From Rhodospirillales bacterium (GTDB taxonomy: Bacteria; Pseudomonadota; Alphaproteobacteria; Kiloniellales; JAKSDN01): 36,748 nt of DNA. Positions 1-36,748 of this stretch are shown here, piece after piece. The notes under the pieces are model-generated. The model was not told where the DNA came from. It did no database searches and saw only the letters and a program-made list of their open reading frames with translations. The stretch covers positions 1 through 36,748 of the forward strand of contig JAOUCL010000015.1 of assembly GCA_029859805.1 (NCBI GenBank), in the 5' to 3' direction. Numbering within the stretch: the first letter of the stretch is position 1; each line of letters opens with the position of its first letter. The position numbers were made by a program, and so were the translations under genes.

Positions 1-949
<949 letters not shown>

Positions 950-1010
950 AAAGGCTCTCTCGGCGGCCGGCGAGGCCATTGATCGCGCGCGCGCAATCGG
1001 TATCATCCGC

Positions 1011-1036
1011 CCTGGCGTCGGTCAACCGGCGCCAGG
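1011..1036. promoter_or_regulatory. 26-bp near-perfect palindrome in divergent promoter region
   Basis: Two 12-base arms (1011-1022 and 1025-1036, CCTGGCGTCGGT against ACCGGCGCCAGG) differ at one position, with two bases between them. The site lies between the divergent ABC ATPase and zinc-finger genes, just upstream of the ribosome binding site of the latter. It could be an operator for a dimeric regulator. The loop is too short for an ideal RNA hairpin. Function is inferred from position only. Confidence 0.35.
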
Positions 1037-1054
1037 CGATGAAGGAGGGCGGCC

Positions 1055-1228
1055 ATGGAGCCGGAAGAGACGGTCGACACCGAGGTGCTTTCCTGCGACG
1101 GCGGCGGCGGGGCGCTCGGCCATCCGCTGGTCTATTTGAACATGGAAGGCAAGGGCCGGATCGACTGTCCCTACTGCGGCCGGCGCTTCGTCCTGGCCCA
1201 GGCCGCCGACGAAAAGGCTGCCGAGTAG
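1055..1228 (+). CDS. Small zinc-finger domain protein (zf-CHCC / NDUFS6-like)
   Basis: A 57-residue protein. The start at 1055 is preceded by a strong ribosome binding site, GGAGGG at about 1044-1049. The putative metal ligands are C14, H23, C38 and C41, in the pattern C-(8)-H-(14)-CPYC, followed by GRRFVL. This matches the zf-CHCC family (PF10276) of short alphaproteobacterial proteins related to the complex I accessory subunit NDUFS6. The specific role in bacteria is not settled. The length is normal for the family. It is monocistronic here, with a stem-loop directly downstream at 1245-1282. Confidence 0.88.
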   Translation: MEPEETVDTEVLSCDGGGGALGHPLVYLNMEGKGRIDCPYCGRRFVLAQAADEKAAE

Positions 1229-1244
1229 GCCGCTACGGACGCGA

Positions 1245-1282
1245 CAAGGCCTCCGAGCCGGGGAGAGGGCTCGAAGGCCTTG
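1245..1282. terminator. Stem-loop downstream of zinc-finger gene
   Basis: Arms 1245-1259 and 1268-1282 pair over 15 positions with one mismatch around an 8-base loop. It begins 17 bases after the stop codon at 1226-1228. No T-run follows, so it may be a stability or pausing hairpin rather than a classical intrinsic terminator. Confidence 0.5.
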
Positions 1283-1345
1283 CCGTCGGGCGGGCCTCCC
1301 GGGTGAGCGGAGCGGGCTCCCCGGAGAGGATCGGGCCTCCTTGGG

Positions 1346-1450
1346 TTACGCCACGAGCGCGGCGAAAGAGGTGACGGAGATCAACAGGGTGATGAGGCCG
1401 AAATCGCCACCGGTCTTGCTTCTGTCATAGTGGAACAGGAAATCGAACAT
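1346..1450 (-). CDS. Possible 34-residue single-pass membrane peptide
   Basis: A short open frame reads from ATG 1450-1448 to TAA 1348-1346. It starts MFDFLFHYDRSKTGGDFG and continues into a hydrophobic stretch rich in L, I, V, S and A, ending in ALVA. That gives a charged N-terminus followed by one plausible membrane helix. An AAGG sits about 8 bases upstream of the ATG. Directly upstream is a marked AT-rich segment (about 1451-1580) able to hold a promoter. The family is not recognised. A chance frame cannot be excluded at this length, but composition, start context and promoter-like upstream sequence make it better than random. Confidence 0.4.
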   Translation of the reverse strand: MFDFLFHYDRSKTGGDFGLITLLISVTSFAALVA

Positions 1451-1671
1451 TTTTATTACCTTGATCGACTGTGTCGTTTCATCGGGGGTAGGACGATCAT
1501 ATGGGAATTACAGTATAAAGCAATAAATATACGGTGATAAAATGGTCATACTGAACAATGTAAAGATATTTACTTCGTATTTTAGGTGGAGGCCACGGAT
1601 CTGCGGCTACGGCCCGGGCTGAGCGTGTCGCGCCCTCGACTTGGGCGCCCGCCTGCGGCATCCTGCGCCCC
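1451..1671. other. AT-rich intergenic region upstream of polA
   Basis: From about 1451 to 1585 the sequence is far richer in A and T than anything else in the window (for example TATAAAGCAATAAATATACG near 1514-1533). It separates the small minus-strand frame from polA and probably carries promoters for one or both. No palindrome or coding frame was found in it. The last 80 bases before polA return to normal high GC and contain no strong Shine-Dalgarno sequence. Confidence 0.45.
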
Positions 1672-4437
1672 ATGAGCGCCCCCTCCCCGATCCGCCATCT
1701 CTATCTGGTCGACGGCTCCGGCTACATCTTCCGGGCCTACTTCGCGATCCCGCCGCGCAACGCCTCGGACGGCACGCCGACCAACGCGACCTTCGGCTTC
1801 ACCAACATGCTGATCAAGCTGCTGCGCGAAAGCGACGCCGACGCCGTGGCCGTCATCTTCGACAAGGGCGCCAAGACCTTCCGCAACGACTTCTATCCCG
1901 AGTACAAGGCGCACCGCCCGCCGCCGCCGGAGGACCTGATTCCGCAGTTCGCCATGATCCGCGAGGCGACCCGGGCGTTTTCGCTGCCCTGCATCGAGCT
2001 GGAGAACTACGAGGCCGACGACATCATCGCGACCTATGCGCGCCGGGCGCGGGAGGCCGGTATCGAGGTCACCGTCGTCTCCTCGGACAAGGACCTGATG
2101 CAGCTGGTCGGCGAGGGCGTGACCATGCTGGATCCCATGAAGAACCTGCAGATCGGTCCCGAACAGGTGGTCGAGAAGTTCGGCGTGCCGCCGGACAAGG
2201 TGGTCGAGGTCCAGGCCCTGGCCGGCGATTCCGTGGACAACGTCCCCGGCGTGCCCGGCATCGGCATCAAGACCGCGGCCCAGCTGATCGCCGAATACGG
2301 CGATCTGGAGACGCTGCTGGCCCGCGCCGGAGAGATAAAGCAGCCCAAGCGCCGGGAGAACCTGATCGAGCACGCCGAGCTGGCCCGGGTCAGCCGCCGC
2401 CTCGTCGAGCTGGAGGACGACGCCCCGGTGGAGGTGTCGCTCGAGGACTTCGCGCTCCAGGAGCCCGACCCGGAGGTCCTGCGCGCCTTCCTGGAGCGCT
2501 ACGAGTTCCGCTCGGTGCTTACACGCCTGGCCGACAAGCTGGGCGCGCCCCCCGCCGAGGCCGCGCCGCCCCCCGCCGAGGCGGCCTACAAGCTGATCCG
2601 CGACCTGAAGGCGCTGGAGGCCTGGGTCGCGGACGCCACGGCCGCGGGCCTGGTCGCGGTCGATACCGAGACGACCAGCCTGGACGCCATGCGCGCCCGG
2701 CTGGTCGGCGTCTCGCTGGCGCTGACGCCGGGCCGGGCCTGCTACATCCCGCTCGCCCACAGGCCGCCGGGCGGCGACGGCGAGCTGGACTTGGGCGGCG
2801 GCGGCGATCTTCTGGAGGGCCAGATTCCGCTGGAGCGGGCGCTGGCGGCCCTCAAGCCCCTGCTCGAGGATCCCTCCGTGCTCAAAATCGGCCAGAACCT
2901 AAAGTACGACATGGTCGTGCTGGCCAAGTACGGGGTCGAGGTCGCGCCGCTCGACGACACCATGCTGCTCAGCTACGTGCTCGAAGGCGGCCTGCACGGC
3001 CACGGCATGGACGAGCTGGCCGAGCTGCACCTGGGCCACCGGACGATCAAGTTCGCCGAGGTGGCCGGCAGCGGGAAGGGCCGGGTGACCTTCGACAAGG
3101 TGGCGCTCGACAAGGCGCTCGACTATGCGGCGGAGGACGCGGACGTCACCCTGCGCCTGCACCAGGCCCTCAAGCCGCGCCTGCTGGCCGAGCGCATGAC
3201 GACGGTCTACGAGACCCTCGAGCGCCCGCTGGTTCCGGTGCTGGCCGCGATGGAGACCGCCGGCATCAAGGTCGACCGCGACCAGCTCCGCCGTCTCTCC
3301 AACGACTTCGCCCAGCGCGCCGGTGAGCTGGAATCCGAGATCCACGGGCTGGCCGGCCGTCCCTTTACGATCGGCTCGCCCAAGCAGCTGGGCGAAGTGC
3401 TGTTCGACGAGCTGGGCCTGGAGGGCGGCGGCAGGAAGACGAAGACGGGCGCCTATGCGACCGGCGCCGAGGTGCTCCAGGGCCTGGCCGCTCTGGGCCA
3501 CGACCTACCGGCGCGCGTGCTCGACTGGCGCCAGCTGACCAAGCTGAAGAGCACCTACACCGACGCCCTGCAGGAGCAGATCGACCCTGCGACCGGCCGC
3601 GTCCACACCTCGTTCAGCCAGGCCGTCGCCTCGACCGGACGACTGTCGTCCAACGACCCCAACCTGCAGAACATCCCGGTCCGCACCGAGGAAGGCCGCA
3701 AGATCCGCCGCGCCTTCGTCGCCGAACAGGGCCATCGGCTGCTCTCGGTCGACTACAGCCAGATCGAGCTGCGCCTGGCCGCCCACATCGCCGAGGTGGA
3801 TGCGTTGAAGGACGCCTTCCACGAGGGCCAGGACATCCACGCGATTACCGCGAGCCAGGTCTTTGGCGTGCCGGTCGCGGGCATGGACCCCATGGTCCGC
3901 CGCCAGGCCAAGGCGATCAACTTCGGCATCATCTACGGCATCTCGCCCTTCGGCCTCGCCCAGAACCTCGGGATCGCGCAAGGCGACGCCAAGGCCTACA
4001 TCGAGGCCTACTTCCAGCGCTATCCGGGCATCAAGGACTACATGGAGCGCACGAAGGCGCTCTGCCGTGAGCAGGGCTATGTCACGACGCTCTTCGGCCG
4101 CAAGGTGCATATGCCCGGCATCAAGGACAAGAACCCCGCGAGGCGCAACTTCTCGGAACGCGCGGCGATCAACGCCCCGATCCAGGGCGCCGCCGCCGAC
4201 ATCATCAAGCGCGCCATGATCCGCGTTCCGAAGGCCCTCGCCGAGGCCAAGCTCTCGGCCCGGATGCTCCTCCAGGTCCACGACGAGCTCCTCTTCGAGG
4301 TCCCGGAGGCCGAGCTCGACGAGACCTCGGCCGTCGTGCGCCAGGTCATGGAAGGCGCCGCCGTCCCGGCGGTCGAGCTCTCGGTCCCTCTCGTCGCCGA
4401 CGCCGGCATCGGCGACACCTGGGCCGAGGCGCATTAG
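1672..4437 (+). CDS. polA: DNA polymerase I
   Basis: A 921-residue three-domain family A polymerase for gap filling, Okazaki fragment processing and repair. The N-terminal 5'-3' exonuclease (residues 1 to about 290) begins HLYLVDGSGYIFRAYF and has the helix-hairpin-helix GVPGIGIKTA. The proofreading domain (about 310-500) keeps its acidic residues: DTETTSLD near 330, NLKYD, and YAAEDADVT. The polymerase domain has motif A SVDYSQIELRL (about 691), the O-helix RRQAKAINFGIIYG (about 742) and motif C VHDELLFEVP (about 868). Length is normal. The start at 1672 fits the conserved N-terminus although no strong ribosome binding site precedes it. All three activities should be intact. Confidence 0.98.
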   Translation: MSAPSPIRHLYLVDGSGYIFRAYFAIPPRNASDGTPTNATFGFTNMLIKLLRESDADAVAVIFDKGAKTFRNDFYPEYKAHRPPPPEDLIPQFAMIREATRAFSLPCIELENYEADDIIATYARRAREAGIEVTVVSSDKDLMQLVGEGVTMLDPMKNLQIGPEQVVEKFGVPPDKVVEVQALAGDSVDNVPGVPGIGIKTAAQLIAEYGDLETLLARAGEIKQPKRRENLIEHAELARVSRRLVELEDDAPVEVSLEDFALQEPDPEVLRAFLERYEFRSVLTRLADKLGAPPAEAAPPPAEAAYKLIRDLKALEAWVADATAAGLVAVDTETTSLDAMRARLVGVSLALTPGRACYIPLAHRPPGGDGELDLGGGGDLLEGQIPLERALAALKPLLEDPSVLKIGQNLKYDMVVLAKYGVEVAPLDDTMLLSYVLEGGLHGHGMDELAELHLGHRTIKFAEVAGSGKGRVTFDKVALDKALDYAAEDADVTLRLHQALKPRLLAERMTTVYETLERPLVPVLAAMETAGIKVDRDQLRRLSNDFAQRAGELESEIHGLAGRPFTIGSPKQLGEVLFDELGLEGGGRKTKTGAYATGAEVLQGLAALGHDLPARVLDWRQLTKLKSTYTDALQEQIDPATGRVHTSFSQAVASTGRLSSNDPNLQNIPVRTEEGRKIRRAFVAEQGHRLLSVDYSQIELRLAAHIAEVDALKDAFHEGQDIHAITASQVFGVPVAGMDPMVRRQAKAINFGIIYGISPFGLAQNLGIAQGDAKAYIEAYFQRYPGIKDYMERTKALCREQGYVTTLFGRKVHMPGIKDKNPARRNFSERAAINAPIQGAAADIIKRAMIRVPKALAEAKLSARMLLQVHDELLFEVPEAELDETSAVVRQVMEGAAVPAVELSVPLVADAGIGDTWAEAH

Positions 4438-4451
4438 GGGCGGTGGTTGTC

Positions 4452-4469
4452 CTGATCATCCATGATCAG
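4452..4469. promoter_or_regulatory. Perfect 8+8 bp palindrome between polA and lipoprotein gene
   Basis: CTGATCAT, two bases, then ATGATCAG, located 15 bases after the polA stop. It may be an operator for the following gene or part of a weak polA terminator. No T-run follows. Confidence 0.3.
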
Positions 4470-4567
4470 CGGTCTCGATATCTGCTAGGTGGAATGGCGA
4501 CGTGAAATGTCGGTTATGTCGGTTGTTGCATCGAAGCCGTGAAGCGGACGGTTGGGAAGGAGGCAAT

Positions 4568-5281
4568 ATGAAACGGCTAATCACCGCTTTGTTGGTCACT
4601 GCACTGGTCGGCTGCACGAGCGCGCCCGTCCTGGACAGCGATTCGAATAGCTTTGCGGAGCGACTGGTCGCTTACCAGTCGGCGGCCTGCTGTGTCGCGA
4701 TCCAGGAAATGACGGTGGAGCCACTGAAGGAGAGCAGTCTCGTTGCCTTCAGCATGGAAGAGAACGTTGAGAAGGTCAGCTTGCCGACGGGACCCAGCCT
4801 CTACAAAGCCATAAAGCTCCCCGATGAGAAGGTCACATACTATTTCAAGCTTCGAAGCCTGGTTCTCGAGGACGAGCAGACCAAACAGAAGGCGGCTGTC
4901 CTGCCGGTGGTCGCTGTCCTGAACGACGATTTCTCGCTGTCGCGACTCTCGACTTTGCAGAATCTCTCATATGACCATTGGACGGTGTGGCATCCATATG
5001 ATCACTTCAACATTTACATAAAGGTGGACCGCCAGGCGAACCCGACTGAGCGCTATGTCCTGATTTTCACGCCAGCGGCGCTGTTGGACAAAGAGATGAG
5101 CTACTCACGGTCCCCCAGCACTTGGAATCTCACCGTACCGAGCGGCGGCGCACTAACGACCTACCCCGTACAAAGCCGCGGCATCAAGTTCGATCTTCGC
5201 GCGCTGCCCACCGGTTCGCTGACCATCGAGCACATCACGAATCCGCTAAACAAGCCCTACGACTACGTAATCCGATTCTAG
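4568..5281 (+). CDS. Lipoprotein, possibly MalM-like
   Basis: A 237-residue protein. The start at 4568 is set by the strong AAGGAGG at about 4557-4563; longer in-frame starts lack such a site. The N-terminus MKRLITALLVTALVGC is a typical lipoprotein signal with lipobox LVGC and lipidated C16. The mature part has a CC pair soon after the N-terminus, a G-x-S-L-Y-K-A-I-K-L-P segment and a later P-V-V-A-V-L-N-D-D-F segment. This resembles the layout of MalM, a periplasmic protein of unknown function from maltose operons, but the match is from memory and weak. No maltose genes are nearby. Codon use and GC are clearly lower than in polA, suggesting recent acquisition. It lies directly next to a transposase element. 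Confidence 0.75.
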   Translation: MKRLITALLVTALVGCTSAPVLDSDSNSFAERLVAYQSAACCVAIQEMTVEPLKESSLVAFSMEENVEKVSLPTGPSLYKAIKLPDEKVTYYFKLRSLVLEDEQTKQKAAVLPVVAVLNDDFSLSRLSTLQNLSYDHWTVWHPYDHFNIYIKVDRQANPTERYVLIFTPAALLDKEMSYSRSPSTWNLTVPSGGALTTYPVQSRGIKFDLRALPTGSLTIEHITNPLNKPYDYVIRF

Positions 5282-5345
5282 AACCAGAAGGGGTCAACCG
5301 AAGGGGTCAGGTCTCGTTTTAACCGAAGGGGTCAGGTCTCGTTTT
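5282..5345. repeat. Tandem 25-bp repeats at left end of RAYT element
   Basis: Two identical 25-base units (5296-5320 and 5321-5345, containing GGGGTCAGGTCTCGTTTT) are preceded by a 14-base partial unit at 5282-5295. The same motif, inverted and with one change, lies on the other side of the transposase gene at 6353-6372. Such motifs typically flank REP-associated tyrosine transposases. Confidence 0.85.
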
Positions 5346-5353
5346 AATATTTT

Positions 5354-6325
5354 TTACGACTGCTCCAGCTCTCGCCGGATCCGCTTCACCCGCCGGGCCA
5401 GCGCCGGGTCCTGGGCGACCTCCCGCCGGAAGCGGCCCACGGCGCTCGAGGCGCCGGCGGTGTGGCCGAAGCCGAAGGCCTCGGCGATGGCCGCGAGCGG
5501 GTGGCCGCCCAGGGTCCGCGCCAGGCCGATGGCGGCGTCGCGCGCCGGGTTGCGCTTGCCGCGGCCGCGGGTCGGGGTGAGCAGGCTCTTGCGCGGCTGA
5601 CCGAACTCCGCCGCCGTGGCCGCGATGATCCGCGCCAGGCTCGGCACGTCAAGGCGTCGGCGCAGCGCCGCCTCGGGCTGGACGCGCGCCTTGGCAAGGC
5701 GCCGCGCGACCTCCTGCCGGAAGGCCCGGCCGCCCAGCACCGGCTCGAGCCGGCCGCGCCGATAGAAGGCGGCCGTGTCCTCGTCCAGCCCCTCGGCCAC
5801 GAAGGCGCGGTAGCGCTCGCGCGCGCCGCGCTTGCCGAAGCCGGCCAGCGTCGCCTCCAGGTGCAGCCACTCGGGCGCCGCCACGCGCCCCAGATAGGCC
5901 GGATAGCTCGACCAGCGCCAGGCCTCGGGCCGGCGCACCAGGCCGGCCATCACCGGGTTCAGGTGGATGTAGCGGCCGACGGCGGCGAGATGCGCCTCGG
6001 CCTCGATCAGCACCGCCTTGTAGCGGCCGCGGAAGATCGGCCCGTCGCGCCGGGCCAGGCGGTTGGCGCGCTGGGTGAAGAGCCCGCCCAGGTGGCGCAT
6101 GGCCCGGCCCAGGTTGCCGCGCGGCGTGCGCAGCAGCAGGTGGTAGTGGTTGCCCATGAGGCAGTAGGCGTGGGTCTCGACCCCGAAGGTCTCGTCGAGC
6201 TCGCCCAGCAGGTCGAGGAAGAGCCGCCCCTCGGCCGGCCCGCGGAAGACCTGCCGGCGCCCGGCGCCGCGGTTCATCACGTGATACCAGGCGCCCTCGT
6301 ACTCGATGCGCAGCGGCCGTGACAT
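5354..6325 (-). CDS. REP-associated tyrosine transposase (Y1, IS200-like)
   Basis: A 323-residue Y1 HUH nuclease of the TnpA-REP group. The N-terminal catalytic domain starts MSRPLRIEYEGAWYHVMNRG. It carries the two metal-binding histidines in GNHYHLLL (H60 and H62) and a candidate nucleophile Y119 in GRYIHLNPVMAGLV. The C-terminal extension (about 225-323) contains a helix-turn-helix-like segment as in the subgroup with a DnaA C-terminal-like domain. The family processes single-stranded DNA at REP-type hairpins. All catalytic residues are present and the frame is intact, so it may be active. The start is the ATG at 6325. A decayed second copy of its 5' end lies 0.7 kb to the right. Confidence 0.93.
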   Translation of the reverse strand: MSRPLRIEYEGAWYHVMNRGAGRRQVFRGPAEGRLFLDLLGELDETFGVETHAYCLMGNHYHLLLRTPRGNLGRAMRHLGGLFTQRANRLARRDGPIFRGRYKAVLIEAEAHLAAVGRYIHLNPVMAGLVRRPEAWRWSSYPAYLGRVAAPEWLHLEATLAGFGKRGARERYRAFVAEGLDEDTAAFYRRGRLEPVLGGRAFRQEVARRLAKARVQPEAALRRRLDVPSLARIIAATAAEFGQPRKSLLTPTRGRGKRNPARDAAIGLARTLGGHPLAAIAEAFGFGHTAGASSAVGRFRREVAQDPALARRVKRIRRELEQS

Positions 6326-6527
6326 GGGGGCAAGGCTAACCGAGAAAAGGACTTAAAACAAGACCTGACCCCATCTTCCATCTTGGAGGCATGATCGCGC
6401 GGTCGGGCCGGCGTCGGCTCCGACCCACGGGCCAATCAGCGCTCGGCAGTCCGGTGCCGGTTCGGGTATGATCCCGTTTGCACCACAGCCTGGCGCGAAG
6501 CCGCGCGCGCTGGCGAGAACCCCAGAC

Positions 6528-6533
6528 AGGAGG
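6528..6533 (+). promoter_or_regulatory. Ribosome binding site deciding the DUF454 start
   Basis: AGGAGG lies 10 bases before the ATG at 6544. This supports that start over an in-frame ATG at 6478 that would add 22 unconserved, Arg-rich residues. Confidence 0.7.
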
Positions 6534-6543
6534 TCAAGGCCGG

Positions 6544-6957
6544 ATGCCGTCACAGTTGCCGATCCCGGGCTACGCACGCTGGGCCTACTTCGGCCTCGGC
6601 TGGCTGTTCTTCGGCCTCGGCGTGCTGGGCGCCTTCTTGCCGGTGCTGCCGACCACGCCGCTCATGATCGTCGCTCTCTGGGCGTTCTCCAAGAGCTCGA
6701 CGACCTTCCAGCGCTGGCTCTATACCCACCGGGTGTTCGGGCCGCCGCTGCAGCGCTGGCAGCAATACCGGGTGATATCGCCCACAGCGAAGCTGGCCGC
6801 GGTCGGCGCGATGGCGGCGAGCCTCGGCTATCTCGCCGCCTTCACGGCCGCGCCGCTGGCGCTGCTGCTCGTCACCGGCGGCCTGATGCTGGCGGCGGCC
6901 TGGTACATCCTCTCTCGTCCCAGCAGGCCGCCCGCCGCCGAGCGCAGCGCCCCCTGA
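6544..6957 (+). CDS. YbaN family (DUF454) inner-membrane protein
   Basis: A 137-residue protein with the DUF454 hallmark, GWLFFGLGVLGAFLPVLPTT followed by PLMIVALWAFSKSS. It has a hydrophobic hairpin near the N-terminus (about residues 13-50), a basic middle segment (RWLYTHRVFGPPLQRWQQYR) and two more hydrophobic helices (about 80-120). The family is widespread, sits in the cytoplasmic membrane and has no firmly established function. The start at 6544 is chosen for its AGGAGG. The gene is sandwiched between an intact RAYT element and a RAYT remnant. The stop at 6955-6957 lies two bases from the remnant, so the last few residues may have been reshaped by that insertion. Confidence 0.9.
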   Translation: MPSQLPIPGYARWAYFGLGWLFFGLGVLGAFLPVLPTTPLMIVALWAFSKSSTTFQRWLYTHRVFGPPLQRWQQYRVISPTAKLAAVGAMAASLGYLAAFTAAPLALLLVTGGLMLAAAWYILSRPSRPPAAERSAP

Positions 6958-6958
6958 A

Positions 6959-7099
6959 CGGCCCGCCCGCGGAAGACCCGCCGGCGCCCGGCGCCGCGGT
7001 TCGTCACGTGATGCCAGATGCCCTCGTACTCGTTGCGCAGCGGACGCGACCTGCGGAGAAGGCTGGTCGAAAAAAACAATTAAAACAAGACCCGACCCC
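6959..7099 (-). pseudogene. Remnant of a second RAYT transposase (5' end only)
   Basis: Bases 6959-7052 closely match the first 31 or so codons of the intact transposase at 5354-6325, in the same orientation (minus strand SRPLRNEYEGIWHHVTNRGA). The start codon has decayed from ATG to AGG (7052-7050), and homology stops abruptly at about 6959. The flanking motif TTAAAACAAGACCCGACCCC survives at 7080-7099. The remainder of the gene is absent. This is an old truncated copy, not a functional gene. Confidence 0.85.
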
Positions 7100-7192
7100 T
7101 TCTTGCCCCTTCTTGCAGGTTCGGCACCGCCTGGACTCGACAGTCGCGCGCCGCGGCATTATCGTCCGCGGGCCGCAACGGAAGGGCCCGCC

Positions 7193-7375
7193 ATGCCGCT
7201 TTGGCAGCGCATTGGGATTACGCTCGTCGCAATCGTCGCGGCAAGCTGGGGCGTCGCGGTGCTGGTCGAGACGCTTCTGGGCCTCGCCGTGCCGAGCTAT
7301 CTGTCCGGCGTCGTCGGCGGCTTGGCCGCGCTGCCGGTCTGGGAGTTCTTGAAGCGCGTCGGCCCGCGCCGCTAA
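7193..7375 (+). CDS. Small hypothetical membrane protein
   Basis: A 60-residue frame starting MPLWQRIGITLVAIVAASWG and ending LPVWEFLKRVGPRR. Two hydrophobic stretches (about residues 7-28 and 33-50) are separated by a short polar turn, with basic residues at both ends, as in a small two-helix inner-membrane protein. GGAAGGG lies about 9 bases before the ATG at 7193. A longer in-frame start at 7103 would overlap the RAYT remnant end and is not favoured. No family is recognised. It converges with the PD40 gene, and a short GC palindrome (7377-7390) lies between the two. Confidence 0.6.
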   Translation: MPLWQRIGITLVAIVAASWGVAVLVETLLGLAVPSYLSGVVGGLAALPVWEFLKRVGPRR

Positions 7376-7400
7376 GCGGCCCCGGGGCCGGTGCCGCAGC

Positions 7401-8567
7401 CTACTGCGGCTGCGGAAAGGTCACGATCCAGTTCTCGACCCACAGCGGCAGCCCGCCCGAGGCGTTGACCGCGACCTGCACGACCAGGCGCCGGCCGTCC
7501 TGGTCCCAGTCGAAATCGGACACCACGTATTGGAAGTTGACCGGATCGCGGTCCTGGTTCATGGCCGTGATCTGGTAGGTCTCCTCGCCCTTTTTCAGGA
7601 ACAGCTCGGTGCGCAGTCCGGATACGCCGACGATTGGCCGCCAGCCGAACGGGCTGCTGGAGTTGTAGGCAAGCGAGGCCCCCGAGGGCGAGTAGGTGGC
7701 ATGTTCGGTCCAGGACGTCGGTTCCTCGGTAAGCCGGGCCGCCGAGGTGCCGGCAATGGTCGCGGCGTAGGAGTCCTGGACGAAGAGCCCGGCGCCCTCC
7801 GGCGTGAAGGAAAAGGTCATCCAGCCCTGCAAGGTCCCGGCGAATCCGTGCGTCTCGTAGAAGCCGGCGCCCGCCGGCTGCAGCGCCGCGTGGCTCGTCA
7901 GCCGGTTCTGGCCGAGGCGTGCGATATCCACGTCCGACCTGTGGATGTGCCAGCGCAGCCACGGGTTCGCCGACCAGAGCTTGGAGGCGAAGATCAGCTG
8001 CGTGCCGAATCGGTTGAAGTGGGGATGCAGGGCGGCCTGGCCGGCCGGGGTGTCGTAGACCTTCTGCGCCTGGGCGCCGTCCTCCTCGAGCATCCACAGA
8101 TCGTTGTTGATGCCCCACGAAGGGTGCTCCTTGAAGCTATCGGTGGAGTGCTCGTTCTCTACCTGAACCAGCAGCAGCTCGCCGCCCAGCGGATACCACT
8201 CCGGCTGGCCGACAAGCTCCCCATAACGGTCGTCGGGCGCGAGATTGCGGGCGAGCTCCAGGCCGGGTGAGTCGCAGGTCACGCAGCGCCGGTCGCTGCC
8301 GTCCGGGTTGATGGTGAAGACCTCGATGCGCCCCGGCGCCACATGCGAGTCGAAGGCGATGCGCTCGTGCTCGCCGCCGCGGTACCACGACACGCGGCCG
8401 CCGTCGCCGGCGATCAGCAGCTCGAAATCGACCCAGCCGATGCCGGTCACGTAGCGCTCATAGCCGATCGGGGCTTCCTGGGCCCGAACCTCCGTGTGGG
8501 TTCCATAGCCGAGCATGACGAGACCACTGGCGACGGCGGCAAGGGCGTTTTCGGTCAATCGTCTCAT
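7401..8567 (-). CDS. Secreted PD40-type beta-propeller protein
   Basis: A 388-residue protein. The start at 8567 is fixed by AAGGAGG a few bases upstream; an in-frame start at 8678 lacks this. A Sec signal peptide ends near VRA-QEAP (residues 29-30), so the protein is predicted periplasmic. The mature part consists of WD40/PD40-like blades as in TolB: IEVFTINPDGSDRRCVTC (CVTC at 95-98), SWGINNDLWMLEEDG, ALHPHFNRFGTQLIFAS, YSPSGASLAYNS and FDWDQDGRRLVVQV. It is clearly paralogous to the lipoprotein at 10001-11191, sharing SWGINNDLW, ALHPHF, YETHGFAG and LRTELFLK. Ligand and partners are unknown. It is the last gene of a three-gene minus-strand cassette. Confidence 0.85.
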   Translation of the reverse strand: MRRLTENALAAVASGLVMLGYGTHTEVRAQEAPIGYERYVTGIGWVDFELLIAGDGGRVSWYRGGEHERIAFDSHVAPGRIEVFTINPDGSDRRCVTCDSPGLELARNLAPDDRYGELVGQPEWYPLGGELLLVQVENEHSTDSFKEHPSWGINNDLWMLEEDGAQAQKVYDTPAGQAALHPHFNRFGTQLIFASKLWSANPWLRWHIHRSDVDIARLGQNRLTSHAALQPAGAGFYETHGFAGTLQGWMTFSFTPEGAGLFVQDSYAATIAGTSAARLTEEPTSWTEHATYSPSGASLAYNSSSPFGWRPIVGVSGLRTELFLKKGEETYQITAMNQDRDPVNFQYVVSDFDWDQDGRRLVVQVAVNASGGLPLWVENWIVTFPQPQ

Positions 8568-8699
8568 CCTGTGTCCTCCTTTTCGACAGCTGCCGCGCCG
8601 ACGGTGCGGGTCTGGCCCCGCGGCGGGCGGTAGACGGTCACGGGTGACGTAACGCCGTCTCGAGTTCGGCGCCGCCAATGGCGTGATAGCAAGCCGGTC

Positions 8700-9812
8700 T
8701 CACGGCCCGCTCCTGCGCTGTACGAGGTCCTGGAACGCATGGAAGGTCGGGGTCCGCTCGCCGCGGGCGATCGCGGCGGCGACCGCCCGGTTGTACGCGG
8801 GATCCAGGGCGCCCTCCGCATCCTCCAGGTAGGTGAAGAAGGTCTGGGTCCAGAACGGCGTCATCGATTCGAGCCCCCAGGCGCTGGCATAGGCCGCCAA
8901 GGTCTCGAGCCATTTGATGTCCAGGTCCATGAACGCGGAATCGCCGACTCCCGCCGCGCTGATCTCCTCCAGCGTCATGCCGGGCCGCGGCACGTAGTAG
9001 GTGTTGCGCCAGGTCTCCTCGATGTAGACCGGCTTGGTCCACTTCCGCGCCGTGCGGATCATGTCGTTGTAGGTCTCCAGGTCATCCAGCTTGTAGATGT
9101 CCAGCGTCATGACGTCGATCACGCCCAGGCTGGCGAAAGCGTTGAAATACGCCTTCTCCCACGACAGGCCGCCGGCCCCGCATCGGGTGCCGGGCGACTG
9201 TTGCTTGACAATCAGGGCGGCCTCCCTGGCAAAGTCGCGCCAGGCTCTCGGGCCTACGGCGATGCCCATCCGGGCCGCCATCGTGGTGGGCTCGTGGACC
9301 ACGACGAAGATCTCGGGCCGATAGCGCCGCGCGAGCGTGGCGTAGACTTTCAGGGCCGCGGCCCGCCACGCGCTGAAGCTCGTCATCCTGTGATAAACGG
9401 CGGAATACTGGGGGTTCAAGGCGATCCGGACGCCGGCGTCGCGGATGTGTTGGATGAGCGCGTCGTATTTGGCGATCGTCACCTGGTCCCCGTCGAGCCA
9501 CGGGAAGAGGCCCGTATTGATGTCGATGCGCTCGACGCCGGTTTCTATCAAGGCATCGGCGTAGTCGAGGAGGGTCTGCAAGGGGACACGCTCGATCACG
9601 GTCTCATGGGCGTAGAACAGGTTCGCACCGAACTGTAGAGGATGCTGCGGCTGCGCGCTGGAGATCGCGTAGATCTCGTCCAGCGCCGCGTCCATGCGCG
9701 CGATGAATTCGTCCTCCGTCAGCGTCTGGGCGCCGCTGCAAGCCGGCAGGAGACAGAGCGTCGCCAGACCGACCGTCAACGATATCGCCAGAGCCTTTAC
9801 CGTGGGTATCAT
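8700..9812 (-). CDS. Lipoprotein with glycoside hydrolase clan A-like TIM barrel
   Basis: A 370-residue protein starting at the ATG 9812, with AGGGAG upstream. The signal ends in lipobox LPAC, giving lipidated C25. The body reads as a (beta/alpha)8 barrel: ETGVERIDINTGLFPW, AGVRIALNPQYSAVYH, EIFVVVHEPTT, VIDVMTLDIYKL, KPVYIEETW and GLESMTPFWTQTFF. E174 (in VVHEPTT, the end of a strand) and E265 (in VYIEETW) sit where clan GH-A glycosidases place the acid/base and the nucleophile. The usual N-E pair is H-E here, so activity is not assured. I cannot assign a GH family or substrate. Its place between two paralogous propellers suggests a shared role in binding or processing an extracytoplasmic glycan; that is inference. 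Confidence 0.8.
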   Translation of the reverse strand: MIPTVKALAISLTVGLATLCLLPACSGAQTLTEDEFIARMDAALDEIYAISSAQPQHPLQFGANLFYAHETVIERVPLQTLLDYADALIETGVERIDINTGLFPWLDGDQVTIAKYDALIQHIRDAGVRIALNPQYSAVYHRMTSFSAWRAAALKVYATLARRYRPEIFVVVHEPTTMAARMGIAVGPRAWRDFAREAALIVKQQSPGTRCGAGGLSWEKAYFNAFASLGVIDVMTLDIYKLDDLETYNDMIRTARKWTKPVYIEETWRNTYYVPRPGMTLEEISAAGVGDSAFMDLDIKWLETLAAYASAWGLESMTPFWTQTFFTYLEDAEGALDPAYNRAVAAAIARGERTPTFHAFQDLVQRRSGP

Positions 9813-9953
9813 GCGTCCACACTCCCTATGATGCCTACGCGCCGAGCGCAGCTATCTAGAGCACATCTTCTGCTACTTTGCAAGACAGAGTAGTGGCTTT
9901 CGAAAAAGCGGCTGTGCGTGAAGGTCGCTCGCCCGGTATTCACACGGTTAATA

Positions 9954-9980
9954 CCAAAGGTCATTATCAGTGACCTTTTG
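9954..9980. repeat. Short CCAAAGGTCA palindrome, solo copy
   Basis: CCAAAGGTCA (9954-9963), a 7-base centre TTATCAG, then TGACCTTTTG (9971-9980). The arms are the same as the outer ends of the terminal repeats of the element at 19548-19850, and a TA precedes the left arm. It looks like a minimal or internally deleted copy. It lies about 20 bases past the stop of the lipoprotein gene ending at 10001 and could act as a hairpin terminator for it. Confidence 0.7.
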
Positions 9981-10000
9981 TGTAAGCGCCCGGCAGAGGG

Positions 10001-11191
10001 TTACTGCCGCGCGGAGAAGGTGATCATCCAGATCTCGGGGGACAGCACATTCCGCAGGCTGTCGGTGACGGGGGCGACCTGTGCGGCAATTCGCCGGCCG
10101 GCGCGGTCCCAGGAATAGTCCGACACCAGATAGCGGTAGCGCGGGTCCCGCAGCCGGTTGAAGTCGGTGACCTGCAGGACGCTCGGGCCGGATTTGAGAA
10201 ACAGCTCGGTGCGAAGGCTCCGGGCGTCCGAACCGGGGAAGCGCCACTCGGGATCGGCGCGGCTCGAGACGAAGGCCAGGGCGCCGCCGGACGGCGAGAA
10301 GCTGCCGTGCTCGTCCCAGGTGCCCGGGCTGTGGACCAGCGCCCGACGGCCGGACCCGTCGGCGCGCGCGACGAAGATGCCGTCGACGTAGTTGCGCCCG
10401 CCGGCGGTATGGCTGAACAAGATCCGGTCGTCGCCGGCAAAGCCATGGGTCTCGTAGAGACCCGGCCGAGATTGGAAGAGCACGCGGTGATTGGACAGGA
10501 TCGCCTCGCCGCGCCGGCTCAAGTCCACCTCCGCAATATGGATGCGCCATCCATCCCAGGGGTTCTCGCCGCCCGCGCCCATCCTTTGCAGCCGTGGGCC
10601 GCCGATCGCCTTGCCGGTGGCTACCCGCTCGGCGAAGAGCACGCGCCGGCCGCTGTCGTCGAAGTGGGGATGGAGCGCACCGTGGTTCTTGGGCGACCGC
10701 CAGATCCGCTCGGCGCGCCTGCCGTCGCGCGACACCAGCCACAGATCGTTGTTGATGCCCCAGGACATGTGGTTGAACAGCCGGTGGCCGGCGTTCTCGT
10801 TCTCCGCCTGCACGATCAGGTGCTCGCCGTCCGGATGCCAGGCCGGCTGGCCGATAAAGCCCTTGGGGATGGGCGTCCGGCAGGTGACGCAGCTCGCCGC
10901 CGAGCCGTCCGGCTTCATGATGAAGACCTCGGTGTTGCGGCTGCGCGCGTTCACGACGGCGTCGTAGGCGATCAGGCCGTGCGTCCCGCCCTTGTACCAG
11001 TCGAGCCGTCCGCCGGACGGCGTGACCAGCCGGATCGATTCGACGACCGGCTTGGCTTCCTCGGCCGGTCCGACCTGCGCGGGCGGCGCGGGCGCGCTCC
11101 GGCAGGCCGCGACAGAGGGCAGTAGTGCCAACGCCACCGCGACAATCAGGGCATCGCGATGCACGTGCTTCACCTTGCCGGACAAAACCAT
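10001..11191 (-). CDS. Lipoprotein with PD40-type beta-propeller
   Basis: A 396-residue protein. The start at 11191 is chosen because an AGAGG precedes it and it places a signal with lipobox VAAC (C30) at the N-terminus; longer in-frame starts (to 11314) would bury the signal. The propeller blades include TEVFIMKPDGSAASCVTC (CVTC at 101-104), SWGINNDLWLVSRDG, ALHPHFDDSGRRVLFAE, SFSPSGGALAFVSS and YSWDRAGRRIAAQV. It is paralogous to the protein at 7401-8567 but lipid-anchored rather than free. TolB-like propellers usually bind proteins or small ligands; the ligand here is unknown. It is the first gene of the minus-strand cassette and is divergent from padR across a 251-bp gap. Confidence 0.85.
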   Translation of the reverse strand: MVLSGKVKHVHRDALIVAVALALLPSVAACRSAPAPPAQVGPAEEAKPVVESIRLVTPSGGRLDWYKGGTHGLIAYDAVVNARSRNTEVFIMKPDGSAASCVTCRTPIPKGFIGQPAWHPDGEHLIVQAENENAGHRLFNHMSWGINNDLWLVSRDGRRAERIWRSPKNHGALHPHFDDSGRRVLFAERVATGKAIGGPRLQRMGAGGENPWDGWRIHIAEVDLSRRGEAILSNHRVLFQSRPGLYETHGFAGDDRILFSHTAGGRNYVDGIFVARADGSGRRALVHSPGTWDEHGSFSPSGGALAFVSSRADPEWRFPGSDARSLRTELFLKSGPSVLQVTDFNRLRDPRYRYLVSDYSWDRAGRRIAAQVAPVTDSLRNVLSPEIWMITFSARQ

Positions 11192-11442
11192 CTCTAGACC
11201 TCTTGCAGTGGTGGCATCCAATCGCGCGTTTACAGCGTCACAGACGCCGAGGTGATCGGGAAGCGAGCCCAAGGCCCCCCAATACCTGACCCTTGGTAAA
11301 CCCTTGGTTTCCATCCAGCCGGACCGTCCGGCGCCTCACAAGGTAGCGGGGGCTGCGTTCCATCGCCTGGGCTGGCGGGTTAGGTTTGCCCTCAACAAGA
11401 AGAGTGATAAGACTTCCTGGATCGGCGAGACGGCGTGGGATC
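11192..11442. promoter_or_regulatory. Divergent promoter region, PD40 cassette versus padR
   Basis: This 251-bp gap lies between the first gene of the three-gene exported cassette (minus) and padR (plus), so it must contain promoters in both directions. PadR proteins commonly repress adjacent genes. A TTGCCC at about 11386-11391, followed by a TGATAAG at about 11405, is the best promoter-like pair on the plus strand, but its spacing is short. No clear PadR palindrome was identified. Confidence 0.35.
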
Positions 11443-11847
11443 ATGGCGCGCGACCAAGGGGCCAAGAGCAAAGCGGCAGGCGAGAGGACGATCGGCGGGC
11501 GAGCGGCCGAATCCAATCCGTGGGTCTCGCAGATGCGCAAGGGGCTGCTCGAGTTCCTAGTGCTTGCGGTGCTCAGGCGTGGCGAGGCCTACGGCTATAT
11601 CATCTTGAAGGAGCTCCGGGGGTTCGAAGGCCTAAGCCTGACCGAGAGCACCGTGTATCTTCTGCTCGCGCGGCTTACCAAGGACGGCCTGCTGCGGGCC
11701 CGAAAAGCGAGGTCTCCGGAGGGCCCCCCCCGGCGCTACTATAGTCTGACGGCGACCGGGCACCGCCGCCTTGTCGACATGACGGCGTACTGGAAGGCCA
11801 TCACCAAGAGCGTCGATCACGTGCTCGCCGCGGGCGAGAAGCGGTAG
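11443..11847 (+). CDS. PadR family transcriptional regulator
   Basis: A 134-residue protein. After a polar N-terminus of about 25 residues it has the PadR winged helix: MRKGLLEFLVLAVLRRGEAY followed by GYIILKEL, LTESTVYLLLARLTKDGLL (recognition helix region) and the wing RRYYSLTATGHRRL. The short form, with no long C-terminal dimer domain, is typical of PadR subfamily 1. The ATG at 11443 is preferred over 11386 for lack of conserved sequence upstream, but no strong ribosome binding site is visible. It lies 5 bases before a HAAS-type membrane protein gene, the usual partner of short PadR proteins. Confidence 0.9.
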   Translation: MARDQGAKSKAAGERTIGGRAAESNPWVSQMRKGLLEFLVLAVLRRGEAYGYIILKELRGFEGLSLTESTVYLLLARLTKDGLLRARKARSPEGPPRRYYSLTATGHRRLVDMTAYWKAITKSVDHVLAAGEKR

Positions 11848-11852
11848 CCGTC

Positions 11853-12341
11853 GTGGCGGTTCTCAGCATCGAAGCGAACGAGCGTCTCGAGGCCTACCTC
11901 GCCGACGTTGCCGAAATCCTGCGGGGCGACGGTCACGACCTGGTTGATATCAAGAACATTATCGACAGCCTGCGCGAGCAGATCTACGAGATCGCCACCG
12001 TGGACGGGCAACGACCGGCGTCACTGGACGAGATCGAGCAGGCGCTTGGCGAAATGGAGCCGCCGGACGCCTTCCGGGCGGCGAGCCGCGTGCTGGCCAT
12101 CAAGACCAAAAACCGCGCGACCAAACGTGCGCTCGCCTACCTCAGCGCCGGGCTCAGCATGGGCGCCGTGCTGATCTACTTCGCCGTTGCGGCGGTCTAC
12201 CATCCGGTTCCGGCGATCTTCGGTTTCGGTCAGGTCACGGCGCTCGCCGCCGGCGCGGCGAGTTGGTCCGAGCCTGTCGGTCGATTTGGGGCGATCTGCG
12301 CGGCCCTGTTCATCGTCGGCAGCTTCTTCAGGCCCGGATGA
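11853..12341 (+). CDS. HAAS/DUF1700-like membrane protein paired with PadR
   Basis: A 162-residue protein starting at GTG 11853, 5 bases after padR. The N-terminal 80 residues are predicted helical and acidic (NERLEAYLADVAEILRGDG, NIIDSLREQIYEIA, SLDEIEQALGEMEPPDAFRA). This fits the HAAS/DUF1700 cytosolic domain that accompanies PadR regulators. Two membrane helices follow (about 95-118 and 135-158) with a short hydrophilic loop. In the known arrangement the pair controls a nearby transporter or envelope function. Here no transporter follows, and the divergent exported cassette is the nearest candidate target. Confidence 0.7.
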   Translation: MAVLSIEANERLEAYLADVAEILRGDGHDLVDIKNIIDSLREQIYEIATVDGQRPASLDEIEQALGEMEPPDAFRAASRVLAIKTKNRATKRALAYLSAGLSMGAVLIYFAVAAVYHPVPAIFGFGQVTALAAGAASWSEPVGRFGAICAALFIVGSFFRPG

Positions 12342-12820
12342 GCCCGGTCGAAACCGCTCGATGATCGGTGAAAGGCAGCGTCTGTGTTTCGCAACCTCAC
12401 CATACGGATTCCAGCTGCCTTGTCCGAGTTGTTCATGGACACGCAAGACCTGTGCGATGGGCCCTGCGGCTGCCGTTCCACGAAAATCGCGACGGAAGAC
12501 AGCGTGACTCTAGACGTCATACCCTGTTATGTCCGACGAAGGCCAAATCATCCCCGGTTCGCCAGAGCTCGAACATCAGGCTGCCGGTGATCGCAGTCCG
12601 GTTCGACCCGAAGCGGATATCCGGTATGGTCTCGATCGAGGGTCCGCCGGATTTGCCGAGGCGCCGTCGCGGGAGGCTCGGGGTGCAAGATCGCGGGCCT
12701 GAAAAGAAGGGACTTTGGTTCCTGGTGGGCTCTTGGCACAGTGGAAGCCCCGCCAAGGTCGCCTTCGGAGTCCCGCCGGCCGCCGCCGCGGGGCGGAGAC
12801 GAATGAGGAGGGAAACCGCC
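12342..12820. other. Non-coding gap of about 480 bp, no clear feature
   Basis: No frame in this gap has a convincing product. A GTG-initiated frame from 12384 (67 residues, starting MFRNLTIRIPAALSELFMD) has moderate amino-terminal character but becomes Arg/Pro-rich and unconvincing. The region has somewhat lower GC than the flanking genes and may hold decayed sequence. The last 15 bases contain the GGAGGG ribosome binding site of the next gene. Confidence 0.4.
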
Positions 12821-13324
12821 ATGGAGACACCGCTGAAGGATAACCTCACCAATGCGGGCACCTGGACAAGGCTCGTCTACATGATTCTCTTCGTGGTGAT
12901 CTTCAACGTCGCGGAGCTTGTCGGCGGGGTCGTCGTCGTCGTCCAGTTTCTGTTCAGGTTGATCACCGGGGAGGTCAACGAGCCGCTGCGGGACTTCGGC
13001 CGTAGGCTGGCCATCTACTTCCAGGAGACCGTGGCCTTCCTGACCTACCACACGGAGCGCAAGCCCTATCCCTTCGCGCCCTGGCCGGCCGCCGCGCCGG
13101 AGAGCGCGCCGAGCGCCGCCGCCCTGCCCGAGCCGGAACCCGAACCCGAGCCCGAACCGGAGCCCGAGCCCGAACCGGAGCCCGAGCCCGAACCGGAGCT
13201 GCCCGCCGCCGCGAAGCCCGCGCCCGCCCGCAAGCCGCGGGCCCGGGCGTCCAGGAAAACCCGCGCGAAGCCGAAGGCCGGCAAGGCGGCCAAAGCGCCG
13301 CCCGAGGAAGGCCCGGAGGATTAG
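12821..13324 (+). CDS. DUF4389 membrane protein with Glu-Pro repeat tail
   Basis: A 167-residue protein starting at 12821 behind GGAGGG. One long hydrophobic region (about residues 15-48: LVYMILFVVIFNVAELVGG and onward) is followed by FLFRLITGEVNEPLRDFGRR and LAIYFQETVAFLTYHTERKP, the DUF4389 signature. The family is of unknown function. The C-terminal half is unusual: (EP)n residues, about 103-125, then a basic Ala/Lys/Arg/Pro tail. A Glu-Pro stretch is rigid and extended, as in TonB, and could span a periplasmic distance or act as a spacer. The sidedness of the tail is not known. Confidence 0.85.
   Translation: METPLKDNLTNAGTWTRLVYMILFVVIFNVAELVGGVVVVVQFLFRLITGEVNEPLRDFGRRLAIYFQETVAFLTYHTERKPYPFAPWPAAAPESAPSAAALPEPEPEPEPEPEPEPEPEPEPEPELPAAAKPAPARKPRARASRKTRAKPKAGKAAKAPPEEGPED
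13129..13199 (+). repeat. Short tandem repeat encoding Glu-Pro dipeptides
   Basis: About 71 bases of 6-base units (GAGCCC, GAACCC, GAGCCG, GAACCG) grouped into an 18-base higher-order period. They encode an uninterrupted Glu-Pro run inside the DUF4389 gene. Since the unit is a multiple of three, length changes by slippage would keep the frame. Confidence 0.85.
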
Positions 13325-13384
13325 GACAGGTTCGGTGTCGCGCGACCCGGCTCCGCGCACTCACAGCATCAGGACGCAGACAGC

Positions 13385-13999
13385 ATGTTCTACGAGACCG
13401 AAGACAATCGCCACGGCCTGCCGCGCGACCCCTTCAAGAGCTGCATCGTGCCGCGTCCGATCGGCTGGATCACGACGCTGAGCGCCGACGGTGTCGTCAA
13501 CCTGGCGCCCTACAGCTTCTTCAACGGCGTCGCGTCAGAGCCGCCCATGGTCATGTTCGCCAGCAACGGCCCGGCCCCGCGGCCCGACAAGGACACCCTG
13601 AAGAACTGCGAGGAGACCGGTCAGTTCGTCGCCAACATGGCGACCTGGGACCTGCGCGAGCAGATGAACCGCTCGAGCGCGCCGGTCCCGCCCGAGGTCG
13701 AGGAGACGACGCTGGCCGGTCTGGAGACCGAGCCCGCGCGCCTGGTTGCGCCGCCCCGCGTCAAGGCCGTGCCGATCCACCTCGAGTGTGCCGTCCACCA
13801 GGTCCTCGACCTGCCCTGCACCGCGCCCGGCGGGCGCAACGCCATGGTGCTGGGCCGCGTGCTCGGCGTCCACATCCGCGACGAAGTGCTGACGGACGGC
13901 CTAGTGGATCTCGCCAAGATCACGCCGATCGCCCGCCTCGGCTACATGGACTACACCCTGGTCGAGACCATCTTCGCGATGGAACGGCCCAGCGCGTAG
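13385..13999 (+). CDS. Flavin reductase family protein (FMN-binding split barrel)
   Basis: A 204-residue protein of the FMN-binding split-barrel fold. The N-terminus has the family pattern CIVPRPIGWITTLSADGVVN followed by LAPYSFFNGVASEPPMVMFA. Later come KDTLKNCEETGQFVANMAT and, near the C-terminus, PIARLGYMDYTLVE. Members bind FMN and serve as NAD(P)H:flavin reductases or as components of two-component monooxygenases. This longer subgroup (about 200 residues) is widespread in proteobacteria and its substrates are mostly unassigned. It is monocistronic, followed by a large palindrome and converging on a HAD hydrolase gene. Confidence 0.9.
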   Translation: MFYETEDNRHGLPRDPFKSCIVPRPIGWITTLSADGVVNLAPYSFFNGVASEPPMVMFASNGPAPRPDKDTLKNCEETGQFVANMATWDLREQMNRSSAPVPPEVEETTLAGLETEPARLVAPPRVKAVPIHLECAVHQVLDLPCTAPGGRNAMVLGRVLGVHIRDEVLTDGLVDLAKITPIARLGYMDYTLVETIFAMERPSA

Positions 14000-14034
14000 G
14001 TGGGCGAGCCAATCAAGTCCTTCGGAGGGAAACC

Positions 14035-14167
14035 GGGACTGGCTCGTTTTCGCACGAGCGAAAAGGTGCCTGTCCCGCTTTCCCGGGCCGCCGCTGACAC
14101 CGCGGCCAGCCGGTCCGCGAAAATGGGGACAGGCACAAAGTCGCTCGCGCGACTGCGAGCCAGTCCC
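14035..14167. repeat. REPIN-like large imperfect palindrome
   Basis: Two inverted pairs are nested. The outer arms are GGGACTGGCTCG (14035-14046) and CGAGCCAGTCCC (14156-14167). The inner arms are 14055-14076 and 14126-14147, both carrying CGAGCGA and GTGCCTGTCCC. Each half thus repeats the same two-part motif in opposite directions around a GC-rich centre of about 49 bases, the structure of paired REP sequences. GGGAC...CTCGTTTT resembles the motif flanking the RAYT gene at 5282-6372. It sits between convergent genes and may also end their transcripts. Confidence 0.7.
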
Positions 14168-14197
14168 CGTTTTCGCTTGCAACGCGCCCCTGGCCCC

Positions 14198-14932
14198 TCA
14201 GCCCTCCGCGATGACCGCCTCGGCCATCGCGGCCATGGTCGGAAAGAGGAAGTCGACCTCGGGGCGCTCGGCGACCTGGGCCGTGGCCCCCCAATGTCCG
14301 CCCCCGGACAGCCCCTGCCGGTCGATCCACGCGCGGGCGAGCCCGGCGGCCTTGGCCGGCACGTGGTCGTGGAACAGGCTCTGCGCGGTGTGAAGGATGT
14401 CGCCGGGCGACAGGCCGTGCTCGCCTGCCAGACGCTCGAGCATATAGGGGAAGTTGCGCGGGTCCGGCTTGTAGGACCGGACGTCTTCCGCGGTGTAGAC
14501 CGCGTCGAAGGCGACCCCGAGCTTGCGGTTCGAGGCTGCGAAGCCGTCCCGATTCACGTTCGACAGGATCACGAGCTTGTAGCGTTTCTTGAGGCTGCGC
14601 AGCGCATCGGCGGTGTCGGGAAACGCCGGCCAATGGGGCAGCGAGCCGCCGAAGGCGCGGTCCATCTCCGCGTCCGTCTCGAGGCCGAAGCGTTCGGCGA
14701 GGCCGGCGTGCACCCGCGCCAGAATTTCCGGGTAGATCATGTCGGGGGTCGCCGCCTGCTGGGCGCTCTCGATCTCGGCGAAGGCCTCGAGCGCGGTGGC
14801 GCGCGTGATGTCGTCCCGGCCGCTGGCTTGGATCAGCGGCTGCAGGGCGTCCCAAATGCCGCTCTCCCAGTCGATCAGGGTGCCGTAGCAGTCGAAGGTC
14901 AGAGCAGGGAAGTCCGATAGTCTCTTGGCCAT
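14198..14932 (-). CDS. Haloacid dehalogenase type II family hydrolase (HAD-IA)
   Basis: A 244-residue HAD superfamily hydrolase. Motif I is FDCYGTLIDWESG with nucleophile D14. The cap domain lies between about residues 25 and 95. Motif II is ILSNVN, and motif III/IV is SYKPDPRNF followed by LHTAQSLFHDHVPAKAAGL. The pattern fits 2-haloacid dehalogenase-like enzymes (D-C-Y-G-T-L), which release halide from 2-haloalkanoates, but many such proteins are phosphatases. AGGAG lies 9 bases before the ATG at 14932, so this start is preferred over the ATG at 14941, which would touch the ribosome binding site. It is probably co-transcribed with the amidotransferase gene 48 bases upstream. Confidence 0.9.
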   Translation of the reverse strand: MAKRLSDFPALTFDCYGTLIDWESGIWDALQPLIQASGRDDITRATALEAFAEIESAQQAATPDMIYPEILARVHAGLAERFGLETDAEMDRAFGGSLPHWPAFPDTADALRSLKKRYKLVILSNVNRDGFAASNRKLGVAFDAVYTAEDVRSYKPDPRNFPYMLERLAGEHGLSPGDILHTAQSLFHDHVPAKAAGLARAWIDRQGLSGGGHWGATAQVAERPEVDFLFPTMAAMAEAVIAEG

Positions 14933-14980
14933 GAAGATCATCTCCTGTCAGAGCAAGCCGGGGCCCTGTATGCCTGAGGC

Positions 14981-15688
14981 TCACCCGCCGCTGTCCGGCC
15001 GCCCGAACAGCTGTTCCAGGAAGCCGACGAACCAATCGTGCTGCGCCGGGTCGTGGGCGGCGGCGTGCGTGTCCTGCTCCTCGCGCGTCTGGACGCCGGG
15101 CTCGCCCCAGGGCGCCCAGTCCGCATCCTGCCAGCGCCGGAAGCCCTCGCCCGTGATCTCCGGGTGGAACTGGAAGGCAAACGCGTTGCCGTCGTAGCGG
15201 AAGGCCTGGTGGCGGTAGAGCTCGCTCTTCGCCAGCAGCTCGGCGCCCTCGGGGACCGCGAACTCGTGGAAGTGCGCCTGCGTTACGACGAGGCCCTCGG
15301 GAATGACCGCGCGCCCCGCGTCCGTGGGAAAGAGCTCATAGTAGCCGAACTCGTGCAGGCCGTCCGGCCCCGGCCCGACGGCTGCGCCCAGCGCATGGGC
15401 GACGATCTGCCCGCCCAGGCAGAGCCCCAGAACTGGGATGTCGCGCCGCAGGCAGCGCTCGACCCAGCGGGCCTCCTCGGCCAGGAAAGGGTGGCGATCG
15501 ATCTCCGGTATGCCCTGTGGGCCGCCGTAGAGCACCGTGCCCGCGACGCTGTCGTCGGGCACCTCCAGGCCGTCGCCGGCATAGGGAGACCGCCAGTGCA
15601 GCTCGAAGCCCTGCCGGGCGAGCCAGATCGCGGCGCGGTCGTCGCGGGGCGAGCCTTCGTGCTTGACGAGTACCACGCGCTTGGCCAT
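14981..15688 (-). CDS. Class I glutamine amidotransferase-like protein
   Basis: A 235-residue stand-alone GATase1 domain. The nucleophile elbow is GLCLGGQ with C90, and the other triad members are in FQFHPE (H175, E177). LYGGPQGIPEIDRHPFLAEE is the usual oxyanion-side segment of the GMP synthase-like subfamily. Such proteins hydrolyse glutamine or a gamma-glutamyl compound and have been linked to gamma-glutamyl amine catabolism or thiol metabolism; the substrate here is unknown. GGAGG lies a few bases before the ATG at 15688. The gene precedes the HAD hydrolase in the same direction. Confidence 0.9.
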   Translation of the reverse strand: MAKRVVLVKHEGSPRDDRAAIWLARQGFELHWRSPYAGDGLEVPDDSVAGTVLYGGPQGIPEIDRHPFLAEEARWVERCLRRDIPVLGLCLGGQIVAHALGAAVGPGPDGLHEFGYYELFPTDAGRAVIPEGLVVTQAHFHEFAVPEGAELLAKSELYRHQAFRYDGNAFAFQFHPEITGEGFRRWQDADWAPWGEPGVQTREEQDTHAAAHDPAQHDWFVGFLEQLFGRPDSGG

Positions 15689-15926
15689 CGAGGCCCTCCA
15701 AAGACGTGCGTAATCGAGGCCCTGAACAAGACGACAAAGTGCCAGTTGGTCGATCGGGTATCGGATAAGGACCGTTAGAAGTCAAGCATTGGATAATCCC
15801 AAGGCCTGGTGAAATGTTTTTGTTTTCAATGGCTTAAGTCGCAACCCGTGGCTGGTGACTGCCTATAAGCTATTGAAAATACGCGCATTTTGGCTGTGCA
15901 TGGGGTCGAATGCTCACGGCCGCCGG

Positions 15927-17111
15927 CTAGGCGTCCTGCCCCGCTAGATGCGCGATCGCCGCGGTGACGCCGCCTTTGCCGTGGGGCAGGCCGCAGATCT
16001 CGAGCGCGGCCTCGACGCTGGCCAACGCCCCCAGGATCATGGGTTCGTTGATGTCGCCCATGTGGCCGATCCGGAAGGCGCGGCCCTGGAGGCGGCCCAG
16101 GCCGCCGCCCAGCGCCACGTCGAAGCGCTCGCGGCAGGTTGTCCGGACCTTGTCGCCGTCGAAGCCCTCGGGCGTCAGGATCGTGGTGACCGACTGGGCG
16201 CGCTGTTCGGGGACGAGTGCGTTGAAGGCCAGCGCCCCGGCCTCGCACCAGACCGCGACCGCCCGGCGCACCGCCTCGGCAAGCCGGGCGTGGCGGGCGA
16301 AGGCGGCTTCCAGGCCCTCCTCCAGGACCATGTCGATTGCTTCGCGCAAGCCGAAGACGAGGTGCTCGGGCGCCGTACCGCAGAACCACTTGTAGTGATG
16401 CTCAGAAGTGCGCTCGCGCCAGTCCCAGTAGCGCCTGGGCATGGTCGCAGTCTGCCCGGCCGCGAGCGCTTTCTCGCTGGCCGCGGTGAAGCCGAGGCCG
16501 GGCGGCAGCATCAGGCCCTTCTGCGAGGCGCCGACCGCCACGTCCACCTGCCACTCGTCCATGCAGAAGTCGGTCGTCACCAGCGAGGCGACCGTGTCGA
16601 CCATCAGCAGCGCCGGGTGGCCGGCCCGGTCCATGGCAGCGCGCAGCGCCGGGATGTCGCTGGTGACCGAGGTCGCCGTGTCGGTATGCACCGCCAGGAC
16701 CGCCTTGATCTCCTGGCCGCGGTCCTCGGTCAGGCGCGCCTCGACCTGCGCCGGATCGATCGCGTGGCGCCAGTCGCCCGGCAGGTCCTCGGCCAGGAGG
16801 CCCAGGGCTTCGGCCATGTCCTTCCAGGCGGCCGAGAAGTTGCCGGTCTCCGGTACCAGGATGCGATCGCCGGGCGACAAGGCGTTGGAGAGCGCGGCCT
16901 CCCAGGCGCCATGGCCCGAGGAGGTGTACAGGAAGACCGGGCCCGCGGTCTTGAAGATCGGCCGGAGGTCCTCCAGGCAGGAGCGCGCGGTCTCCAGAAA
17001 CGCGGGCCCCGCGAAGTCGACCGGCTGGCGGTGCATCGCGTTCAGAACGCGTTCCGGGATCGGCGTGGGCCCCGGAGTCAAGAGGAAGTTGCGGCCGCGT
17101 TTGACCGTCAT
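15927..17111 (-). CDS. Class V aminotransferase, serine/alanine-glyoxylate type
   Basis: A 394-residue PLP enzyme of fold type I. The N-terminus LLTPGPTPIPERVLNAM is the family signature. YTSSGHGAWEAALSN binds the cofactor phosphate, VDTVASL holds the aspartate that contacts the pyridine nitrogen, and VGASQKGLMLPPGL carries the Schiff-base lysine K198. The C-terminal FRIGHMGDIN is also conserved. Family members convert serine or alanine plus glyoxylate to hydroxypyruvate or pyruvate plus glycine. Serine-glyoxylate activity is the best guess in an alphaproteobacterium, but no serine-cycle genes are nearby. The upstream region contains a perfect 67-bp tandem duplication. Confidence 0.92.
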   Translation of the reverse strand: MTVKRGRNFLLTPGPTPIPERVLNAMHRQPVDFAGPAFLETARSCLEDLRPIFKTAGPVFLYTSSGHGAWEAALSNALSPGDRILVPETGNFSAAWKDMAEALGLLAEDLPGDWRHAIDPAQVEARLTEDRGQEIKAVLAVHTDTATSVTSDIPALRAAMDRAGHPALLMVDTVASLVTTDFCMDEWQVDVAVGASQKGLMLPPGLGFTAASEKALAAGQTATMPRRYWDWRERTSEHHYKWFCGTAPEHLVFGLREAIDMVLEEGLEAAFARHARLAEAVRRAVAVWCEAGALAFNALVPEQRAQSVTTILTPEGFDGDKVRTTCRERFDVALGGGLGRLQGRAFRIGHMGDINEPMILGALASVEAALEICGLPHGKGGVTAAIAHLAGQDA

Positions 17112-17129
17112 GGCAGCATGCAGGTCCTT

Positions 17130-17263
17130 CTATGAGCGGGGTGCCGACGAAACGCCATGGGTAGCAGACCGCACGGCCCGGCGACAAATGGAAAACCTAT
17201 GAGCGGGGTGCCGACGAAACGCCATGGGTAGCAGACCGCACGGCCCGGCGACAAATGGAAAAC
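17130..17263. repeat. Perfect 67-bp tandem duplication upstream of aminotransferase gene
   Basis: Copy 1 is 17130-17196 and copy 2 is 17197-17263, identical base for base and directly adjacent. It lies between the aminotransferase start (17111) and the metallopeptidase stop (17279). Each copy includes CCATGGGTAGCAGACC. Being identical, the duplication is probably recent. It may double a promoter or operator of the aminotransferase gene. Confidence 0.95.
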
Positions 17264-17278
17264 GGCCTGCGAGGTTCG

Positions 17279-17959
17279 TCACCTGAGGAGCCGGATCCAG
17301 CGCCACAGGTTGAGCAGCGAGGCGAGCGAGGAGGCGACGTAGGTGAGCGCGCAGGCCTTGAGGATCCGGCGCGCCGCCGGCAGGTCGGCCTTGGGCATGT
17401 AGCCGCCCTTGTCGAGAATCGGCAAGGCGCGGTTGAAGCTGGCGTCGAACTCGACCGGCAGGGTGACCGCGTGGACCAGCACCGAGATCGACATGACCAG
17501 AATGCCGGCGCCGAGCTCGATCACGATGATTGCCGGCGAGCGCGTGAGCGCGCCCAGCAGCGGCGTGGCCAGGAGGATCATGGAGCCGGCGCGCTCGAAG
17601 ACGTGGGTCGACTTGACCAGCCGGGTGCGGGTCTCGAGCGGCGGGTACTTGTCGCTGTCCTGCAGGGCATGGCCGACCTCGTGGGCCGCGACCGCCACGG
17701 CGGTCAGCGAGCGGCCGCCGAGGTTCTCCCGGGTCAGGCGCACGGCCTTGTCGCTCGGATCGTAGTGGTCGCCCTCGTCCGTCGCCTCGACCTTGACGGC
17801 CTGGAGACCGGACTCGTCCAGCAGATGGCGCGCCAGCTCGCCCCCGGTACCCGGAAAGTCCGGCCGGTCGTCGCCGTGCCAGGCCAGGATTCCGCGGGCC
17901 CAGAGGGTCGGGCCGAAGACAAGGGCGAAAACGGCAATTCCGCCGAGGATATAGATCAT
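17279..17959 (-). CDS. YugP-type neutral zinc metallopeptidase, membrane
   Basis: A 226-residue protein of the PF04298 family. The N-terminal helix is [20 protein letters not shown]. The zinc site HEVGH gives H93, E94 and H97. Further hydrophobic helices lie at about 118-160 and 200-222. [21 protein letters not shown] is the conserved segment before the active site. The family resembles membrane metalloproteases of the HtpX type, but physiological substrates are not established. The start at 17959 (MIYILGG) has AGGA 9 bases upstream; the longer frame to 18010 adds an Arg-rich, unconserved stretch. It faces ahcY divergently and could be followed by the aminotransferase in one transcript. Confidence 0.92.
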
Positions 17960-18130
17960 GGCCGCAATCCTAGCATGCCGACGCCGGACGGTCCCGGACC
18001 GGCCGGCCATGTTGGCAGGCGAACATTAACGGCCTGTTTGCGCCTTTACGCCATTGTCCCCGGCCGCCCTTGCGGGCGCCTGCCGCGCCTGTTACATGAG
18101 CCACCGGATCCAAGCCGCGAGGGGTTTCAG

Positions 18131-19531
18131 ATGACGGAGTTCACCGACTACAAGGTCGCCGATATTGCGCTGGCCGACTGGGGGCGCAAGGAGATCGACC
18201 TCGCCGAGACCGAGATGCCTGGCCTCATGGCCCTGCGCACTGAATACGGCGGCAAGAAACCGCTGAAGGGCGCGCGCGTGGCGGGATCCCTGCACATGAC
18301 GATCCAGACCGCGGTGCTGATCGAGACGCTGCAGGCGCTGGGCGCCGAGGTGCGCTGGGCGTCCTGCAACATCTACTCGACCCAGGACCACGCGGCGGCG
18401 GCGATCGCGGCCGCCGGCACGCCGGTCTTCGCCTACAAGGGCGAAAGCCTGCCGGAGTACTGGGACTACAGCCATCGGATCTTCGAGTGGGCCGACGGCG
18501 GCACGCCCAACATGATCCTCGACGACGGCGGCGACGCGACGCTGCTCATCCACCTCGGCATCAAGGCCGCGCAGGACGCCTCGGTCCTTGCCAAGCCCGG
18601 CAGCGAGGAGGAGGAGGCGCTGTTCGCCGCGATCGAGAAGCGGCTCGCGGAGAAACCGGGCTGGTATGCCGAGGTCGGCGCCAACATCCGCGGCGTGACC
18701 GAAGAGACGACTACGGGCGTCCATCGCCTCTACGAGATGGCGAAGGACGGCTCGTTGCTGTTCCCGGCCATCAACGTCAACGACTCGGTGACCAAGTCCA
18801 AGTTCGACAACAAGTACGGCTGCCGCGAGAGCCTGGTCGACGGAATCCGGCGGGGCACCGACGTGATGCTGGCGGGCAAGGTGGCGGTGGTCGCGGGCTA
18901 TGGCGACGTCGGCAAGGGCTCCTCGGAGTCCCTGCGCAACGCCGGCTGCCGCGTCATGGTGACCGAGGCCGACCCGATCTGCGCGCTGCAGGCGGCGATG
19001 GAAGGCTATCAGGTGGTGACCATGGAGGACGCGGTCGGCGAGGCCGACCTCTTCGTCACGGCGACCGGCAACGTCGACGTGATCACGCTCGACCACATGC
19101 GCGCCATGAAGGATCGGGCCATCGTCTGCAACATCGGCCACTTCGACAATGAGATCCAGGTCGAGGCGCTCAGGAACTTCAAGTGGACCAACATCAAACC
19201 GCAGGTCGACGAGATCGCGTTCCCCGACGGCAAGCGCATCATCCTGCTCTCCGAGGGGCGGCTGGTTAACTTGGGTAACGCGATGGGCCATCCGAGCTTC
19301 GTCATGAGCGCCTCCTTCACCAACCAGGTGCTGGCGCAGATCGAGCTCTGGTCCAATCCTGGCAAGTACGAGCGCGAGGTCTTCGTGCTGCCGAAGCATC
19401 TGGACGAGAAGGTTGCCGCCCTGCACCTCGAGAAGGTCGGCGCCCGCTTGACCACGCTCAGCCGGAGGCAGGCCGATTATATCGGCGTGCCGGCCGAAGG
19501 GCCCTTCAAGCCGGACGCCTACCGCTATTGA
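18131..19531 (+). CDS. ahcY: Adenosylhomocysteinase (S-adenosylhomocysteine hydrolase)
   Basis: A 466-residue enzyme that reversibly splits S-adenosylhomocysteine into adenosine and homocysteine, relieving product inhibition of methyltransferases. Conserved segments include [30 protein letters not shown], the NAD-binding loop [13 protein letters not shown] (about residue 254) and the C-terminal FKPDAYRY. The length includes the roughly 40-residue insertion (about 150-190, [17 protein letters not shown]) typical of bacterial and plant type enzymes. The start at 18131 is supported by the conserved N-terminus; only a weak GAGGGG precedes it. A MITE-like element begins 16 bases after the stop. 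Confidence 0.98.
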
Positions 19532-19545
19532 GCGGGCCGGGCCAA

Positions 19546-19850
19546 ATACCAAAGGTCACTGATAATGACTCATTTCATGGGAGCGGATCGGGTCGCCGGG
19601 TAGGCGCGGTGCGCAGCGCGATGCGTGCATCCACCCTCCGCAGCGGCAGCGCCGCTGCTGCGGAGGACGGGTCGGGCAAGCGCCGCAACGTCCCCGGCGA
19701 CCCGATACGCCCCACCCGGAGGGCCGGGTGATTTTGGCCGCCAGCCGCGTTGCGCACTGCTTGTTGTACCAGCACAACGGCGCAGCACGCGCCTCGCTGG
19801 CGGCCAAAATCGCCTCGGTGAAATGAGTCATTATCAGTGACCTTTGGTAT
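19546..19850. mobile_element. MITE-like element with perfect 32-bp terminal inverted repeats
   Basis: The left end (19546-19577) and right end (19819-19850) are perfect inverted copies over 32 bases, starting ATACCAAAGGTCACTGATAA. A TA dinucleotide at each edge suits a Tc1/mariner or IS630-type TA target. Inside are further exact inverted pairs: 19587-19600 with 19693-19706, and 19730-19745 with 19796-19811. A near-perfect GC hairpin around 19635-19666 lies within the first pair. The whole would fold into a long stem with two branches. No transposase is encoded. It lies between ahcY and divL. Confidence 0.88.
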
Positions 19851-19869
19851 AAGACCTGGGGTATTTTCG

Positions 19870-19896
19870 CCCGGCACTACTAGGTCTTGTGCCGGG
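19870..19896. promoter_or_regulatory. Hairpin in divL leader
   Basis: Arms CCCGGCAC (19870-19877) and GTGCCGGG (19889-19896) pair perfectly around an 11-base loop. The hairpin lies just right of the MITE-like element and 120 bases before the divL start. It could be the original ahcY terminator displaced by insertion of the element, or a leader structure. No T-run follows. Confidence 0.35.
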
Positions 19897-20020
19897 TGCG
19901 GCCTTTGTCCTAAGATCGGCGCCCTTGTGGCGTGGACAGAAGGGACCGCTTACCGGTGGCGGACTGCTTGCCCATGCGGCCCCGACCCGGGGCCCGCCGC
20001 GGCCCCCGAGGGGCGTGGAC

Positions 20021-22417
20021 GTGAGTTCTGACTTCGGCCTCATCCTGATCGTTCTGGCCGCTCTGGCGGTGGCCGGCGCGTGCGGTTTCCTCGCCTTCCA
20101 TTATCGGCGCCGTTCGATTGAGGCCGCGCGCGCCGCGGCGCGCGCGGCCGAAGCGCAAGCTGTGCTGGCGGTGGCGCCGGTCGGCTGCTTCACTTCGGCT
20201 CGGGACGCCGGCCCTGCGCACTGCTCCTCCTGGCTGGTCGAGGCCCTCGCGCTTGGCGAGGCGCCCGGCGACGTCGCTGCGGTTCTGGCCGCCCTGGCCG
20301 AGGCCGACGGCGCGCGACTGGCCGCCGCGGTCGAGCGGCTGCGCGCCGGTGGCAGCGGCTTCACGCTGACCGTGCAGCGCAGGGACGGCGCCCGGGACTT
20401 CGAGGTCACCGGCACCTGGACCGCGGGTTCGGACGGTGCCGCCGGCGAGGTGCTGTGGTTCACCGACGTAACGGCGCCGACCCGGGCGCTGGCGGCCGCG
20501 GAAGCCGCGCGGGACGCCCACGCCCGCCTACTCGACGCCCTGCCCCTGCCGGTCTGGCGCCGCGGCACGGACCTGTCCCTGGTGTACTGCAACCTGGCCT
20601 ATGCGCGGGCCGTCGACCGGGACAGCGACGAGGCCGTCGCCGATGGCATCGAGCTGCCCGGCACGGCCTTGGCCGAGGCCAGCCGCGGGCTTGCCCGGCG
20701 CGCCCTGGAGACCGGTGCCGGCAATACCGAGAACCATCACGTGGTCGTGGCCGGCGAGCGGCGCCTTCTGGAGCTGTCCGAACAGCCCTTGGCCGACGGC
20801 ACGGCGGGCTGCGCCTTCGACCAGACCACGGCCGAGGACCTTCAAGGCCAGCTCCGGCGCCACATCGACGCGCACGCCGAGGTTCTGGAAACCCTGGGCA
20901 ACGCCATTGCCATCTACGGCCCGGACATGCGGCTCAAGTTCTTCAACAGCGCCTATGCGCAGCTCTGGCGGGTCGACGAGAGCACCCTGGCCGAGGAGCC
21001 GCATCATAACGACGTGATGGAGATGATGCGCGAGCGCCGGCGCCTGCCGGAACAGCCGGATTTCCCTGCCTACAAGGCCGAGCGCCTTCGTCTCTACAGC
21101 ACCTTGATCGAGCCGCTGGAGGAGATGATGCACCTTCCAGACGAATCGACCCTGCGTGTGACCGCGGCGCCGCACCCCTTCGGCGGCGTGCTGTTCACCT
21201 ACGAGGACGTGACCGTCCGCTTGGCCCTAGAAAGCAAATACAATGAGCTGATTGCGGTACAGCGCGAGACCCTCGACAACCTCTACGAAGGGGTTGCGGT
21301 CTACGGCGTCGACGGGCGTCTCAAGCTCCACAACCCGGCCTTCGCGCGCATCTGGAAGCTGCCCGAAGCGCTGCTCGAGGCCGAGCCCCACGCCCGCGAC
21401 GTGGTGGCCAAGTTTCGCAGCTTTTTCGACGTGCCCGACGAGGACTGGCCCGATTTTATCGAGCGAAGCGTCACCCAGATCACCGAGCCCGGCACGCACG
21501 ACGGCCGCCAAGAGCGCGCCGACGGCTCGGTCGTCGATTGGGCGCAGGTGCCGCTGCCCGACGGCGCCTCGCTGTTCACTTTCCTCGACGTCACCGATTC
21601 GATTCGGGTCGAACGGGCGCTGCGCGAGCGCAACGAAGCGCTGGAGACCACGGACCGCCTGAAGTCCGAGTTTCTCGCCAACATCTCCTATGAGCTGCGC
21701 ACGCCGCTCAACGCCATCGTCGGCTTCGCCGAGATCCTCGAGAACAAGTTCTTCGGCGAGCTGAACGAGCGCCAGCTCGAGTACAGCCGGGCGATCGTCG
21801 AGTCCTCGCAGCGGCTGCTGGCGCTGATCAACGACATTCTGGACCTGGCCACCATCGAGGCGGGCTACCTGCGCCTCGACGTGGCGCCGGTCGACCTGAA
21901 CGGCGTGCTCGAGGCGATCCACACCCTGGGGCACGAGCGGGCGCGCAGCCGCGGCATAGAGCTCCAGCTCGACTGTCCCAAGAACGTCGGACGTCTCATG
22001 GCCGACGAGCGGCGTCTCAAGCAGGCGCTCTACAACCTGCTTTCCAATTCCCTCAAGTTCACGCCCGAGGGCGGCAAGGTCGTCATCGCGGTGCGCCGCA
22101 AGGGCAAGGAGATGCAGCTGTCGGTCACCGACACCGGGATCGGTATCCCCCCGGAACAGCAGGCACAGGTCTTCGACAAGTTCGAGCGCGGGGTCGGCCA
22201 GGGTCGGCAGGCGGGCGCCGGCCTCGGCCTGTCCCTGGTCAAGAGCCTCATCGAGTTGCACCATGGCTGGGTTGAGCTCGAATCGGCGCCCGACAGCGGC
22301 ACCCGGGTGATCTGCCACCTGCCGATCGAGCAGCCGGTGGAGCCCGCACTGGATGTGACGGTGGAGGCGGCAGCGCTCGGCACCAATGGCGGCGACGCGC
22401 CGGCCGCCGAAGTTTGA
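20021..22417 (+). CDS. divL: DivL-like PAS sensor kinase with Tyr in place of the H-box His
   Basis: A 798-residue protein from GTG 20021, which has GAGGGG 7 bases upstream; an earlier GTG (20015) is too close to that site. One membrane helix (residues 5-26) is followed by a basic stop. Three or more PAS-like segments follow at about 165-280, 283-400 and 409-530. The dimerisation helix reads SEFLANISYELRTPLNAIVG: the phospho-acceptor His is replaced by Y557, as in Caulobacter DivL (Tyr550). The ATPase domain keeps its N box (LYNLLSNSLKFTP), DTGIGIP and GAGLGLSL. In Caulobacter, DivL controls the CckA-CtrA phosphorelay with DivK at the cell pole; a similar cell-cycle role is inferred. tsaE, amgK and addBA downstream match the remembered alphaproteobacterial order. 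Confidence 0.88.
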   Translation: MSSDFGLILIVLAALAVAGACGFLAFHYRRRSIEAARAAARAAEAQAVLAVAPVGCFTSARDAGPAHCSSWLVEALALGEAPGDVAAVLAALAEADGARLAAAVERLRAGGSGFTLTVQRRDGARDFEVTGTWTAGSDGAAGEVLWFTDVTAPTRALAAAEAARDAHARLLDALPLPVWRRGTDLSLVYCNLAYARAVDRDSDEAVADGIELPGTALAEASRGLARRALETGAGNTENHHVVVAGERRLLELSEQPLADGTAGCAFDQTTAEDLQGQLRRHIDAHAEVLETLGNAIAIYGPDMRLKFFNSAYAQLWRVDESTLAEEPHHNDVMEMMRERRRLPEQPDFPAYKAERLRLYSTLIEPLEEMMHLPDESTLRVTAAPHPFGGVLFTYEDVTVRLALESKYNELIAVQRETLDNLYEGVAVYGVDGRLKLHNPAFARIWKLPEALLEAEPHARDVVAKFRSFFDVPDEDWPDFIERSVTQITEPGTHDGRQERADGSVVDWAQVPLPDGASLFTFLDVTDSIRVERALRERNEALETTDRLKSEFLANISYELRTPLNAIVGFAEILENKFFGELNERQLEYSRAIVESSQRLLALINDILDLATIEAGYLRLDVAPVDLNGVLEAIHTLGHERARSRGIELQLDCPKNVGRLMADERRLKQALYNLLSNSLKFTPEGGKVVIAVRRKGKEMQLSVTDTGIGIPPEQQAQVFDKFERGVGQGRQAGAGLGLSLVKSLIELHHGWVELESAPDSGTRVICHLPIEQPVEPALDVTVEAAALGTNGGDAPAAEV

Positions 22418-22438
22418 ACCGGTCGGGTCGCCCTCGTT

Positions 22439-23461
22439 TCACTTGACGCCGGGCAGCCCTTTGGTGGTCGAGTACTCCCAGTGCAACGCTTCACCCGAAT
22501 GGACCAGCGGATGGATGGCGTGGGCCGCCATGGCCGCCTCGCTGAATCCAGAGAGGATCAGCTTCAGCTTGCCGGGGTAGCTGCTGATGTCGCCGACCGC
22601 GAAGATGCCGGGTTGGCTGGTCTGGCAGGTCGCGGGGTCGACGATGATATGATGGTGGTCCAGGTCCAGTCCCCAATGGGCAATCGGCCCGAGGTTCATC
22701 GAAAGGCCGAAAAAGGCGAGCAGGTGATCGGCCGGAAGACGCCGTTCCTCGCCGTCGAGGGTTCGTACCACGACGGCCTCGAGGCGCCCGTCGGCGCCTT
22801 CCAGGCCGTGAAGCTGGTAGGGCACGACGATCTCGACCTTGCCGCCGGGCCCGGCCAGGCGCTCCATCCGTGCCACGCTCTCAGGCGTCGCGCGGAACTT
22901 GGCCCGGCGGTGGATTACGTAGACCCTCTCGGCCAGCTCGGCGAGCGAGAGGGTCCAATCGACCGCCGAATCGCCGCCGCCGGCGATCGCGACGCGCTTG
23001 CCGCGGAAGGTCTCGCGCCGGCTCACCATATAGTGCACGCTTTGGCCCTCGTAGGCCTCGATGCCGGGCAGAGGCGGCCGGTTCGGCCCGAAGGCGCCGC
23101 TGCCGGCCGCGATCACGACGGCCCGGCAGTCGATACGCGCGCCGGTCGAGGTTTGCAACCGCCAGCCGTTCTCCCGGCGTGACACGGCCTCGACCCGCTG
23201 GCCGAGGTGGTAGACCGGCTCGAAGGGCGCAGCCTGACGCTGCAGCCGGGCGACCAGCTCTCCGGCCATGATCTCGGGATAGCCCGGGATGTCGTATATC
23301 GGTTTCTCCGGATAGAGCGCCACGCACTGGCCGCCGGCGGCGTCCAGTGCGTCGATCACATGGCAGCGCATCTTCAGCATGCCCAGTTCGAAGACGGCGA
23401 ACAGCCCGACCGGCCCGGCACCGATGATGGCGACGTCAGTGCTGTGGATGGAGGCGGGCAT
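22439..23461 (-). CDS. Ferredoxin/flavodoxin-NADP reductase, thioredoxin-reductase-like type
   Basis: A 340-residue flavoprotein. The FAD-binding motif is VAIIGAGPVGLFAVFELGM near the N-terminus and the NADP-binding motif is VAIAGGGDSAVDW. AGGQCVALYPEKPIYDIPGY and GIFAVGDISSYPGKLKLILS are typical of the ferredoxin-NADP reductase type 2 family. No redox-active CxxC is present, which separates it from thioredoxin reductase. It would pass electrons between NADPH and ferredoxin or flavodoxin. The start at 23461 (MPASIHSTDV) has GGAG 6 bases upstream; the longer frame to 23518 is not favoured. It lies on the strand opposite to divL and tsaE and converges tightly on divL (21-base gap). Confidence 0.92.
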   Translation of the reverse strand: MPASIHSTDVAIIGAGPVGLFAVFELGMLKMRCHVIDALDAAGGQCVALYPEKPIYDIPGYPEIMAGELVARLQRQAAPFEPVYHLGQRVEAVSRRENGWRLQTSTGARIDCRAVVIAAGSGAFGPNRPPLPGIEAYEGQSVHYMVSRRETFRGKRVAIAGGGDSAVDWTLSLAELAERVYVIHRRAKFRATPESVARMERLAGPGGKVEIVVPYQLHGLEGADGRLEAVVVRTLDGEERRLPADHLLAFFGLSMNLGPIAHWGLDLDHHHIIVDPATCQTSQPGIFAVGDISSYPGKLKLILSGFSEAAMAAHAIHPLVHSGEALHWEYSTTKGLPGVK

Positions 23462-23605
23462 GGCGACTCCGAAGGTCCGGGTGGCGCCAAGGATGGCGGC
23501 GGACCGGCCCCTTGGCAAGCCCGCGGCGCGTCTGGAGGCTGTGGTCCCTGTGACGACAGCATGTGTGGTTGCCGCAGGTCGGCATGGCCGCTAAAAGGAC
23601 CGGTC

Positions 23606-24151
23606 ATGGCCGCGCCGCAAACGTGCACGGATACCCTGCGCCTGGATCTCCCCGACCCGGCCGCCACCGCCGACTTGGCGGCGCGTCTGGCGGTCCTGGT
23701 CCGGCGTGGCGACGTGATCGCGCTGGGGGGCGACCTGGGCACCGGCAAGACGAGCTTCGCCCGCGCATTCATCAACGCCCTGCCGCGTGCCGGGGACGAG
23801 CCGGCCGACGAGGCGCCGGAGGAGGTGCCGAGCCCGACCTTCACCCTGGTACAGACCTACGGGCGCAAGCCGGCCGATGTCTGGCATTTCGACCTCTATC
23901 GGCTGCAGCGCCCGGAAGAGGCCTACGAGCTGGGCATCGAGGAGGCCTTCGCCGAGGCGATCAGCCTAATCGAATGGCCCGAACGTCTCGGCCGCCTGCT
24001 GCCGGCCGACCGGCTCGACCTCGTGCTCCGTTTCACCGACCGGTCCGAGGCGCGGCGGGCGGACTTGACCGGCCGGGGCGGCTGGGCCGAGCGCCTGGCG
24101 AAATCGGCCCTGCAAGGTTCCCATCGGGGGAAGAGACGAGGCCATGGTTGA
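23606..24151 (+). CDS. tsaE: tRNA threonylcarbamoyladenosine biosynthesis ATPase TsaE
   Basis: A 181-residue P-loop ATPase required with TsaB, TsaC and TsaD for the t6A37 modification of ANN-decoding tRNAs. Walker A is GGDLGTGKTSFARAF (about residues 39-53). VPSPTFTLVQTY is the switch-like segment and WHFDLYRLQRPEEAYELGIE is the family core, with IEWPERLGRLLP near the C-terminus. An Asp/Glu-rich insertion (about 59-72, DEPADEAPEE) follows the P-loop helix, as in some other alphaproteobacteria. AAGGA lies 7 bases before the ATG at 23606. The 3' end overlaps amgK by 8 bases. It is the first gene of the tsaE-amgK-murU-addB-addA group. Confidence 0.95.
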   Translation: MAAPQTCTDTLRLDLPDPAATADLAARLAVLVRRGDVIALGGDLGTGKTSFARAFINALPRAGDEPADEAPEEVPSPTFTLVQTYGRKPADVWHFDLYRLQRPEEAYELGIEEAFAEAISLIEWPERLGRLLPADRLDLVLRFTDRSEARRADLTGRGGWAERLAKSALQGSHRGKRRGHG

Positions 24152-25157
24152 CCGCGCCGATCTGACCGCGCGGTTCCTCGCCGAGGCCGGCTGGCCGGGC
24201 GCGACGCCCCGGCCGCTCGCCGCCGACGCGTCGTTCCGGCGCTATTTCCGGCTGGTCCGCGACGGCGAGAGCGCGGTGTTGATGGACGCGCCGCCGCCGC
24301 ACGAAGACGTGGCCGCCTTCCACCGGGTCCAGCGCCTGCTGCGCGACCTCGGCTTCAGCGCGCCGCGCGCGCTCCGCGTCGACGAGACGGCCGGGCTCAT
24401 GCTGCTGGAAGACCTGGGCGATCGCACCTTTACGCGCGCCCTGGCCGAGGGCGCGCCCGAGGGCGCTCTCTACCGTTTGGCGGTGGACCTCTTGATCGCG
24501 CTGCACCGGACCTTCGCACCGGAGCCGGGCGGCGGTACCGAACTGCTGCCCTATGACGACACCCGTCTGCTGGACGAAGCGGCGCTCCTGACCGACTGGT
24601 ACCTTCCGGCCCTGGGCCGGGCGCCGGCGCCCGCCCAACGCAAGGCCTATCTGGCCGCCTGGGGCGCGGTGCTGCCGATCGCGCGTCGGGTGCCCGATAC
24701 CCTGGTGCTGCGCGACTACCACGTCGACAACCTGATGGTCGTGGATGGCCGCGACGGCGTGGCGGCCTGCGGCCTGCTCGATTTCCAGGACGCCGTCCTG
24801 GGACCGCTCAGCTACGACCTCGTGTCGCTGCTGGAGGACGTGCGGCGCGACGTCCCGGCGAAGCTCGTGGCGGAGATGCGCGAACGCTACCTGGCCGGCA
24901 TGCCCGGGGTCGACCGGGCGGCCTTCGACGCCTCCTACGCGGTCCTGGGTGCCCAGCGCAACGCGAAGATCATCGGCATCTTCACGCGGCTCTGCCGGCG
25001 CGACGGCAAGCCGGAGTATCTGCGCCACATCCCGCGGACCTGGCGCCTCCTGGAGGGCGACCTGGCGCATCCGGCGCTGGACCCCGTACGGACTTGGTTC
25101 GACCGGGAGGTGCCTGGCGATGCGCGCCGCGCGCCCGACGCCGAGGGCCCGGCATGA
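24144..25157 (+). CDS. amgK: N-acetylmuramate/N-acetylglucosamine anomeric kinase AmgK
   Basis: A 337-residue member of the aminoglycoside phosphotransferase fold. The N-lobe has RPLAADASFRRYFRLVRDGE (nucleotide-binding loop) and LLEDLGDRTF. The catalytic loop is LVLRDYHVDNLMV and the metal-binding segment LLDFQDAVLGPLSYDL. With MurU, AmgK forms the recycling shortcut that converts MurNAc to UDP-MurNAc and bypasses de novo, fosfomycin-sensitive synthesis. The direct join to murU through an ATGA overlap makes this assignment stronger than the kinase fold alone. It overlaps tsaE by 8 bases, so translational coupling is likely. Confidence 0.93.
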   Translation: MVDRADLTARFLAEAGWPGATPRPLAADASFRRYFRLVRDGESAVLMDAPPPHEDVAAFHRVQRLLRDLGFSAPRALRVDETAGLMLLEDLGDRTFTRALAEGAPEGALYRLAVDLLIALHRTFAPEPGGGTELLPYDDTRLLDEAALLTDWYLPALGRAPAPAQRKAYLAAWGAVLPIARRVPDTLVLRDYHVDNLMVVDGRDGVAACGLLDFQDAVLGPLSYDLVSLLEDVRRDVPAKLVAEMRERYLAGMPGVDRAAFDASYAVLGAQRNAKIIGIFTRLCRRDGKPEYLRHIPRTWRLLEGDLAHPALDPVRTWFDREVPGDARRAPDAEGPA

Positions 25158-25897
25158 CCACGTCGAAGACGGCTCCCGAGCGTGCCATGGTCCTGGCCGC
25201 CGGCCGCGGCGAACGCATGCGGCCGCTGACCGACAAGACGCCAAAGCCCATGATCGAGGTGCGTGGCAGGGCCATGATCGACCGAGTGCTCGACCGCCTC
25301 GCGGCGGCCGGGGTGAAGAAGGCGGTGGTCAACCTGCATCACCTGGGCGACCAGATCGAACGCCACCTGGCGGCGCGCCGCGGCCCGAGTGTCGTGTTCT
25401 CGCATGAGGCCGAGCTGCTCGATACCGGCGGCGGCGTCACCAAGGCCCTGCCGGAGCTGGGCAAGCTGCCCTTCTTCGCGTTGAACGGCGACGTGGTCTG
25501 GCTGGACGGCGGTTCGCCGGCCCTGGAGCGTCTCGCCGCAGCCTGGGACGGCGCCGCCATGGACGTGCTGCTGCTGCTCCACCCCACCGCCTACGCCCAT
25601 GGGTATCACGGCGCCGGCGACTTCTTCATGTCGCCCGAGGGCCAGCTCCGCCGGCGTCGTGAGCGCGAGGTGGCGCCCTTCATCTTTGCCGGGATCCAGA
25701 TCCTCCACCCACGCATATTTCAGGACGTGCCCACGGGCGCCTTCTCGCTCAATCTCGTTTACGACCGGGCGGCGGAAGCCGGGCGCCTTTGGGGTCTGCG
25801 CCACGACGGCGAATGGTTCCACGTCGGCACGCCGGAGGCGCTGGGCGAAGTCGAGAACGCCCTGCACCACATGACACTGGGCGCGGTCCAGAGGTGA
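25154..25897 (+). CDS. murU: N-acetylmuramate alpha-1-phosphate uridylyltransferase MurU
   Basis: A 247-residue nucleotidyltransferase. The start ATG at 25154 overlaps the amgK stop (ATGA). The N-terminal loop AMVLAAGRGERMRPLTDKTP, followed by KPMIEV, is the pyrophosphorylase signature that binds UTP and the catalytic magnesium. NLHHLGDQIERHL, ETGGG-like LLDTGGGVTKAL and NGDVVWL are also conserved. It makes UDP-MurNAc from MurNAc-1-phosphate, the step after AmgK. A related family, mannose-1-phosphate guanylyltransferase, shares these motifs, but the kinase partner favours MurU. Its end overlaps the addB start (GTGA). Confidence 0.92.
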   Translation: MTTSKTAPERAMVLAAGRGERMRPLTDKTPKPMIEVRGRAMIDRVLDRLAAAGVKKAVVNLHHLGDQIERHLAARRGPSVVFSHEAELLDTGGGVTKALPELGKLPFFALNGDVVWLDGGSPALERLAAAWDGAAMDVLLLLHPTAYAHGYHGAGDFFMSPEGQLRRRREREVAPFIFAGIQILHPRIFQDVPTGAFSLNLVYDRAAEAGRLWGLRHDGEWFHVGTPEALGEVENALHHMTLGAVQR

Positions 25898-28800
25898 GCG
25901 AGGCCGCGCCCAGGATCGTCAACATTTCGCCCGGCGTATCCTTCGTCGACGCCCTGGCACGGGGCCTGCTGTCGCGCTGGGACGGCGATCCGCTGGAATT
26001 GTCCCGCGCTACGGTGCTGCTGCCGACCCGGCGTGCCTGCCGAGCGCTCGGCGAAGCCTTTCTGCGAGCCTCTGGAGGGCGGCCGCTGCTGCTGCCCCGG
26101 CTCGTACCGCTGGGCGACCTCGATGCCGAGGAACTTCAGCTGACCGGTGACGAAGGGGCCCTGAGCGACTCGCTCGGGACCGATCTGCCGCCGGCTATGC
26201 CGCCTCTCAGGCGCCAACTCCTGTTGGCCCGGCTGATTCTCGCCTGGTCCCGCGCCGAGGCGGGGGTCGCCGGCGGCCCGGTGCCCGGCGAGGACCAGGC
26301 CGCCCGCCTGGCCGAGGAGCTGGCCCGGCTGCTCGATCAGGTCGAGACCGAGGGCCTGGACTTCGAGCGTCTTGCGGCCCTGGTACCCGAGGACTATGCG
26401 GAACATTGGCAGACCACCCTTCGCTTCCTGAGCATCCTGAGCGAGCGCTGGCCGGAGGTGCAGGCAGAGGAGGGTTGTATCGGTCCGGCCGAGCGGCGGC
26501 GCCGGCTGCTCGAAGCCCAGGCCGAGGCGTGGCGGCGAAGGCCGCCCGCCGACCCGGTGATCGTGGCCGGTTCGACCGGCAGCATACCGGCGGCGGCGGC
26601 ATTGATCGCCGTCGTGGCGCGACAGCCTCGAGGCCAGGTCGTTCTACCCGGTCTCGACCGGACGGCAGATGAGGAGACCTGGGCGGAAATACGCGACGAC
26701 CCGTCCCATCCGCAGCACGGTTTGGCAGCTCTCTTGGAGCGGCTGGAGGTACCGCGCGAGGCCGTCGCCGAGTGGCCGGATACAGGTCTTGCGGCGACAT
26801 CCGCCGGCCGCACCGGGTTCGTCAACTTGGCGCTGCGGCCGGCCGAACAGACCTCCGAATGGCGTGCCATGGCGGACGCGCCGGGCCGGGCCGGCCTGGA
26901 GGAAGTCCTGGCCGGTGTGAAGCGAGTCGATTGTTCTGGACCCGGCGAAGAGGCGACGGTGATTGCACTCCTGTTGCGGCAAACTCTCGCGGTCCCGGGG
27001 CGTCGGGCCAACCTGGTCACCCCGGACCGCGGCCTCGCCCGGCGTGTCGCTGCGGAGCTGCACCGCTGGGACGTCGAGGTCGACGACTCCGCCGGCACGC
27101 CGCTGGGCGAGACGCCGCCCGGCACCTTTCTCAGACTGACCGCCGACATGATCGCGGCGCGTCTGGCGCCCCTGCCGCTGCTCGCCGCGTTGAAGCACCC
27201 CTTGGCCGCGGGCGGGCTGTCGCAAGGCGCCTTCCGGGCCAAGGTCAGGGCGCTCGAGCGCGCCGCGCTGCGCGGCCCCCGGCCGGCGCCGGGCTTTGCC
27301 GGCCTGATCGAGGGCCTGCAGGCAGAGGAGGCGGAGCGGGAGCTGGCCGCCTGGCTCGCGGCGCTTGCCGAGGCGGCGGCGCCCTTCGTCCAAGCGCTGG
27401 CCCGGCCCCAGGCCGGATTGGCCGAGCTGCTCGATGCCCATGTCGCCTTCACCGAGGCTTTGGCGGCCAGCGATACCTCGGCCGGCGCCGAACGGCTCTG
27501 GGCGCAGGAGGCCGGCGAAGCGGCCGCCGGTTTCGTCGCCGACCTGCGCGAGGCGGCGGACGGCGCGCCGGCCTTCGGCGGCGAGCGCTACCCGGCCCTG
27601 CTCGACAGCCTGATGGCCGGCCAGGTCGTGCGCCCGCGCTGTGGCAGCCATCCCCGCCTCGCCATCCTGGGCCCCTTGGAGGCGCGTCTCCAGCACGCTG
27701 ATCTGGTCGTGCTCGCCGGCCTGAACGAGGGGACCTGGCCGGCCGAGGTCGACCCCGGTCCCTGGCTCAGCCGGCCCATGCGGGCCCGCTTCGGTCTGCC
27801 CGCCCCGGAACGGCGGATCGGCCTGGCGGCGCACGACTTCGCCCAGGCCTTTTCGGCGCCCGAGGTGTTCCTGACCCGCGCGACCCGGGTCGGCGGCACG
27901 CCCAGCGTGCCGTCGCGCTGGCTGCTCCGGATCGACGCCCTGCTGGCGGCGCTCGACCTGCCGGCCATCCAGGAAGAGCCCTGGTGGCGCGGCTGGGCCG
28001 CGGCGCTCGACCGGCCCGCCGAAGTTCGGCCGGCGCCGCCGCCCGAACCGCGGCCGCCCGTCGCCGCGCGGCCGCGCCGCCTTTCCGTGACCCAGGTCGA
28101 GACCTGGATGCGCGACCCCTACGCGCTCTACGCCCGCAAGGTGCTCGGACTGGAGCCGCTCGACCCGATCGATGCCGATCCGGGCGCCGCCGACCGGGGC
28201 ACCCTGATCCACAAGGCGCTCGAGCGGTTCCTGAAGGCCTATCCGGAGTCTCTGCCCGAGGATCCGGCCGCCGCCCTGCTCGCCGAGGGGGAGGCGGTCT
28301 TCGAGGCGATCCGGGCCAAGCCCGGCGTCTGGGCCTTCTGGTGGCCGCGCTTCCGGCGCATCGCCAGCTGGTTCGCCGAGGCCGAGCAGGCCCGCCGCAG
28401 TGGGACCGTCCGCGCCTGGGGCGAGCTGCGGGGCCGACTCGAGCTGGCCGGGCCGGCCGGGCCCTTCTTGCTGAGCGCCACGGCGGACCGAATCGACCTC
28501 CGGCGCGACGGCGCGACCGCCATACTCGACTACAAGACCGGCGGCCTGCCGGGCCAGAAGGACATCGAGCTGGGCTTCGCGCCGCAGCTGCCGCTTGAGG
28601 CGGCGATCGCCGCCGCGGGAGGCTTCGGTCCCGACGTGCCGGCAGTGGTGCCGGCCAGCCTGGAATTCTGGCGCTTGACCGGGGGCGAGCCGCCCGGCGA
28701 GGCCAAGGCGGTCAAGGGCGACCCCGGCGACCTGGCCAACCGGGCCCTGGACGGGTTGCACCGGCTGGTCGCCCTGTTCGACGATGTCGCGACGCCCTAC

Positions 28801-28905
28801 GCCGCGCTGCCGCGGCCCGACCGGACACCGCGCTACAACGACTATCTGCACCTGGCGCGGGTCAAGGAGTGGTCGGCCGGCGGGTCGGGGGAGGGGGACC
28901 AGTGA
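25894..28905 (+). CDS. addB: Double-strand break repair protein AddB
   Basis: A 1003-residue subunit of the AddAB helicase-nuclease. The GTG at 25894 overlaps the murU stop. The N-terminal region has a degenerate helicase-like fold (TVLLPTRRACRALGEAFL) without a proper Walker A, as is usual for alphaproteobacterial AddB. The central segment includes LVVLAGLNEGTWPAEVDPGP and WLSRPMRARFGLP. The C-terminal nuclease begins RRLSVTQVETWMRDPYALYA and has AILDYKTGGLPGQKD (D and K of the PD-(D/E)xK site, about residue 878). No cysteines flank the nuclease domain, so the iron-sulphur cluster of Bacillus AddB is not expected. Its end overlaps addA by four bases. Confidence 0.96.
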   Translation: MSEAAPRIVNISPGVSFVDALARGLLSRWDGDPLELSRATVLLPTRRACRALGEAFLRASGGRPLLLPRLVPLGDLDAEELQLTGDEGALSDSLGTDLPPAMPPLRRQLLLARLILAWSRAEAGVAGGPVPGEDQAARLAEELARLLDQVETEGLDFERLAALVPEDYAEHWQTTLRFLSILSERWPEVQAEEGCIGPAERRRRLLEAQAEAWRRRPPADPVIVAGSTGSIPAAAALIAVVARQPRGQVVLPGLDRTADEETWAEIRDDPSHPQHGLAALLERLEVPREAVAEWPDTGLAATSAGRTGFVNLALRPAEQTSEWRAMADAPGRAGLEEVLAGVKRVDCSGPGEEATVIALLLRQTLAVPGRRANLVTPDRGLARRVAAELHRWDVEVDDSAGTPLGETPPGTFLRLTADMIAARLAPLPLLAALKHPLAAGGLSQGAFRAKVRALERAALRGPRPAPGFAGLIEGLQAEEAERELAAWLAALAEAAAPFVQALARPQAGLAELLDAHVAFTEALAASDTSAGAERLWAQEAGEAAAGFVADLREAADGAPAFGGERYPALLDSLMAGQVVRPRCGSHPRLAILGPLEARLQHADLVVLAGLNEGTWPAEVDPGPWLSRPMRARFGLPAPERRIGLAAHDFAQAFSAPEVFLTRATRVGGTPSVPSRWLLRIDALLAALDLPAIQEEPWWRGWAAALDRPAEVRPAPPPEPRPPVAARPRRLSVTQVETWMRDPYALYARKVLGLEPLDPIDADPGAADRGTLIHKALERFLKAYPESLPEDPAAALLAEGEAVFEAIRAKPGVWAFWWPRFRRIASWFAEAEQARRSGTVRAWGELRGRLELAGPAGPFLLSATADRIDLRRDGATAILDYKTGGLPGQKDIELGFAPQLPLEAAIAAAGGFGPDVPAVVPASLEFWRLTGGEPPGEAKAVKGDPGDLANRALDGLHRLVALFDDVATPYAALPRPDRTPRYNDYLHLARVKEWSAGGSGEGDQ

Positions 28906-31900
28906 GTCCCGCCGCCCAGCGCCGCGAGAAGACGGGCAAGGCCGCTGCTGCCCAGCGACGCGCGGCCGAACCGGAGACCTCGGTCTGGGTCGCGGCCTCG
29001 GCCGGCACCGGCAAGACCAAGGTGCTGACCGACCGGGTGCTCAGCCTCATGTTGCACGGCAGCGAGCCGGCGCGGATCCTTTGCCTAACCTTCACCAAGG
29101 CGGCGGCGGCCGAAATGGCCAACCGCCTGGCCGCACGGCTGGCCAAGTGGACGGCCTTGACCGACAAATCGCTTGCCGAGGAGCTCGAAGGGCTGCTCGG
29201 CCGGGCGCCCGACGAGTCCACGCTGGCCACGGCCCGCCGCCTTTTCGCCCGGGTGCTGGACGCGCCCGGAGGCATCAAGATTCAAACCCTGCACGCGTTC
29301 TGTCAATCGCTGCTGGGGCGATTCCCTCTGGAGGCGGGAGTGCCGGCGCACTTCCAGGTGCTCGATGAGCGCTCGGCGGCCGAGATGCTGACGGCGGCGC
29401 GGGAGGAAATGCTGGTCGCGGCCCGGCTGCCGGAGGGCGGCCCGCTGGCCGACGCCATCGCCGTGGTCACGGCCCATATCCACGAGCAGGGTTTCACCGA
29501 GCTGATGGCCGAACTGATCAAGGAGCGGGCCCGCCTGGCCCGGTTGATCCAGGACCATGGCGGCATCGCGGGGGTCATCGCGGCGCTCTGCCGCGTGCTG
29601 GAGGTCGGCGAGGCGGACAGCGTGGCGACTCTGCTGGCCGAGGCTTCGGCTGACCAGGCCTTCGACCACATGGGCCTGCGCCTTGCCGCGGAGGCCATGG
29701 CCGGAGGCTCCAAGACCGACCGCGCCCATGGCGCCGTGATCGCAGACTGGCTCGCGGCCTCGCCGGCGGACCGGGCCGCGAGCTTTCAGGAGTACCTCTC
29801 GGCCTTCTTCACCAAAGGCGGCGAGGGCGAAGTTTACAAGGCGCTGATCCACAAGGAAGCGCTGGCCGCGCTGCCGGGGGCCGAGGAAATCCTGGCCGGC
29901 GAGGCCGCGCGGCTCGAGCGGCTGCGCACCAGGCTACACGCCGTTACCGTGGCCGAGGCGACGGCCGCATTGCTGCATCTGGGCGATGCCATCCTCGGGG
30001 CCTACCTGCGCCACAAGCGGGCCCGGGGGTTGTTGGATTACGACGACCTGATCCTGGAAACCCGGAACCTACTGGCGCGGCCGGGTGTGGCGGCCTGGGT
30101 CTTGTACAAGCTGGACGGCGGGGTAGATCACATCCTGATCGACGAGGCCCAGGACACCAACCCGGAACAGTGGCAGGTGGTCCAGGCCATATCGGCGGAG
30201 TTCTTCGCCGGCGAGGGCGCGCGGGACGAGGTCCGCACGGTCTTCGCGGTCGGCGACGCCAAGCAGTCGATCTTCAGTTTCCAGCGCGCCGACCCGGCGG
30301 CCTTCGCCGGGATGCGCGCGCATTTCGCCCGCCGGGCGGGCGAGGTCGGGCGGCGCTGGGACAAGGTCGATCTGGAGGTCTCGTTCCGCTCGACGGCGGC
30401 GGTGCTTCAGGCGGTCGACCAAGTCTTTGCCGCTCCGGAGGTCCGGGACGGCGTCCTGTTCGGCGAGGCGGGGCTCAGCCACGACCCGGTGCGCGTCGGC
30501 CAGGCCGGGCAGGTCGAGCTGTGGCCCGCGGCCGAGCCCCAAGAAAGGGACGAGCCCGAGCCCTGGGAGCCGCCCCAGGCGCGGCGTGGCGCAGCTGCCC
30601 CGCGCACGCGGCTGGCCAGGCTTATCGCCCGGCGGATCTGGCGCTGGACCCGGGCCGAGGAGGGCGCCCATGACCCCGAGGCCTGGCTCGCCTCCAAGGG
30701 CCGGCGGCTCCGGCCCGGGGACATCCTGGTGCTGGTGCGCCGGCGCAACGACTTCGTCGAGGAGCTGGTGCGCGAGCTGAAGCAGCACGACGTGCCGGTC
30801 GCCGGGGTCGATCGTATGGTTTTGACCGAGCAGCTCGCGGTCATGGACCTGGTCGCGCTCGGGCGGAGCCTGCTGTTGCCCGAAGACGACCTGACCCTTG
30901 CCACGGTGCTCAAGGGGCCGCTGATCGGCCTCACCGAGGAGCAGCTGTTCGACCTGGCATATGACCGTTCCGGCGGCCTCTGGGCCGAGTTGGCGCGACG
31001 GGCCGAGCGCGACGGGGCGCTCCGGGCGGCCTACGGTATCTTGACGGCGCTGCAGGCCCGCGCCGACTATGTCCGCCCCTACGAGCTCTATGGCGAACTG
31101 CTCGGCCGCGGGCGGGGGCGGGACAAGCTGCTGGCTCGGCTCGGTCCGGAGGCCGCCGATCCGATCGAGGAGTTCCTCTCCCTGGCGCTCGCCTTCGAGC
31201 GTGAGCAGGTGCCGTCCCTGGAAGGCTTCCTGCACTGGCTCGAGGCTGGGGCCCAGGCGGTGAAGCGCGACATGGAGCACGGCGGCGACACGGTCCGGGT
31301 CATGACCGTGCATGGCGCCAAAGGCCTCCAGGCCCCGGTGGTCTTCCTCCCCGACACCCTGCAGGTGCCGCAGGCCGGCCGCGGCCTCCTGTGGCTGGAG
31401 CACGCGGGCGGTCTCGCCTTGTGGCCGGTCCGCAAGAGCTATGACGGTGCAGCCGCCGAACGGGCCCGCGCCGCCGCGGCCGAGGCCCAGGACCAGGAAT
31501 ACCGCCGCCTGCTCTATGTCGCCATGACCCGCGCCGAGGACAGGCTCTACGTCTGCGGCTGGAACACCCGATCCAAGGCGCCGCAAGCCTGCTGGTATCG
31601 TTTGATCGAGGCGGCCCTGCCGGCCGTTGCGGAAGAGGTCCGTTTCGACTTCACCGGCGAGATCGACGGCGGCTGGGCCGGTCCGGGCCTGCGGCTCGTC
31701 ACGGCGCAGGCGGCCGAGCCCGAGGAGGCGCCGGAGGCCGCGATCGAACCCGGGCCGCCGGCAGGGCTGCCGCCCTGGGCGCACGAGGCCGCGCCGCCGG
31801 AGCCGGCCCCGCCGCGCCCGCTCGCACCGTCGCGCCCTGCGATGGACGAGCCGCCGGTGCGGTCGCCGCTCGGCTCCGACGACGGCCTGCGATTTCGCCG

Positions 31901-32393
31901 CGGGCGGATCGTCCACCGCCTCCTGCAGAGCCTGCCCGATTTGCCGGCCGCGCGGCGTCCCGAGGCCGCAGGGCGATTCCTGGCCGGACCGGTCCACGCG
32001 CTGACCGCGGCGCAACAGGCGGAGATCCTGGCCGAGACCTTGGCGGCGCTCGACCACCCGGACTTCGCCGGGCTGTTCGGGCCGCACAGCCGCGCCGAGG
32101 TGCCAATCGTCGGCATGATCGAAGGCGCCCGGGGCGTCGAGGTGGTTTCCGGCCAGATCGACCGGCTCGTGGTGACCGACAAGGCGGTCCTAGTCGTGGA
32201 CTACAAGACCAACCGCCCCGCGCCCCGGACCGAGGCTGAGGTGCCCGCGCTCTATCTGAGACAAATGGCCGCCTATCGCGCTGTCTTGTCGGGCATATAC
32301 CCGGACCGGCCGATCGAGAGTTTTCTATTGTGGACGGAGGGTCCGCGAATCATGCACGTCAGCGATGCCTTGCTTGCAGGCCACGGCCCTTGA
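28902..32393 (+). CDS. addA: Double-strand break repair helicase-nuclease AddA
   Basis: A 1163-residue UvrD-type helicase fused to a nuclease. The GTG at 28902 overlaps the addB stop (GTGA) and has a GAGGGGG just upstream. Helicase motifs: [17 protein letters not shown] (about 30-45); Ia, [83 protein letters not shown]. The C-terminal nuclease has [12 protein letters not shown] and [13 protein letters not shown] (about 1099). With AddB it resects double-strand breaks until a Chi-like site and loads RecA. All motifs appear intact. Confidence 0.97.
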
Positions 32394-32487
32394 CGATGTG
32401 CGGGGGTGCCCCCTAAATGAGTCCGTGTTAAGTTTCGAGTCCCGGCCCCCCGGCCGGTCCCCCGACAACCGCCACAGGGATAGCTGC

Positions 32488-32808
32488 ATGACTACCACCA
32501 GAACCAGTGACGAGAGCTTCGATAACGATGTACTGAAGGCCGACGGTCCCGTGCTGGTCGACTTCTGGGCCGAATGGTGCGGTCCCTGCAAGATTATCGC
32601 CCCGGCGCTCGAGGAGATCGCCGAAGAGATGAACGGCCGGGTGACGGTCGCCAAGATGAACATCGACGAAAATCCCGCGACTCCGCAGAAATACGGTGTG
32701 CGAGGCATTCCGACGCTGATGCTGTTCAAGGACGGCGCGGTCGCCGCCACCAAGGTCGGGGCCCTGCCCAAGACCCAGCTCGCCGAATGGGTCGAGTCGG
32801 TGATCTGA
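32488..32808 (+). CDS. trxA: Thioredoxin 1
   Basis: A 106-residue thioredoxin. The active site WCGPC has C31 and C34, preceded by VLVDFWAEW and followed by [13 protein letters not shown]. The cis-proline loop [11 protein letters not shown] is present. It reduces protein disulfides in the cytoplasm with electrons from thioredoxin reductase. The start at 32488 has AGGGA 7-8 bases upstream; longer frames are unconserved. It lies 94 bases after addA in the same direction, the position it commonly holds in alphaproteobacteria. A strong terminator follows at 32844-32870. Confidence 0.97.
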
Positions 32809-32843
32809 CCCGGCGGCGCAAGCAAAGCCATAGAGAGATAAAG

Positions 32844-32870
32844 CCCCGCCTGTCCTCAGGCGGGGTTTTT
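32844..32870. terminator. Rho-independent terminator of trxA, probably bidirectional
   Basis: CCCCGCCTG (32844-32852), loop TCCT, CAGGCGGGG (32857-32865), then TTTTT (32866-32870): nine perfect GC-rich pairs plus a T-run. Read on the minus strand the hairpin is followed by CTTTAT, so it may also end the folC operon, whose stop lies only 16 bases away. Confidence 0.93.
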
Positions 32871-32885
32871 CGTGGAGCCGTTCGT

Positions 32886-34214
32886 TCAAACGTTGTCCGC
32901 GAGCACCCGTCCGGCGAGGTACAGCGAGCCGCAGATCAACACGCGCCCCGGCCTGTCCGTCCGGGCGACGATTTGCTCCAGTGCTTCGGCGATGTCACGG
33001 ACGGGGCTGGCCGCAAAGCCGGCGGCCCTGGCCTCGTCCGAGGCCGCCTCGGCCGAGAGCGAGTTCGGCTCGCCGGGGATGGCGACGGCGTGAAGCGATT
33101 GAGCCAGTGGCGCGAGCGGTTTCAAGAAGTCTCTGGCTGCCTTGGAGTTCATCATCCCGAAGATCAGGTGGAGCGTCTGCTCGCGCCGGCGGCCGAGTTC
33201 CCTTGCCAGCGCTAAACCGGCAGCGGCGTTGTGCCCGCCGTCAAGCCACAGCTCCCAGCCGTCCGGTAGAAGGGCCGGGAGCGGCCCCTGCTTCAAGGTC
33301 TGCAAGCGGCCGGGCCAATGGGCTTCGGACAGGCCTCGGTCGAGCGCCCTGTCGTCCAACCCAAAACCCTCGAGCCGACCGGCCGCGGCGAGAGCCATGG
33401 CGGCATTTTCGACCTGATGGCCCCCCAAGAGGGCCGGCCGGGCGAAGTCCCGGCGCGTGCCGCCTTCGACAAACATGAACCCGCGGTCGTTCGGCTCGAA
33501 CCGCCAGTCCGGTCCGGCGCGGGACAAAGGAGCGCAGACCGCGGCCGCCTGCGACTCGATGACCGCGAGCGCTTCGGCGGTCTGCGGGCCGATCACCGCC
33601 GGCACGCCCCGCTTCAGGATGCCGGCTTTCTCGGCGGCGATCGCTTCCAGGGTGTCGCCCAAGAACTGGACGTGATCGATGGAGACCGGCGTGATCACGG
33701 ATAGCCGCGGCCGCTCGACGACGTTGGTGGCGTCCAGCCGGCCGCCCAGTCCAGTCTCGAGCAGCAGGATGTCGGCCGGGTGGCGGGTGAAAGCAAGGAA
33801 GGCCGCGGCCGTCGTGATCTCGAAGAAGGTGATCGGCGATGGGCCGTTCGCGGTCTCGCACTCCTCCAGGAGATCGACCAGCTCGGGCTCCTCGATCAAG
33901 GTGCCGTTCAAACGGATGCGCTCGTGGAAGCGCGTCAGATGGGGCGAGGTATAGACGTGCACCCGCTGGCCGGCGGCCTCCAGCATGGCACGCAGATAAG
34001 CGATCACGGACCCCTTCCCGTTGGTGCCCGCGACATGCACGACCGGCGGCAGCTTGCGTTCGGGATTGCCCAGGCGCTGGAGCAGGCGCTCGATCCGCCC
34101 GAGCGACAGGTCGATGACCTTGGGGTGCAGCCGGGTGAGGCGGTCTAGGACCGCGTCACTCGGTCTCGGCGTCGTCCCCGGGATCCGGGTGGTGGCCGCT
34201 GGTGGGCTTGTCAT
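32886..34214 (-). CDS. folC: Bifunctional folylpolyglutamate synthase/dihydrofolate synthase
   Basis: A 442-residue Mur-ligase-like enzyme that joins glutamate to dihydropteroate and then adds further glutamates to folates. The P-loop is [15 protein letters not shown], followed by [30 protein letters not shown] and [16 protein letters not shown] are family signatures. [28 protein letters not shown] and [10 protein letters not shown] complete the set. The only in-frame start that keeps the conserved N-terminal part is ATG 34214, giving a 59-base overlap with accD; no clear ribosome binding site is seen, so coupling to accD translation is likely. It is the last gene of the trpB-trpA-accD-folC series. 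Confidence 0.96.
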
Positions 34215-35112
34215 AGGGTATTTCGATATCGACCGCGTTGAGGGACACCACCTCGGCCGTGGGAGTCTTGTCGCGCAGCAGGGATAGGACTCGGATCAGG
34301 GTCTCGCGCAGCTCGCCCCGCTCGACCACCATGTCGACCATGCCGTGCTCCAGCAGGTACTCGGCGCGCTGGAAGCCGTCGGGCAGCGTCTCGCGAATGG
34401 TCTCCTCGATGACCCGGGCACCGGCAAAACCGATGACCGCACCCGGCTCGGCGACTGCGATATCGCCCAGCATGGCGAAGGAAGCGGAAACTCCGCCGGT
34501 CGTGGGGTCGGTCAGCAGCACAATGTAGGGCAGGCCGGCTTCCTTGACCATTTCGACGGCGATGACGCTGCGCGGCATCTGCATGAGGGACAGGATCCCC
34601 TCCTGCATGCGCGCGCCGCCGGAAGACGGCACGACGATCAGGGGCGCCGCCTGTTCGACCGCGAGGCGCGCCGCCGCCAGGATGCCCTCGCCGACCGCAA
34701 CCCCCATTGAGCCGCCCATGAAGGAGAAATTGAAGGCCGCGACAACGGTCGGATAGCCGCCCATATCGCCGTGAGCGATGACGATGGCGTCCTGCTCGCC
34801 GGTCTTGGAGAGGGCCTCGCGCAGGCGTTCGGAATAGCGCTTGCGGTCGCGGAACTTGAGTGGGTCGTGCGCGATGGCGGGCAGCTCGGCCCGGCTGTAC
34901 TTGCCGTCGTCGAACAGCATGGCAAGGCGCGCCTTGGCTCCAATCCGCATGTGATAGGCGCAGTGCGGGCAGACCCGCAGAGCACTTTCCAGCTCGCGAT
35001 GGAAGACCATCTGCCCGCAGTCCGGGCACTTCTCCCAGAGGTTATCCGGGACCTCGGTCTTCTTTACCAGGGCCCGTATTTTCGGGCGAACGTAGTTTGA
35101 GATCCAGTTCAT
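34156..35112 (-). CDS. accD: Acetyl-CoA carboxylase carboxyltransferase subunit beta
   Basis: A 318-residue subunit that, with AccA, moves the carboxyl group from biotin to acetyl-CoA to form malonyl-CoA for fatty acid synthesis. The N-terminal four-cysteine zinc finger is C29-P-D-C32 and C48-P-H-C51. The crotonase-like core has [19 protein letters not shown] and [19 protein letters not shown], with [20 protein letters not shown] for acyl-CoA binding. The start at 35112 ([10 protein letters not shown]) has AGGA 6 bases upstream; a frame from 35175 is not conserved. The C-terminal tail is acidic and polar. It is 22 bases downstream of trpA. Confidence 0.97.
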
Positions 35113-35134
35113 GGGTTCCTGTCCGAAGACGGGT

Positions 35135-36007
35135 TCAAGCCGACCCGCCCCTGACACCCTCGGCCAGGGCGCCAACCGATTTGAGCACCGTCTCCACCAG
35201 TTCGGGCTTGGCCCGGCCTTCGGCGTCCAGATGACTCCTCACCTGCTCGACCAACGCGGAGCCGACCACGGCCGCCTCGGCCACTGCGGTGACCTCGGCG
35301 GCCTGGCCGGGCGTCTTGATGCCGAAACCGACGGCGATCGGCAGGTCGGTGTGCCGCTTGAGGCGTTCGACTGCGCTGCGCACGTCTACACCGGCCGCGG
35401 AGCGCGTGCCCGTGATGCCCATGATCGATACGTAATAAACGAAGCCGCTGGTATTCGCCAGAACCTTTGGCAAGCGCGCATCGTCGGTGGTCGGTGTCGC
35501 CAGGCGAATGAAGTTGACGCCCGCGGCCAGCGCCGGCAGGCAGAGTTCCCGATCCTCCTCGGGCGGCAGGTCGACCACGATGAGCCCGTCGACCCCGGCA
35601 CCCTTGGCGTCGGCGAGGAATCGCTCGACGCCGTAACTGTAAATCGGATTGTAGTAGCCCATCAGGATGACCGGCGTATCCGCCTCGCTGTCACGAAAGG
35701 CCCGCACCATATCCAGGATCTCGGCCAGCTTGATGCCCGCCTTGAGCGCCCGCTGGCTCGAGGCCTGGATCGCCGGGCCGTCGGCCATGGGATCCGTGAA
35801 GGGCATGCCGAGCTCGATCAGGTCAGCGCCTGCGGCCGGCAGACCCCGGAGGATCCGCGACGAGGTCTCGCGGTCCGGATCGCCGGCGGTGAGGAAGGTG
35901 ACGAGCCCGCCGCGCCCAGCCTCCTTCAACGCCTGGAAGCGTTCGCGGATACGCCCGGAATCTGGCGCTGTCCCGCCGTCCGCCGTCCTGGGCGCCGGAA
36001 CGCTCAC
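35135..36007 (-). CDS. trpA: Tryptophan synthase alpha subunit
   Basis: A 290-residue TIM barrel that cleaves indole-3-glycerol phosphate and passes indole to TrpB. Signature segments are [35 protein letters not shown] (catalytic Glu) and [15 protein letters not shown] (catalytic Asp), then [14 protein letters not shown] and the phosphate-binding [11 protein letters not shown] and VVGSALV. The GTG at 36007 overlaps the trpB stop (GTGA), so it is chosen although it adds about 15-20 low-complexity residues to the usual N-terminus. Coupling to trpB matches the need for equal amounts of the two subunits. Confidence 0.96.
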
Positions 36008-36748
36008 AGCGTTACTCCGAGAGCGTCGGCGACGGTGAAGACATCCTTGTCGCCGCGGCCACACATGTTCATGACCATGATATGGTCCCTGGGCAGCTCG
36101 GGCGCGATCCTGCTGACATGGGCCAGCGCATGGGACGGTTCGAGCGCCGGGATGATGCCTTCCATTCGTGAACAAAGTTGAAACGCCTCGAGCGCCTCGG
36201 CGTCGGTTGCCGAGACATATTCGACCCGCCCGACGTCGTGCAGCCAGGAATGCTCCGGCCCGATGCCGGGGTAGTCCAGGCCGGCGGATATCGAATGGGC
36301 CTCGAGGATCTGGCCGTCGTCGTCCTGCAGCAGGTAGGTGCGGTTGCCGTGCAGCACGCCCGGCCGCCCGCCGGTCAGCGAGGCGGCATGCGCTCCGGTC
36401 TCGACGCCGTGGCCCGCAGCTTCGACGCCGATGATGCGCACGTCCTGCTCGTCCAGGAAGGGGTGGAACAGGCCGAGCGCGTTGGAGCCGCCGCCGATGC
36501 AGGCGACAAGGCTGTCCGGCAGCCGGCCCTCGGCCTCGAGGATCTGCTCGCGGGTCTCGCGGCCGATCACCGACTGGAAGTCGCGCACCATCGCCGGATA
36601 GGGGTGCGGACCAGCCACCGTGCCGATGATGTAGAAGGTGCTCTCGACGTTGGCGACCCAGTCGCGCAGCGCCTCGTTCATGGCGTCCTTCAGCGTGCGC
36701 GAACCGCTCGAGACCGGCCGCACCTCGGCGCCCAGCAGCTTCATTCGG
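36004..36748 (-). CDS. trpB: Tryptophan synthase beta subunit, 5' part outside window
   Basis: The frame is open to the right edge, so the N-terminal part, including the PLP lysine, is missing. The visible 247 or so residues begin near [20 protein letters not shown]. They include the phosphate-binding loop [34 protein letters not shown] and [20 protein letters not shown], ending in [10 protein letters not shown]-like [20 protein letters not shown]. The enzyme condenses indole with serine in complex with TrpA. The stop overlaps the trpA GTG start. Confidence 0.97.

Follow-up and report, generated by a model that had tools for sequence, protein, structure and literature searches.

Families of clan GH-A, a group of glycoside hydrolases, share a signature in which Glu, preceded in most families by Asn, follows strand 4 of the barrel, Tyr follows strand 6, Glu follows strand 7 and Trp follows strand 8; in family GH26, His precedes the acid/base Glu. 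Among regulatory systems, PadR-HAAS dyads have been described as membrane signalling pairs (PMC11237479). Here we analyse a window of 36,748 nucleotides from a Rhodospirillales bacterium in which a putative GH-A-like enzyme, two exported beta-propellers, a PadR regulator and a small membrane protein are encoded side by side. We read the five genes as a regulated, probably acquired accessory island that would bind and hydrolyse an envelope glycan, and we give this reading an even chance of being right.

Organization of the Locus

Three adjacent genes on the minus strand encode exported proteins, with open reading frames and leaders all placed as the earlier note on this DNA had described them. 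The first (10001..11191) encodes a 396-aa lipoprotein with a PD40-type beta-propeller and the lipobox VAAC, with C30 as the anchor residue. The second (8700..9812) encodes a 370-aa lipoprotein with a predicted (beta/alpha)8-type barrel, a putative clan GH-A-like glycoside hydrolase, and a lipobox-like LPAC at C25. The third (7401..8567) encodes a 388-aa beta-propeller, a paralogue of the first, whose Sec-type leader has no lipobox Cys. With leader types called by eye from the translations, two lipid-anchored proteins and one free propeller emerge, in line with the earlier description. We take the three frames as coding because the propellers align to each other and homologues 46-47% identical to the barrel exist. 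The genes are separated by 188 bp (propeller/barrel) and 132 bp (barrel/soluble propeller), and the first gap holds an inverted repeat, ACCAAAGGTCA-N7-TGACCTTTTGT (9953..9981), a possible operator or weak terminator; given these gaps and the repeat, a single tight operon is not assured.

Divergent from the trio, on the plus strand, lies a gene for a PadR-type transcriptional regulator (11386..11847; Pfam PadR 3.2e-18, 65.9 bits, cut-off 27), the start of which may be a later ATG at about 11443. At least 194 bp separate it from the first propeller gene, and 5 bp after it begins a second plus-strand gene (11853..12341). The product of this second gene is a small membrane protein that resembles a HAAS partner by eye; it has a DUF3040 match below cut-off (E 0.0012), and HAAS profiles gave nothing up to E 1. 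PADLOC returned only a weak match of the PadR helix-turn-helix to Csa3.

An Accessory Block Missing from a Sister Genome

The same-genus genome G299 (locus L024) carries 143 bp in place of about 5.3 kb of the window (about 7374..12667, by alignment of the flanks), between flanks that match at 87-92% identity. All five genes described above, from the trio to the PadR gene and its small membrane partner, fall within this block. Gene order is kept in G299 for polA, the Y1 transposase, DUF454, a 90-aa membrane protein, a DUF4389 protein and flavin reductase. The sister genomes have no PadR orthologue, only a distant PadR at 35% identity. We consider gain more probable than loss, since no other relative searched (98 genomes) has the propellers, and the block is probably an acquired accessory island. 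The match of both flanks to the genus makes a foreign contig unlikely; a misassembly at the block is possible. No junction repeats longer than 8 bp were found at the block ends, so we propose no mechanism of insertion. At third codon positions the trio has a G+C of 0.88-0.89, similar to the host value, and composition therefore gives no sign of transfer. Searches with the lipoprotein propeller, the barrel and the block DNA returned no plasmid matches.

Outside the block, the window encodes a REP-associated (Y1) transposase that ends in a DnaA-like helix-turn-helix (5354-6325), and a second stretch resembling the start of this transposase lies near the left end of the island (6828-7079); both align to G299. 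A lipoprotein-like gene at 4502-5281 (MalM match, 1.4e-6) has a third-position G+C of 0.715, below that of its neighbours, and no alignable DNA was found for it at that place in G299. Farther along, a 758-aa open reading frame (17255-19531) matches S-adenosylhomocysteinase over residues 298-757 only, and the gene therefore probably starts later.

Two Paralogous Propellers

The two propellers are 40% identical across 359 aligned columns (E 3e-78), and the motifs SWGINNDLW, ALHPHF, YETHGFAG and LRTELFLK are exact in both, which confirms their proposed paralogy. Both had also been called PD40 propellers. That assignment stands for the 396-aa lipoprotein, which passes the Pfam PD40 cut-off (1.9e-5; 24.9 bits vs 20.9), but the 388-aa soluble protein has no PD40 match of its own in Pfam and is assigned as a propeller through its paralogy with the PD40-matching protein. 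The AlphaFold2 model of the lipoprotein propeller, computed from a two-row alignment, is poor (pLDDT 49); its Foldseek matches are mostly propellers, and VIA-align returned generic WD40 propellers only. We rejected the identification of this protein as TolB, since it reaches 25.9 bits (E 4.3e-6) against the TolB equivalog model, for which the cut-off is 343.

The propellers might themselves be catalytic, in the manner of the metal-dependent lyase family PL22, with the barrel acting on their product. Such a division of labour would accommodate the weak match of the soluble propeller to Pfam Pectate_lyase22 (E 0.074), the presence of the Mn-bound PL22 structure 3pe7 among the Foldseek matches, and the retention in both paralogues of Q115, H174, H176, H249, H295 and D358 (P0003 numbering), which by inspection begin successive inner strands of the blades. 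The PL22 matches are, however, non-significant or common to many propellers, and histidines are conserved no more than expected, with no enrichment among the conserved residues (8/16, p 0.28). We regard catalytic propellers as very improbable, and the soluble propeller was rejected as a PL22 oligogalacturonate lyase at 12.2 bits against a cut-off of 30.

The Barrel and Its Candidate Active Site

The barrel has no significant match in Pfam, NCBIfam, PHROGs or PDB sequences. Its best Pfam match is PF11790 (GH128) at a non-significant E of 0.056, and NCBIfam gave none; the GH5 enzyme MtGlu5 was matched by profile at E 0.35, likewise non-significant, and recurs among the Foldseek matches, where nothing fell under E 0.001. 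On these non-significant profile matches the barrel is assigned to no named GH family. With the four-row family profile, scores equal to those of the GH-A matches also went to unrelated TIM barrels and to a poxvirus membrane protein, so the weak GH-A matches alone prove nothing.

The AlphaFold2 model of the barrel, built from a two-row alignment that left out the L018 and phage homologues introduced below, is also poor (pLDDT 42). This low-confidence model places strands at 95-98, 129-132, 168-170, 210-212 and 262-266, and the conserved segments 61-65, 233-240 and 316-321 would bring the count to eight. The resulting order of strands and helices fits a (beta/alpha)8 barrel, from which, with all fold matches non-significant, we infer the fold.

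Four family members were aligned: the window protein, two Nitrospirota proteins (L010 and L018) and the product of a tailed-phage contig (L040). Residues kept at predicted strand ends are F61-G-A-N64, H173-E174, D238/Y240, E266 and W321; H173-E174 and W321 are present in all four members, Y240 in three of the four, and E266 together with W268 in 3/3 of the members without a gap at strand 7. The exception is the L010 barrel (7869-9014), which departs at D238/Y240 and whose gap spans the strand-7 catalytic stretch; with a coverage of 2.4 in its contig title, the gap may be an assembly fault, or the site may have been lost. The proposal that two glutamates are placed as in clan GH-A agrees with the strand order and with the conserved residues at strand ends, and E174 was correctly named. 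The second glutamate was misnumbered: E265 is Ala in the phage protein, which makes E266 the likelier strand-7 nucleophile candidate. The residue before the candidate acid/base is His in all four members, not Asn, and since GH26 has His there, H173 does not exclude clan GH-A. On this sequence pattern the unnamed barrel family probably belongs to clan GH-A.

The GH-A resemblance could nevertheless be superficial, and the protein a TIM barrel of other chemistry or a non-catalytic binder. The failure to match any GH family significantly would be expected of such a protein, an enolase-superfamily protein and hexulose-phosphate synthase are among the best weak matches, and the canonical Asn before the acid/base is replaced. 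It would have to be reconciled with His-Glu, Tyr, Glu and Trp at GH-A strand-end positions, kept across two phyla and a phage at 46-47% identity, and we consider it unlikely.

Distribution of the Genes

A scan of a collection of genome contigs with the barrel as query found one locus besides the window, L010, from a Nitrospirota genome (G391), and a sample of 346 genomes of that phylum yielded one further barrel locus (L011/L018). In the phylum of the window, overlapping draws of 299 and 349 genomes returned the barrel from the window genome only. The fourth member resides on a 60 kb tailed-phage contig (L040, IMGVR_UViG_3300015256_000001), where a leaderless 341-aa barrel, 47% identical to that of the window, is encoded at 8001-9026 in the replication region, close to genes for Erf, exonuclease, HNH, helicase and DnaB and downstream of one for a baseplate-like protein; this phage barrel found no match among phage records. 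Its occurrence, a single case, suggests that the barrel gene has passed between phages and bacteria in one direction or the other. The neighbours at the Nitrospirota loci, read from translations, are multihaem cytochromes and an NrfD-like protein for L010, and ribonucleotide reductase and diphthine-ammonia ligase for L018. Together with the phage replication genes, these neighbours do not point to glycan use.

The propellers, which were searched in genome samples rather than by the broad contig scan, do not accompany the barrel elsewhere. No recognisable propeller lies within about 8 kb of the L010 or L018 barrel or near the phage barrel, and G391 has no significant propeller match. The propeller pair was found nowhere else among 98 near relatives and 385 genomes of the class, and in all about 800 other genomes were searched without finding it. 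Matches to the propeller profile in other genomes are mostly short, PD40-like, and weak or partial; one in L019 (E 5e-17) extends over about 160 columns of a protein, 530 aa long, that lacks the shared His motifs and has no barrel nearby.

These results bear on the proposal in the earlier note that the trio is a cassette whose products form an envelope complex. Adjacency, common export and a duplication that flanks the barrel are what a dedicated, conserved propeller-enzyme-propeller complex would produce. Yet all three of the other barrel loci (3/3) are without a recognisable propeller and the pair is missing from the genomes searched, so that a recurrent three-gene cassette was not recovered: in this small sample the genes are rarely together, an outcome that the earlier note had itself named as refuting its proposal. 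The trio has been seen only in the window genome, and a fixed or obligate three-protein complex is not supported. The note also left aside the PadR regulator, the small membrane protein and the lack of the whole five-gene block in a sister species. We judge the conserved envelope complex quite improbable.

Proposed Role of the Island

Under the accessory-island reading, the PadR regulator and its small membrane partner would be read divergently from the three exported proteins, which PadR would switch on as a set. The barrel would work as a lipid-anchored glycoside hydrolase of clan GH-A type with a retaining mechanism, cleaving a glycan or glycoconjugate either in the periplasm or at the outer membrane. 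Its putative acid/base is E174, which follows strand 4 and is preceded by H173, and its putative nucleophile is E266, which follows strand 7. The second, soluble propeller would have arisen by duplication, and the propellers may bind the substrate or product of the barrel, or partner proteins.

If the barrel is an active glycosidase, then an enzyme family that no searched library names occurs in Nitrospirota, in the window genome and in a phage, and its substrate is directly testable. A broader form of the proposal, which strikes us as somewhat doubtful, is that the barrel represents a new family within clan GH-A with exported bacterial and leaderless phage forms, here joined to duplicated propellers under PadR as a mobile glycan-processing module. 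Should the barrel not be an active glycosidase, the locus would be an accessory island of the ordinary kind, encoding exported proteins that are uncharacterised. The island shows a set of envelope proteins that one species has and its sister lacks.

Comparison with Known Systems

The regulatory pair resembles PadR-HAAS dyads (PMC11237479) in that the PadR gene is followed at 5 bp by the gene for a small membrane protein whose N-terminal part is helical. It differs in that the membrane protein has no HAAS match, the likeness being one seen by eye, and in its neighbours, which are exported enzyme-like and propeller genes rather than PspC/Toastrack.

The propellers compare with PD40/TolB-type propellers through the PD40 repeat, above the Pfam cut-off in the lipoprotein propeller, and through their propeller fold matches. 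They stand apart in scoring far below the TolB cut-off, in occurring here as two paralogues, and in their surroundings, since no Tol-Pal genes were seen around the locus.

The barrel, finally, departs from clan GH-A in having no significant sequence match, no assigned family and His in place of the usual Asn. It is similar to clan members such as GH5, GH26 and GH128 in its predicted strand order, with a Glu following each of strands 4 and 7, a Tyr following strand 6 and a Trp following strand 8, and it shares with GH26 the His that precedes the putative acid/base Glu.
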